Below, one piece after another: positions 1 to 64,000 of a DNA stretch of 64,000 nt. Origin of the DNA: Pseudomonadota bacterium (lineage in GTDB: Bacteria > Pseudomonadota > Gammaproteobacteria > UBA5335). Within the stretch, counting starts at the first letter, position 1. Each line of letters begins with the position of its first letter. Below the pieces are notes generated by a model. The model was given only the letters and a program-made list of their open reading frames with translations. It had not been told where the DNA came from and did not search any database. The stretch lies in assembly GCA_002862435.1 (NCBI GenBank), contig PKDC01000052.1, positions 41,997 to 105,996 of the forward strand, given 5' to 3'. A program made the translations under genes and the position numbers.

Positions 1-380
1 TAGGCCGGGTTGGGCACCAGCACGGAATCTCCGGGCCCCACCGTGGCCAGCGCCAGATGGGCCAGGCCTTCCTTGGAGCCGATGGTGACGATCACCTCGG
101 TCTGCGGATCGAGGTCGACCCCATAGCGGCGCTGGTACCAGTTTGCCATCGCCCGGCGCAGGCGCGGGATGCCGCGGGATTGGGAGTAGCGATGGGTGTC
201 GCCGCGCTGCACTGCTTCGACCAGTTTGTCCACAATATGCTGCGGCGTGGGCTGGTCGGGGTTGCCCATGCCAAAGTCGATGATATCCTCACCCCGGGCC
301 CGCGCGGCGTTCTTGAGTTCCGTCACAATGGCGAAAACATAGGGCGGCAAGCGTTGGATGCGGGGGAAATCTTCGATCAC
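1..380 (-). CDS. Class I/II PLP aminotransferase, AlaC-like (partial, runs off left edge; N-terminal part)
   Basis: Reverse-complement reading frame gives [129 protein letters not shown] start inferred. Confidence 0.75.
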
Positions 381-491
381 TGGCGATGGTCCACGTGGAG
401 CCCGGCGTCGGGTACGGGCGAATTGTAAAACGATCAAACGTAATGATCGCACGTGCCACTGTCAATTGTTTTGCAGGGAGAAGCCACGACC

Positions 492-869
492 ATGAAGCTG
501 CACCAGGACAGCCCCTATGCCCTGAACCGGATTCGCGGCTATGGGCCAGCGGAGATCCGCGTCAACGACACCTTTTATCACCAAAGCCTGATCGTGGCGC
601 CGCAGGCATTGGAGCTGCACGATCTGCCCCACGCGCTTGCGCAGTTCGGCGCGCAGCATCTGGCGCGATTGCTCGCCCATGGGCCGGAAATCATTCTCCT
701 GGGTACGGGACCACGGTTGGCCTTTCCGCCCCGCGAACTGCTGCTCGACGCGCAGGCGCGGGGGGTGGGGATCGAGGTGATGGACACCGGCGCGGCCTGT
801 CGGACCTTCAATGTATTGCTGGCCGAAGACCGCGCCGTGGTCGCCTTGCTGCTGCTGGGGGAGGCGTGA
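492..869 (+). CDS. Mth938-like / DUF498 domain protein
   Basis: MKLHQDSPYALNRIRGYGPAEIRVNDTFYHQSLIV...IILLGTGPRLAFPP...GVGIEVMDTGAACRTFNVLLAEDR pattern. Confidence 0.75.
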   Translation: MKLHQDSPYALNRIRGYGPAEIRVNDTFYHQSLIVAPQALELHDLPHALAQFGAQHLARLLAHGPEIILLGTGPRLAFPPRELLLDAQARGVGIEVMDTGAACRTFNVLLAEDRAVVALLLLGEA

Positions 870-873
870 GCGC

Positions 874-1878
874 CTAACCAAACAGCGTTTCGCCGTTCAA
901 ACCCTCGCTTTCGACGATGCGGCGCAGGTGCCCCAATGCTTCCACCTGGATCTGACGCACCCGTTCGCGGGTGAGCCCGATATCACGACCCACCTGTTCC
1001 AGGGTGGACCGTTCGTGCCCATTGAGCCCGAAGCGCCGCTCGACAACCTCCCGCTGTTTGGCGGACAGGCGTGCCAACCAGCCCGCCAGACCACGTTTCA
1101 GATCGGAGTTTTGCACGCAGACGGACGGATCGACACCGTTCTCATCGGGAATCGCATCCAATAGCGAGCGTTCATCTTCGCCCACCTGATGACCATTGAT
1201 CGAGGCGCTGCGTTCGTTGAGTCCCAACATGCGTTCCACGTCTCGCACCGGCCGCTCCACTTCGCGGGCAATTTCCTCCATGGAGGCCGTCCGGTGGGTG
1301 GATTGGCTGAGCTGCCGGCCTGTGCGCAGGTAGACGTTGATTTCCTTGATGACATGGATGGGCAGGCGCACGGTGCGGGTCTGGTTCATCAGTCCCCGCT
1401 CGATGGTCTGCCGAATCCACCAGGTGGCATAGGTCGAAAAACGATAGCCGAGTTCGGGATTGAACTTGCCCACTGCGTGGATCAGCCCCAGATTGCCTTC
1501 CTCGATCAGGTCGAGCAGGGGCAGCCCCCGGTTGAGATATCGGCGGGAGATCTTGACCACCAGGCGCAGGTTGCTTTCGATCATCCGCGCGCGCGACTTG
1601 GCGCAGCCCTGTTGGGCTTTGCGGGTAAAGAAAATTTCTTCTTCGGCGGTCAGTAACGGGGAATGGCCGATTTCATTCAGGTAAAGCCGAGTGAGGTCGA
1701 GCGATTTGACTTCATCGCTGCCCCAGGGCTCCGGTTGGACCAGCTCCTCATCGACCAGGTCAAGGGGGGCAGCCTGGGCCTCGCAGGGTTCGCCATCCCC
1801 GCTGGCTTCGCTTTCGAACAACAGATGGGCGGGGGCATCCAGTTCAGCCCATTCAATGTGAGCGTTGACATCATCCAT
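874..1878 (-). CDS. rpoS: RNA polymerase sigma factor RpoS
   Basis: Sigma-70 regions 1.2-4 ([51 protein letters not shown]); next to nlpD/pcm/surE; start moved to ATG at 1878. Confidence 0.93.
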
Positions 1879-1958
1879 GATGGTCCTCCTTCGAGGGTCT
1901 CCTCGGTTTTCACGCAAACCTGAAGACGCCGAAAGATAGAGACCAGACTCGCTACCCC

Positions 1959-2702
1959 TCAACGGGCCGGCAGATACCGCAAGGGATCAACCGGTTGCCC
2001 GTTGTAGCGAATCTCGAAATGCAAGCTGGGTCGACGATCGGGGCCTGTGCCCATTTCGGCGATCTCCTGGCCAGCCTGCACGGTGTCTCCTTCCTTCACA
2101 TACAACGTCCTGTTGTATGCGTACGCGCTCAGGTAGTTATTGTTGTGCTTGATGATCATAAGCTCGCCGTAACCCTTGAGTCCACTCCCCGCGTAGGCGA
2201 CCCGGCCGTCACTCACGGCGCGGATCTTGGTGCCCACCGCGCCGCCGATGTCGATGCCCTTATTGCCCCCGTCACCCTCGAAAAGTTCCAGCAGTGGCCC
2301 ATCGACTGGCCAGCGCCAGGTAATGCCTGAGGCAGCGGCTTCCGAGCCCTGCAGACCGGGCTGAAGCGCGCCAAAGGGCACCCTCAGGCGTTGGCCGACA
2401 TGGATCAGATCGGGATTGCTGATGCGGTTCCATCTCGCCAGATCCTCTGGGCTGACGCCGTAGCGGGCTGCGATGTTTTTCAGCGTATCTCCCGCTTTCA
2501 CGGTATGCGTCCGCCATTGCGTCGGCTCGGTGGCAGCGGCGGGCGCCCGCGGAGTCGGGGGTGGGACGGGTTTGGACGGTGCGGTGGGTTCGGGCCAGTT
2601 CAGCGCCCCGGCGCACCCGGCCAGCCAGAGGGTGAGCATCAGCACGAGGTACGGCGCATGACGTCGGCGCGTGGATTTCCGGCGAACGTGAGTTTCCTCC
2701 AT
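1959..2702 (-). CDS. nlpD: LysM/M23-domain lipoprotein NlpD
   Basis: Lipoprotein signal with LAGC, Lys[31 protein letters not shown]23 domain [12 protein letters not shown]...[18 protein letters not shown]. Confidence 0.9.
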
Positions 2703-2709
2703 GGCCGTC

Positions 2710-3282
2710 CTAAAGAATGAGGTAAATCAACGCCGTGCTTCCCACAAGGCCCCAGCCGATCCATTCCATGGAACGGCGCACCGTGTCCTGCATGCGGGGC
2801 CCCAGGCGGGACACCAGCAGCGCTTCCAGATAGAAACGTCCGCCTCGCCCGATGAGCGAGGCCAGGATAAAGGGAAGCAGCGGCATGGCCATGAAGCCCG
2901 ATGCGATGGTAAAGAGTTTGTAGGGGATCGGCGAGAAGCCGGCGAGAAAGACGATCCAGATGCCCCAGTCGCGATACAGCGCCTGGACATGAAGCCAAGT
3001 CTGCCCATATCCCGCCTGCTCGATCAGCGGGATCGCAGCATCGATGGCGAAATAGCCCAGGGCATAGCCCAGGACGCCACCCAGCACCGAGCACAGCGTG
3101 GTGAGGGTGGCCAGTTGCCAGGCCCGCCGCGGTTCGGCGAGCACCATAGGCATCAGCATCACGTCCGGCGGAATGGGGAAGAAGGAGGATTCCGCCACGC
3201 TCACCGCGCCGAGGTACCACGGCGCATGACGATGGCTGGCGGCGCGAATCATGGCGTCGTACAGACGGGTAAACGGTTTCAT
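2710..3282 (-). CDS. YqaA/DedA-family membrane protein
   Basis: SNARE-associated/VTT-type membrane protein: SSFFPIPPDVMLMPMVLAEPRRAWQLATLTTLCSVLGGVLGYALG. Confidence 0.8.
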   Translation of the reverse strand: MKPFTRLYDAMIRAASHRHAPWYLGAVSVAESSFFPIPPDVMLMPMVLAEPRRAWQLATLTTLCSVLGGVLGYALGYFAIDAAIPLIEQAGYGQTWLHVQALYRDWGIWIVFLAGFSPIPYKLFTIASGFMAMPLLPFILASLIGRGGRFYLEALLVSRLGPRMQDTVRRSMEWIGWGLVGSTALIYLIL

Positions 3283-3962
3283 CCAACGCCTTCCTTCAGG
3301 GGGACGAAGTGCACCATTTCAAGGACGCTCTCCTGGATGCCAACGGCGGTGCGGGTGTAGCGCATTAGACGCTGCTGCAATCCGCTGCCGACCGGGATCA
3401 CGACGGGCCCATCAATCTTCACTTGCGCCAGCAAGGATTCCGGCACTTCGTTCGGAGCTGCTGCCACCAGGATCGCATCATAGGGTGCATGCGCTGGCCA
3501 ACCCCAATGCCCGTCACTGTGGTGAAAGTCAACGTTGCGAATGCGCATTCGGCCCAGCAGCTGGCGGGCCTGCTCCAGCAAGGGCGCAATGCGCTCCACG
3601 CTATAGACTTGGGGAACCAAGGCCGCCAGCAGCGCGGTCTGGTAGCCTGAGCCGGTGCCCACCTCCAGTACCCGCTCGGGAATCCCGTTCTGCAGCAGCG
3701 CTTCAGTCATGCGCGCCACCATGTAGGGCTGGGAAATCGTCTGTCCAAAGCCGATGGGCAGCGCCAGATCCTCGTAGGCGCGGCTGGCCAGGGCCTCTTC
3801 AATGAAGAGATGGCGCGGCATGCGGGCCATCAGCGCCAGTACGCGCGGGTCCTGAATGCCGCGCGCCTCCAGCCGCTCCACCATGCGCTTACGGGTGCGC
3901 TGGGAGGTCATGCCGCTGCCGCGCAGCGTGGTCTCGCTCACCGATTCAGTCCGGTCAACCAC
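3279..3962 (-). CDS. pcm: Protein-L-isoaspartate O-methyltransferase
   Basis: [43 protein letters not shown]; synteny with surE. Confidence 0.93.
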
Positions 3963-4693
3963 TGACCCACGGTATCGATGCCCGTATATTGGGTCAGGTC
4001 CACCTGCACGGGGGTGATGGATACGCGCTTATGGGCCACGGCATGAAAATCCGTGCCCGGTCCGGCGTCCGCTTCCCCGCCCGCCGGGCCAATCCAGTAA
4101 ATCGGCAGGCCGCGCGGATCGCGCGAGCAGATCACCCCTTCCGCCCGATGGCGCCGTCCCAGCCGGGTCGCCGCGTAGCCTTCCAGTTCCTCGAACGGCA
4201 CATCCGGCACGTTCACGTTGAGGATAGTGTCGGCCGGCAGCGGCGTGTGGGCGAGGCGCTGGATCAATTGGGCGGCCACCCGCGCCGCGCAGGCGTAATG
4301 CCGGCAGGCCTCGCCCATGAGGGAAATCGCCATCGCCGGATAGCCCAGCGAGCGGCCCTCGATGGCGGCGGCGACGGTGCCGGAATAGAGCACATCGTCG
4401 CCCATGTTCGCGCCGGCATTGATGCCGGAGACCACCATGTCGGGGGTATGGTCGAGCAGGCCGGTAATAGCCAGATGCACCGAGTCGGTGGGTGTGCCGT
4501 CGACGCAGTAAACGGCTTCATCGCCGTGGCGGGTCACCCGCAGGGGGCGGCTCAGGGTCAGGGAATGGCTGGCTCCACTGCGGTTGCGATCCGGCGCGAC
4601 CACCACCACCTCCGCAAACAGGGCGAGTTCTTGGTGCAGTGCGCGCAGGCCGGGCGCCTGGCAGCCATCGTCGTTGCTCAACAAAATGCGCAC
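3938..4693 (-). CDS. surE: 5'/3'-nucleotidase SurE
   Basis: [19 protein letters not shown]...[38 protein letters not shown]. Confidence 0.95.
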
Positions 4694-4821
4694 GGTCAGT
4701 GTCCCATGGTGGGCAGGAAAGTCCGGGGCATACGGTTACCCCGGTGTCCGGTTGCGATGGGATGACACTATACTGGAAGCCCCATTGCGGCCGGTAGCGC
4801 CTCGCGCGCGGGAGAACAATC

Positions 4822-5370
4822 ATGGCGGAGCCCTCCAAGCCTGCGGCAGTCGACGAGGCCGGCTTGTTCCGCCAGGCGATGGCCGATGTCACGCCGCTGC
4901 CGCAAAACCGGCCATTGCCGACTGCGCCGCGGCCCCCGCCCAGGGCGCTGTTCCGCCTGGCTGACGAGGCCGCCGTCTTGCAACAATTGCTCCACGGGCC
5001 GGATGATCCTGACTTGGAGTCGGGCGAGGACTTGCGCTACCTGCGCCCAGGGGTTTCTGAACAACTGCTGCGGCAGTTGCGTCGCGGCCGCTACACCATC
5101 CAGGCCGAGATGGATCTGCACGGCCTGAACCGGCAGCAGGCGCGCGAGGAACTCAATGCGTTTCTTCAGGAATGCCGGACGCTCGACCTGCGTTGCGTGC
5201 GCATTATCCATGGCAAGGGCCGCAGTTCCCCCCACGGTCGGGGAGTGCTCAAGGCTGCGGTCAACGGCTGGCTGACCCGCTGTGACCAGGTGCTGGCGTT
5301 TTGTTCCGCGCGCCCGGCCGATGGGGGGACCGGTGCGATCTACGTGTTGCTCCGGCGCGCCAAAGGCTGA
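4822..5370 (+). CDS. Smr-domain protein (YfcN/SmrB-like)
   Basis: EMDLHGLNRQQAREELNAFLQECRTLDLRCVRIIHGKGRSSPHGRGVLKAAVNGWL. Confidence 0.88.
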   Translation: MAEPSKPAAVDEAGLFRQAMADVTPLPQNRPLPTAPRPPPRALFRLADEAAVLQQLLHGPDDPDLESGEDLRYLRPGVSEQLLRQLRRGRYTIQAEMDLHGLNRQQAREELNAFLQECRTLDLRCVRIIHGKGRSSPHGRGVLKAAVNGWLTRCDQVLAFCSARPADGGTGAIYVLLRRAKG

Positions 5371-5376
5371 CGGGTT

Positions 5377-7200
5377 TCAACCGGCGGCCTGGGACTCCAG
5401 CGCTTCCCAGCGGGCATAGGTGCCGGCCAGTTCGGTTTCCAGATCCTTGAGCGCCTGCGTGTCGGTGGCGATGGCCATGGGATCGCGCCGATAGAAGGCC
5501 GGGTCCGCCATGCGCGCATTCAAGGCGGCTTGGGCCGCTTCCAGCGTTTCGATGCGCTTGGGGAGATTCTGGCGTTCCCGTTCATCCTTGTAGCTGAGTT
5601 TGCGTTTGGGCGCTGCGGGGATGTCGGCCGGTTGAGTCGTCGCCGCGGCTTTTGACGAGGGCGTCGATCCGGGCGTTGTCCGTCGCGCCCGGCCGGCCTG
5701 ACTCTGCCGCATGGCGTCGCTGTAGCCGCCGACATATTCCTCCACTTGGCCATTTCCTTCGAACACGATGCAACTGCCCACCACCCGATCCAGGAATTCC
5801 CGGTCGTGGCTCACCGCCAGCAAGGTGCCGTCGTAGGCCACCAGGCGCGCTTCCAGCAGCTCCAGGGTCTCCACATCCAGGTCATTGGTGGGTTCGTCCA
5901 GCACCAGCAGGTTGGCCGGGCGGGCGAAGAGCTGGGCCAGCAGCAACCGGTTGCGCTCACCGCCGGAGAGCTTGGCAATGGGCGCGCGCGCCTGTTCGGG
6001 AGAGAACAGGAAATCCTGAAGGTAGCCGATCACATGGCGGCTGCGGCCGTTGACGGTGACGGTGTCTTTGCCGCCGCCCACCACGTCCACCGGACGCTCG
6101 CTGTCGTTCAGATCCGCCCGCAACTGATCGAAGTAGGCCACCTCCAGCCGGGTTCCATGGCGGATGCGGCCGTGCTGGGGTTCCAGCTCTCCCAGAAGGA
6201 TGCGCAGCAAAGTCGTCTTGCCGCAGCCATTGGGACCGACGATGCCGACCTTGTCGCCACGCAGCAGCGTGGTGGAAAAATCCCGGATCAGGGGGCGCTG
6301 GTCGGTGAAACCGTGGCTGATGCCGTCCAGTTCCGCCACCAGCCGGCCCGAGGGCGCAGCCGTTTCCAGTTCGATGCGTGCCTGGCCGGTCTGTGCGCGC
6401 CGTTGGGTGCGCTGTTGGCGCAGCGCTTCGAGTGCTCGCACCCGACCCTCGTTGCGGGTGCGGCGGGCCTTGATGCCCTGGCGAATCCAGCTTTCCTCCT
6501 GCGCCAGATGCTTGTCAAACAGGGCGCTGTGCCGGTCCTCCACGGCCAGGGCGGCTTCCCGGCCATCGAGGTAGCGGTCCAGATCGCCGGGCCAGCACGT
6601 CAGTTTTCCTCGGTCCAGATGCAGGATGCCGTTGGCGAGGCGGCGGATGAAGCGACGGTCGTGAGAAATGAACAGCAGGCAGCCTTTGAAGCGCTGCAGC
6701 AGCAGATCCTCCAGCCACTCAATCTGGACGGGGTCCAGATGGTTGGTGGGCTCATCAAGGAGTAACAGATCCGGCTCGCAGGCCAAGGCCCGCGCCAACA
6801 GCACCCGGCGTTTCATGCCGCCGGACAGGGCGGCAAAGTCGGCTTCGGGGTCGACGCCCATTTCGGTGAGCCAGCGCTCGACCTGCCATGACGCTCCACT
6901 GGCGGCGTGATCCGCTGTGGCTGTTCCACCGATGGATCCTTGTGCAACCTCGGCCACGCTGCCGGCCAGTTGGGTTGGGATTTCCTGGGGCAGTAGCGCC
7001 ACCCGCGTGCCGGATTGCAACCGCCGCTCGCCCGCGTCGGGGAGGAGATCGCCGGCGATCAGTCGCAGCAGGGAGGTTTTGCCGGCACCGTTACGGCCGA
7101 GCAGGGCCAGGCGTTCGCCGGCTTCAAGAGTGAGCTCGGCCTTCTCCAAAAGGACGGGTCCGCCCAGGCGAAGGTCGATGTTGCGCAGGGATAGGAGCAT
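5377..7200 (-). CDS. uup: ABC-F ATPase Uup
   Basis: Two ABC cassettes (GRNGAGKTSLLRLIAGD, GPNGCGKTTLLRILLGE; LSGGMKRRV, LSGGERNRLLLAQLF) plus C-terminal coiled coil; start moved to MLLSLRNIDLRLG. Confidence 0.9.
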   Translation of the reverse strand: MLLSLRNIDLRLGGPVLLEKAELTLEAGERLALLGRNGAGKTSLLRLIAGDLLPDAGERRLQSGTRVALLPQEIPTQLAGSVAEVAQGSIGGTATADHAASGASWQVERWLTEMGVDPEADFAALSGGMKRRVLLARALACEPDLLLLDEPTNHLDPVQIEWLEDLLLQRFKGCLLFISHDRRFIRRLANGILHLDRGKLTCWPGDLDRYLDGREAALAVEDRHSALFDKHLAQEESWIRQGIKARRTRNEGRVRALEALRQQRTQRRAQTGQARIELETAAPSGRLVAELDGISHGFTDQRPLIRDFSTTLLRGDKVGIVGPNGCGKTTLLRILLGELEPQHGRIRHGTRLEVAYFDQLRADLNDSERPVDVVGGGKDTVTVNGRSRHVIGYLQDFLFSPEQARAPIAKLSGGERNRLLLAQLFARPANLLVLDEPTNDLDVETLELLEARLVAYDGTLLAVSHDREFLDRVVGSCIVFEGNGQVEEYVGGYSDAMRQSQAGRARRTTPGSTPSSKAAATTQPADIPAAPKRKLSYKDERERQNLPKRIETLEAAQAALNARMADPAFYRRDPMAIATDTQALKDLETELAGTYARWEALESQAAG

Positions 7201-7299
7201 GGGGATTCGATAGGGGAGTAAAGAGCCTAGTTTAACCCGCCCTTGGATGCGCATGCCGTGGCATGGCCATGCGGTAGAGGAACACCCACCCTTGCAAAG

Positions 7300-7318
7300 T
7301 TAATGAGAATGATTATAT
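7300..7318 (+). promoter_or_regulatory. Putative Fur box upstream of siderophore operon
   Basis: TTAATGAGAATGATTATAT resembles the 19-bp Fur consensus GATAATGATAATCATTATC. Confidence 0.6.
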
Positions 7319-7360
7319 TTTAGATTCATTGGTCGGTTGGGGTGATATTCGGGAGATGAG

Positions 7361-8938
7361 ATGTCCAGAGGAAAGCCAGCCCATGTATTCGCAGAACATC
7401 GCCGACTAGCAGACGCCGATGACATCCGGAACCACCTGTTCAATGGGAAGAATGCTGACACATTCGCCGAGACAAGCCTGAAAACGGTTCGACTGCTGAG
7501 CGAGCGAATGACGCTCGTCGAGCGGCCTTTTTCGGGCATCCTGCCGGCCGAGCTTGCCGCAACGTTTGACGGCCTGGCGCTCGATCAGCCTTTGGATTCT
7601 TTCGATGCGGCACTTGCAGAACTCGATGGTCTGTACCTGCGTGATGCAGTTTATTTCCATCATCCGCGCTATATGGCGCATTTGAATTGTCCCATTGCCT
7701 GCCCGGCAGTGGCGGCCGAGCTTATTGCCGCGGCGGTGAACTCGTCAGTAGACACCTGGGATCAAAGTGCCGGGGCTACGCTGATCGAGCAGCGTCTTAT
7801 CGAATGGACCGGCCGACGCATCGGGTTTGTGGGCGGTCAGGCAGACGGCGTATTCACCAGCGGGGGCACTCAGTCGAACCTGATGGCGTTGCTGCTGGCG
7901 CGGGACAACTATTGCCTGAAATATTTGAATGGGCATAGTGTTCAACGACTTGGATTGCCGGTCCAGGCCGGTCGATTCCGGATTCTGGCTTCTCGCCTGG
8001 CCCATTTCAGCCTGCAAAAAGCCGCATCCGTCCTCGGTCTGGGGGCTGATGCGATTGTGCCGGTCGACTGCGACGCGAACTACGGCATGTCGCCGGCTGC
8101 GCTGCAAGCCGCCATCGATGACTGTCGCCATTTGGGTCACATCCCCATCGCCGTGGTGGCGACATTGGGCACGACCGATTTTGGCAGTATCGACCCCATT
8201 GCCGATCTGGCGCCCATCTGCCGTCTGGAAGGACTCTGGCTGCATGCCGATGCGGCCTACGGCTGCGGGTTGCTCGTCTCGCGCAAATATCGCGAACTTA
8301 TCGCCGGTATCGAGCAGGCCGACTCGACCACGGTGGACTTCCACAAATCCTTCATGCAGCCGGTCAGTTGCAGTGCCTTTCTGGTCAAGAATCGGGCGCA
8401 CCTGGCCTGTCTGACCTACCACGCCGATTACCTCAATCCGCTCAGCCAAGCCCGGGAGAACACGCCGAACCTGGTCTGCAAAAGCTTGCAGACCACCCGG
8501 CGCTTCGATGCCCTGAAGCTGTGGATGACTTTGCGTGTGCTCGGGCCAGACAAGCTGGGCGAGGCGTTCGATGTCGTCATTGATCTGGCGCGGGACACCC
8601 ATCTCCTGCTCGAACGGGACAATGATATCGAGGTGTTGCACCGACCGATGCTCAGCACGCTGCTGTTCCGCTACAGGCCGGTCGGCGTGGCGGAGCCGAA
8701 GCTGCTCGACGATCTCAATAGCGCAATTCGCAAGATGATGATGCGTGAGGGGCAGGCACTCATTGCCGCGACTCGGGAAGGAGGGCGGTGCTACCTGAAA
8801 TTAACTCTGCTCAATCCTGACACAACGCTTATGGATATCCAGGCGGTTGTGGATTTGGTGCGCCGCTACGGCCAGGGCTGGCTGCAGGCGCGTTCCTGTG
8901 AACCAGAAGCGCTTATCCGCCTTACCGAGGCGAATTGA
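7361..8938 (+). CDS. PLP-dependent group II amino-acid decarboxylase, DesA/BibA-like (siderophore diamine supply)
   Basis: YFHHPRYMAHLNCPIACPAVAAELIAAAVNSSVDTWDQSAGATLIEQRLIEW; ADAAYGCGLL...STTVDFHKSFMQPVSCSAF (PLP lysine). Confidence 0.85.
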   Translation: MSRGKPAHVFAEHRRLADADDIRNHLFNGKNADTFAETSLKTVRLLSERMTLVERPFSGILPAELAATFDGLALDQPLDSFDAALAELDGLYLRDAVYFHHPRYMAHLNCPIACPAVAAELIAAAVNSSVDTWDQSAGATLIEQRLIEWTGRRIGFVGGQADGVFTSGGTQSNLMALLLARDNYCLKYLNGHSVQRLGLPVQAGRFRILASRLAHFSLQKAASVLGLGADAIVPVDCDANYGMSPAALQAAIDDCRHLGHIPIAVVATLGTTDFGSIDPIADLAPICRLEGLWLHADAAYGCGLLVSRKYRELIAGIEQADSTTVDFHKSFMQPVSCSAFLVKNRAHLACLTYHADYLNPLSQARENTPNLVCKSLQTTRRFDALKLWMTLRVLGPDKLGEAFDVVIDLARDTHLLLERDNDIEVLHRPMLSTLLFRYRPVGVAEPKLLDDLNSAIRKMMMREGQALIAATREGGRCYLKLTLLNPDTTLMDIQAVVDLVRRYGQGWLQARSCEPEALIRLTEAN

Positions 8939-10303
8939 ATGAACAAGGAAGCGCAGATTTACGACTTCATTGCGGTTGGGGTGGGGCCATTCAATCTCAG
9001 TCTGGCCTGTTTGGCCTCGTCCATCGAAGGCTTGGACGGGCTCTTTTTCGACCAGAAGGATGGCTTCAACTGGCATCCGGGTCTGATGTTCGATGATGCC
9101 CATCTGCAAACCCCGTTCCTGTCCGATCTGGTGACTCTCGCCGATCCCACCCATCCGTTGAGTTTTCTGAACTTCCTCAAGCGGCAGGGGCGAATCTATG
9201 CGTTCTACATTCGGGAAAACTTTTTCCTCCTGCGTCGGGAGTACAACCACTATTGCCAGTGGGCCGCGAGCCAGTTGGACAGCATTCGCTGGAATACCCG
9301 TGTGGAGGAGATCCACTACGACGAGGGGCAGGGCTGCTATGCGGTGATCACGCGCGACGTCCATGACGGGAGCTGCCAAACCTTTCGAGCGAGGCGACTG
9401 GTGCTGGGCACAGGCCCTGCGCCTTGGTGGCCGTCGTGCTGCGATCGCGAGATTCGGTCTGCCGCTCACGTACATCATGCGAGTGCCTATCTGACCCATC
9501 GGGATGAACTTAAGAACCTGCCGGGGGTGACTCTGGTGGGTGGCGGGCAAAGCGCAGCGGAGATCTTCGTCGATCTGCTGCAGGACATCGATCGTCATGA
9601 TTACACGCTGCACTGGGTCACGCGTTCGCCCCGTTTCGTGCCGCTCGAGTACACCAAGCTCACCTTGGAGATGACATCGCCGGAATACGTGCGCTACTTC
9701 CATGCTTTACCGACGAAGACACGCGATGCCGTGATCGCGAGCCAGACCCATCTTTACAAGGGGATCAATGGCTCGCTGATCAACGAAATTCACGAACTGC
9801 TCTATCAAAAGCGCCTGGTTCTGGAAGAGCGAGGCGAAGACCTGACCCGGCGCGTGAGGCTTTTCACCAACAGCGAGCTATGCGGCGCGACCCGCTGCGC
9901 CGAACAGCTGCAGTTGGGGCTGCGCCACTTGGAGCAGCAACGCGATTACGGGCTGACCACAACAGCGCTCATCGTCGCAACCGGCTATTGCTACACAGCA
10001 CCGGCGTTTCTGGCTCCCATCGCCTCACGGATTCGCTTTGACACGGCCGGGCGCTTCGTCGTGACAAAAAACTACGCCATTGATCGGGCCGGGCGGGAGA
10101 TTTTCGTGCAGAACTCAGAACTGCATACCCATGGATTCGTCACGCCGGATCTGGGCATGGCTTGCTATCGCAACGCCCATATCATCAAGGCGCTGACCGG
10201 GGTGGAGCACTATCCCATCGAGGAGCGCATTGCCTTCCAGGAGTTCGGTGTGCCGCCGGACTTGGAGACGGATGCGCAGGGGCTGCGGCAGGTGGCTTCA
10301 TGA
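8939..10303 (+). CDS. L-lysine/diamine N-hydroxylase (IucD/AlcA/DesB family)
   Basis: YDFIAVGVGPFNLSLACLASSI, WHPGLMFDDAHLQTPFLSDLVTL, LVGGGQSAAEIFVDLL. Confidence 0.9.
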   Translation: MNKEAQIYDFIAVGVGPFNLSLACLASSIEGLDGLFFDQKDGFNWHPGLMFDDAHLQTPFLSDLVTLADPTHPLSFLNFLKRQGRIYAFYIRENFFLLRREYNHYCQWAASQLDSIRWNTRVEEIHYDEGQGCYAVITRDVHDGSCQTFRARRLVLGTGPAPWWPSCCDREIRSAAHVHHASAYLTHRDELKNLPGVTLVGGGQSAAEIFVDLLQDIDRHDYTLHWVTRSPRFVPLEYTKLTLEMTSPEYVRYFHALPTKTRDAVIASQTHLYKGINGSLINEIHELLYQKRLVLEERGEDLTRRVRLFTNSELCGATRCAEQLQLGLRHLEQQRDYGLTTTALIVATGYCYTAPAFLAPIASRIRFDTAGRFVVTKNYAIDRAGREIFVQNSELHTHGFVTPDLGMACYRNAHIIKALTGVEHYPIEERIAFQEFGVPPDLETDAQGLRQVAS

Positions 10304-11490
10304 AGCTTAAGCACGCCCTGATTATGCTCACGCTGGTGTCAGTGGTGGCCGACACCATGCTGCTACCATTCTATCCCCAGTTCTTTGCCCAGGAATTCGG
10401 CAACACCAGTCCGGAACATGTCGGTTTCTACATCGCCGCCTGTTGCTTTACGGTGATGGTCACGTTGCCGCTGTGGGCCAAGGTGGCCCGCCAGGTGAAC
10501 GAGTTTCCGCTGTGGGTGATGACCCAGACTGCTGCCGGAACATTTGCGATTGCCGCCTATTTCAGCACTTCGCTGCTGAGCTTCTGGGTGATCACCCAGC
10601 TCATGCTGGTATTCAAGGCCAGCTACCTGTTGATTTATCCCCTGGTCATGCGGCTGGAGGAAAAAGACCGGCATCTGGGCGTGGCCAGCCTGTTCTCCGT
10701 GCTGATCCACTTCGGCGCGATCGGCGGCGCCTTCCTGGGTGGCTCTCTGATCGAGTTCGCCGAGCCGCGCAGCATCTTTCTCATCATGGCCGCGACCGAT
10801 GCGCTGCAGGTGCTTGTTTGCACTTTCATCATCCGCAGCCGGCGCATTCCCTTTCGACAACCACAGACAGTGGTCGATGCTGAAGGCTCGGAAGACCGCG
10901 AGCCCCATGGCAATCCGCTGATCGTCCAGTTGGGTGTGGTCAGCCTGCTGTTCTATCTCAGCGCTTTCATGATGCGGCCGTTTTTCTCCCGCTACTGGGC
11001 AGGGGTCGCGGGCAATGACAGTGAACTGCTTGCTGGTTTGGTTTACGCAATCCCGGCCTGGGTGGCCTTGGCAGGGCTGTGGCTGAACCGTCGCCGGACG
11101 CAGGAGCGCAGCAGCTATGCCGCCGTGTTCCAGTCCCTGATTGTGGCAATGATCGGTGCGGCGATGCAGGGCATACCGCACCCGGTCTCCATCGTGTTGG
11201 GTCGCATCGTCTTTGGCTGGGCTCTGTTCCAGGGTACGGTCCGGCTGGAGGTGCTGGTCTTCGAACTGAGTAGCCGGCAGCACTATGCGATGGATTTCAG
11301 CCGGATCCACATTTTCCAGAACGTGGGCGTGCTATTGGCTTCCTTCGCGGTGGGATCGGTGGTTTCCGCATTCGGACAGCAGATGCCCTTCATGGCCTCC
11401 GTCGCGGGCTTTGCCTTCACCTTGCTTGTCTTTGTCGCGCTATTCGGGAGTCGCCTGTGGCCATCACTCGTACGCATGCCTTCGGCCTGA
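10300..11490 (+). CDS. MFS transporter (probable siderophore exporter)
   Basis: Multi-TM protein inside the siderophore operon; start overlaps upstream stop (ATGA). Confidence 0.75.
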   Translation: MKLKHALIMLTLVSVVADTMLLPFYPQFFAQEFGNTSPEHVGFYIAACCFTVMVTLPLWAKVARQVNEFPLWVMTQTAAGTFAIAAYFSTSLLSFWVITQLMLVFKASYLLIYPLVMRLEEKDRHLGVASLFSVLIHFGAIGGAFLGGSLIEFAEPRSIFLIMAATDALQVLVCTFIIRSRRIPFRQPQTVVDAEGSEDREPHGNPLIVQLGVVSLLFYLSAFMMRPFFSRYWAGVAGNDSELLAGLVYAIPAWVALAGLWLNRRRTQERSSYAAVFQSLIVAMIGAAMQGIPHPVSIVLGRIVFGWALFQGTVRLEVLVFELSSRQHYAMDFSRIHIFQNVGVLLASFAVGSVVSAFGQQMPFMASVAGFAFTLLVFVALFGSRLWPSLVRMPSA

Positions 11491-13883
11491 ATGTGCCGAT
11501 CCTGTTTCGCCGGAACGATGCGCTCGGCGAATTTGCCCTGCGGTCATTGGTGCCTGAAATGGACGCCCATCAGGTCCAGCAGTGGACTTGCCAGCCCTAT
11601 GCCCGTTACTGGGGCATGTTGGAATCCTCGGTGGACAATGTCGCTGTGTTTTACGCTCGGCTGAACGCCAAACCGGGTAGCGCCGCCTATCTGGGGCTGT
11701 TCAACGGCACACCCTGTTTTTTGCTGGAGCGCTACGCTCCGGCCACGGATCCGGTGAACACCTGCTATCGCGTCCAGCCGGGCGATGTGGGGATGCATCT
11801 GCTGATTGCATCGGCGCAGCTACCTCTGCATGGATTCAGTCTGGCGGTCATGCGCACGGTGATGGCGTATCTCTTCAGCCAATCCGAGACGGCGCGCGTG
11901 GTGGTGGAACCGGACTGGCGCAATCACAAGATTCATGCGTTGAATCGGCGTGTGGGCTTCGTGCATCGAAAACGGATCAAGATCGGCGACAAAATGGCCT
12001 ATCTTGCATTTTGCAGTCGTGATCAATATGCCGCCACCCAGCGTTGGCAAGCCGATTTCCCGAATGCCGATGTTGCCGCGTCCGCCGGCCAAGACGTGCA
12101 AACCCCGGGCGCGCCGTATTGGCAGGCGGTGAATCGTGATCTGGTACGCAAGGGTCTGGCGGAGTTTTCCCATGAGCGGATCCTTCATCCCATCCTTGCC
12201 GAACAGCACGGCGAGTGGGGGCGCTATGAGTTGGCAACCGCCTTGGGCGCGGTTGTGTATCGCTTCAAAGCCCGGCGGTTGCCGCTGGATCACTGGGATA
12301 TCGATTCCATCTCAATTGAAAAGCACGTCCATGGCAGACGACAGATGCTCGATGCATCCAGCTTCGTTGTCGAATTCGCCGAGACCCTGTCCATCGCGCC
12401 GCAAAATTTGCCGGTCTATGTGGAGGAAATCGCTGCCACCGCGGCTGCTCGCGTCCGTAAATATCAGTCCGGTTCATGGTCCGCATCAGCGCTCGCCGCA
12501 GCGGATTTCCAGGCCATTGAGACGGCCATGACGGAAGGTCATCCGGTCTTCATGGCCAACAGCGGCCGGATCGGCTTTGACGCACAGGACATGCAACGCT
12601 ATGCCCCGGAATCGGGCGCGCCGTTTCGCCTTGTCTGGCTGGCTGCTCACCGCAGCCGGGCGCGCTTTTCCTGCAGCCAGGATTTGGACTACGCGCGTTT
12701 GTTGGACGATGAACTGGATCTCACTACCCGGACCCGCTTCGATCAACAACTGACCGATCAAGGCCTCTTACCCGAAGACTACCTGTTGTTGCCGGTTCAT
12801 CCCTGGCAGTGGGCCAACAAGCTGTTCCATCTCTACGCCGGCGAATTGGCCGCGCGGCGCCTGATCTATCTGGGGCAGGGCGATGACGTCTATCTGGCGC
12901 AGCAGTCGATTCGTACGCTTTTCAATGTGAGCAATCCCGGCAAACGCTATGTCAAGACCGCGCTCTCGGTGCTCAACATGGGATTCACGCGGGGGTTGTC
13001 TCCCGCCTACGTATGCAGCAACCCAGCCATCAACGATTGGGTGGCCGGCCTGGTGGAGGCGGACCTCTATCTCCAGCAACAGGGCTTTCGGGTGTTGCGG
13101 GAAGTGGCGGGCATCGGCTACAGCCATCCTCTGTACGGAGAGGACCCGCTGGGTGGCGGTCATCTGAACAAGACGCTTGCGGCCTTGTGGCGGGAAAGCC
13201 CGGTGCCTCTGCTGAATGGTCGGCAACGCCTGATGACCATGGCCGCATTGCTGCACATCGATGCCGAGGGCCACGCCCTGCTGCCGGTGCTGATCCGCCG
13301 TTCCGGCTTGGGAGTCGATGCCTGGTTACGGCGCTATCTGGATGCTTACCTCGCGCCACTGTTGCATTGCTACTACTGCTATGGGCTGGTGTTCATGCCC
13401 CACGGCGAAAACCTGATTCTGGTGATCGAGGACGAAGTGCCGGTGCGAGCGTTTATGAAGGACGTCGGTGAAGAAGTGGCGGTTCTCAATGCCCGCACCG
13501 CTCTGCCCGGGAAGATCGCCCGCATCGCGGTCAAGATGCCGAAAGACAAAGAAACCCTGTCGATATTCACCGATGTGTTCGACTGTTTTTTCCGCCATCT
13601 CAGCGCGATTTTGTACGAACAGTCCGACTATCCGACCGAGCGGTTCTGGGCTCTGGTGGCGCAAAGCGTCATCAGCTATCAAGCCGCCCAACCGGAGCTG
13701 GCAGATCGTTTTGCCGAGCACGATTTGTTCGTCGAGCGATTCGATCTGTCGTGCCTGAACCGCTTGCAGCTCAAGAATAATCAGCAGCTGATCGATCTGG
13801 CTGATCCCTTTGCGGCGCTCAGCTTTGCCGGTCAGTTGGACAACCCCATCGCCCCTCATCGTCCTCGCAGGAAACTTGCCTGA
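11457..13883 (+). CDS. Fused GNAT acetyltransferase plus IucA/IucC-family siderophore synthetase (BibC-like DesC-DesD fusion)
   Basis: N-term VVVEPDWRNHKIHALNRRVGFVHRKRIKIGDKMAYLAF (siderophore acyltransferase); C-term ILHPILAEQHGE, EGHPVFMANSGRIGFDAQD, LLPVHPWQWANKLF, LYCYGLVFMPHGENLILVIEDEVPVRAFMKDVGEEV-type NIS synthetase motifs. Confidence 0.88.
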   Translation: MAITRTHAFGLNVPILFRRNDALGEFALRSLVPEMDAHQVQQWTCQPYARYWGMLESSVDNVAVFYARLNAKPGSAAYLGLFNGTPCFLLERYAPATDPVNTCYRVQPGDVGMHLLIASAQLPLHGFSLAVMRTVMAYLFSQSETARVVVEPDWRNHKIHALNRRVGFVHRKRIKIGDKMAYLAFCSRDQYAATQRWQADFPNADVAASAGQDVQTPGAPYWQAVNRDLVRKGLAEFSHERILHPILAEQHGEWGRYELATALGAVVYRFKARRLPLDHWDIDSISIEKHVHGRRQMLDASSFVVEFAETLSIAPQNLPVYVEEIAATAAARVRKYQSGSWSASALAAADFQAIETAMTEGHPVFMANSGRIGFDAQDMQRYAPESGAPFRLVWLAAHRSRARFSCSQDLDYARLLDDELDLTTRTRFDQQLTDQGLLPEDYLLLPVHPWQWANKLFHLYAGELAARRLIYLGQGDDVYLAQQSIRTLFNVSNPGKRYVKTALSVLNMGFTRGLSPAYVCSNPAINDWVAGLVEADLYLQQQGFRVLREVAGIGYSHPLYGEDPLGGGHLNKTLAALWRESPVPLLNGRQRLMTMAALLHIDAEGHALLPVLIRRSGLGVDAWLRRYLDAYLAPLLHCYYCYGLVFMPHGENLILVIEDEVPVRAFMKDVGEEVAVLNARTALPGKIARIAVKMPKDKETLSIFTDVFDCFFRHLSAILYEQSDYPTERFWALVAQSVISYQAAQPELADRFAEHDLFVERFDLSCLNRLQLKNNQQLIDLADPFAALSFAGQLDNPIAPHRPRRKLA

Positions 13884-15049
13884 TGTCTGCACTCATTTTG
13901 GATCCAGCCGCTGAGGCGGCGCCCACCGGCCGGCGTGTCTTTGCCATCGATCTGGCGCGTGGCCTGGCGGTGTTCTTTATGATTGCTGTTCATACCATGT
14001 GGATGTTCGGCAGTCATCAAGTGCAGACCGGCACGGATTTCGGCCATTGGTTGCATCTGATGGGGCAGGGCGCCAGCGCCTTTTTGATCACCATGGGATT
14101 CTCGTTTATGGTGACCCCGGATCGCCGATTGAGCCGTGCCTTCCAGCGCGGGGCAATGATCCTGCTGGTCGCGTATGCGATGAATGCGCTGAAGTTCCTG
14201 GTGCCGATCTATGTCTTCGGTACCATGCCCGAAGCATTCATCGCAGCCTATGGATGGCATTCCCCACTCAGCCTGGGTCAGGCAGCCTATCTTCTGGGTA
14301 CGGGCGATATTTTGCAGATGGCGGGGATTGCATTCTTCCTGATCGCACTGGCCCGCCGCTTCGTGCCCAGCAAATACGGCCTGTTAGGCATGATGCTGGG
14401 CTCGGTTGTGTTTTCAGCCTTGATGCAAGGCACCCGGTTGGGGCATCCAGTGCCGGATTATCTGCTGGATCTGCTGTGGGGAAAACACTGGAACGTCTAT
14501 TTCCCGGTATTTCCCTGGATCGCCCACATTCTGGTCGGCATGTTCCTGGGTACTGTCTATCAGGAATACGGACGCGACGAGCAGGCACTGCTGCGTGTCA
14601 CGGGTAGACTGGGGGTGGTGTTGCTGGGTATGGGCTGGGCCATCTCTCGCACCGACTGGGCCTATCATTTCAATGATTTTTTCCATACCGGTCCAGGCGG
14701 CACCATCTACTTGCTCGGCCGGGCCCTGTGTGTGTTCTATCTGGCGATTCGCTTACTGGCGCTGCGTCCGATGGCGGGCTGGTTCAGGACGGCGGTGAAC
14801 TATCTCAGCGAGCATGTGACCACGTTGTATGTGGTGCAGTGGACGTTGATCTGCTGGGCCATGGGGATTGTGGGGTATCAGACCCTTGATCCCTGGCAGG
14901 TGCTGGGCATGATGCCGGTGATGATCGTGGCGACGTTACTGGCGGAGTACGCATTGCGACGTCTCTGGCAAATGCTCCGCCGAGGACTCTCCCTGCTCAG
15001 GAACTGGGCCTGGCAGGGCGGTTTGCCCCGCAGCGACGGAGCAGGATGA
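13883..15049 (+). CDS. DUF1624/HGSNAT-like multi-pass membrane protein (putative acyltransferase)
   Basis: RRVFAIDLARGLAVFFMIAVHTMWMFG... multi-TM, HGSNAT_cat/DUF1624-like N-terminus. Confidence 0.65.
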   Translation: MSALILDPAAEAAPTGRRVFAIDLARGLAVFFMIAVHTMWMFGSHQVQTGTDFGHWLHLMGQGASAFLITMGFSFMVTPDRRLSRAFQRGAMILLVAYAMNALKFLVPIYVFGTMPEAFIAAYGWHSPLSLGQAAYLLGTGDILQMAGIAFFLIALARRFVPSKYGLLGMMLGSVVFSALMQGTRLGHPVPDYLLDLLWGKHWNVYFPVFPWIAHILVGMFLGTVYQEYGRDEQALLRVTGRLGVVLLGMGWAISRTDWAYHFNDFFHTGPGGTIYLLGRALCVFYLAIRLLALRPMAGWFRTAVNYLSEHVTTLYVVQWTLICWAMGIVGYQTLDPWQVLGMMPVMIVATLLAEYALRRLWQMLRRGLSLLRNWAWQGGLPRSDGAG

Positions 15050-15160
15050 GAACTGCAGCCCGCGCGTCGGGGGACCCGTAGCGCCATTCGTAAAGGCGAT
15101 TTCACCCTTACGACCTCGCCGAGGAAACGGGCGCATGCTATCGTCCCTTTTAATTTATGT

Positions 15161-15179
15161 AATGATTCTAGTTATCATT
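15161..15179 (+). promoter_or_regulatory. Putative Fur box upstream of TonB-dependent receptor
   Basis: AATGATTCTAGTTATCATT, near-palindromic, in an AT-rich intergenic region. Confidence 0.6.
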
Positions 15180-15196
15180 TTAATTGTTATTAACTA

Positions 15197-17350
15197 ATGG
15201 GAGTTTTCATGTCTGCCTTAACCTCGATGCCCCGTTCCTCTATGTTGCTTTCCGTGACCATGGTGGCAGGCGTCTCCACTGCGGTCGCTCAAGAGGCGTC
15301 CGTATCTGATCAGGGCCTTACCCCGGTGATTGTGCAAGGGGAGGTCTACCGCAGCACGGCGACCAAGTCGGCCCTTGAGCCGGAGGAGACGCCGGGCAGC
15401 CTGGATGTGATCGATCGTGAGGCGATCGAAACCCGTGGCGGCGATTCGGTGAGCGAGGCATTGCGCTATACCCCGGGTGTCACGCCGGAGCTGCGCGGCG
15501 GGGCGGTGACGCGGCTGGATCAATACAGCATCCGTGGCTTCCAGGACGCCAGGACCGCCTACGACGGATTGCTTTTGCTCAATAACGGCTGGAATCTGGT
15601 GCCTCAGATCGATCCCTGGGCCATTGAGGCCATCGAGGTCTTCAAGGGGCCGGCTTCGGTGCTCTACGGCAACCAGCCACCCGGCGGGCTGGTCAATTTG
15701 ATTGCCAAACAACCGGATGGCAACCGCTACAACGACATCCGTCTGGAGGTCGGGACGCGCAATCTTCTCGAAGCCAAGGGGGAGTTCACCGGCACCGTGG
15801 GCAGTCTGCCCTTGACCTACGATGTCGTGGCCTTGGGGCGGCAGCGCGACGGGCAGGCGGTAACCTCCGAGGAGGAGCGTTTCCTCTTCGTGCCATCAGT
15901 GAACTGGCAACTTTCCGAAGACACCCTGGTAAATCTGAACCTCTATCTGCAGCGTGATCCTTCGGCGGGCATCTACAATGCCATCCCGGCCAAGGGCACG
16001 GTCTATGACAACCCCAACGGACGCCTGGATCCGGACTTCTACGCCGGCGATGCCAATTACAACACCTTCGATCGCGACATCCTGATGCCGGGCTACAAGA
16101 TCGCCCACCAGTTCAACGATCGCTGGAATTTTCTTCAGAATGCCCGCTTCCTGGATGGCAGCGTGTATCAGGAGAACACTTACAACACAGGCCTTGCTGC
16201 AGACAATCGCACGCTGGGACGACGCGCCTATCTCACCGATGAAGAGAGCGATGGCATCACCCTCGATAATCAGTTGTCTGGGCGGGTCGATTGGGGCCAG
16301 GCTGAGCACAATCTGCTGGTTGGAGTGGATTACCTGAAGCTCGATTCCAGCATTCTTTACAAGGATGCAGCCACGGTTCCTCTGGATCTGTTCAATCCCA
16401 ACAACCGTGCAATCGACCCCCGCGGCCTGGCTTTCAACTCGCCATTTGCCTTTGGCGCTGATTTCGATCTCGAGTATGAGCAAACAGGGGTCTATCTGCA
16501 GGATCAGGTGCGAACCGGAAATTGGGTCCTGCTCGGCGGTGGTCGTTACGACTGGTACGAGTCACGGGAAGAGGGCGACAAATACGGCGCAGCCATCGAT
16601 GACCATTTCAAGCAGAGCGACTTTACCGGCCGTGTTGGCGCCCTTTACGAATTCAAGAACGGGTTTGCGCCTTACCTCAGCTATTCGCAAAGCTTCGAGC
16701 CGCTGGCCGGAAGCAATCGCCGCGGGGAACGCTTCGATCCCGCCGAAGCCGCTCAATGGGAAACCGGGATCAAGTTTACTTCGGCGGATCGCCGTCATAC
16801 CGCGACCCTGGCGGGGTTCAGCATCACCAAGGAAAACGACATCACCCGCGATCCCAACGGTGGGCCAAACGATCTGATTCAGGCGGGTGAAACCCGCTCA
16901 GAGGGTGTTGAAATCAATCTCACCACCCAGCCGGTGGATAATCTGACTATCGCCCTGAGCGGGACCCTGCTCGACGTCGAGATTACCAAGGACAACAGCG
17001 GCCTTGAAGGCAAGACGCCGGTCTGGGTGGCCGAGGAAATGGCAGCCCTATGGTTCGCCTACCGCTTCTCTGAAGGGACGATTGCCGGGACCGAGCTGGG
17101 TGCAGGAGTGCGCTACACCGGTGAAACGCAGCTCGATGCACTCAATACCGACACGGTGTCCGGTCATACCCTGGTGGACATGAATCTGCTCTATGACCTT
17201 GGCCGGCTTGCAAGCAGCCTGGACGGATTCACGGCTTCTCTGACCGCCACGAACCTGTTCGATGAGCGTTATTACAGCTGCTACGACGCCAACAACTGCT
17301 GGTTCGGCGAGGAGCGTACCGTAAAGGCCGGTTTGCGTTACAACTTTTGA
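15197..17350 (+). CDS. TonB-dependent ferrisiderophore receptor
   Basis: Plug domain (ETPGSLDVIDREAIETRGGDSVSEALRYTPGV...SIRGFQDARTAYDGLLL), terminal ...NLFDERYYSCYDANNCWFGEERTVKAGLRYNF. Confidence 0.93.
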   Translation: MGVFMSALTSMPRSSMLLSVTMVAGVSTAVAQEASVSDQGLTPVIVQGEVYRSTATKSALEPEETPGSLDVIDREAIETRGGDSVSEALRYTPGVTPELRGGAVTRLDQYSIRGFQDARTAYDGLLLLNNGWNLVPQIDPWAIEAIEVFKGPASVLYGNQPPGGLVNLIAKQPDGNRYNDIRLEVGTRNLLEAKGEFTGTVGSLPLTYDVVALGRQRDGQAVTSEEERFLFVPSVNWQLSEDTLVNLNLYLQRDPSAGIYNAIPAKGTVYDNPNGRLDPDFYAGDANYNTFDRDILMPGYKIAHQFNDRWNFLQNARFLDGSVYQENTYNTGLAADNRTLGRRAYLTDEESDGITLDNQLSGRVDWGQAEHNLLVGVDYLKLDSSILYKDAATVPLDLFNPNNRAIDPRGLAFNSPFAFGADFDLEYEQTGVYLQDQVRTGNWVLLGGGRYDWYESREEGDKYGAAIDDHFKQSDFTGRVGALYEFKNGFAPYLSYSQSFEPLAGSNRRGERFDPAEAAQWETGIKFTSADRRHTATLAGFSITKENDITRDPNGGPNDLIQAGETRSEGVEINLTTQPVDNLTIALSGTLLDVEITKDNSGLEGKTPVWVAEEMAALWFAYRFSEGTIAGTELGAGVRYTGETQLDALNTDTVSGHTLVDMNLLYDLGRLASSLDGFTASLTATNLFDERYYSCYDANNCWFGEERTVKAGLRYNF

Positions 17351-17407
17351 TCATTGTCAAGGATGCTTGTCCGAAGAATCCCCTCATGTCTGCCCTGAAG
17401 TCTTGAA

Positions 17408-17947
17408 ATGGACGTCGTCATTGGCTTGATCAATCTCATCGCTGTGGCCGTGCTCTTCCTGGGCTGGAAGAGACGCCACGGCTTTTTTGCGGGGCTGGCT
17501 CTCGTTCCCGCTTGCGCTGCGTGGGTATTGTGGAGCAGTCGGCATGGTCCCGAGTATGCGACCGTGTACTGGTTCATGACCCTGACCCTCTTTGGGTGGA
17601 TGGCGAGCTTTTTGAATCGCGATTTCAACGTGGTTCAGGCCAAGACGAAGCTGCGTCGACGCGTCAGAATGATCAATGGAGCTCAGCTTGGAAGGGTGAT
17701 GGGCCGGACTTTTCTGGCGGGCCCGCTGGCGGGGTTGGCTGGCTTGTTGCCCTGGATGGTGTGGGCTGCAGGGATACCGGGGGTTCCGGCGAACCGGCTG
17801 GTGGCCGCCGTTTTCCTATTCATCGTGAGCTGGATGTTACTGACATTCTGGATGCTGTCCTCCTCGCGGCCTTCACGACCCATTCTGTCGATTGCCGGCT
17901 TGATCGCAGTGAGCGGCACCTTGCTGATATTGAGGGCGCAGAGATGA
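17408..17947 (+). CDS. Small integral membrane protein of siderophore-uptake locus, unknown function
   Basis: Multi-TM ORF between TonB receptor and PepSY protein. Confidence 0.6.
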   Translation: MDVVIGLINLIAVAVLFLGWKRRHGFFAGLALVPACAAWVLWSSRHGPEYATVYWFMTLTLFGWMASFLNRDFNVVQAKTKLRRRVRMINGAQLGRVMGRTFLAGPLAGLAGLLPWMVWAAGIPGVPANRLVAAVFLFIVSWMLLTFWMLSSSRPSRPILSIAGLIAVSGTLLILRAQR

Positions 17948-19401
17948 AGCTTGCTTTCTCGTCCAGGGCAGTCAAGCGCTCCTTGCAGGCCCATTCCATA
18001 ATGGGTCTGGCAGTGGGCGCGCTGCTTTATGTTGTGTGCCTGACGGGCACCCTGACTGTTTTTTATCCCCATTTCGAACGCTGGGAGCAGCCGCGTATCG
18101 CAGAGCGCCTCGATTTTTCTCCCACACAGCTTCGCGATGCGGCAGACGCTGTGCTGGCACGGCTTGCCACCCCGCCGGAAACGCTTTACCTGGTGTTGCC
18201 GACAGCATTGATGCCACGCTTGCACATACATGCAGGTGGCTCAGAGGAAGAATGGTTTGTGACGCCGGAGGGCGAGCTGGGCGCGGCAGTTGCGGCACCT
18301 TGGAGCCAATTCGTGCAGTCGCTGCATGTGCGGTTGCAGCTGCCGGAAACCTGGGGGGTGATTCTGGTGGGGATTGCAGGGGTGTTGTTGTGCGTCCTGC
18401 TGCTCTCGGGCGTCTTGGCCCATCCCAGTCTGGTCCGGGATGCCTTTCGCTGGCGCAGCGGCGCCTCGGGGCGCTTGTTCCAGGTCGATCTGCATAACCG
18501 GCTCGGTGTATGGGGATTACCTTTTTATCTCATGATCGCGCTGACTGGCGCATTCATGGGTCTGGCCGCTGTGTTTTACAGCGGCTATGCCGCCGTTCTC
18601 TACCAAGGCGATCGCCAGGCAGTCTACGATCTTGTCTATGGTGCGGATATCAAAGCGGATCAGCCACTCGACGTGCCGCTCGACTTGGGCCGTGCGCTGA
18701 AACAATTGCAGGCCCGCGAGCCGGCTGCTGAGCCGATCTACATTGCCTTGCAGTACATGCGCACCCCGCAGCAGCATGTGGAAATCGCGGCCATCCTGCC
18801 CGGCCGGCTGGTCTATTCCGAAATCTATCGCTTCACGCTGGACGGCGAATACATCAATCACCAGGCGCTCAGCGACGGTCCGGTGGGGCGTCAGCTGGCC
18901 TATTCAGTCTATCGTTTGCATTTCGGCCAATTCGGCGGATGGCCGGTGCGTTTGGGCTATGGTCTGCTGGGCTTGGGATTGACCGTGCTGTGTGTCTCGG
19001 GCATCAACCTGTGGCTGATGAAGCGCCCCGATCGCACCTGGGTCAACGACATCTGGATGGCGTGGGTATGGGGCTGTCCGCTGGGACTGGTAGTGGCGGC
19101 AATCGCTGCGCTCTATGGGCACTCGCCCTGGATAGGCTTTCTTTTGGCGTTGTGGATGGCACTCGGAATGAGTCTGTTCCTGTGCGATGAGGCGCGCGTG
19201 AAGCGGCTGCTGATCGGCAGTCTGGGATCGATGCTCCTCACCATTCTGCTCACGCATCTGCTGCGCTTCGGTCTGATGCTTGATAATTCCGCGAGTCTGG
19301 CAGTCAATGCAGCGCTCTTTGTTGCCGCTGGCTTGGCCGGGTTTTGGGTGGTGCACTCGACCCCGCAGCATCTGCAGAACGTGGCCAAATCTTCGCTGTG
19401 A
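17944..19401 (+). CDS. PepSY-associated TM protein (iron-regulated reductase-like)
   Basis: MKLAFSSRAVKRSLQAHSIMGLAVGALLYVVCLTGTLTVF, LHNRLGVWGLPFYLMIALTGAFMGL; start ATG 17944 overlaps upstream stop. Confidence 0.8.
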   Translation: MKLAFSSRAVKRSLQAHSIMGLAVGALLYVVCLTGTLTVFYPHFERWEQPRIAERLDFSPTQLRDAADAVLARLATPPETLYLVLPTALMPRLHIHAGGSEEEWFVTPEGELGAAVAAPWSQFVQSLHVRLQLPETWGVILVGIAGVLLCVLLLSGVLAHPSLVRDAFRWRSGASGRLFQVDLHNRLGVWGLPFYLMIALTGAFMGLAAVFYSGYAAVLYQGDRQAVYDLVYGADIKADQPLDVPLDLGRALKQLQAREPAAEPIYIALQYMRTPQQHVEIAAILPGRLVYSEIYRFTLDGEYINHQALSDGPVGRQLAYSVYRLHFGQFGGWPVRLGYGLLGLGLTVLCVSGINLWLMKRPDRTWVNDIWMAWVWGCPLGLVVAAIAALYGHSPWIGFLLALWMALGMSLFLCDEARVKRLLIGSLGSMLLTILLTHLLRFGLMLDNSASLAVNAALFVAAGLAGFWVVHSTPQHLQNVAKSSL

Positions 19402-19411
19402 CCGAACGGCA

Positions 19412-20512
19412 TCACTGATCGGCGTGCGGCCAATCCAGGGATTGCCTGGCCAGGACATCGCGTGCACGTGCCCCGAGGTCGGGATGATCGGTGAAGAAGC
19501 CGTCAATGCCCAAGGCAAGAAAAATGGCCAGCTCACTTTCCAGATTGCCTGGCGCCTTGGGATCGGCGCCCTGACGATGGTTCGTTGGCAGGAAGCAATT
19601 TTCGGCGCGAAAGGTGTAGGGATGGACCTTCAATCCGACCCGATGGGCGTTTTTCACGAAGTCGGTTGCGTGGCTTGGATCGAGGCGCCCCGCCTGGTCC
19701 AGCGGGAGAAGAAAATGGTTCTTCTCCGGACCCACGCCATCGGCATAGGTGGCGATTTGTGCCAGTCCCTTCGGAGTCGCCATCTGGTCGTAGCTCAGGC
19801 TGCCGCCCGCCGCCGCCACGTCATAGGGTTGGCCCTGCGGGGCGAGGAGCTGGATCAGGGGAATGCGAGTCAGGGAACGCAGCTTGCGCAGATTCGCCAC
19901 TTCGAAGGATTGAATGAAAACCGGCTCGCCGCTGCCGAAACCGTCGCGATGCAGGGCTTCCAGCAGTGGCTCCTCCAACGCCAGACCCAACTGCTGGAAG
20001 TGGGTGGGGTGCTTGGTTTCCGGATAAATGCCGATCTTGCGGCCGGTGGCGCGCTCCATGGCTTGCACCAGCCTCAGCACATCGGTCAGGGTGGGAAACG
20101 TGAACTGACCATCGAAGCGGCAATTGCCGGGCCGTACCTCGGGAATGCGCTCCACCGCGCGCAGGGTCTGGATTTCCGCCAGGGTGAAATCTTCGCTGAA
20201 CCAGCCGGTGATGGTAGTGCCGTCGATTTGCCGGGTGGTGCGCCGTGCCGCGAACCCCGGTCGCTGGGCCACATCCGTGGTCCAGTCGAGCACATTGTCA
20301 TGTCGCGCGATCAAATGGCCATCGCGGGTCATCACCAGATCCGGCTCGATGAAATCCGCGCCCTGCAGAATGGCCGTGGCATAGGCGGCGAGGGTGTGTT
20401 CGGGCAGATAGCCGCTGGCCCCGCGATGGGCAATGACAATGGCGGGATCGCGCGGTGGGGAATTGGCGGAACCGGACTCTGCAATCATAGTGATCGAGTC
20501 TAGCAGGGCCAA
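19412..20512 (-). CDS. Glycerophosphodiester phosphodiesterase (periplasmic GlpQ type)
   Basis: IVIAHRGASGYLPEHTLAAYATAILQGADFIEPDLVMTRDGHLIARHDNVLDWTTDVA. Confidence 0.9.
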   Translation of the reverse strand: MALLDSITMIAESGSANSPPRDPAIVIAHRGASGYLPEHTLAAYATAILQGADFIEPDLVMTRDGHLIARHDNVLDWTTDVAQRPGFAARRTTRQIDGTTITGWFSEDFTLAEIQTLRAVERIPEVRPGNCRFDGQFTFPTLTDVLRLVQAMERATGRKIGIYPETKHPTHFQQLGLALEEPLLEALHRDGFGSGEPVFIQSFEVANLRKLRSLTRIPLIQLLAPQGQPYDVAAAGGSLSYDQMATPKGLAQIATYADGVGPEKNHFLLPLDQAGRLDPSHATDFVKNAHRVGLKVHPYTFRAENCFLPTNHRQGADPKAPGNLESELAIFLALGIDGFFTDHPDLGARARDVLARQSLDWPHADQ

Positions 20513-20643
20513 GCTGGTCGTTGGGTGTTGCGTTCATTGAGCGGTTGATGCGCCAGGCGGTGTGAGTTCGCCGCTGATGCGTGCGCTGTAAAGCAGGGCA
20601 GGGGGAAAACTGCGGTACCGAAAGGGCGGCTTATTGAGATAGG

Positions 20644-20720
20644 TGGTGGGCCCAGCAGGACTTGAACCTGCGACCCGCCGATTATGAGTCGGATGCTCTA
20701 ACCAACTGAGCTATAGGCCC
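20644..20720 (-). tRNA. tRNA with CAU anticodon (Ile2-type or elongator Met), CCA encoded
   Basis: Reverse complement GGGCCTATAGCTCAGTTGGTTAGAGCATCCGACTCATAATCGGCGGGTCGCAGGTTCAAGTCCTGCTGGGCCCACCA folds as cloverleaf. Confidence 0.93.
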
Positions 20721-20937
20721 TTTTTAATTACTACTACAGACTAACAAGGTCAGGTTGAATTTGATACCTTCGGTTCTTTCCCAGTCCTGCGCCGGTCATT
20801 CGGCGTGAACGGCGCGTAGCGGGGAGATTAATTCAATCTCGCGGAGACGCCAACCCTAACTCATGTGGACATGGCCAGGCCCGATCGTGGATACGATCGG
20901 GCCTGGGTGGAACAGGCGGCGGTTGATTTGCGATGGG

Positions 20938-22782
<1,845 letters not shown>

Positions 22783-22871
22783 ACGGCGTGTCAACCTTGA
22801 GGGCAGGGGGGCGTAGATAAACGCCCTAGTATAGACCAATCGGGCATGGCTTGATCGAACATAGCGTCGAA

Positions 22872-24602
22872 TCAGCCTCCCCGGCGCGACAGCAGCAATC
22901 GAAGCTGCTCTTTTTCCGCTGCATCCAGTCCTTGGACGGCTGCCTTTTCCAGCAGTGTGTCAATCTGTCCGCGAGCCTGTTGTTGCAGGAGATGCCGACA
23001 GATGTCCCGGCATTCCCGGGCCATGCCCTCTTCAGCGCGCTCCGGTTGCCAAATGAGCAATTGACCGAATAATGGCTCTGCCGGGTGTTCCCGGAATCCT
23101 TCCAAGAGCCCTCCACCGCTTAGATGGGGGCTTGCCCTGGCAAGTTCAATCAGGGCGAGCAACCACTGTGCCTCGGTATCTCCGGCCTTCAGGAGCGGCA
23201 AAAGCGAGGGATCGATCCACTGCGCAGCGACCGGATGCGCAAGGATCAGCCCCATCAGTCGCTGCACTGGCGTCGGGTGAACGACAGTTGGTCGAGGCCG
23301 AGGCGGTGATGACGGCGCCTTACCCCCCTCCATCCGCATCAAGTCCGCATGTTCCATGCCAGCCAGCCGCGCCAGGGTCTGTTCCAGCAACGCCCGAAAC
23401 GCCCCCTGGGGAATGGCCCTCAGGGCGGGCCGGGCGCGCTCCAGCAATCGCGCGCGTCCTTCCAACGTATGAAGATCGACCTGATCCCGCAAACGCTGAA
23501 GCAAAAAATCGGACAAGGGCTGCGCCTGCCCGACGCGCACCAAAAACGCGCCCCGACCTTCCCTGCGCACCAACGAATCCGGATCCTCACCCTCCGGCAG
23601 AAACAGAAAGGCCACCTCCCGCCCGTCGTGCATCTCGGGCAGGCTGGTTTGAAGCGCCCGTGCGGCAGCATCGCGGCCCGCGCGATCCCCATCGAAACAG
23701 AACACGACACGGGTCGTGTGGCGGAACAGCCGGCGCAAATGATCCGGCGTGGTGGCTGTTCCCAATGTGGCCACGGCGTTGGTAATCCCGTGCTCCGCCA
23801 GCATCAGCACATCCATGTACCCCTCCACCACCAGGATCCAGGGCAGTTCGCGCTGTGCCTGGCGCGCCTCATAGAGGCCGTACAGTTCCCGTCCCTTGTG
23901 GAACAGTGGGGTCTCGGGCGAATTGAGGTATTTCGGCTGTCCCTGATCCATGATGCGGCCGCCAAAGCCAATGACCCGCCCGCGGCTGTCGCGAATCGGG
24001 AAGATGATGCGATCCCGGAATCGGTCATACAGGCCATTGCCGCTGCCCTCGCGCGCCACGAGCAGCCCGGTTTCCAGCAGCAGCGGCCGGTGTTCCGGCG
24101 TGCGGCCGAGGTGTTGCAGCAGGCTATCCCAGCCTGCCGGTGCGTAGCCCAGACCGAAGGTGGCGGCGACCGCGCTGCCCAAGCCGCGCTGCTTGAGGTA
24201 GTCGATGGCCTTGGGATGTTCGCCCAACTGTTGCCGGTAGAAGCGGGCCGCCGCTTCCAGTACGTCCAGCAGTTCCTTGTGGCGCGGAACGGGGCCTTCT
24301 CCGCCGGCCGGCAGCTCCAGTCCCGCCTGGCTCGCCAGCTCCGCCACGGCATCGCGAAACTCCAGGCGCTCGAACGCCATCAGGAAACCGATGGCGTTGC
24401 CATGGGCGCCACAGCCGAAACAGTGATAGAACTGCTTGTCCGCGCTGACGGTGAAGGAGGGGGATTTTTCGTCGTGAAACGGGCAGCGGGCTGTGTGATC
24501 CTTGCCTGCCTTTTTGAGCGGCACGCGGCGGTCGATGAGCGCGACGAGATCAGTTCGCGCAACGACCTCATCAATGAAATCCTGAGGAATCGATCCGCTC
24601 AT
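22872..24602 (-). CDS. dnaG: DNA primase DnaG
   Basis: [40 protein letters not shown] zinc ribbon; [33 protein letters not shown]. Confidence 0.95.
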
Positions 24603-24648
24603 GACCGCCTTCCCGCGCCATGGGCCCGGGGCCGGAATGTGGAGAGAT

Positions 24649-25095
24649 TCAGGCTCCCAGACGACCTTTGACGCGCGCGCTGACGATGGCCATATCGGCG
24701 CGCCCTTGGATGACTGGTTTCAGGGCAGCCATGATCCGGCCCATGTCCTTGATGCTTGCCGCGCCGGTTTCCGCCAGCGCCCCCTCAATGAGGGTATCCA
24801 GCTCCGCCTCGGACAAGGGCTCGGGCAGGTAGGCCTGGAGCAGCGTAATCTCGGCCAATTCCTTGGTGGCGAGATCAGATCGGTTGCCGGCCTCATATTG
24901 CGTCGCGGCTTCGCGACGCTGCTTGATCAGCTTTTCGACCACCGCGATGACTTGCGCCTCATCCAGCACGATGCGTTCATCGATCTCGCGCTGCTTGATG
25001 GCCGCGGAAAACATGCGCAAGGTGATCAGGCCCAGCTTGTCGCCACCGCGCATGGCGGTCTTGATATCATCCTGCAAACGAAGCTTGAGGTCCAT
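24649..25095 (-). CDS. GatB/YqeY domain protein
   Basis: MDLKLRLQDDIKTAMRGGDKLGLITLRMFSAAIKQREID...YEAGNRSDLATKELAEITLLQAYLP. Confidence 0.9.
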   Translation of the reverse strand: MDLKLRLQDDIKTAMRGGDKLGLITLRMFSAAIKQREIDERIVLDEAQVIAVVEKLIKQRREAATQYEAGNRSDLATKELAEITLLQAYLPEPLSEAELDTLIEGALAETGAASIKDMGRIMAALKPVIQGRADMAIVSARVKGRLGA

Positions 25096-25118
25096 GCGCC
25101 GATCTCCGGCCGCCAGAC

Positions 25119-25334
25119 TCAATAAAGCCGGGTGTGGCGCTGCGTATCACGCAAGGTGCGCTTGGCGTGGCGCTTGACGGCAGCGGCCTTGCGGCGCTTG
25201 CGTTCCTGGGTGGGCTTTTCGTAGAACTCGCGACGACGGACTTCCGTCAGCACACCTGCTTTTTCGCAGGCACGCTTGAAGCGCCGCAGGGCGGCATCGA
25301 AGTATTCATTTTCCTTGATGCGAACGCTTGGCAT
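25119..25334 (-). CDS. rpsU: 30S ribosomal protein S21
   Basis: [59 protein letters not shown]. Confidence 0.97.
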
Positions 25335-25471
25335 GCAGTCTCACTCAAAACCGGACGTGAATTGTGGTCACCAACCCGACAGGCACCCGTCAGGTAAGGC
25401 GCAAAATTCTATCTGCTTTGAATTACAATTGCCAACCCGTCCTGAAAATGACTCCAGATTTTGAGATCCCC

Positions 25472-26506
25472 ATGCGGGTGCTCGGCATTGAATCTTCCTG
25501 TGACGAAACCGCTGTCGCCGTCTATGACGGCGCGCAGGGCCTGCTTGCCCATGCCTTGCACAGCCAGGTTGCCCTGCATGCGCCCCATGGGGGGGTGGTG
25601 CCGGAACTTGCCTCGCGCGACCACGTCCGCAAGCTGCTGCCGCTGGTCCGGGAAGTCCTCAATGAGGCCGGCGCCGCGCCGGAGTCCATCGATGGACTGG
25701 CCTATACGGCGGGCCCAGGCCTGGTGGGCGCGCTGCTGGTGGGCGCGACCTTCGCTCAGTCGTTGGCGCTGGCCTGGAATCGACCCTGCGTTGGCGTGCA
25801 TCACATGGAGGGCCATTTGCTGGCGCCATGGCTCGAGCCCCATGCGCCCGATTTTCCGGTTCTGGCGCTGCTGGTTTCGGGGGGGCACACCCTGCTGGTG
25901 GCAGTGGAAGGCGTGGGGGATTACCGCCTGCTCGGGGAATCCATTGACGACGCAGCTGGCGAGGCCTTCGACAAGGTCGCCAAGCTACTGGGTCTTCCCT
26001 ATCCCGGCGGACCCGCCCTGGCGGCCTTGGCCGAGACCGGCACGCCGGATCGCTTTCACTTTCCACGGCCGATGCTGGACCGCCCGGGACTTGATTTCAG
26101 CTTCAGCGGCCTGAAAACGGCAGTCCTGTACGCGGTGCGCGAGGCGCAGGCCGAGGCGCCCTTGGATGATCGCCTGCGCGCGGATCTGGCGCGCGGATTC
26201 GAGGAGGCTGCCGTGGCCGTGCTGGCGGAGAAATGCCGGCGCGCCCTGGCGCAGACCGGCCTGCGCCGGCTGGTGGTGGCGGGCGGCGTGGGCGCCAACC
26301 GGCGTTTGCGGGCCGCGCTGCTGCAGATGGGCGCATCGCTTGGTGTCGAGGTATTTTATCCCCGGCCGGCGTTCTGTACCGACAACGGCGCCATGATCGC
26401 GCTGTCGGGATACCACCGCCTGCGGGCCGGCGAGCGGGGAGCGGGCGCCGTGCGCGCCCGTTGGCCTATCGACGGCTTGCGGCCACCGGGCCAGCAGACC
26501 GGTTAG
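25472..26506 (+). CDS. tsaD: tRNA N6-threonylcarbamoyladenosine transferase TsaD
   Basis: [50 protein letters not shown]. Confidence 0.96.
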
Positions 26507-26539
26507 AATGGCCTCCTGACCCCTCTGGACGGAGCCTTG

Positions 26540-26929
26540 GTGGATATCGTTTATCTGCGCGACCTGCGTATTCCCACGGTAATCGGCGTATTTGAATGGG
26601 AGCGCCGCGTGCGTCAGACCGTGGCGCTTGACCTGGATATGGCTGCCGACATCGCCCGCGCGGCCCTGAGTGACGATCTGGTCGATGCACTGGACTACAA
26701 GGCGGTGGCCAAGCGCTTGATCACCTTCGTGGGGGAGAGCCGTTTCCAACTGGTTGAAACTCTTGCCGAGCGGGTTGCGCAACTGGTCCTGACCGAGTTC
26801 GACGTGGCCTGGGTGCGGGTTCGGGTCAACAAGACCGGTGCGGTGCGCGGTGCCCGCGATGTGGGCGTGATCATCGAGCGCGATCGCCGCACGGCGGTGC
26901 CTGAATCGGGACCGGATGGCGGTGGCTGA
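26540..26929 (+). CDS. folB: Dihydroneopterin aldolase
   Basis: DIVYLRDLRIPTVIGVFEWERRVRQTVALDLDMAADIA; adjacent folK. Confidence 0.92.
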   Translation: MDIVYLRDLRIPTVIGVFEWERRVRQTVALDLDMAADIARAALSDDLVDALDYKAVAKRLITFVGESRFQLVETLAERVAQLVLTEFDVAWVRVRVNKTGAVRGARDVGVIIERDRRTAVPESGPDGGG

Positions 26930-27440
26930 AGTTTTTGTGAGTTTGGGCAGCAACATCGCGCCGCGCCGCAATCTTGCTGCGGCCCTGCCGCTGCTGGCGA
27001 CCCATTTCGGCCTCCTGCGGGTCTCGCCGGTCTATGAAGGCCCCGCGGTTGGTTTCGAGGGCGACCCTTTCCTCAATCTGGTGGTCGGTTTTTCCACCCC
27101 GGACGATCTCGCCGCCGTGCTCGACTTCCTGCGCGGCGTCGAGCACGATTTCGGCCGCCGCCGTGGTGAGGCCAAGTTCGCGTCGCGCAGCCTGGATCTG
27201 GACATCATCCTGTTTGGCGATCAGGTCGGTGAGGTGGCGGGGCTGCGGCTGCCGCGTGCCGACATCCTGCGTTATGCCTTCGTGCTCAAGCCGCTGGCCG
27301 ATCTGGCGCCTGACGCCACCCATCCCGAGCTGGGACGGACTTATCGCGAACTGTGGGAAAGCCTGCAACCGGGGCCGGGCTTGACCGAAGTCGCACCTCT
27401 GGAATGGGCGCACCCCATTCCCGCTCAGGGAAGGAACTGA
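26916..27440 (+). CDS. folK: 2-amino-4-hydroxy-6-hydroxymethyldihydropteridine pyrophosphokinase
   Basis: EVFVSLGSNIAPRRNLAAAL, RRRGEAKFASRSLDLDIILFGDQVG, PRADILRYAFVLKPLADLAP. Confidence 0.94.
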   Translation: MAVAEVFVSLGSNIAPRRNLAAALPLLATHFGLLRVSPVYEGPAVGFEGDPFLNLVVGFSTPDDLAAVLDFLRGVEHDFGRRRGEAKFASRSLDLDIILFGDQVGEVAGLRLPRADILRYAFVLKPLADLAPDATHPELGRTYRELWESLQPGPGLTEVAPLEWAHPIPAQGRN

Positions 27441-27444
27441 ATCC

Positions 27445-29274
27445 ATGTGTGGCATCGTCGGCGCCATCGCGCAGCGCAATGTAACGCCCATCCTGCTGGA
27501 GGGCCTGCGGCGTCTGGAATACCGTGGCTATGACTCGGCTGGTGTGGTGATTCTGGGCGCTCAGGGCCTCCAGCGGGTGCGCACCGTGGGCAAGGTCGAG
27601 ATGCTGACGCAGGCGCTGGAAGCCCATCCGCTGGAGGGGCCGTTGGGTTTGGCTCACACCCGCTGGGCCACCCATGGCGCGCCGAGCGAACGCAACGCGC
27701 ACCCCCATATCGCCGCCGACCGCGTGGCGGTGGTGCACAACGGCATTATTGAAAATCATGCCGAGCTGCGCGCCGAGCTGCTGGCGCGCGGGGATCCGAT
27801 CGAATCCGACACCGATACCGAGCTGATCGCCCACCTGATCCACCATGCCCTCGATGACAGCGCCGACTTGCTCACTGCGGTGCGGGCCTGCCTCGCGCGC
27901 CTGCGCGGCGCCTACGCCATCGCGGTGATCGATCGTGCCGCGCCCGACCGGCTGGTGGTGGCGCGGTCGGGGAGTCCCTTGGTGATCGGCGTGGGTATCG
28001 GGGAGCACTTCGTGGCCTCCGACAGCGCTGCCCTGCTGCCGGTCACCCAGCAGTTCCGTTATCTGGAGGAAGGGGATGTCGCCGAGATCTGGCGCACCGG
28101 CGTGCGGGTGCTGGATCGATCAGGCCAAGCCGTGGAGCGTCCCCTGCTCCGTTCCCGCCTAGCCGATGAAACCCTCGACCGCGGCGCCTATCGCCATTTC
28201 ATGCTCAAGGAGATCCACGAACAACCCCGGGTGCTGGCCGAAACCCTGGAAGGCCGGTTGACGGCGGATCGGGTGTTGCCGGAGATGTTCGGCCCGGATG
28301 CCGAAACGCTGTTCAGCCAGGTGCGCGCGGTCCATCTGGTGGCTTGTGGCACCAGCTATCACGCCGCGCTGGTGGCGCGTTACTGGATCGAGGCCCTGAC
28401 GGGTATTCCGGCGACGGCGGAAATCGCCAGTGAATTCCGCTATCGCCAGCCGGCCGTGCCCGCCGATACTCTGCTGGTCACCCTATCCCAGTCGGGCGAG
28501 ACCGCCGATACCCTGGCCGCACTGCGGGCCAGTCGGGAGCGACCCTACCTGTCGCGCCTGGCCATCTGCAACGTGCCGGAAAGCTCGCTGGTGCGGGAAT
28601 CGGATCGCGTGTTGATGACCCGCGCCGGGGTGGAAGTCGGAGTCGCCTCCACCAAGGCGTTCACCACCCAGTTGGTGGCGTTGATGCTGCTCACCCTCTG
28701 CATCGGCCAGGCCCAATCGCTGGCGCCGGAGGAAGTCGCCCGCATCGTGACCGATCTGCGCAGCCTGCCCCAGCAGGTGGAGCGCGTGCTCGCTCTGGAG
28801 CCCGCTGTTGCCGCCCTGGCCCCGCGCCTGGTGCATCGCGAACACGCCCTGTTCCTGGGGCGTGGGGTGGAATACCCGATCGCCCTGGAAGGTGCCCTCA
28901 AGCTCAAGGAAATCTCCTACATCCACGCCGAGGGCTATGCGGCCGGCGAACTCAAGCACGGCCCCCTGGCTTTGGTGAGCGAGGATATGCCCGTGGTGGC
29001 GTTGGCGCCACACAATGCCCTGCTGGAAAAACTGCTCTCCAACCTGCAGGAAGTACGCGCGCGGGGCGGGGAGTTGCTGGTGTTCACCGGCGAGGGAGTG
29101 GACCTGCCGGATGAACAGGGCGTGGCCGTGCTGTCCCTGCCGGTTCCCTTGTCGGCGCTGTCGCCGGTGGTGTTCACGGTGCCCTTGCAACTGCTCGCCT
29201 ATCACGTCGCGGTTCTCAAGGGCACCGATGTCGACCGGCCGCGCAATCTCGCGAAATCGGTGACGGTCGAATAA
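27445..29274 (+). CDS. glmS: Glutamine-fructose-6-phosphate aminotransferase GlmS
   Basis: MCGIVGAIAQRNVTPILLEGLRRLEYRGYDSAGV ... LKGTDVDRPRNLAKSVTVE. Confidence 0.97.
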   Translation: MCGIVGAIAQRNVTPILLEGLRRLEYRGYDSAGVVILGAQGLQRVRTVGKVEMLTQALEAHPLEGPLGLAHTRWATHGAPSERNAHPHIAADRVAVVHNGIIENHAELRAELLARGDPIESDTDTELIAHLIHHALDDSADLLTAVRACLARLRGAYAIAVIDRAAPDRLVVARSGSPLVIGVGIGEHFVASDSAALLPVTQQFRYLEEGDVAEIWRTGVRVLDRSGQAVERPLLRSRLADETLDRGAYRHFMLKEIHEQPRVLAETLEGRLTADRVLPEMFGPDAETLFSQVRAVHLVACGTSYHAALVARYWIEALTGIPATAEIASEFRYRQPAVPADTLLVTLSQSGETADTLAALRASRERPYLSRLAICNVPESSLVRESDRVLMTRAGVEVGVASTKAFTTQLVALMLLTLCIGQAQSLAPEEVARIVTDLRSLPQQVERVLALEPAVAALAPRLVHREHALFLGRGVEYPIALEGALKLKEISYIHAEGYAAGELKHGPLALVSEDMPVVALAPHNALLEKLLSNLQEVRARGGELLVFTGEGVDLPDEQGVAVLSLPVPLSALSPVVFTVPLQLLAYHVAVLKGTDVDRPRNLAKSVTVE

Positions 29275-29308
29275 AAGCAACAAGCGCATTGGCTGTTGCT
29301 GTGGGATG

Positions 29309-29366
29309 AAAATAAAGTGTCATCCGTACAAATAAAGTCTCATCCTTGAGAATAGAGTTTCATCCT
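29309..29366 (+). repeat. Three direct ~17-bp repeats at ~20-bp spacing (TnsB-site-like)
   Basis: aaaataaagtgtcatcc / caaataaagtctcatcc / agaatagagtttcatcct. Confidence 0.85.
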
Positions 29367-29445
29367 AAAAATGATCCTTACTGGCCTCGATTGTGGTTGG
29401 CGAGACGCGCAAGACCGCATGAACTAAGCGATTCGGCTGCTTGGA

Positions 29446-29594
29446 AGGATGAAACTATATTCTCACAATCAAGACAGCGCCCAACGCCAAACGATGCTTT
29501 GAGGATGACTGTTTACCCGGCCGCCAAGCCTGAGACTTCCACGCCAGCCCACGAAATTCGCGCAGCTTAGGATGAAACTTATTTTCATCCCACA
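29446..29594 (-). repeat. Opposite-oriented copies of the same repeat, widely spaced
   Basis: aggatgaaactatattctca (29446), gaggatgactgtttacc (29501, degenerate), aggatgaaacttattttcatcccaca (29569-29594). Confidence 0.75.
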
Positions 29595-29787
29595 GCCGCC
29601 GCGCATCCATACCCAGAAATGGTTTCTGGGGCTTGACGTGATGCGGGTAGACCTCGATTTTGACAACTGCATCACCAATGTGGTGACCGACGGCGGCGTG
29701 GTCGGCAACGTCCAGGCTTCCGATGCGCGGGTCAAGGTCGAGGCCGATCCGTATATCTACACCCTGAGCCTGGGCCGGGTGTTCTGA
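29595..29787 (+). pseudogene. C-terminal fragment of OmpW-family outer membrane protein
   Basis: RIHTQKWFLGLDVMRVDLDFDNCITNVVTDGGVVGNVQASDARVKVEADPYIYTLSLGRVF* matches an OmpW C-terminal strand pattern; 5' part absent. Confidence 0.65.
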
Positions 29788-29930
29788 ACCATTGGGCGAG
29801 CGCCGCTGCGGCCTTGCGGCGCTTGGTGCCGTGAGCAGGGCGTACGCGGTGCCGCCTGGCTACGAATTGGCAACCGGCGTGCCAGCCTGATGGGTGGGGT
29901 GCAGCGCGCAGATGTGGCTTGACTGTCGCG

Positions 29931-30665
29931 TCAGCGGCTGGTCAGGTAGACATCGAAGCGGGTCTGGCCGAGGCGGATGGCGTGGCTGGGTGATGGGCCG
30001 GGCAATGGTTGGGCGCCGGCAGGGCGTTTGACCACCACCCGGCCACGGGCGGCGCGGCAGGCGGCGGCAAGGAGCCGGGAATCCGGCGGATCATCGCCCA
30101 GCAGCCGCCGCAGATACTGCATTTCCCTCCCCGGCAGCGCGCTGCTGCGGTGGGGCGGGTACATGGGGTCCAGATACACCACTTGCGGACGCGCAGTTGT
30201 CGGCAAGTGATCGAGACAATCCACCGCCTCGTGATGCAACACCCGCATACGCCGGCAGACGGGCCCTGAAGCGTCATCCGCTCGTCCTCGCGCCACACCA
30301 TCCGCCAGCAACCAGGCCAGCACAGGCGAGCGTTCCAGCAAGGTGACCCGCCAGCCCAGATGGGCCAAGATGAAAGCGTCTTTGCCGAGTCCACCGGTGG
30401 CGTCGATCAGCGTGGGTGCAGCCGCCGGATCCGGCTTGCCGGCCGCACGCCCCAGCCCCTGGTGGCGATCCCCACCGCGCGCGCGGCGGTAAGTCAGCGC
30501 GCCAGAGGCGAAATCCACCCGCAACGGCGCCAGGGCGCCCTGCACATCCTGCAATGACCAGCCCGCGGCGTCGCAGGCGAGCAGCAGCCCTCCAGGCAGA
30601 GCGGCATCGGGGGGCAAGCGGGCGGGTTCCGTGGCGGAGCAAGAGGCGTCATGCATGCCTGGCAT
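29931..30665 (-). CDS. rsmJ: 16S rRNA (guanine1516-N2)-methyltransferase RsmJ
   Basis: [74 protein letters not shown]. Confidence 0.88.
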
Positions 30666-30746
30666 TTTACCGGACCCGCCGGACGACTATGCTGGAGGCA
30701 TTGCCGCGGCAGTCCGGTCGCGGTCATTCACACAGGGAGGAGTGAC

Positions 30747-31283
30747 ATGATGTATCGCATCGGCTCGCGCGCGGTGGTTTGCCACGGCGAGAATTTCATC
30801 GCCGAGACGGCCGTCTTGATTGGTTCGGTGGTGCTTGAGCGGGGCGCCAGCGTGTGGTTCAATACCGTGCTGCGCGGCGATAACGAGCTGATCTCCATCG
30901 GTGAGAACAGCAACGTGCAGGACGGCGCCGTGCTGCACACCGATCCGGGCATCAAGCTCACTATCGGGAAGAACGTGACCGTCGGCCACCAGGTGATGCT
31001 GCACGGCTGCACCATCGGGGACAACAGCCTGATCGGCATCAACGCCGTGATCCTCAATCGCGCCGTGATCGGCAAGAACTGCCTGATCGGCGCCAATACC
31101 TTGATCACCGAGAACAAGCAGATTCCCGACGGCTCGATGGTGATGGGCTCGCCCGGCAAGGTGGTGCGCCCGCTTTCGCCGCCGGAGATCCAGATGCTGG
31201 CCCTGAGCGCCCAGCACTATGTGCAGAACGCCAAGCGCTATCGCACCGAGCTGGTTCCTCAGGAAGTGCCGCTCAGCGCTTGA
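30747..31283 (+). CDS. Gamma-class carbonic anhydrase-like LbH protein
   Basis: Left-handed beta-helix hexapeptides: [69 protein letters not shown]. Confidence 0.9.
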
Positions 31284-31833
31284 TGGCGCGCTTGGACAGC
31301 TTGCGCTGCAGGGTGCGGCGGTGCATGTTCAGGCTGCGCGCCGCTGCCGAAATGTTGCCGCCGTGCTCGGCCAGCACGCGATGGATGTGCTCCCATTCCA
31401 GCCGCCGGACCGACAGCCGTCCGGGTTCGGAGGGTGCGTTTGGTGTGGCTTCTTCTCCGGGCGCATGGGCAAAGGCGCGCATGATGGTGTCCGCTTCCAC
31501 CGGCTTGGGCAGGTAGTAGACGGCACCCAGCTTGATGGCATCGATCGCGGTGGTGATGCTGGCATAGCCGGTCAGCACCACGATGCGGATGGCCGGATTG
31601 ATCGCCCGCAGCGGTTCGATCAGATCCAGGCCCGATTCCCCTTCCAGCAGGCGCAGGTCGAGCACGGCGTGGGTCGGCGGCTGGGCGCGGGCTAGTTGCA
31701 GCGCCTGGATCCCTGCACGCGCCCAATGCACCGTGAAGCCGCGCCGCGTCAGGGCGCGGGCCATCACAGGCCCGAACGCCTCATCGTCATCGACCAGCAG
31801 CAGGCTGGATTCCACGGTCGTCTGGAACGGCAT
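31273..31833 (-). CDS. regA: RegA/ActR/PrrA-type response regulator
   Basis: [22 protein letters not shown], receiver plus short Fis-type HTH ([41 protein letters not shown]). Confidence 0.82.
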
Positions 31834-33124
31834 CTTTCAATTCCCTCGCAACAGTCGAGGTCAGGATGGGCAGCGTCACGCGCGCGCAGCTCCCCCGCCC
31901 CTGACCAAACTCCAGCGTCAATTCCCCGCCCATGCGCCGGATCACACTCTGGGCCAGAAACAGCCCCAGGCCGTGACCGCTGGCCTTGTCGCTGACCCCC
32001 ATCTGACCCAGGCGCGGCGCCAGGTGGGCGGCCACTCCCGGACCTTCATCGCGCACCGATAGCATGAGACGCGCGGCATCCCAATCGACACCGATTGCGA
32101 TGGGGCGGTCGCTGGCGTCGGCTGCATTGTTGAGCAGGCTGAGCAGGGACTGGATCAGCGTTTCGTCCACCACCAGACGGGGCGCGGGCCGGGGCTTCCC
32201 CCAATTAACCCGCACCGCATGACCCGGACGCAACAGGTTGAATCGCGCCAAGGTCTGGCGCAGCAATTGATCGGCTGTTTGCACGCCGGCCCCCTCGCCC
32301 CGTGGTTCGCCGCCGGCAGTGAGTACCCGTCCCAGGCTTTCCCGGCAGCGATCCACCTGGCTCTTGAGTAACGTCAGATCATCCTGGATCGCTGGGTCGG
32401 TGGGGCAACGTTCGCGCAACTCCTCCACCAACAGGGTCATGGTTGACAAGGGCGTGCCCAGTTCATGAGCGGCGCCGGCGGCCAGCGCCCCCAGGGCCAC
32501 GATTTGCTGATCGCGCAAGGCACCTTCGCGGGCGCGGGCCAGGCCTTCTTCCCGTTCGCGCAATTCATCGGCCATCGCCGCCACGAAGAACGCCATTACC
32601 CCCGCTGCCAGCACGAAGCTGCCCCACATGCCCACCAGATGCAGGTTGAAACTGTCGTGAGCCATCCCCGGCGCGTGCGGGAGGGGGATATTCCAGAACA
32701 TCACGCCGGTGTAGCAGGCCACCGAGACCAGTGCGAGTGAACCCGTATCGCGCGCCGGCAGGGTGGAAGCCGCCACCGCCAACGGCAAAAGATACAGGGA
32801 TGCAAAGGGGTTGGCATGGCCCCCCGTGACGTAGAGCAGGGCAGTCAGCCCCGCGATATCAATCAATAAATGGCGCAGGAAACGCGCCCGAGTCACCGAC
32901 TCGGCGTGCCGCGTGAGTTGCCAGGCGCTCAGGTTGTCCCCCGCCATGAGCAACAGGACGGCCAGCGGCAGCGCCACAGGCACGGCCAGTCCGACGAGGA
33001 GTTGGGTGACCCCCACCACCACCGCCAGCCCGACGATGGCGGTGCCGCGCAGCAACACCAGTCGACGCAGGTTGTTGACTGGCAGTGGCCCGCTCATCTT
33101 GTTGGGCACGGTATTCAGCGTCAT
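31787..33124 (-). CDS. regB: RegB/PrrB-type redox sensor histidine kinase
   Basis: Six-TM N-terminus with GGHANPF (RegB GGxxNPF motif), H-box ALGALAAGAAHELGTPLSTM, HATPase. Confidence 0.82.
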   Translation of the reverse strand: MTLNTVPNKMSGPLPVNNLRRLVLLRGTAIVGLAVVVGVTQLLVGLAVPVALPLAVLLLMAGDNLSAWQLTRHAESVTRARFLRHLLIDIAGLTALLYVTGGHANPFASLYLLPLAVAASTLPARDTGSLALVSVACYTGVMFWNIPLPHAPGMAHDSFNLHLVGMWGSFVLAAGVMAFFVAAMADELREREEGLARAREGALRDQQIVALGALAAGAAHELGTPLSTMTLLVEELRERCPTDPAIQDDLTLLKSQVDRCRESLGRVLTAGGEPRGEGAGVQTADQLLRQTLARFNLLRPGHAVRVNWGKPRPAPRLVVDETLIQSLLSLLNNAADASDRPIAIGVDWDAARLMLSVRDEGPGVAAHLAPRLGQMGVSDKASGHGLGLFLAQSVIRRMGGELTLEFGQGRGSCARVTLPILTSTVARELKDAVPDDRGIQPAAGR

Positions 33125-33328
33125 GGCTTGGATTATACGGCGCTCCCTTGCGGAGGAGCTGCGACAAATTGCCGCAGCTTGGACGGTGCTCGGCAGTGCT
33201 CGGGACGGATCGTTGCCGGGCCGGGCAAAGAAGATGTGTGTGTAATCGGCGTGCGGGGGCGCTTGGCGGGAGGAAACAGGGTGGCATCATGGCAAGAGCG
33301 CGATGACGCGATGTAAGGTGCAGCGGCT

Positions 33329-33919
33329 TCAGGGCAGGGTGATGGGCAGGCCCCGATGGGCAGCGGGGCGCTGCAGACCGTCCTCGACCTGGGTGCGGGT
33401 GGCCGGGTCAGTGAGGTGTTCAATGAGGAAGAGGGCGAAATCCATGGCGGTACCGGGTCCGCGCGAGGTGATGATCGGCCCGTCCACGACGACAGCCGCC
33501 GAGGTGTCGAGCACGAGACCCGGGATGTCCAGAGGTTCGAGAAAACCGGGATAAGCAGTCGCCCACCGGCCGTTCAGTAAGCCCTGTTGCGCCAGCACGC
33601 TCGGCGCCGCGCAGATGGCTGCCACTTGCCGTCCCTGGGCAATCTGGCGGGTCAACAACACCGCAAGGCGTGGATCTTGTCCCAGTCGCCGGGCGCCCTC
33701 GGCCCCGCCGGGAAGAACGATCAGATCAAATGACGCCTCAACCACCGTGTCCAGGGTGGTGTCCGGCAACAGTCGGACACCCCGGCTGGCGAGGACCGGA
33801 CCCGCTTCCAAGCCCGCCACCGTGACCTCGATCCCTGCGCGTCGCAGCAGATCGATGATGGTGACGGCTTCCATTTCCTCGCATCCCGTGGCCAGCGGCA
33901 CCAGTACGCGCGGGGGCAT
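33329..33919 (-). CDS. DJ-1/PfpI family protein (YajL-like)
   Basis: PRVLVPLATGCEEMEAVTIIDLLRRAGIEVTVA, AAICAAPSVLAQQGLL. Confidence 0.9.
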   Translation of the reverse strand: MPPRVLVPLATGCEEMEAVTIIDLLRRAGIEVTVAGLEAGPVLASRGVRLLPDTTLDTVVEASFDLIVLPGGAEGARRLGQDPRLAVLLTRQIAQGRQVAAICAAPSVLAQQGLLNGRWATAYPGFLEPLDIPGLVLDTSAAVVVDGPIITSRGPGTAMDFALFLIEHLTDPATRTQVEDGLQRPAAHRGLPITLP

Positions 33920-33936
33920 GGCGTCGTCTCCTGCGC

Positions 33937-35244
33937 TCAGCGTCGCGACTGCACCAGGGTCATGCCCTTGAGCAGGTTGAGCGATTCATAGAGCTGATAG
34001 TCCGTGGCCACCAGGCCGCCATCTTTTTCTTCCGGCGCGGTCGGCGTGGCCACGGGGGCGGCCTTGCCTTCAGGCGCCAAGCGACCGCTGAGATCGGATT
34101 CGCGCAACAGCCCGGCCGGAGCGTCCACCTTGCTGACCTTGACAGGCTGCAAGGCAATGTCGGGGTCGATGCCCTCGGCCTGGATCGAACGGCCTCCGGG
34201 CGTGTAGTAGCGGGCCGTGGTGAGCTTGATGGCATCGCCACTGGGCAGGGGCAGCACGGTCTGAACCGAGCCTTTGCCGAAGGTGCGGGTTCCCACGACC
34301 AGTGCGCGTTTGTTGTCCTGCAGGGCGCCGGCCACGATCTCCGAGGCCGAGGCGGACCCGCCATTCACCAGCACGACCATGGGCGCGCCGCGCAGGCTGT
34401 CACCCGGCTTGGATGGGAAATCCTGGCGGCTGGTTTTTTCCCGCCCCTGGGTATAGACCACCAGTCCCGAATCCTGGAAGACGTCAGTGACCTCCACCGC
34501 TGCCGTGAGCAAGCCGCCGGGATTGTTGCGCAGGTCCAGCACCAGGCCGCGCAGGGGGGCTTTGTTTTCGGCGACCAGTTTGCTCAGCGCATCTTCCAGA
34601 TCCTTGCCCGCATCGTTGCGGAATTGGGTGATGCGGACATAGCCATAGCCCGGCTCCAGCAACCGCCGCTTGACGCTCTGGACGTTGATGACATCGCGGG
34701 TCAGGGTCACCACGAACGGCGCATCCTGTTTTTCACGCAGGATGGTGAGGCGAATCTGGCTGCCGGGCTCGCCCCGCATGCGGTTCACGGCATCGGTCAG
34801 GCTCAGGCCTTTGACCTGGGTGTCGTCGAGCTTGATGATGAGGTCGCCGGGCTGCAGGCCGGCGCGGGCGGCGGGCGTATCGTCGATGGGGGTAACCACC
34901 TTGACGAAGCCATCTTCCATCTGCACCTCAATGCCCAGGCCGCCGAAACGGCCGCTGGTATTGATCTGCATTTCCTTGAACTCGGACGCATCCAGGTAGG
35001 AGGAGTGCGGATCGAGACCCGACAGCATGCCGCGGATGGCATTCTGCATCAGCGCGCTCTCATCCACCGGCTCGACGTATTCCTGCTTGACCCGCTCGAG
35101 GATCTCGACAAAGTTGCGAATATCGTCCAGCGGGACTTTCTGGTTACTGGCCTTGTCGGCCAGTACCGATTGACCTACGCCGAGACCCAGGCCCAGGAGC
35201 AGGCCCATCAAGAGGAACCACCCGCCGCGTCCTTTGGAATTCAT
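33937..35244 (-). CDS. S41A carboxyl-terminal processing protease
   Basis: PDZ GIEVQMEDGFVKVVTPIDDTPAARAGLQPGDLIIKLDD; VLVNGGSASASEIVAGALQDNKRALVVGTRTFGKGSVQTVLPL. Confidence 0.94.
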   Translation of the reverse strand: MNSKGRGGWFLLMGLLLGLGLGVGQSVLADKASNQKVPLDDIRNFVEILERVKQEYVEPVDESALMQNAIRGMLSGLDPHSSYLDASEFKEMQINTSGRFGGLGIEVQMEDGFVKVVTPIDDTPAARAGLQPGDLIIKLDDTQVKGLSLTDAVNRMRGEPGSQIRLTILREKQDAPFVVTLTRDVINVQSVKRRLLEPGYGYVRITQFRNDAGKDLEDALSKLVAENKAPLRGLVLDLRNNPGGLLTAAVEVTDVFQDSGLVVYTQGREKTSRQDFPSKPGDSLRGAPMVVLVNGGSASASEIVAGALQDNKRALVVGTRTFGKGSVQTVLPLPSGDAIKLTTARYYTPGGRSIQAEGIDPDIALQPVKVSKVDAPAGLLRESDLSGRLAPEGKAAPVATPTAPEEKDGGLVATDYQLYESLNLLKGMTLVQSRR

Positions 35245-35388
35245 CGTTTGCCCTTGTGATTTGGAAAGCTAGCCAGCTCCGCGCGCCCAAGACTTCCGGC
35301 TGCTAAAGCCGAAGCGATCGGCGCGATGGTATGCCGGACACTATAACGCTTTTCATGCGGCCAGTGATGCGCAACTGGGTAATTTCTT

Positions 35389-36648
35389 TCACTTTCGGTT
35401 CGCAACTAGCCAGCGCTCCGGATTGACGGGATTTCCCCCCTGGCGAATTTCGAAATACAACGCCGGGGTCGCACGGCCACCGCTGGTTCCCACGCGCCCC
35501 AGTACCTCGCCGGCGCGCACCCGTTCGCCGGGACGGCGGAACAGGATCTGGTTGTGGCCATAGAGGCTCAGGAAGCCGCCACCATGATCCACAATCCCCA
35601 CCAGGCCGTAATGGGGCATCCAGGCGGTAAACAGCACTTCGCCATCCGCCACTGCATGCACCTGTGCGCCTTCCGGTGCGCCGATCAGCAGTCCCTGCCA
35701 TTGCATCCGGCCTTCCTGGCGCTCGGTCCCGAAACGTGCCTTGATCACGCCCTGGACCGGCCAGCCGAGGCGGCCCTTGAGCGGGCGGAAAGAGCCTCTT
35801 GGGAAAGCGGTGGAGACTGTGGGGGCGGCAAGGACTTCCTTTGAATGAAGCGCCTGTGGGGCGGCCTTGCCTGTGGGCAAATCGGCCACGACTTTTTCCA
35901 GGCGTGCGCGATCCGACTGCAGTTGTTCGATGGCTTCGCCTCGGCTGGCCAATGTGCCGGCCAGGCGTTTCACCGCCCGCTCGCGCTCGGCCCGCGCCTG
36001 TCGCAGGCTTTCGGTCACCGCAACCTGCTCCGTCAGTAATCGGGCGGTCGTTTCCTGTTCTTCGCGTGCAGCCGCGCGCAGTCGCGCGAGTTCGGTGAGT
36101 TGGTCGCGGGCGACGTCGATCTGATCAATCTGGGACTGCTGGAGGTATTGCAGGTAGGTCAGCCAACGGCCGGTGCGTGCGGGGTCGGTGGGGCTGAGAA
36201 ATACCTTGAGCCAGGGATCGTCCCCCATCGCCTGCCGCGCGCGGAGTTGTGCCGATAAGTTGGCGCGGTTGCGCCGCAACTGGATTTCCTGCTCGTGGAT
36301 AGCAGTCTGGGTCGCAGCCAGTCGTTGCGCCCCGGCCGCCAGATCATCCTGCAAGGCATTGGTTTTGCGGGCGGCATCCGCAAGGGCTTGTTCCGCCCGC
36401 TTGAGGGCCGCCACGGCGCGGCCGTGGATGCTGCGGTCCTTGTCGATCTGGCGCTCCAGCGTGGCAATCCGGCTTTCGATGCGTGCCAACCGGGCCTCGT
36501 TCTTTTCAGCCTGGGCGTTGAAGGGGAGGTACAGCAAGGCAGCAATGCCCGCTAGCGCCATCCACCCACGCCAGATGTGTGGGCTGGAGGTGCCAAGGCT
36601 ATAATGGTGCGCTTGATGCTCCCCGCGGGGGCCCTTTCGACCTGTCAT
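35389..36648 (-). CDS. envC: EnvC-like M23 murein hydrolase activator
   Basis: N-terminal coiled coil, C-terminal LytM domain (GRLGWPVQGVIKARFGT...GLVGIVDHGGGFLSLYGHNQIL); start probably internal. Confidence 0.87.
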   Translation of the reverse strand: MTGRKGPRGEHQAHHYSLGTSSPHIWRGWMALAGIAALLYLPFNAQAEKNEARLARIESRIATLERQIDKDRSIHGRAVAALKRAEQALADAARKTNALQDDLAAGAQRLAATQTAIHEQEIQLRRNRANLSAQLRARQAMGDDPWLKVFLSPTDPARTGRWLTYLQYLQQSQIDQIDVARDQLTELARLRAAAREEQETTARLLTEQVAVTESLRQARAERERAVKRLAGTLASRGEAIEQLQSDRARLEKVVADLPTGKAAPQALHSKEVLAAPTVSTAFPRGSFRPLKGRLGWPVQGVIKARFGTERQEGRMQWQGLLIGAPEGAQVHAVADGEVLFTAWMPHYGLVGIVDHGGGFLSLYGHNQILFRRPGERVRAGEVLGRVGTSGGRATPALYFEIRQGGNPVNPERWLVANRK

Positions 36649-36662
36649 ACCGGATTATCCGA

Positions 36663-37085
36663 ATGTCCATCATGCCGTTTATCGTTGCCCATCCCTACCT
36701 CTTCGGGGCCCTGGGGATCGTGCTGATCCTCATCGTGGTGATGGAAGTGCAGCGGGCTCGCCGCCGTGGAGGCGGGGTCGATGCTGCCACCGCAGTTCAC
36801 TTGATCAATCGCGAGGACGCCTGGGTGCTGGACGTGCGCGATGTGGCTGCGTTCAAACAAGGGCACATCATCGAGGCCAGAAATATACCGGAAGCGCGGC
36901 TGGATGAGTCACTGTCTTCCCTGGAGCCGCACAAGGATCGTCCGGTGATCGTCTGTTGCGAGGAGGGCAACCGTGCGGCGTCGGTGGTCGAACGGCTCGC
37001 TCGCGCCGGTTTTGCCCGGCCGTTGCTCTTGCGCGGCGGGCTGCGCGCGTGGCGGGAGGCCGAACTCCCCCTGGAAAAACGCTGA
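36663..37085 (+). CDS. Rhodanese-like domain membrane-anchored protein
   Basis: One TM then NREDAWVLDVRDVAAFKQGHIIEARNIPEARL...VIVCCEEGNRAASVVERLARAGF. Confidence 0.88.
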   Translation: MSIMPFIVAHPYLFGALGIVLILIVVMEVQRARRRGGGVDAATAVHLINREDAWVLDVRDVAAFKQGHIIEARNIPEARLDESLSSLEPHKDRPVIVCCEEGNRAASVVERLARAGFARPLLLRGGLRAWREAELPLEKR

Positions 37086-37092
37086 ACCGGCT

Positions 37093-37344
37093 ATGAAGGT
37101 CGAACTGTTCACCTTGGCTTGGTGTCCGTTTTGCGTCCGGGCCCGTGCACTATTGGACCGTTACAGCGTGACTTATGAGGAAATCCCGGTGGACCGGGAC
37201 CCTGTGCGTCGCAGCGAGGTGCGGACCCGCAGTGGCCGCCAGACCTTGCCGCAACTGTTTGTCGATGGTCGCCATGTGGGCGATTGCGAGGAAATGCTGG
37301 CCTTGGACCGCACCGGACGGCTGCGGGCGATTCTTGGCCTCTGA
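37093..37344 (+). CDS. grxC: Glutaredoxin 3
   Basis: VELFTLAWCPFCVRARALLDRYSVTYEEIPVD...RSGRQTLPQLFVDGRHVGDCEEM. Confidence 0.92.
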   Translation: MKVELFTLAWCPFCVRARALLDRYSVTYEEIPVDRDPVRRSEVRTRSGRQTLPQLFVDGRHVGDCEEMLALDRTGRLRAILGL

Positions 37345-37407
37345 ATGGGGCTGGCGATCCTCCGCGGACCAGCCCTGCTTTGATCTGACCCTTAAGGAAC
37401 CGCCTCA

Positions 37408-37878
37408 ATGGAACAACCCATGCAAGACAGCAATACCCAGCGCCAGCTTCAGATTCTTAAGGTCTACCTGAAGGATGCGTCTTTCGAATTGCCCATGGGC
37501 GCCACTTTGTTCGGTCTCAATGTCCAGCCGGTCATGAAGGTGGACATGGACCACAGCGCCACCCAGTTGACTGCTGACCAATACGAGGCGGTGTTGCGGG
37601 TATCGGTCACCGCCCAGATCGAGGGCAAGGTGGCTTTCATGGTAGAAGTCCATCAGGCGGGCCTGTTCCTGGTCCAGGGGCTCAACACCATGGAGCTCGA
37701 TGCCGTGAGCAACGCATTTTTCCCCAATGCCCTGTTCCCCTACGCCCGCGAGGCAGTTTCCGACCTTGTGACCAAAGGCGGGCTGCCGCAACTGTTGCTG
37801 GCGCCGGTGAATTTCGATCTGCTCTATGCCCAGCGCCTGCAGCAGCGCCAGGCCAGCGCCGTCAAGCCCAACGCCTGA
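37408..37878 (+). CDS. secB: Protein-export chaperone SecB
   Basis: QILKVYLKDASFELP...LFPYAREAVSDLVTKGGLPQLLLAPVNFDLLY. Confidence 0.94.
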   Translation: MEQPMQDSNTQRQLQILKVYLKDASFELPMGATLFGLNVQPVMKVDMDHSATQLTADQYEAVLRVSVTAQIEGKVAFMVEVHQAGLFLVQGLNTMELDAVSNAFFPNALFPYAREAVSDLVTKGGLPQLLLAPVNFDLLYAQRLQQRQASAVKPNA

Positions 37879-37892
37879 GGCGATTCAGCGAT

Positions 37893-38906
37893 ATGGAGAC
37901 AGCGCCGAGCCAACAATCCATTGCTGTGCTGGGGGCGGGATCCTGGGGAACCGCCCTGGCCATCCACCTGGCGCGGGCGGGGCACCGCATCACCCTGTGG
38001 GCGCATCGCCCCGAGCACGCGGCGCAGCTGATTGCCGCCGGCCACAATGCCCGCTACTTGCCGGATGCCGCCTTCCCCATTGGCCTCTCGGTGCAGTCGG
38101 ATCTTGCCACTGCGGTTGCCGGAATCAACACGATATTGGTTGTGGTCCCCAGCCATGCCCTGCGCGGTGTGCTGACCATCCTGAAGCCGTTCATTGCGCC
38201 GGGCACGCGCATCATCTGGGCCACCAAGGGACTGGAACTGGAAACGGCCTGCCTGCCCCATCAAGTCGTTGAGGAAACCCTGGGGACGTGCTCCATGGCC
38301 GTCCTTTCGGGCCCCACCTTTGCACGTGAGGTGGCGGCGGGGCTGCCCGCAGCCGTGGCGGTGGCTGCCCGCGATCAGCATTTTGCCCGCGAGGTGGCCG
38401 AGTTGTTCCACAACGGCCGGTTTCGCGCCTATACCAGCCCCGACCTGATCGGGGTGGAGGTGGGGGGGGCGGTCAAGAATGTTCTGGCCATCGCTACCGG
38501 CGCCGCCGATGGGCTGCATTTTGGTGCCAACAGCCGGGCTGCGCTGATCACCCGAGGGCTGGCCGAGGTGATGCGCTTGGGGTTGGCCTTGGGCGGACAG
38601 GCCGCCACGTTCATGGGGCTGGCCGGACTGGGCGATCTGGTGCTCACCTGCACCGATGACCAGTCCCGCAATCGCCGCATGGGTCTGGCCCTGGCACGCG
38701 GGCTCACCAGCGAGCAAGCCCACCAGGAGATCGGTCAGGTGGTGGAAGGGGTGCAAGCCGCGTCTGCGGTCTGGACCTTGGCCCAGCGCGAGGGGGTTCG
38801 TATGCCCATCACTGAACAGGTTTACCGGATCCTGTATGAAGGGCTGAGCCCGCTGGCGGCGGTGGAGGCGCTCACCCAAGGATCAGCCAAGCCCGAATTC
38901 CTGTAG
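37893..38906 (+). CDS. gpsA: NAD(P)H-dependent glycerol-3-phosphate dehydrogenase
   Basis: IAVLGAGSWGTALAIHLARAGHRITLWAHRPE, VLSGPTFAREVAAGLP, GAVKNVLAIATGAADGLHFGANSRAALITRGLAEV. Confidence 0.96.
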   Translation: METAPSQQSIAVLGAGSWGTALAIHLARAGHRITLWAHRPEHAAQLIAAGHNARYLPDAAFPIGLSVQSDLATAVAGINTILVVVPSHALRGVLTILKPFIAPGTRIIWATKGLELETACLPHQVVEETLGTCSMAVLSGPTFAREVAAGLPAAVAVAARDQHFAREVAELFHNGRFRAYTSPDLIGVEVGGAVKNVLAIATGAADGLHFGANSRAALITRGLAEVMRLGLALGGQAATFMGLAGLGDLVLTCTDDQSRNRRMGLALARGLTSEQAHQEIGQVVEGVQAASAVWTLAQREGVRMPITEQVYRILYEGLSPLAAVEALTQGSAKPEFL

Positions 38907-39015
38907 GCGCAGCCAGCAGCGAACGGACAGGCTTCGATGAGCAAGCAAGCACTGGCGGGCGCGAGTGCGGTTTCCGGAGAGAGAAGCTTGGACATCGCCA
39001 TCGCCTCCTGAAAGC

Positions 39016-39525
39016 TTATTGCGCGCCGGGAAAGCCGAGCTGGCGCCAGGCCTCGAACACGCTGACGGCCACCGCATTCGACAGATTCAGGCTGCGATTG
39101 CCGGGCTGCATAGGCAGCCGCAGGATGTGCGCTGGCGGCAAGCTGTCCAGCACGACCTCCGGCAGGCCGCGGGTCTCGGGACCGAATAGCAGGGCATCGC
39201 CCGGCGCGAAGCGGGCCGCAAACAGGCTGGTGGTGCCACGGGTGGACAGGGCGAAGACTCGTGCAGGCCGCGCCGTGTCGAGACAGGCGGCCAGATCCGG
39301 ATGCTCCGCGATGCGCGCGAATTCACGGTAGTCGAGCCCCGCCCGTCGCAATCGCGCCTCGTCCAGCGTGAAACCCAGCGGATGAATCAGATGCAGGCGC
39401 GCCCCGGTATTGGCGCACAAACGGATTACATTGCCGGTGTTGGGCGGAATCTCGGGCTGGTAGAGGATGACATGCAGCCCCGGTTGCTCTGAGGTATTTG
39501 CCGAGCTTGATAAGATAGCGGTCAC
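39016..39525 (-). CDS. trmL: tRNA (cytidine/uridine-2'-O)-methyltransferase TrmL
   Basis: LHVILYQPEIPPNTGNVIRLCANTGARLHLIHPLGFTLDEARLRRAGLDY...LFGPETRGLP...RSLNLSNAVAVSVFEAWRQLGF; GTG start inferred; the longer ORF to 40500 is spurious. Confidence 0.9.
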   Translation of the reverse strand: MTAILSSSANTSEQPGLHVILYQPEIPPNTGNVIRLCANTGARLHLIHPLGFTLDEARLRRAGLDYREFARIAEHPDLAACLDTARPARVFALSTRGTTSLFAARFAPGDALLFGPETRGLPEVVLDSLPPAHILRLPMQPGNRSLNLSNAVAVSVFEAWRQLGFPGAQ

Positions 39526-39564
39526 GCCCGCGTCCCGCGTTGCTGTTTTGGTTGAGGAAAACTG

Positions 39565-40539
39565 ATGCCCCCCCCCTGCCCCGATGATCCGTTGCGCATC
39601 CGCTTCTGCGGACTGGATTTCGCCAACCCGGTGGTGCTGCTGTCGGGCTGTGTGGGGTTTGGCGAAGAGTACACGCGGGTGGCGGGATTCTCCAACCGGG
39701 ATGTGGGGGCGATCTGCCTGAAGGGGACCACCGCGACGGCGCGGTTGGGCAATGCGCCGCATCGCATCTGGGAAACGACGGGGGGCATGCTCAATGCCAT
39801 CGGCTTGCAGAATCCGGGCGTGGAAGCGGTGGTACGGGATATCCTGCCCACACTGGATTTCTCCGAAACGCGGTTTATCGCCAATGTTTCCGGATCGACG
39901 TTGGAGGAGTACGCCGAGGTGACCCGGCGCTTCGACGACTCTCCGATCGATGCGATCGAAATCAACATTTCCTGTCCCAATGTGAAGGAAGGCGGGGTCG
40001 CTTTCGGCAATGATCCGGAGATGTCGGCGCGGGTGGTGGCGGCTTGCCGACAACAGACCAGTAAACCGCTCATCACCAAGCTGTCGCCAAACCAGACCGA
40101 CATCCAGGCCAATGCGCGCCGCTGCATCGAGGCGGGTAGCGATGCCTTTGCCGTCATCAACACCCTGCAGGGGATGGCGGTGGACCTGCGCACGCGCCGG
40201 GCGATCCTGGGCAATGTCCAGGGCGGTCTGTCGGGGCCGGCCATCAAGCCCATCGCCCTGCTCAAGGTTTATCAGGTTGCCCAGATTGCCCGGCCCCATG
40301 GCATTCCCATCATCGGACAGGGCGGTATTACCAGCGCGGAGGATGCCCTGGAATTTCTCATCGCCGGCGCCAGCGCCGTGGGAGTGGGGACTGCGCTGTT
40401 CTATGACCCGCTCATCGTGCCGCGGATTACCGCAGGCATCCGCGCCTACCTCGACGCGCAGGGCATGCGCCATGTCGGGGAGCTGGTCGGAAGTATCCAA
40501 GCCCTATCCGGCACGCCCGGTGCCCCACATTGCCCTTGA
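39565..40539 (+). CDS. Dihydroorotate dehydrogenase, class 1B (PyrD) catalytic-subunit type
   Basis: GGMLNAIGLQNPGVEA, IEINISCPNVKEGGVAFG, KLSPNQTDI, GQGGITSAEDALEFLIAGASAVGVGTALF. Confidence 0.87.
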   Translation: MPPPCPDDPLRIRFCGLDFANPVVLLSGCVGFGEEYTRVAGFSNRDVGAICLKGTTATARLGNAPHRIWETTGGMLNAIGLQNPGVEAVVRDILPTLDFSETRFIANVSGSTLEEYAEVTRRFDDSPIDAIEINISCPNVKEGGVAFGNDPEMSARVVAACRQQTSKPLITKLSPNQTDIQANARRCIEAGSDAFAVINTLQGMAVDLRTRRAILGNVQGGLSGPAIKPIALLKVYQVAQIARPHGIPIIGQGGITSAEDALEFLIAGASAVGVGTALFYDPLIVPRITAGIRAYLDAQGMRHVGELVGSIQALSGTPGAPHCP

Positions 40540-40730
40540 AATTTTTAATGTATTGCAACATGAATGGGTGCATACTAGCGGCGCCGGTTCGCCTTAAGCG
40601 CTTCGGTGACGTTGCTGCGCAGGTTTTCCGGCGCCGCGATTGTTCGGTGTGGTCGCAATCCAAGCTCGGATTCGCGCCACGGTCGCAGGTGGCCATCAGG
40701 TCCCTGATCCTTTTGTTTAGGAATTTGTTT

Positions 40731-41054
40731 ATGCCCAAGTCCATTTATGTCGGTAACCTGCCTTTCAATGCTACCGAGGATGAAGTCCGCAGCTTGTTCG
40801 AAGCCCACGGCAATGTCCTTTCCGTCAAACTGATCTCGGACCGGGAAACCGGCCGTCCGCGCGGCTTTGCCTTCGTGGAAATGGATTCGTCCGATGCCGC
40901 AGCTGCCATCAGTGCCTTGGATGGCGCCGATATGAATGGCCGTAGCCTGCGGGTCAATGAAGCCATGGATCGGGGCGCTGGCCCCGGTGGTGGCGGTGGT
41001 CCTGGTGGTCCCGGCGGTCCCCGTCGCGGTCCCGGCGGTCCCCGTCGCTTCTGA
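40731..41054 (+). CDS. RRM RNA-binding protein with Gly/Pro/Arg-rich tail
   Basis: KSIYVGNLPFNATEDEVRSLFEAHGNVLSVKLISDRETGRPRGFAFVEM; tail GPGGGGGPGGPGGPRRGPGGPRRF. Confidence 0.92.
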   Translation: MPKSIYVGNLPFNATEDEVRSLFEAHGNVLSVKLISDRETGRPRGFAFVEMDSSDAAAAISALDGADMNGRSLRVNEAMDRGAGPGGGGGPGGPGGPRRGPGGPRRF

Positions 41055-41105
41055 TCCATTGGCGATCCCGTAAGGATCGCAGTTCGACCCAAACGTCGAA
41101 CTTGA

Positions 41106-41136
41106 AAAAGGCCGGTTTCGCAACCGGCCTTTTTTT
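41106..41136 (+). terminator. Rho-independent terminator (likely bidirectional)
   Basis: aaaaggccggtttcgcaaccggcctttttt hairpin with T tract. Confidence 0.92.
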
Positions 41137-41159
41137 ATCGCTGCGTGGAGGTGAAGCCC

Positions 41160-42443
41160 TTAAAGAGCATTCACCTGCGGCTTGATGGGAGACTTGATCT
41201 GCTTGATGGCAGCGGTAGGGTCCTTGCCCTGCCACAACCCATCACCGAAGAACAGCTTGACGATCAGGTCCAGATCCGTACCCGTGGGAATCTTGGTCGC
41301 ACTCCAGCCCACCTGGGGATGGCTGCCCTTGAAACGCTCGGGCTCATCGGCGTCATCACCATTGCCAGCATCCTTGTACAAGCCATCCAGCTCGACCTGA
41401 ATGCCCGGAGTGACGGCAAAAAAGGCGGCAATGTCAAAGCCATCGGGATGCGAGCCACTTACCCAGTTGTCCTTCAGGCTGACCTTGAGGGGGCCGGGCG
41501 CCTTCTTGCCCGACACGATGGGCTCGCTGGTCAGCGCTGAGCGCACCATGGCACCGTCCAGCTCGTTGAAATCAAGCGAGATTTCAATCGCCAGATCGCT
41601 CAGGGCGGACGCCGCCGACGGGATGGTGGCCAGAACCGGCACTTCAAACGAATTGGCCGAAGAGACAAAATCAGCCGCTGCGGACAGGAGCTGAATCCCC
41701 AGGATGGAGATGGATGCATCGGCCTCGACGATGCTGCGCACCGGCCCGTTCTTTACCGCGATGACTTTGTTGGGAACCATGTTGTTGTTGATCGTGGCCT
41801 TGATGAAACCGAGCTTGGCCTTGACCCGCAGTTTCATGGTGTCGAGGATGTTGCGATCCTGCTTGAAGGTCTTGACCTTCATATCGCTCCAGTTGAGCGG
41901 CTTGCCGGGATCCATCTGCAGGCTCCAGTTCTCGGTCTTGATCAGGCCGGTCTTCTGATCGTAGTGGGCATAGACCTTGTCGCTGCGTTGTGCATTGCCC
42001 TGCACCACATAGGCATAGCCAGTGGTGCCGCCGTCAGCCAGCTTGATCTCGGAAACCACCTTGCCTGCTGCGGCGAGCGCCTCCGGGCTTGCCTTGGAGC
42101 CCGTGTCCTTCAGCATGAAGACCAGCTCGTCCTTGTCGTCGAGCTTGCCTTCCGTGCCGTTGATCTTGAGCTTGCCGCCCGGAACGAAGGGAAAGCCACG
42201 CTCGTTCATATCGTCGAACTGGAACGGGATCGCGGCCAGCTTGTCGCCAGAGACTGCCATGACGGAGTAGTCGCTGAACGACTGTCCTTTGAGGGCGCTC
42301 AACTCGCTACCCTTGAGGTTCACCACCTCCATGGCACGCGCTGCGCTCAACTCGCCCTCGGGGGCGGCCTGCGCCAGGCCTGAACAGGCCAGGACGCCCA
42401 ACCCTGCCAAGGCACCCCGTGTCATATATCTAGATTTCTGCAT
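41160..42443 (-). CDS. Exported protein of unknown function
   Basis: Signal peptide MTRGALAGLGVLACSGLAQAA; no family recognised. Confidence 0.75.
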   Translation of the reverse strand: MQKSRYMTRGALAGLGVLACSGLAQAAPEGELSAARAMEVVNLKGSELSALKGQSFSDYSVMAVSGDKLAAIPFQFDDMNERGFPFVPGGKLKINGTEGKLDDKDELVFMLKDTGSKASPEALAAAGKVVSEIKLADGGTTGYAYVVQGNAQRSDKVYAHYDQKTGLIKTENWSLQMDPGKPLNWSDMKVKTFKQDRNILDTMKLRVKAKLGFIKATINNNMVPNKVIAVKNGPVRSIVEADASISILGIQLLSAAADFVSSANSFEVPVLATIPSAASALSDLAIEISLDFNELDGAMVRSALTSEPIVSGKKAPGPLKVSLKDNWVSGSHPDGFDIAAFFAVTPGIQVELDGLYKDAGNGDDADEPERFKGSHPQVGWSATKIPTGTDLDLIVKLFFGDGLWQGKDPTAAIKQIKSPIKPQVNAL

Positions 42444-42699
42444 AACGAACTATTCCTCCTCAATCCATTGAAAAAACGACTTGCTTTCTTATTTCCGTTT
42501 GAAAAATCGCTCCCACCTCGACCTTCGCCCGGCCTTGCGATGGATGCACCGCAGCGGCCGGATCGCTTGGGCCCACTCCATTCTAACGAAATCATGTCTC
42601 AAACGCCGCCGCTGGCCTTTGTCACGCCGGGATGAGAGCACCTGTTCGGGATTTTCACCCCCAGGCCGTCGCCACGCTCGCGCAGGGTATCATAAGAAA

Positions 42700-43365
42700 A
42701 TGCGACTTTTGATCATCGAAGACGACTTGGATTTGGGGGAGACGCTGGCAAGCGCTTTGCGCCATGCCGGGCATCAGGTGGGCTGGGCGCGCTCGGCAGC
42801 GGACGCTCAAGTCTTGCTGCGCGATGAGATTTACGACGTGCTCCTGCTGGATCTGGGGCTGCCGGGCGAGGACGGATTGGATTATCTGCGGCGACTGCGC
42901 AAGGAGGGATATACGGAGGCGATCTTGATCCTGACGGCACGGGATGCCGTGGAGGATCGGGTCCAGGGCCTGGATGCCGGAGGCGATGATTACCTGGTCA
43001 AACCGTTTTCTATCGAAGAATTGTCTGCCCGGCTACGCGCCCTGCAGCGTCGTCGGCAGGGCCGGCGTCAGGAGCAATTGGTCCATGGCCCCCTGATCAT
43101 GGATCCAGCCTCGATGCAGGTCACCCAGGACAACCGCCCCGTCGACCTCAGTCGGCGTGAATTTGCCTTGCTGCAGGCTTTGCTGACCCACTGCGGACGG
43201 GTCATGTCGCGCGCGCAGTTGGAGGAAGCGCTCTATGGTTGGGGGCAGGATATCGAGAGCAATACCATCGAGGTCCACATCCATCATTTGCGGCGCAAGC
43301 TGTATCCCAAGCTCATTCGGACCATCCGCGGAGTGGGCTATCTGATCGAGCGCATCCCCGCGTGA
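42700..43365 (+). CDS. OmpR/QseB-type response regulator
   Basis: MRLLIIEDDLDLGETLASALRHAGHQVGW...LLLDLGLPGEDGLDYL; C-terminal winged helix IESNTIEVHIHHLRRKLYPKLIRTIRGVGYLIE. Confidence 0.93.
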   Translation: MRLLIIEDDLDLGETLASALRHAGHQVGWARSAADAQVLLRDEIYDVLLLDLGLPGEDGLDYLRRLRKEGYTEAILILTARDAVEDRVQGLDAGGDDYLVKPFSIEELSARLRALQRRRQGRRQEQLVHGPLIMDPASMQVTQDNRPVDLSRREFALLQALLTHCGRVMSRAQLEEALYGWGQDIESNTIEVHIHHLRRKLYPKLIRTIRGVGYLIERIPA

Positions 43366-44720
43366 GAAGCATTCGCTTGCAGTTGCTGGTGGGATTGCTG
43401 GTGGCGATCATGGGATTGGCGCTGCTCGAAGCCGCGTGGAGCTACCGCGACACCTACCACGAAACCGAAGAAATCTTCGACGCCCATCTGGCGCAATACG
43501 CGCGCATCATCCACAACCTCCTGGCCAATCAGATTCCTGAACCACCGGCGCTTCCCTTGGTCTGGCCGTTGCCCTTTGAGGCTGATGAGTATGGCCATCC
43601 CTATGAACGCAAGCTCAATTTCCAGGTGTGGCATGGCGAAATTTTGCTGGCCTATTCCGCAGCGGCGCCGCCGGATCGTTCCTACGCGCCCTTGAGCCCC
43701 GGGTATAGCACGATCCGCCTGGGATCCGATTCGTGGCGCGTATTCAATCTGCCGGATCCGGATCACGGCCTGATGATCCAGGTTGCCGAGCGGGGGGATG
43801 TGCGGGGTGAGATGGCCGAACTGATTGCCCGGCGCACCCTCAGCAAAAGCCTGACCCTGATCCCGCTGATCGCCTTGCTCATCGTCTGGCTGGTGGGGCG
43901 CGGGCTCGCGCCGCTCGGCGCCCTGGACCGTGAGATTGCCGGGCGCAGCGCCCGTCGGCTGCATCCGTTGTCCCTGGGGGCCTTGCCAACGGAATTGCAG
44001 CCCATCGTGGCCACGATCAACGATCTGATGGCACGCCTGGAGCAGGCGCTGGCGCAGGAGCGGCGCTTTACCAGCGATGCGGCCCACGAACTGCGCACAC
44101 CGCTTGGCCTGGTACGTCTGCAGGTCGAGGCATTAAACCGCGCGGCAACGGCGGCGGAACGCGAGGAGGCCCAAGCCCAATTGCTCCATGGAGTTGATCG
44201 ACTGTCGCGCACGGTGACTCAGATGTTGCAACTGGCGCGTCTGGAGCAGGCCCCTGGCGCCTTGCCGCTGAGCACGTTCGACCTGAAAGCGGCCGTGGTT
44301 GCACAGATCGCAGAGTTGGCTCCCATCGCATTGGAAAAAAACCAGGAGCTGGGGCTGGATGGGCCGGATGGCCCTTGTCTCTTGCAAGGGCAGGCTGAAG
44401 CGTTGGCGGTCATGCTGCGCAATCTGTTGGACAACGCCATCCGCTACACGCCCCAAGGCGGGCGCATCGATGTGTCGATTCAGGACGACGGGCCGTATTG
44501 GCTGTTGGTCATCGAGGACAATGGACCCGGCATTCCCGAGGGCTTGCGCCAGCGGGTCTGGGAACGGTTTTTCCGGCCGCCGGGACTGGACGAGCCGGGC
44601 TCGGGCCTGGGGCTGTCCATTGTGCGTCAGGTGCTGGATCTGCATCGCGGCAAAGCATCGCTGGCCACGGGTGCCGATGGGCAGGGACTGCGGGTGGAGA
44701 TCCGGCTGCCCCGGGCCTGA
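43362..44720 (+). CDS. Sensor histidine kinase (QseC-type)
   Basis: RFTSDAAHELRTPLGLVRLQVEAL, LRNLLDNAIRYTPQGGRIDV, GSGLGLSIVRQVL; GTG start overlaps upstream stop. Confidence 0.9.
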   Translation: MRSIRLQLLVGLLVAIMGLALLEAAWSYRDTYHETEEIFDAHLAQYARIIHNLLANQIPEPPALPLVWPLPFEADEYGHPYERKLNFQVWHGEILLAYSAAAPPDRSYAPLSPGYSTIRLGSDSWRVFNLPDPDHGLMIQVAERGDVRGEMAELIARRTLSKSLTLIPLIALLIVWLVGRGLAPLGALDREIAGRSARRLHPLSLGALPTELQPIVATINDLMARLEQALAQERRFTSDAAHELRTPLGLVRLQVEALNRAATAAEREEAQAQLLHGVDRLSRTVTQMLQLARLEQAPGALPLSTFDLKAAVVAQIAELAPIALEKNQELGLDGPDGPCLLQGQAEALAVMLRNLLDNAIRYTPQGGRIDVSIQDDGPYWLLVIEDNGPGIPEGLRQRVWERFFRPPGLDEPGSGLGLSIVRQVLDLHRGKASLATGADGQGLRVEIRLPRA

Positions 44721-44790
44721 GCGCCGGGGCAGAGGATTGATTCAGGACGTTGATTAAGGCGAAAGAGCGGTCTGCTGGGCCAGCAGCGCT

Positions 44791-46104
44791 TCAGGGCACG
44801 CGGCGCGGTTTTGCTGGCGCCCGGTTGCCGGTGGCGGCAGGTCGGGCCATCCGGTTCCCGTCGACGCCTTCACGGCGATTCCCGTGCAAACCTTCTGAAC
44901 GACCACCGCCGAAATGACGGCCATCGCCGGCAGGACGCGGCGCAGCGGGACGGTGCACGGTCTCGCCAGCCAAAGGCGCCGAACCCGGCTCGAAGCCAGC
45001 GATCGCCGCTGCCGGGATGTCGCGCCGCAGCAGGCGCTGGATGTCCTTGAGCAAGGGCCGTTCTTCTGCGCTGACCAGCGAGATCGCCTCGCCGCTGCTC
45101 CCCGCCCGGCCCGTGCGGCCGATGCGATGCACGTAATCCTCCGGCACATTGGGCAGCTCGTGATTGATCACGTAAGGCAATTGGTCGATGTCGATGCCGC
45201 GCGCGGCAATGTCGGTGGCCACCAACAGGCGCACCTTGCCGGTCTTGAAGTCGGACAGGGCCTTGGTGCGCGCGCTCTGGGACTTGTTGCCATGAATGGC
45301 GGCGGTGTTGATGCCGACATCGGCAAGTTGCTCGGCCAGGCGGTTGGCGCCATGTTTGGTGCGGGTGAACACCAATACCTGATGCCAGTCGCCGGTGGTA
45401 ACCAGATGCGCGATCAGCGCCGTCTTGCGCGACTTGTCGACCGGATGCACGCGCTGGGTAATCTGCGCGGCCGTCGTGTTGCGCGGGGCAACTTCCACCG
45501 TGGCGGGATTGCGCAGCAGGGTTTCCGCCAGGGCGCGGATCTCCGGGTTGAAGGTGGCTGAGAACAACAGCGTCTGGCGTTGTTTGGGCAGCACGGCGAT
45601 CAGGCGGCGAATGTCCCGGATGAAGCCCATGTCGAGCATGCGATCGGCCTCGTCCAGCACCAGCGTCTCGATGCCGGACAGGTCCACGGTACGCTGCTGC
45701 AAATGATCCAGCAGGCGTCCCGGCGTGGCAACGATGAGATCAACGCCGCGCCGCAGCTTCTCGATCTGGGGATAAATCCCCACGCCGCCAAAGATTACCG
45801 CCGAGCGCTGGTGCAGATGGCGGCCATAGGCCTGCACCGAATCGGCCACCTGCGCCGCCAGTTCACGGGTCGGCACCAGGATCAGGGCGCGCGGCGGGAT
45901 GGCCCGTCCGGCCGCCAGTTTTTGCAGGATCGGCAGCACGAATGCCGCGGTTTTGCCGGTGCCGGTCTGGGCTGCCGCGAGCAAGTCGCGACCTTCGAGC
46001 ACCAGCGGGATGGCCTGCAACTGGATGGGCGTAGGGGTGGTGTAGCCTTCGTCGGATAAGGCGCGCAGCAACTCGGGGGCAAGCCCCAGGGACGTGAAAC
46101 TCAT
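44791..46104 (-). CDS. rhlE: DEAD-box RNA helicase RhlE
   Basis: [83 protein letters not shown]. Confidence 0.92.
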
Positions 46105-46598
46105 GAAATGAAGCTCCTGAAGCCGCCCCATCGCAGATTGTGCGATGCCGGTTCAGGAGGCAAGGCGGAAAAAAGATTTAAAGCAGGCGCCAAATGGCGT
46201 TGCCGGGTTTGACTCTAGAAGCCCAAGAATTGGGCTATTAGGAGGATGCGCAACCGGCGCGCAACGCCAAACCAGCGCGAATCATATCCGATCTGGATGG
46301 CTTGCGCCACCTTGAGCCCCGTATGGCTTCGCATGCGGGCACCAACCCCGGGAGCCCGCTTGTCAAGAATCTGGGGTGATCGATTTTTTTGTTCGCGACC
46401 GAGGGTGGGTCATCGCAGGCCAAAGGGGATGTTTTTTAGGGATGCCTCTGGATGTTGGCGTTTCAGTCTATTTCCAGAAACCGGATGGGCATTCGTCAGA
46501 CTGTTCGGCGGATGCCGGGCAAGGTAAGATCGATTGACATGCCGTTCCAGCCCGGTTCAAGACCTGCCTGCCCATCCATCTTCAAGGGAGCCGACATC

Positions 46599-47648
46599 AT
46601 GACCGATATTGCAGCGCTGTTGGGCGATGAAGCCCAATCCCTCCTGACTCACACCTGTCGCGGCATTGCCAAAGACCGGCTTGAGCTTCCCGGCTCGGAT
46701 TTTGTCGATCGCGTGTTCGTCGCCAGTGATCGCAACCCGACGGTGCTGCGCAACTTGCAGACGCTGTTCGACCATGGTCGCCTGGGTGGCACGGGTTACG
46801 TCTCCATCCTGCCGGTGGATCAGGGAATCGAACATTCCGCTGGCGCTTCCTTCGCGCCCAATCCCGATTTCTTTGATCCCCGCGCCATCTGTGAGCTGGC
46901 ATTGGAGGGCGGGTGCAACGCCGTGGCGTCCACCTATGGGGTACTTGCGATGATGTCGCGCCGCTATGCCCATAAGATTCCTTTCATCATGAAGTTCAAC
47001 CACAACGAAATCCTGAGTTTGCCGGTCCAGTACGATCAGACTCTCTATGCCAGCGTGGATCAGGCCTTCGACATGGGCGCCATCGGTGTGGGAGCCACGG
47101 TGTACTTCGGCGCGCCCGAATCGCGGCGGCAGATCCAGGAAGTGAGCGAGGCCTTTGCGCGCGCCCATGAACTGGGCATGGTGACGATCCTCTGGGCCTA
47201 CACGCGCAACAATGCCTTCAAGCACGAAGGCGTCGATTACCATCTGGCAGCGGATTTGACCGGGCAGGCCAACCACATTGCCTCCACCATCGGCGCGGAC
47301 ATCGTCAAACAGAAGATGGCCGAGAACAACGGTGGCTACAAGGCCGTCAAGTTCGGCAAGACCCACGACAAGGTCTATACGGAACTCACCACCGACCATC
47401 CCATCGACCTTGCTCGTTATCAGGTGGCCAACTGCTACATGGGCCGTTGCGGGCTGATCAATTCGGGTGGCGAGTCCGGCGCCAACGACTTCGCCCAGGC
47501 GGTGCGTACGGCGGTGATTAACAAGCGCGCTGGCGGCATGGGCCTGATTTCCGGGCGCAAGGCGTTCCAGCGGCCGTTTGCGGAAGGCGTTTCCCTGCTG
47601 GAGACGATCCAGGACGTCTATCTGGACAACAGCGTGACGATCGCCTGA
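46599..47648 (+). CDS. Class I fructose-bisphosphate aldolase (DhnA/FbaB type)
   Basis: [69 protein letters not shown]. Confidence 0.88.
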
Positions 47649-47680
47649 CCGTTACTTTTTGCGTCGATGAATAGGGAAGA

Positions 47681-47706
47681 GGCCGGAGTTGTCCGGCCTT
47701 TTTTAT
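47681..47706 (+). terminator. Rho-independent terminator
   Basis: aggccggagttgtccggccttttttat. Confidence 0.85.
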
Positions 47707-47848
47707 GGGAAACGCCGGTTGCGGGAAAAATGCGGGGCGCGCCAGGGATCGATCGCGGTACAACCGGAATGTGCTTTGCCGGGCGCGATGGTGGGCCAGG
47801 GTTAATGGATGCCGCTTTGAAATCGGGGCGGGAGGTTGCTTGTCCTGC

Positions 47849-48319
47849 TCAAGGTTCCAGTTGTTCGGCAATCAGCCGGGCTTGGCGCTCACGCTCATCC
47901 GGCGCACTGGGACCGCGAATAAGCTGGATGGGTTTGGACAGGATCTGGCCGATCAACCCAAGCAGGTCGCGGCGCCGACGGGGCAGCACATGGATATGGC
48001 AATGCGGAACGGTCTGGTGAGCGGCCCGCCCTTCGTTGACGGCGAAATGGATGCCATCCGGGGCAAGCGCGCTGCGCCGCAGGGCCTGGGCGATGCGGTT
48101 GGCCGTTTCCAAGAGGTGTGCCCGCAAGGCGGGGGACAAATCCGCAAGATGTTCGCCATGGGTCTTGGGCATTACCAACACATGGCCCGGTCGCAGGGGA
48201 AAGACATCCATCAAGGCCAGGCAGACATCATCCTCGAAGACCCGGCTGGCAGGAAGTTCCCCCGCGACGATGCGGCAGAAGATGCACTTGGGGCCCTGTG
48301 GCAGGGTTGTTTGACTCAT
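47849..48319 (-). CDS. HIT family protein
   Basis: CIFCRIVAGELPASRVFEDDVCLALMDVFPLRPGHVLVMPKTHGEHLADL...HCHIHVLPRR. Confidence 0.92.
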   Translation of the reverse strand: MSQTTLPQGPKCIFCRIVAGELPASRVFEDDVCLALMDVFPLRPGHVLVMPKTHGEHLADLSPALRAHLLETANRIAQALRRSALAPDGIHFAVNEGRAAHQTVPHCHIHVLPRRRRDLLGLIGQILSKPIQLIRGPSAPDERERQARLIAEQLEP

Positions 48320-48768
48320 GATTGGCCCGCGCCTTCCTGGTTATCCAGCGCCACCAGCAGATCGCAGGGAATCTGTCCCAGCAGGCTTTTGCCCACCGAG
48401 CCACCCCACCAGCGTGCCAGCGTACCGCGATGGCGATGACCCACGACAATCAGATCCGCGCCATATTCCCGGGCCACGGCGCCGATACGCTCGACCGGCT
48501 CGCCGAATTCGATGCGGGTCTGCACCGCCAGACCCAAGGCGACTATGTCCTTGGCCCCTTCTTCCAGGGTCCGACGCGCCGGCGCCTCCAGCGCGTCGGT
48601 CATCTCCGGGGTCACCACGGTTTCGGCCATCGTGAGACCGGTGGGGATGCCCACCACGGCCAAGAGGCACACTTCAGCTTGGCAGAGCTGAGCCAGCTGC
48701 GTCCCCTGATGAAGCACGGCGCGGCCTTCGGGGGAGCCGTTATAGGCGAGCAGGATCCGGTGATACAT
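48316..48768 (-). CDS. Universal stress protein (UspA family)
   Basis: YHRILLAYNGSPEGRAVLHQGTQLAQ...GADLIVVGHRHRGTLARWWGGSVGKSLLGQIPCDLLVAL. Confidence 0.9.
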   Translation of the reverse strand: MYHRILLAYNGSPEGRAVLHQGTQLAQLCQAEVCLLAVVGIPTGLTMAETVVTPEMTDALEAPARRTLEEGAKDIVALGLAVQTRIEFGEPVERIGAVAREYGADLIVVGHRHRGTLARWWGGSVGKSLLGQIPCDLLVALDNQEGAGQS

Positions 48769-50326
48769 GGCGCGTCTCCCGGGTTCGGCCCATCAGCCAG
48801 GCCGGTCCCATAGCCACAAGGAACAACACAGACACGAGTATAAAACCTTCCCGGTAAGCCAAGGTATTGGCCTGGGCGTATATCACCCGCCCCAGAAAGT
48901 CCGCCGCATACCCCTGGGCCAGATCGCCAGGGGCGCCGCCGGCTTGCGATAGCTCGGTCATGCGGTCCATGAGCGCCTGGGTCGAGGGGTTGCCACTGGT
49001 CTGGGTTGCGGTCATTGCGTCCACCATGAAGGCGGTGCGACGCTCCATGAACACGGTCAGCACATTCACCCCGAGCGCGCCTCCCAGTTGGCGCAGGAAG
49101 TTGACGGTACCGGAACCCTGGGCAATTTTCTGCGGATCCACGGCGCGTAGAGAGCCCGCGGTCAGGGCCGGCATGACCAGCCCCAGGCCGATTCGCCCCA
49201 GGGCAATGGCGCAGGCCAGGAAGGCAAAAGAGGTATTGGCGTCCACATCGCGCAGCAACCAGAAGGACAGCGCGAACACGGCCAGTCCGCTCAGTACGGG
49301 ATAGTGAGGTGGCAGCCGATCGGAAAGCCGTCCCGCCAAGGGGAAGATCACGGCCAGCACCAGGCCCGCGGGCATCAGCAACAGCCCCGAACGCGTTGCA
49401 GTAAAGCCCTGGATGGTTTGGACGAAGACCGGGATCAGGTAGGTCGAGCCGAACAGCCCGGCGCCATAGATGAGGGTGACACCAGCGGCCGCTGCGAACT
49501 GGGGGTTGCGGAACAAGCTGAAGTCGAGCAATGGATGGCGGCATTGCCGTTCCCACAACACCAAGCCGATCAAGGCGGCAAGGGACAGCAGCAGCGTCAG
49601 CCCGGTTGGCAGCTCGCTCCAGCCCCAGCGTTGCCCATTGGCGAGCGCGGTCAGCAAGGGAAAGAGTGCAAGCACGATCAACACCAGGCCGATCCCATCC
49701 AGGGGCTGTCGTGGCACGTCGCGCTCGGGTCCGGGCAGCAGCACACTGGCCAGTCCCATGCCGATCAGACAGAACGGCAGGCTCATGAAAAACACATAGC
49801 GCCAACTCAGGTTGTCCACCAGGATGCCGCCCAGCGTGGGCCCCAGCGCGGGGGCGAGAACGACCCCGATGCCGTAGATGCCCATGGCCTGACCGCGCTT
49901 GTCGGGCGGGAACACGCCGAAGATCACCATCATGGCCAGGGGCTGGGTGAGCCCCGCAGCGCCGCCTTGCAGGATGCGGGCAAAGATCAAGGTCTGCTCG
50001 TTGGGGCTCAGGCCGCCCAGCATGGAGCCCACGGAGAACGTGCCGATCGCGATCAGGAAGGCCCCGCGCTGCCCGAAGCGTCCCACCATCCAGGCATTGG
50101 CCAGCATGGTGGAGGTCATGGCGGCGAGGAATCCCGTGGACATCCATTGCGCCTGGGTGGCGCTGATGCCGAACGCGCCCATGATGTCGGGTATAGCGAC
50201 GTTGACGATGGTGGATGACAGCACGGTGGAGATGGTGCCGGTCATGACGGTGAGTGTGGCCAGCCAGCGGTAGGCCGGCCCATAGCGGGCGCTGAGGCGG
50301 GTCAGTTCGGAGACTTCAGTGCTCAA
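48740..50326 (-). CDS. DHA2-family MFS multidrug transporter (EmrB-like)
   Basis: 14-TM MFS: TVLSSTIVNVAIPDIMGAFGISATQAQWMSTGFL..., followed by emrA-like and marR-like genes. Confidence 0.9.
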   Translation of the reverse strand: MSTEVSELTRLSARYGPAYRWLATLTVMTGTISTVLSSTIVNVAIPDIMGAFGISATQAQWMSTGFLAAMTSTMLANAWMVGRFGQRGAFLIAIGTFSVGSMLGGLSPNEQTLIFARILQGGAAGLTQPLAMMVIFGVFPPDKRGQAMGIYGIGVVLAPALGPTLGGILVDNLSWRYVFFMSLPFCLIGMGLASVLLPGPERDVPRQPLDGIGLVLIVLALFPLLTALANGQRWGWSELPTGLTLLLSLAALIGLVLWERQCRHPLLDFSLFRNPQFAAAAGVTLIYGAGLFGSTYLIPVFVQTIQGFTATRSGLLLMPAGLVLAVIFPLAGRLSDRLPPHYPVLSGLAVFALSFWLLRDVDANTSFAFLACAIALGRIGLGLVMPALTAGSLRAVDPQKIAQGSGTVNFLRQLGGALGVNVLTVFMERRTAFMVDAMTATQTSGNPSTQALMDRMTELSQAGGAPGDLAQGYAADFLGRVIYAQANTLAYREGFILVSVLFLVAMGPAWLMGRTRETRHVSPDPARL

Positions 50327-51416
50327 TGGCGATTTCCACCATCATGCCCGGCCGTAATCCGCTTTCGGGATGGTCGAGTTCGACGCGAATCGGCAGGCGC
50401 TGGGTGATCTTGGTGAAATTTCCGCTCGGGTTGGGGTTGGGGATGAGCGCGAACTGACTGGTGGCAGCCTGGCCAAGCGCGCTGACATGACCGATAAACG
50501 TCTGGCCGGGATAGGCATCCACACGGATCTGTACCGGCGCGCCCAGCTTGACGCTGTCGATGCCGGTTTCTTTGACGTTGGCTTCCACCCGGATCGTGCG
50601 CGGGTCATGCATCATCAGCAATCGACGGCCAGGTACGGCATATTCCCCCGCATTGACGAAGGTCTCATCAATGACGCCCGCGACCGGGCTGAGCAGGGAC
50701 AGCTTGCTGCGCTCCAGGCGTTGTTGCGCCAGGGCCGCTTCGGCTTGGGCAATGGCCGCGTCCGTCTCGCCCAGTTCATGTTCCAGGACATCAATGGATT
50801 TGGCCTCTGCCTGGGCCTGTGCCACGCCTGCCTGCGCCACGGCGAGCTGCGCTTCGGCTTCGTGGGTGGATTCCTCGGCTGCCAGGCGCTGGTTCTTGAT
50901 CTGATCCCAGCTTTGCACACTGATCACCTGATCAGGGATCAGGGCGTCGGCCCGCTCGGCATTGCGGCGGGCAAGATCCATGCGCGTCTTCTGAACCGCC
51001 AGGCTGGCTTGGGCGCTATGCAGTCGCGAGGCCGCCATGGCATTTTGCGCGGCGACCGCCTCGCGCTGCTGGCCGATACGGGATTGCAAAGTCGCCCGTT
51101 CCGCGCGCAGTTTCTCCAGCGCAGCCTGGCTCTCGGCCACCGCCACGGTTGCCGTGGCGTCATCCAACTGGACCAGCAGTTCGCCGGCTGCCACGACCTG
51201 GCCTTCAGTGACATTGAGCGCCACGATGCGACCCGCCCGTTCGCTACTTATCGTAATCATGTCGGCCGCTACGCGGGCGTCGTTGGACTGGGTCAGTGTG
51301 AGCTGCCGGTGGATCCAGTGACCGGTCCAGGCCAACAGCAGAATCGCGGCAAGCAGCGCGACCGCAAGGCGGCCGATGCGACGACGGGGGCGGGATATGG
51401 CGGTGGCGTCTGTCAT
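50316..51416 (-). CDS. HlyD/EmrA membrane fusion protein
   Basis: NDARVAADMITISSERAGRIVALNVTEGQVVAAGELLVQLDD; PGQTFIGHVSALGQAATSQFALIPNPNPSGNFTKITQRLPIRV. Confidence 0.92.
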   Translation of the reverse strand: MTDATAISRPRRRIGRLAVALLAAILLLAWTGHWIHRQLTLTQSNDARVAADMITISSERAGRIVALNVTEGQVVAAGELLVQLDDATATVAVAESQAALEKLRAERATLQSRIGQQREAVAAQNAMAASRLHSAQASLAVQKTRMDLARRNAERADALIPDQVISVQSWDQIKNQRLAAEESTHEAEAQLAVAQAGVAQAQAEAKSIDVLEHELGETDAAIAQAEAALAQQRLERSKLSLLSPVAGVIDETFVNAGEYAVPGRRLLMMHDPRTIRVEANVKETGIDSVKLGAPVQIRVDAYPGQTFIGHVSALGQAATSQFALIPNPNPSGNFTKITQRLPIRVELDHPESGLRPGMMVEIAIEH

Positions 51417-51904
51417 GGCTGCGGCTTTTCAATACGTGATGAATGGCGGGGTTTGGTGGACAACTGGTCGGCGTTGGCCAGAATCCTGTCGAGAACGTCT
51501 TGAAATTCGGTGATCTGTTGCTGATCCAGGCCGGCCAGCATTTCCCGACGTAACGCGCGGGCGATGGCATCTACCTCGTTCAAGGCAAGCAGACCCTCGG
51601 CGGTGAGCAACAGATGCTTGGCGCGCCGATCTTGGGGATCGGTGCGGCGTTCCACCAGGCGCCTCGCTTCCAGGTCGTCGAGAATGCGCACCAGGCTTGC
51701 GCCTTCGATGCCGATCGACTGGGCCAGGGCAATCTGCGCGATGCCGTCTCCCAAACGCCGCAAGTGCAACAGGGCCAGCCAGCGGGCTTGGCTGAGCCCA
51801 CTGTCCCGCAGGCGTTCATCCAGCAATTGCCGCCAGCGCCGCGCTGATTCAGCCAGTCGCAGCCCAACTTGGTCGTGAAATACGGTCGCAGAGGTCTCGC
51901 TCAT
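51413..51904 (-). CDS. MarR-family transcriptional regulator
   Basis: LSQARWLALLHLRRLGDGIAQIALAQSIGIEGASLVRILDDLEARRLVERRTDPQDRRAKHLLLT. Confidence 0.92.
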   Translation of the reverse strand: MSETSATVFHDQVGLRLAESARRWRQLLDERLRDSGLSQARWLALLHLRRLGDGIAQIALAQSIGIEGASLVRILDDLEARRLVERRTDPQDRRAKHLLLTAEGLLALNEVDAIARALRREMLAGLDQQQITEFQDVLDRILANADQLSTKPRHSSRIEKPQP

Positions 51905-52026
51905 TCAATTAGGATACTAATTATTTTTTTTGCACTCAATAGGGCGGGAAGCAGGCGTGGACGTTCATTTGGCATCAAGACGCTTGACGTGGCGCGCCAT
52001 GCTGTTAGAATTTCGAATCCACGAAA

Positions 52027-52101
52027 GCGGGAATAGCTCAGTGGTAGAGCACAACCTTGCCAAGGTTGGGGTCGCGAGTTCGAATCTCGTTTCCCGCTCC
52101 A
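52027..52101 (+). tRNA. tRNA-Gly(GCC)
   Basis: gcgggaatagctcagtggtagagcacaaccttgccaaggttggggtcgcgagttcgaatctcgtttcccgctcca. Confidence 0.96.
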
Positions 52102-52200
52102 GATTTGGGTGCGGCCGGCTCCGAAAAGCGCCGGCCGCATTGCATTTGTCTTCCTCTGCGGGGATCATGGCTCATTCGAGCGATCCCCTTCTGTTTTCAT

Positions 52201-52274
52201 GGCTGGGTGGCAGAGTGGTCATGCAGCGGCCTGCAAAGCCGTGTACGTCGGTTCGATTCCGGCCCTAGCCTCCA
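52201..52274 (+). tRNA. tRNA-Cys(GCA)
   Basis: ggctgggtggcagagtggtcatgcagcggcctgcaaagccgtgtacgtcggttcgattccggccctagcctcca. Confidence 0.95.
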
Positions 52275-52403
52275 TCCCACTACGCCGGAAACCGCACAAA
52301 CACTAGTTTTCACCCTTCCTGTGGGGTGCTTCGTGCCGTTTGCAACCGTTGGCTATCGGTAAGTCTGTCGGTAACTTCATCTACCGACGCGGGTATTACG
52401 GTT

Positions 52404-53407
52404 ATGGCACTTACCGACACGGCACTTCGCAATGCGAAGCCTGGGGATAAGCCGCGCAAGCTGGCCGACGGTAGCGGGCTTTATTTGCTGATCTAACCCG
52501 CGGGCGGTAAGTGGTAGTCTATGGCTATCGTTTCGACTGTAACCGTAAACCGCTATCGATGGGCACCTATTCTGACGCCGCTGACCACGGCCGCCAACGC
52601 CGTGACGACGCGCGCCGGTTGCTGTTCTAGGCATCGACTCGGCGAGCACCGCAAGCTGACGCGCGTCAAGCCGCCACAGGATGCAGGGAGCTTCGAGGCA
52701 GTGGAGCGCGGCATTTTCCCCTGGATCGGCGCGAGGAGGGTGGCAAGACACAGCACCCGAACTGCTGGCCGTGCTGCGCAGCATCGAGGCTTGTGGCGGG
52801 CTTGAAACGGCGCACCGCGCGCACCATAACGGTGGCGTCGTGTTTCGCTATGCCGTAGTAACTGGCCGCGCCGAGCCTGACCCGTAGGGGGGGCTACGCG
52901 GTGTCCTGCCGCCGGCCAGCAAACCCCATACGGCTGCCGTCATCGATCTCAAGGCGATAGCCGAGCTGCTGGGCGTCCTGGACGGGTACACGGGAAGCAT
53001 TGTCGCCTGCGCCCCGCACGTAGTGCCGCTTGCCGATTAGGAGCTGACCATCCTGCGCGAGCTGCACCCGCTGACCGGGCACGGCCGCTATGTTGTTCCC
53101 CGGCGCTCGCAGCGCCGACTGGCGTTGGAGCGAGAACACCGTAAACGCCGCCCTGCGCCGGCTGGGATAAGTCAAGGACATGATGAGCGGCCGCGGTTTC
53201 GCATGCTGGCCAGCACCACGCTGCACGAATGAGGCTGGCCGCCCGACATCATCGCACGCAACCTTGTCCATAGTGGGCGCAGAAAGATCAAGACTGTATT
53301 CAACCGCGCACCTGCCGGAACGCCGGAAGATGATCCATGCGTGAGCGGACTACCTGGACGGCCTCAAGGCCGGCGCCGACGTGGTGCCGCTGCGCCGTGG
53401 CGCATGA
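52404..53407 (+). pseudogene. Degenerate P4/CP4-57-type tyrosine integrase
   Basis: Frame-shifted/stop-interrupted remnants in order: MALTDTALRNAKPGDKPRKLADGSGLYLLI*, YGYRFDCNRKPLSMGTYSDAADHGRQRRDDARRLLF*, APELLAVLRSIEACGGLETAHRAHHNGGVVFRYAVVTGRAEPDP, LRELHPLTGHGRYVVP, FRMLASTTLHE*GWPPDIIARNLVHSGRRKIKTVFNRA, YLDGLKAGADVVPLRR. Confidence 0.88.
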
Positions 53408-53766
53408 CTAATCCTATGGATTAGCGGGCTGGCCCGCCGACCTGAATTCAATTCTTGCTCGCGTGGCCACCGCGTTCGAATGGTCGCAAGCCGACGTGGC
53501 CGACTTCCACCAGTCGGCACGGCACGGCGCAGCGCTGAAGACATGGGCGATGCGGTCGGCTTTCTGCGGCATGAAATAGCTAGACTGCCCGTGCCTGGCA
53601 AGGGTGATCGTCACTGCTGAAAGCTGGCAAATGATGGATGTAGTTGATGGGCCGACGACTGAGCAGCAGGCAGAGATTGTCCAGCGCTGCCGGACCGCAC
53701 GTTGATCGTGTTCGTCGAGCAGGGCATGACCGCCTGAACTGCCGGCAGCAGAATACAGCCGCTGTA

Positions 53767-53806
53767 GCCGCTTGAACTGCGCACTGAACTTCCTTCGCTT
53801 CGACAT
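53767..53806 (-). pseudogene. Remnant of IS3-type OrfA transposase N-terminus
   Basis: MSKRRKFSAQFKR then degenerate. Confidence 0.4.
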
Positions 53807-54032
53807 GAACACTCCTCATGGCCTCGATCGACCTTCTCGTAAGCGTCCGTGAAAACGGGGGTGAACCCGGTTGAGGACAGGGTCTGGGCGGTGCAACCTC
53901 TCGCACCGCCTAGAGGCCTGGGCGGGCACACAGGGAATTACTGAACAAGAGCCGCTTGCGGTGTGAAAAAATAACTACAAGAGCTACACTATAGTAGCCT
54001 AAAAAAACTGCCACTCCCCAGGGGCGAAGACC

Positions 54033-54944
54033 GTGACTTTTACTGCCACCATCGTCACCAACTGCACCCGGCGCAAGTCCGGACAAGTGCAGGTCGATCT
54101 GGCGAAGCTCCCCCATGTTCGCGGGGCCGCCCAACTGGCCGCGGCGTGGCGGCAGCATATAGCTCGTGCGTCGTCGGTGGGTCCCGTGGAGACGTTGTAT
54201 CAGGGCAGGTCAATTGCCGATGCGGCGGCTTCTGCCTCACAACTGTCATCCTCTTGGTACGTCGTGTCCGCCGGGCTTGGCTTGGTGCGCTCGGATGAGC
54301 CAGTGCCGGCCTACGAGTGCACGGTTGCAGCTGGCTCGGAACTCAGCGATCGCCTAGAACACGCAGGCGCAACGACCGCTGACTGGTGGAATGCCATTAC
54401 GGCTGCGGAGCCGCATCCACTGTCGCGTCTCATAGCGAAGGGCCCGACGCTGCTTGCCCTCCCGAGCACTTACCTGCGCATGGTCCATGATGACTTGGCA
54501 CATCTCACTACCGCCAAGGCTAGACATCTTCGGATCTTCACCTCAACTGCCGGTGCGCGGATCGTGCCAGGGCACTTGGCCGACCGCGTCATGCCGTATG
54601 ACGATCGGCTGGAGTCAGTGCCTGGCTATGCCGGAACGCGAGCCGACTTTGCACAGCGCGCACTGCGACATTTCGTAGAGAAACTTGTAGCGGCGGAGTT
54701 GCCGATAGTGGAGGCCCGAGCCAAGGTGACATCTGCGCTGGTTCGGCGCCCACGACCGCTGCGCTCGCCAGGCAAACGAATGTCGGACGACGAGATTCGG
54801 CAGACGCTCACAGCGCAATGGACTCAGCATGCTGGCAGCAGCACGCGATTGTTGCGGTACCTGCGCGATGAAGCCCGAATTTCTTGCGAGCAGAAGCGGT
54901 TCAGTCGGATCTGGCAAGCGCTAGCGGCTGAACGTCGAGCGTGA
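54033..54944 (+). CDS. YaaA/DUF328-superfamily-like protein, candidate DpdC
   Basis: IVTNCTRRKSG...LYQGRSIADA...SSSWYVVSAGLGLVRSDEPVPAYECTVAAGS; first gene of the Dpd-type operon; GTG start. Confidence 0.5.
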   Translation: MTFTATIVTNCTRRKSGQVQVDLAKLPHVRGAAQLAAAWRQHIARASSVGPVETLYQGRSIADAAASASQLSSSWYVVSAGLGLVRSDEPVPAYECTVAAGSELSDRLEHAGATTADWWNAITAAEPHPLSRLIAKGPTLLALPSTYLRMVHDDLAHLTTAKARHLRIFTSTAGARIVPGHLADRVMPYDDRLESVPGYAGTRADFAQRALRHFVEKLVAAELPIVEARAKVTSALVRRPRPLRSPGKRMSDDEIRQTLTAQWTQHAGSSTRLLRYLRDEARISCEQKRFSRIWQALAAERRA

Positions 54945-56101
54945 GAGCTGGTATGTCCAAAGAGAAGTCAGTGGCTCGGCAGGCTCTGGTGGTGCGCGCA
55001 CTACACACGACGCAGGGCGCTGGGCTCGACGTCTACGCCTTCTTCATCAAGGGCAGTGACATCGTTCGGGTGGCGGACATCTCACGCATCGAGAGGGACG
55101 CCACCGACATGCTCAAGGGCTTTCAGCGTCCGGAGATTCGCCAGCACGTCAAGGGCATCGTCGACTACCTCAACCAGGGTGCAGTGCTCTTCCCCAACGC
55201 CATCATCTTGGCGATGTCGCCCGACGTGAAGTTCGTTGCCTCACGAGGCAGTCGGCCGGAGGGAGATGCGAGGGTGTCGGAGAGCGGAACCCTCACCCTG
55301 CCCATCTACGACGAAGGGCAGCGTGTGGCGTGGATCGTCGACGGGCAGCAACGATCGATAGCGCTGTCCCAAGCGCAGCACAAAGATCTTCCCGTGCCCG
55401 TGATCGGTTTCGTGTCGGACAAACTGTCGGTGCAACGGGAACAGTTCATCTTGGTTAACAAGGCCAAGCCACTGCCGACCCGCCTCATCAACGAACTGCT
55501 GCCGGAAACGGCCGCGATCGTCCTGCCGCGCGACTTGGTGGCGCGGAAGGTACCAGCGGAACTTGTGAATCTGCTGAACCAAGACCCAGCGTCTCCATTC
55601 CATCGACTCGTGAAGCGTGCTTCAGACCGAGCCGCGTCAGGCGCGGTAGTGACCGACACTGCGCTCGTTTCGGTAATTAAAAACAGTCTCTCCAGTCCGT
55701 TGGGGGCTCTGGCACGGTTCAAGCCAGTCGGGAGAGAAGGCAGCGGAGACGTTGCGGGGATGTACCGCATCCTCATTACGTACTGGAGTGCAGTAAAGGC
55801 TGCATTTGCCGATGGCTGGGGCAAGGACCCCAAACACAGTCGTCTGATGCACTCGGCGGGGCTGCTTGCGATGGGGCTGCTGATGGACGCGATCTACGCG
55901 CGGGTTGCGCCGGATGCTGACGTCGCGACGGTGCAGCGAGAGATCGAGAAAGTGGCGCCGGCATGCCGGTGGACGAAGGGAACTTGGGAAACGCTGGGCC
56001 TGGCCTGGAACGAAATTCAGAACACGCCCCCGCACGTGAAGAAGCTGCAAGACGCGCTGGTGCGCGCCTATGCCGCCAGCAACCATCCCAAGAAGTCATG
56101 A
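54941..56101 (+). CDS. dpdB: DGQHR-domain protein DpdB/DndB-like, paralog 1
   Basis: FQRPEIRQHVKGIVDYLNQGAVLFPNAIILAMSPDV...IVDGQQRSIALSQAQ...VNKAKPLPTRLINELLPE. Confidence 0.8.
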   Translation: MRAGMSKEKSVARQALVVRALHTTQGAGLDVYAFFIKGSDIVRVADISRIERDATDMLKGFQRPEIRQHVKGIVDYLNQGAVLFPNAIILAMSPDVKFVASRGSRPEGDARVSESGTLTLPIYDEGQRVAWIVDGQQRSIALSQAQHKDLPVPVIGFVSDKLSVQREQFILVNKAKPLPTRLINELLPETAAIVLPRDLVARKVPAELVNLLNQDPASPFHRLVKRASDRAASGAVVTDTALVSVIKNSLSSPLGALARFKPVGREGSGDVAGMYRILITYWSAVKAAFADGWGKDPKHSRLMHSAGLLAMGLLMDAIYARVAPDADVATVQREIEKVAPACRWTKGTWETLGLAWNEIQNTPPHVKKLQDALVRAYAASNHPKKS

Positions 56102-57393
56102 AGTTCCTCTACTCAGACACTCAGGACTACGTCGACCCAGGGTACGACTTCCTCAACGATCGCAGCAGCCCGGGGCGCGAGCGCTACTGGTCCGATGTCT
56201 ATGCCCACGAGTTCATGCAACCGGCGCCGTACGACGGGCTGTTGGTGTCGATGAGCGCCGTGCGTCAAGCTACTGGAGTCGCTTCGTCCAAGGTCCGCTA
56301 CTCAACACGGGAAGAGCAACGATTGCTGCGCGACGGCGCCCGCAGGTTTCTTCGCTATGGTGGCCCACGCTTCAAGGACGCGATGCTGATGGGCGACTGC
56401 GGAGCCTTCGCATACGTCGAGCATCCGGTGCCGGCGTATTTGCCCGAAGAGGTCGTGGAGTTCTACACCGAGGCCGGATTCACCCACGGAGTGTCGCCGG
56501 ACCACATCATCTTCGACTGTGACCTAAGCAACCCGCCAGAGAAGGCCGTAGAGGCCGCCGTTCGGCAGCGTTTTGCAATCACGCTCGCCAATGCCGAGGC
56601 TTTCCTCGGACTGGTTAGGCGCGAAGGAATGCCGTTTGAGCCGCTAGGGCCGGTTCAGGGCTGGTCGCCGAAAAGCATGGCCGAAGCCGCCCACCGACTT
56701 GAGCGCATGGGCTACAGATACCTAGCGATAGGTGGCCTTGTTCCGCTTAAGGTAGACGCAATCAAATTAGTCCTCACGGCAATACGCGAGCGCATCAAGC
56801 CCGAAACAAAGATCCATCTGCTCGGGTTCGCGAAAGCAGACAGCATTCGAGAGTTCACCGACTTCGGCATTACCAGCTTCGACTCCACTTCACCTCTCAT
56901 CCGAGCGTTCAAGGACGAGAAGGCGAACTACTACAGCGAGGGGTCGGACGGCAAGCTTGCCTACTACACCGCCATTCGTATTCCACAAGCGATCGAGAAC
57001 GCGCGGCTGATGCAGGGCGTCAAGCGTGGCGCCTTCAGCGCAGAGGACCTACACCTGCGCGAGCGACGAGCACTCGATGAGATGCGTGCGTTCGACCGCG
57101 GCGCGTCTACAGTGGCTGCGACGCTGGACGCTGTGATGGACTATCACCAATTCCTGGTGCGCGGCGATGGCAACGGCGCGGAGCATCAAGACAAGGGGTT
57201 GGACAAGACGGCCGCGTTGGTCCAGCGCACGCTGGAACACCGACCTTGGAAAGAGTGCGGCTGCGATGTGTGCCGCAGCATCGGCGTTGAAGTGATCATC
57301 TTTCGGTCGAGCAACAGAAACAAGCGCCGTGGGTTCCACAACCTGGGCGTGTACCACCGCCACTTGCGCAAGACACTGGGAGAGGCCGCATGA
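56098..57393 (+). CDS. dpdA: DpdA, TGT-family DNA-guanine transglycosylase-like
   Basis: TGT-like LMGDCGAFAY, AIGGLVPLK...IHLLGFAK, FDSTSPLIRAF (catalytic Asp), zinc site ECGCDVCRSIGVEVIIF...FHN; start moved to ATG 56098. Confidence 0.85.
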   Translation: MKFLYSDTQDYVDPGYDFLNDRSSPGRERYWSDVYAHEFMQPAPYDGLLVSMSAVRQATGVASSKVRYSTREEQRLLRDGARRFLRYGGPRFKDAMLMGDCGAFAYVEHPVPAYLPEEVVEFYTEAGFTHGVSPDHIIFDCDLSNPPEKAVEAAVRQRFAITLANAEAFLGLVRREGMPFEPLGPVQGWSPKSMAEAAHRLERMGYRYLAIGGLVPLKVDAIKLVLTAIRERIKPETKIHLLGFAKADSIREFTDFGITSFDSTSPLIRAFKDEKANYYSEGSDGKLAYYTAIRIPQAIENARLMQGVKRGAFSAEDLHLRERRALDEMRAFDRGASTVAATLDAVMDYHQFLVRGDGNGAEHQDKGLDKTAALVQRTLEHRPWKECGCDVCRSIGVEVIIFRSSNRNKRRGFHNLGVYHRHLRKTLGEAA

Positions 57394-58469
57394 CCACTTA
57401 TAAATTCAAGGCCGTTCGGGCCCGACAAGCTTCAGGGCACGACGTGTTCGTGTTCGCCGCCCATCCGAGCGATGTCTTGTCATTCGCCGCGATCGAGCGA
57501 GTCTCACGCGCGGACGATGGGCAACTGAAGGGCTTTCAACGCCACCAGGTAGCGTCCCACATTCGCGACATCCGTGACTACCTGACACGCGACGATGCAC
57601 TCTTGCCGAACGCAGTCATTGTTGCGTTCATCGACGGCGTCAAAGTGAAAGACCTGGCCGACGGCGTCGTGCAGGTCGAGATCTCGGCACCGGACGGCGA
57701 GAAGCCTGGCTTCGTCGTCGACGGGCAGCAGAGGCTGACGGCGCTGTCCGGCATCGACAAGCCAAACTTTCAAGTGTTCGTGTCGGCCCTGGTCTGCAAG
57801 GACTACAACGAGTTGCGCCAGCAGTTCGTACTGATTAACAACACCCGCCCGTTGCCAAAGACACTGATCTACGAACTGCTGCCCAACGTGGAGGGTCTGC
57901 CGGAACGCTTCACGCAACGCAAGTTCTCCGCGCGCATCGTCGACCTGCTCAACTTCACGCGCGGCAGTTCATTGCATGGAGAAATCCGACAGCACACCAA
58001 TCCGACCGGTGTGATCAGCGATACGGCCATGCAGCGGCTGATCATGAACTCAGCCTCTGATGGCGCCATTCGTGATCTGGTGCAGTACGAGGACCGGGAC
58101 GCACGTGCGTTTCAGTTGGTGAGCGAGTTCTTCCATGCCGTGGCCACGGTCTATGGACCGGCATGGGCGGGCATGACGCCTCGGTTTTCGCGCTTGCGGC
58201 ACGGCGCCGGCATCGTCGCTATGGGCTTCGTGATGGACCACCTGTACAGCGTTGAGGGTGCGATTCAGCGGCATCAGTTTGAGCAGGGTCTGCGTCTGCT
58301 GGCGCCTTACACCGCGTGGACGAGCGGACAGTGGCAGCTTGAGGCATGGGACACAAGGCCATGGAACGGCATTCAGAACACGCCGAGTGATATCGACCTG
58401 CTGACCCGGTACCTGGTCAGCTCCCTCAAGAAGGCGCTGCGCAAGCCTCGCCGAGTTGCAAACGGGTGA
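57390..58469 (+). CDS. dpdB: DGQHR-domain protein DpdB/DndB-like, paralog 2
   Basis: [32 protein letters not shown]...[15 protein letters not shown]...[19 protein letters not shown]. Confidence 0.8.
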
Positions 58470-58473
58470 TGCG

Positions 58474-59178
58474 ATGGAACGCAAGGCACTGGTGCTCTTC
58501 TCCGGCGGGCAAGACTCCGCCACCTGTCTGGCATGGGCGTTGGAACGCTACGAGCATGTCGAGACGATCGGTTTCCACTACGGCCAACGGCATGCGGTGG
58601 AGCTCGACTGCCGCAAAGTAGTGCTTGCCCGATTGAAGGAGCAGTTCCCCGCCTGGGCTGCACGACTTGGCGCAGACCACATGCTGGATCTGGCGCTTCT
58701 TGGACAGATCAGCGACACGGCCCTCACGCAGGATCGGGAGATTGAGTTCAAGGAGTCCGGCCTTCCGTCCACCTTCGTGCCAGGTCGCAACTTGCTGTTC
58801 TTCACCTTTGCGTCAGCGATTGCTTATCGGCGAGGGTTGACGACGTTGATCGGTGGCATGTGCGAAACCGACTACTCGGGCTATCCAGATTGCCGAGACA
58901 ACACGCTCAAAGCTTTGCAGGTCGCGATGAGCCTGGGTCTGGATGCGCCGATGGTCGTAGAAACACCGCTCATGTGGCTGACCAAGGAGCAGACCTGGCG
59001 CCTGGCAGAGCAACTCGGTGGCAGCGCGCTGATCGAACTGATCCGAACCGAGACGCACACTTGCTACCTGGGCGACCACACGCGGCTGCATCGCTGGGGT
59101 TACGGCTGCGGACATTGCCCGGCATGTGAACTGCGCCGCACAGGCTATGAAGCCTTCACAAAGTCGGAGGCGGCATGA
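58474..59178 (+). CDS. queC: 7-cyano-7-deazaguanine (preQ0) synthase QueC
   Basis: [46 protein letters not shown]...[19 protein letters not shown]...[17 protein letters not shown]. Confidence 0.95.
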
Positions 59179-60284
59179 CTAGCGCCACGAACACTCTCGC
59201 GGTCCTTCATGCGGCCAGCAGCAGTTTTGAGGCCGCCCGGCATGTGGACGTCCTCCCGGTTGGCCATCGCTGCAGGGGAATGCACGGCCATGGATTCATG
59301 GCGACGGCGTATGCAGCGGTACCGGCCGACTGGGTGGCGTACGCGGGCGGAGAGGTGGCGGCGCTGCAGCGGCAGGTCGATCGATGCACCGGACTGCTGA
59401 CCTACAGTGTTCTCAACGAGCAAGTGGCTCAGCCTACGGACGAGAACCTGGCGCGCTGGATCCGCGCGCGCCTCGATGCACCGGGAATCGACCGTGTTGC
59501 GGTGCAGAGCACCCCAAACCAAGGTGTGGAGGTCGACGCGCGAGACCATGCGCACGTCTGGCGGCGCTACCGCTTTCAGGCTGCGCACCGCCTGCCGCAT
59601 GTGCCCCTCGAACACAAGTGCGGCCGCCTGCACGGGCACGGTTTCGAGGTGATCGTGCACGCCGACCAAGACCTCGCTGGCGCCGACTTGAGCATCGATT
59701 ACGACCAACTCGACGCGTTGTGGGCGCCGATTGGGGCGGAAGTCAACTACCGCTGTCTCAATGATGTAGCGGGACTCGAGAACCCAACCAGCGAGATGAT
59801 CTCGTCCTGGCTTTGGGAGCGACTGAAGCCAGCGTTACCGGCACTTTCGTGGGTGACTGTCTATGAAACGGCGTCGTGCGGAGCGACGTTCGATGGGTCG
59901 AACTACCGGATCTGGAAGGACTTCACCATTGACAGCGCGCTGCGGCACCGTCGCGCACCCACCAATGACCCCAGGCATGCCATACATGGCCATACGTACA
60001 CACTGCGCCTGCACCTGGGCGCGCCTATAGACCAGGTGATGGGTTGGACCGTCGACTTCGGGGATGTGAAGGCGGTATTCGATCCGATCTTCAAGTCGCT
60101 CGACCACCATCCGCTACACGAGCAAGCAGATCTGGCGGACGGCGACACGACGACCATTGCCCGATGGCTTCATGAGACTACGCGACGAGAGATTCCACAA
60201 CTCGTTCGACTCGATCTATTCGAGTCCGAGGGTTGCGGATCGCTGGTTGGCGTAGACCTTGGCGGACCGGCACTTCCCGTCTGA
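59175..60284 (+). CDS. queD: QueD/6-PTPS family protein with three tandem T-fold modules
   Basis: Three HGH(G/T) motifs: [37 protein letters not shown]; module 3 [26 protein letters not shown]. Confidence 0.92.
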
Positions 60285-60288
60285 TGTC

Positions 60289-60930
60289 ATGACATATTCA
60301 GTCAAGGAAGTGTTCTACACACTGCAGGGCGAAGGCATGCAGGCCGGAATGCCAGCAGTGTTCTGCCGCTTCGCGGGTTGCAACCTTTGGAGCGGGCGAG
60401 AGGAAGATCGGAGTGCGGCCGTGTGCCGCTTCTGCGACACTGATTTCGTCGGCGTAGACGGCACGCTTGGGGGCAAGTACGCCTCTGCCGCCGATCTGGC
60501 AGACCGCATTGTGTCGCTCTGGCCGGCAGAGGAGGACAGGTTTCGGCTGGTGGTCTTGACCGGTGGCGAACCTCTGCTGCAAGTCGATCGAGCACTCACT
60601 GACGCACTCCACACACAAGGCTTTCGCATCGCCGTTGAAACCAACGGTACGATCGAAGCTCCTGCAGGGATCGACTGGATCTGCGTGAGCCCCAAAGCCG
60701 GCGCACCGTGGGTACAAACCCATGGCAATGAACTCAAGCTGGTGTATCCGCAGCCCGGTCTGCTGCCGGACGACATAGACTGGTCGGCGACGCGCTTCGA
60801 GCACTGTCTGCTGCAGCCGATGGATGGCCCGCAGGTTGTGCAAGCCACAGAGGCTGCGATTGCATACTGCCAAGCGCACCCGCGATGGCGACTGTCGATA
60901 CAGACACACAAGATGTTGAGGATCCGCTAG
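60289..60930 (+). CDS. queE: 7-carboxy-7-deazaguanine synthase QueE (radical SAM)
   Basis: MTYSVKEVFYTLQGEGMQAGMPAVFCRFAGCNLW...CRFCDTDF; LTGGEPLLQ; IQTHKMLRI; start moved to ATG 60289. Confidence 0.95.
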   Translation: MTYSVKEVFYTLQGEGMQAGMPAVFCRFAGCNLWSGREEDRSAAVCRFCDTDFVGVDGTLGGKYASAADLADRIVSLWPAEEDRFRLVVLTGGEPLLQVDRALTDALHTQGFRIAVETNGTIEAPAGIDWICVSPKAGAPWVQTHGNELKLVYPQPGLLPDDIDWSATRFEHCLLQPMDGPQVVQATEAAIAYCQAHPRWRLSIQTHKMLRIR

Positions 60931-61026
60931 CTCACTGCGAAGGCAACTGTTCAGTACACCATTTAAAAGGTACGCTTGATAAAAGGCTGCTAACAGCAGA
61001 ATCGGGAGGCGTTTTTGTTTCGAGGC

Positions 61027-64000
61027 ATGCTGGTGTCGCTGCCCCAGAAAAGGGGCGTGGGAAAGCTGGAAGCGGTAGTGGGAGGCACGTGTTCCGTTGC
61101 TGTTTTCCGGTCGATCATTCGATCGGAGATAGTCCAGTTTCCCGTCGCGGCTCTTAGCCGCGCCTACTTGAGCCCTCAGACCCGTGTCTACGTTCGCGAC
61201 GACGAGCGCTTTCGTGTCGGCCGGGTGACCGATTTCCTGATTGGTCAGAATGGGCTGGTCGACTACGAGGTGAGGTTTCCCAACGGGAGGCGGGCGGACT
61301 TCAGCGAGCTTTCCCTGTTCATACGGCCGTGGAGCGCGCCCGATGATCCGGCTGAAGTCCTGGCTAGAGGTGGCGCGGAAAGCCAGTTTCTCCACGATCG
61401 CCGCCAGGCGGCCGTTCTACCGCTTTTGAACCTTCGCGCCGCCGCTCAAGGAATGACGGCACTCATATCCGCAGGCATCGAACTGGCCGCGCATCAGGTG
61501 GCTGCTGTCCGTCGTGTTCTAACAGATCCGATACAACGTTACCTTCTGGCGGATGAGGTCGGCCTTGGGAAGACCATCGAGGCCGGCCTAGTCGTTCGGC
61601 AACACCTGATCGACAACCCTGAGACGAGCGTGATTGTGGCGGTGCCCGCTCACTTATGCATGCAGTGGCGCCTTGAACTTGCGACCAAACTTCGGCTGGA
61701 TCAGTTCGGCGACAGCGTTGAAGTCATAGCCCACGCCGACCTAGATCGCGTTCGGCGCGTACCCGACATCCTCGTTGTTGATGAGGCGCATCATCTTGTG
61801 GGAATCGAAGCAGGCGACCTCGCGCCAGCCGCCGCGAAACTCCGTGTCCTCGCCAACGAAGCGCCTGTCCTGCTTCTCCTCTCCGCGACGCCCGCACTTG
61901 GCGACGAGGCTCGATTTCTGGCGCTCTTGAACTTGCTTGACCCTACCTCTCATCCACTCGACGACGTTGAAGGTTTCCGGCGTAAGCTTGAGGGACGGCG
62001 AGAGATTGGGCGCTTGTTGCTCGGTCTGGATCCTGAGGCACCGGGACTGGTACTCCGGCAGCGCAGCACCGAGATGGAGCGGCTGTTTCCGGACGACTTG
62101 ACGATCAGAGAACTCGCTCCCAAACTCGTCGCGGCAACCCGAGAGGCGCCTGCCGAGGTGCCTGCGCTTTGCGCTGCGCTCAAGAGCCACATCGCCGACA
62201 GCTATCGGATCCACCAGCGTCTGATCCGATCGCGTCGCGCCGATGCGCAGGGCTGGGCGTTTAATCCTCGCGGAAGTTGGAACAATTTAGAACCCACCTT
62301 CGCCCATGTTCGAATCGAGGCTGATGGCAGCGCCTGGGTTGAGCCTTTGCTTCCGGTGTTGGAGGAGTGGCGTTTCGCCGCTGTTGAGGCCGCCGCTGGC
62401 GATGAGCAAGGACTCAACTGGACAGCGCGTCGTTACGCTGAGTTGCTGAGCGCGGCAGCACAGGGCCGGAGAGCGCTCACTGATTGGATCGTGGGAGATG
62501 GACCTCGACCTGCCTTTGCCGACGAACCATCAATCCTCGCCCGGCTTGCGTTGCTTGCCGCGGAAAGCGGCATAGATAACGACTACGCCACAGCTTGCGA
62601 GAGCACACGACGTCTGATTCGCAGTCTTCGCGCCGAGGGCAAGTGTCCTAAGATCATCGCGTTCTCATCGTCCGCGGCCGGCGCAAGTGCCTTCCACACT
62701 GCCCTGCTGGACACCTTGGAGGATTGCGAGGTCCTTCTTCTGAGCGGCGATGGTGCGACAGCGGATGAGGCAACCGTCACCGCGTTCACTTCACCCCGTG
62801 CCTCGGCGGTGTTGATCTGCGGTCGAAATGGCGAGGAGGGGCTCAATCTCACGTGTGCGCATGCCATCGTCCACCTCGATTTACCAATGGCAGCCGCGCG
62901 GATTGAGCAGCGAATAGGTCGCTTGGATCGGTTCGGAAGGCGGCTCGGCGTCGTGCGGCACAGGATCATGCTTCCCGCAGACGACGACGACAGCCCGTGG
63001 ACTGGCTGGGCAGACTTTCTTAGTGAGGGCCTCGCCCTATTTCATCGTTCTATCAGCGACGTCCAGTTTCTGCTTGAAGGCTTCGAGCTGCGCCTCTTTC
63101 GTGTGCTGCTTGAGCACGGTCCAAGCGGCGTGCAAGCTCTCTCGGCCGAAGTCCGCGACGCAATCCGCGAGGAACGCCGCTCCCAGGACGAGCAGTACGC
63201 GCTAGACCGCATCGCGCTTGCCGAAGAACCCGTCGAGACGTTCATTGAGACGCTAGAAGCGGCAGAGGAAGACGAAGCCGCGCTAGAGAGCGGCGTCGAT
63301 CAATGGCTGCTGGGTGCGCTGCTCATGAAGAAGCAACCGGTCGCGTGGCCAGCGCAGGATCCGTTCAAGCTTTGCGCGACGAAGGAAACGCTCGTTCCAA
63401 GGCTGCCATGGCTGGAAGCATTCAATCTGGAACAGACGCGCGCGCTGACCTGGCGCCGGCGGATCGCGACCGCTCATCCGGAGGCCATGCTTCTAAGGCC
63501 GGGAACACCGCTCTTGGACTTGGTCGAGCGCTTCACACGCTGGGACGATCGCGGAACCGCATTCGTCACATGGAGAACCGCGGCGGAGTGGGCACATGAC
63601 CTATGGATTGGCTTCCGGCTCTGCTTCGTGCTCGAGCCTGACGTTCCAATCTCTGACATGTTCGCCCCGAGCAGGGCTGAACTAGCTGCCCTGCGACGGG
63701 CCCAGCGCTACCTGCCCCCTCGTACGTTGAGCGTTTACGTGGACATCGATGGCTTCGCCGTCCAGGATCCCACACTACTCTCCATTTTGATGAGACCTTA
63801 TCGTCGCGCCGATGAGGATGCGGGGAGCATCGTCGATCTGAACTTGGCGAGCCGGCCGCATATCCTAGCCAGTGTTATCGATCCGGCCTCCTTCGGCGAC
63901 CTCTGCCGATCGGTTCGCGATCGCTGCCGCGGTGCCCTACTCGCTGAGAAGTCGCTGGGTTACGCAGTCGCCGCCGCCGAGCGCCTCGCCACGGCAGAGG
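61027..64000 (+). CDS. dpdE: SNF2/DEAH-type helicase, DpdE-like (partial, runs off right edge)
   Basis: Uninterrupted +1 frame (absent from ORF track because it has no stop in the window): YLLADEVGLGKTIEAGLVVRQHL (Walker A), ILVVDEAHHLVG, LLLLSATPALGDEARF, ICGRNGEEGLNLTCAHAIVHLDLPMAAARIEQRIGRLDRFGRRLG (motifs V/VI). In-frame TTG at 61015 with GGGAGG 5 nt upstream is an alternative start. Confidence 0.82.
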   Translation, partial: MLVSLPQKRGVGKLEAVVGGTCSVAVFRSIIRSEIVQFPVAALSRAYLSPQTRVYVRDDERFRVGRVTDFLIGQNGLVDYEVRFPNGRRADFSELSLFIRPWSAPDDPAEVLARGGAESQFLHDRRQAAVLPLLNLRAAAQGMTALISAGIELAAHQVAAVRRVLTDPIQRYLLADEVGLGKTIEAGLVVRQHLIDNPETSVIVAVPAHLCMQWRLELATKLRLDQFGDSVEVIAHADLDRVRRVPDILVVDEAHHLVGIEAGDLAPAAAKLRVLANEAPVLLLLSATPALGDEARFLALLNLLDPTSHPLDDVEGFRRKLEGRREIGRLLLGLDPEAPGLVLRQRSTEMERLFPDDLTIRELAPKLVAATREAPAEVPALCAALKSHIADSYRIHQRLIRSRRADAQGWAFNPRGSWNNLEPTFAHVRIEADGSAWVEPLLPVLEEWRFAAVEAAAGDEQGLNWTARRYAELLSAAAQGRRALTDWIVGDGPRPAFADEPSILARLALLAAESGIDNDYATACESTRRLIRSLRAEGKCPKIIAFSSSAAGASAFHTALLDTLEDCEVLLLSGDGATADEATVTAFTSPRASAVLICGRNGEEGLNLTCAHAIVHLDLPMAAARIEQRIGRLDRFGRRLGVVRHRIMLPADDDDSPWTGWADFLSEGLALFHRSISDVQFLLEGFELRLFRVLLEHGPSGVQALSAEVRDAIREERRSQDEQYALDRIALAEEPVETFIETLEAAEEDEAALESGVDQWLLGALLMKKQPVAWPAQDPFKLCATKETLVPRLPWLEAFNLEQTRALTWRRRIATAHPEAMLLRPGTPLLDLVERFTRWDDRGTAFVTWRTAAEWAHDLWIGFRLCFVLEPDVPISDMFAPSRAELAALRRAQRYLPPRTLSVYVDIDGFAVQDPTLLSILMRPYRRADEDAGSIVDLNLASRPHILASVIDPASFGDLCRSVRDRCRGALLAEKSLGYAVAAAERLATAE

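Follow-up and report, generated by a model that had tools for sequence, protein, structure and literature searches.

Introduction

Directly behind a glmS gene lies a 295-bp sequence that has the two ends of a Tn7-like transposon and no gene between them, and the question raised by this locus is what such a sequence is and how it came to be there. Tn7 itself is directed to this position by TnsD, which binds the 3′ end of glmS, and it inserts with a 5-bp duplication and in a fixed orientation (PMC2918618). The original prediction, made for the whole 64,000-nucleotide stretch of DNA analyzed here (the window), read the sequence as a mini Tn7-like element and left two origins side by side, namely, a MITE-like derivative or the relic of an internal deletion. 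We find the MITE-like origin to be the better fit, and put at roughly 88% the probability that a Tn7-like (TnsABCD/E) transposon gave rise to the element as a MITE-type, non-autonomous derivative, moved in trans by the TnsABCD proteins of a relative. The copy in the window is an old, probably immobile member of a family of MITE-type mini-Tn7s that has recently moved relatives.

Anatomy of the element

The original prediction placed a 295-bp element 25 bp past the glmS stop codon. Length and spacing stand, but position 29275, given as its start, is the first base after the stop, and the element proper starts at 29300 (Table 1). Its terminal inverted repeats (TGTGGGATGAAAATAA and TTATTTTCATCCCACA) are perfect over 16 bp, or reach 18 bp if the GC that flanks both sides by chance is counted; the 16-bp repeat occurs twice in the 64 kb and in none of 100 shuffles. 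Within two mismatches, the site consensus AATARAGTNTCATCC has six matches in the 64 kb, five of them inside the element, against an expectation of 0.20 per 64 kb and with none of 100 shuffles reaching six. The coordinates bear out the predicted layout, in which three repeats are packed next to glmS and three inverted ones are spread over the distal end, the right-type sites starting 20 bp apart and the left-type sites being distributed over about 140 bp. The outermost left-end site is short of one A (AATAA-GT), a defect that had gone unremarked, as had the ompW 3′ remnant beyond the element. The repeat core was also predicted to be common with that of the Tn7 TnsB sites (AATAAAGTCT), and this likeness is real; the Tn7 right end used for the comparison matched 110 E. 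coli records at 99% identity or more.

Table 1. Features of the glmS–ompW region of the window (window coordinates)
Feature	Position	Strand	Remarks
glmS (609 aa)	27445..29274	+	conserved 3′ end ...NLAKSVTVE, the expected TnsD-binding attTn7 target; compared with E. coli attTn7
Left flank, GTTGC	29295..29299		21–25 bp past glmS stop; expected spot of 5-bp duplication
Miniature Tn7-like element, 295 bp	29300..29594	+	right end adjoins glmS
Right end, three tandem TnsB-type sites, 71 bp	29300..29370	+	homologous to right ends of tns-encoding elements
Right-end TnsB-type site 1 (AAATAAAGTGTCATCC)	29310..29325	+	sequence pattern
Right-end TnsB-type site 2 (AAATAAAGTCTCATCC)	29330..29345	+	sequence pattern
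Right-end TnsB-type site 3 (GAATAGAGTTTCATCC)	29350..29365	+	sequence pattern
Central 58 bp, joining both ends	29371..29428		homologous in sister species and in P. kurunegalensis plasmid copy
Left end, three spread inverted TnsB-type sites, 166 bp	29429..29594	-	homology to Rms149 exonuclease element; A. lusitana site layout
Left-end TnsB-type site 3 (innermost)	29446..29461	-	sequence pattern
Left-end TnsB-type site 2 (degenerate, TAAACAGTCATCC)	29503..29515	-	sequence pattern
Left-end TnsB-type site 1 (outermost), 1-bp deletion	29570..29585	-	sequence pattern
16 bp between element and ompW remnant	29595..29610		no alignment to relatives' ompW
ompW 3′ remnant	29611..29787	+	about 800 bp kept in sister species missing here

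As predicted, neither tns genes nor cargo are present: the longest stop-to-stop frame in the 295 bp spans 84 codons. An autonomous Tn7-like transposon encodes TnsA, TnsB, TnsC and a target selector, and the element is thus not one. It does have the hallmarks of Tn7-like ends, that is, TGT...ACA termini and asymmetric TnsB-site arrays homologous to those of tns-encoding elements, and it is inserted at the Tn7 distance from glmS with its right end towards that gene. Being short, non-coding, bounded by terminal inverted repeats and provided with ends common to an autonomous parent, it also answers to the description of a MITE, although its own genome holds a single copy. Judged by its sequence, the element is a natural mini-Tn7 in which two TnsB-type ends are joined by about 58 bp.

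Homology of the ends to full-length transposons

Bases 1–69 of the element are 86–93% identical to right ends belonging to elements with genes for TnsA, TnsB and TnsC and, wherever the retrieved stretch extends that far, for TnsD and TnsE as well. Such relatives occur in E. coli 873.10, Klebsiella pKPN-3967, P. alcaligenes, P. indoloxydans, A. simiae, A. lusitana and Halioglobus, among others, and several of them (E. coli, Aeromonas, Pseudomonas) sit at glmS with equal spacing. The R-type end adjoins glmS, in the predicted Tn7-like orientation. The absence of any full element with these ends had been named as an argument against the prediction; TnsABCDE elements with such ends are in fact found at glmS. 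In A. lusitana, a complete autonomous element of 12,768 bp, pieced together from two neighboring stretches of a single contig, starts 25 bp past glmS and is bounded by an exact GATGA duplication; its left-end sites, at roughly 10, 86 and 134 bp, occupy the same positions as those in the left end of the window element. The latter left end (about 166–167 bp) is 77% identical to its counterpart in a 1.1-kb exonuclease element carried by Rms149 and related plasmids; the copy of this exonuclease element in P. aeruginosa H15 has an exact GCATT duplication. Altogether, 16 loci with such ends lie 23–25 bp past glmS, 15 of them among 111 loci obtained with a search pattern that was blind to glmS. In viral contigs, the strict two-site pattern found none.

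A second mini-element and the case against a relic

A plasmid of P. kurunegalensis (NZ_CP156902) carries, at an unrelated site, a mini-element that is 80% identical to that of the window over 294 bp. The 58-bp centers, which fall outside the parts common to tns-encoding or exonuclease elements, agree at 67%, with a score of 19 compared to a best of 7 in 2000 shuffles (0/2000 as good). The presence of one internal join at two unrelated places therefore indicates that the mini-element already had this join when it moved. The 295-bp subfamily nonetheless looks rare, since a whole-element search of 369 gammaproteobacterial genomes, in which few candidates were scored per genome, gave a strong match only in the element's own genome.

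The plasmid copy weighs directly on the alternative that survives best, in which a full Tn7-like transposon at glmS lost its tns genes and cargo in place through an internal deletion that spared both ends. Such a relic would share the position and orientation of a full element, its degeneracy is what the window copy displays, and within the order no cognate autonomous partner came to light. An in-place deletion, however, does not give the identical internal join on an unrelated Pseudomonas plasmid, and other tns-less families with such ends are demonstrably mobile, so we consider a relic improbable. A MITE-type derivative, by contrast, is expected to show one deleted form at several independent sites, as is the case both for the 295-bp type (glmS and the plasmid) and for a 327-bp sister (12 sites).

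Sister families without tns genes

Copies of the 327-bp family, 98.5–100% identical to one another, are found at 12 distinct sites on chromosomes and plasmids of Pseudomonas. Exact 5-bp duplications flank eight of the 12, and two of these eight copies, one each in P. oleovorans and P. alcaligenes, are exactly at attTn7. In P. alcaligenes NBRC 14159, the mini-element sits at one glmS, and another glmS is occupied by a full element, with a TnsB 99% identical to the E. coli one; in P. oleovorans, which has three 327-bp copies, no cognate TnsB was found. A 130-bp family is represented by two copies, both with exact duplications. Going by these sequences, the 327-bp family settles the class to which such elements belong, and this sister MITE family has moved recently.

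Several other loci were noted in passing. A 7,202-bp element with similar ends and exact CCTCG duplications (L154 14001–21202; L053 548–7749) carries a restriction-modification/McrC-like set and, in the annotated E. coli copy, no tns genes; it resides inside an ICE in E. coli and is present in Kluyvera too. In Vreelandella aquamarina (L084 1958–2812), an 855-bp element at glmS, flanked by an exact ACTGC duplication, has only genes for a HigB-like toxin and an HTH antitoxin, and turns its left-type end towards glmS, the reverse of Tn7. The 1.1-kb exonuclease element (L039 9070–10167, L038 7077–8168, L109, L106) is found on many resistance plasmids, its mobility unannotated. In Ectothiorhodospira magna (L057), the attTn7 position after glmS holds a remnant of 30 bp, the near-palindrome TGTGGGATGAAACTTTATTTTCATCCCACA.

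History in the lineage

Behind glmS, two congeners (G006 and G007) carry an intact ompW and no element, whereas a sister species (G008) has the element there (88% identity over 238 bp, 83% in the central 58 bp), with an intact ompW following. The downstream flank of the sister species is 95% identical to that of the window over 3.6 kb, so that the insertion is inherited and not a product of assembly contamination. These comparisons place the insertion before the split from the sister species. The copy in the latter is devoid of one right-end site and of the terminal 28 bp at the left end, and both copies are decaying.

The congeners also bear on the notion that the sequence is a conserved glmS terminator or regulatory repeat without transposon origin, which the original prediction had listed as a ground for doubt if fixed in all relatives. 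The element does lie directly after glmS and does contain inverted repeats, but it is missing at this position in both congeners, which refutes such a role; an Rfam scan of the element returned no family, its one weak terminator-like site is on the opposite strand and at chance level, and both of its ends match tns-encoding transposons, leaving this explanation with next to no probability. Equally negligible is an origin as a TIME (a miniature element derived from Tn3) or as a member of some other MITE class with a mere resemblance to Tn7 ends. TIMEs are of comparable size and make 5-bp duplications too but are defined by the 38-bp terminal repeats of the Tn3 family; the present element has 16-bp termini (TGTGGGATG...), with repeats that start TGTGGGAT and then give way to TnsB-type site arrays laid out as in tnsABC-linked ends, at the exact attTn7 position.

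The flanks of the window element, GTTGC and GCCGC, do not form an exact 5-bp target duplication, as had been pointed out from the outset. A match of at least three of five bases arises by chance in about 12% of cases at the base composition of the window (own arithmetic), so that the observed 3/5 is uninformative. Beside the left end, most of ompW has been deleted (Table 1), although it is intact in the congeners. Because the ompW-side flank is deleted there, no target duplication is expected in this copy, and its absence can be used neither for nor against transposition. The junction near the left terminus could reflect recombination with a second copy, an adjacent deletion made by the transposase, or a plain deletion. 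The left flank reads GTTGT in the sister species, compared to GTTGC in the window; the highly diverged intergenic region after glmS in the congeners and the loss of the window's right flank bar a base-exact rebuilding of the empty site.

Proposed mobilization in trans and the missing partner

In the mechanism that we propose, TnsA and TnsB of a full-length relative would bind both ends and excise the element, TnsC would link the TnsA/TnsB-bound element to the target selector, and TnsD, seated on the 3′ end of glmS, would steer insertion to a point some 25 bp beyond it, the right end turned towards the gene. Related TnsABC proteins would thus act in trans, together with TnsD for the attTn7 copies and possibly with TnsE for those on plasmids, and in the lineage of the window the cognate transposase would no longer be present, and the copy is decaying. 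What the data show is the anatomy, the kinship of both ends with autonomous elements, the placement at attTn7, the vertical inheritance and the recent movement of a sister MITE family with ends of this kind; that TnsABCD acting in trans was the mover is inferred, from the biology of Tn7.

Some observations count against this explanation, namely, that neither the window copy nor its plasmid relative has a target duplication, that the outermost left-end site carries the 1-bp deletion, and that the only TnsB of the genome (contig C32) is merely 37–39% identical to the cognate type. The last protein is not an obvious mobilizer, as it belongs to another Tn7-like element, which lies at a second glmS and whose right end differs (TGTAGAAAAG..., sites AATAAAGTTyTATC); a search of the C32 stretch for the ends of the window element found none. 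With the sole TnsB so distant and part of another element, the partner of the window copy was either lost or never resident.

This second Tn7-like element extends over contigs C32 (L004) and C64 (L160), which overlap inside hsdR, and encodes TnsA, TnsB, TnsC, TnsD and a TnsE-like protein; its cargo consists of type I restriction genes. The right end of this element lies about 25 bp past the second glmS, itself 66% identical to the window's glmS. Since the bin is rated 6% contaminated, the element may belong to another organism.

A probable class of Tn7 passengers

Many insertion-sequence and Tn3-type families have known MITEs, but none derived from a Tn7-like transposon was found in the searchable open-access literature, where searches for Tn7-derived or non-autonomous Tn7-like miniature elements gave nothing relevant. 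A 2024 review of prokaryotic MITEs names Tn7 only to exemplify site-specific insertion, and in a survey of 6,549 Tn7-like transposons the words non-autonomous, remnant and MITE do not occur. Within the open-access literature, the assignment of such MITEs to Tn7-like transposition therefore appears to be new.

More broadly, it seems likely that TnsABCDE-type transposons support a whole class of tns-less passengers, comprising MITEs of 130, 295 and 327 bp as well as short elements with an exonuclease, a HigBA-like toxin–antitoxin pair or a restriction system, that use the TnsD/TnsE pathway in trans, so that attTn7 and plasmids collect parasites of Tn7, an orphan 332-bp Pseudomonas MITE included. 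This orphan, found on clinical Pseudomonas plasmids, would thereby gain a candidate transposase. Natural mini-Tn7s should also reveal how much end sequence is sufficient for target-selected transposition, and they lead to the prediction that full elements are parasitized at their own attachment site.

Comparison with known systems

The TnsABCDE elements of E. coli 873.10 and Aeromonas lusitana resemble the window element in their right ends (88% identity each), attTn7 position and orientation, and that of A. lusitana in its left-end layout as well; unlike the geneless window element, both encode tnsABCDE and cargo, which in E. coli includes the clpK/hsp20 heat-resistance genes and brings the A. 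lusitana element to 12.8 kb. Tn7 has in common with the window element the TGT...ACA termini, the AATAAAG-type TnsB sites, the attTn7 target and the right end at glmS, but its TnsA–E proteins are only 24–44% identical to those of the cognate type, and the sites of the window element depart from Tn7 sites beyond the AATAAAGT core.

Among elements without tns genes, the 1.1-kb Rms149 type has both ends homologous to those of the window element but, in contrast to it, carries one 3′–5′ exonuclease gene (RNase_T domain) between them. The P. kurunegalensis mini-element differs in being on a plasmid, away from glmS, and in its mutated outer left terminus. A text search with the terminal repeat led to a 2018 report of a 332-bp element in P. 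aeruginosa (pS04 90, strain Carb01 63), called probably an undescribed MITE with no transposase named and Tn7 unmentioned (PMC6133989). It shares its 29-nt terminal repeat with the 327-bp family and, like that family, occurs in several copies without a transposase gene; the 295-bp element of the window is a subfamily apart, with a different center. Finally, a parallel from the laboratory is the engineered mini-Tn7, whose 166-bp left and 90-bp right ends (PMC2918618) are similar in length to those of the window element (166 and 71 bp).
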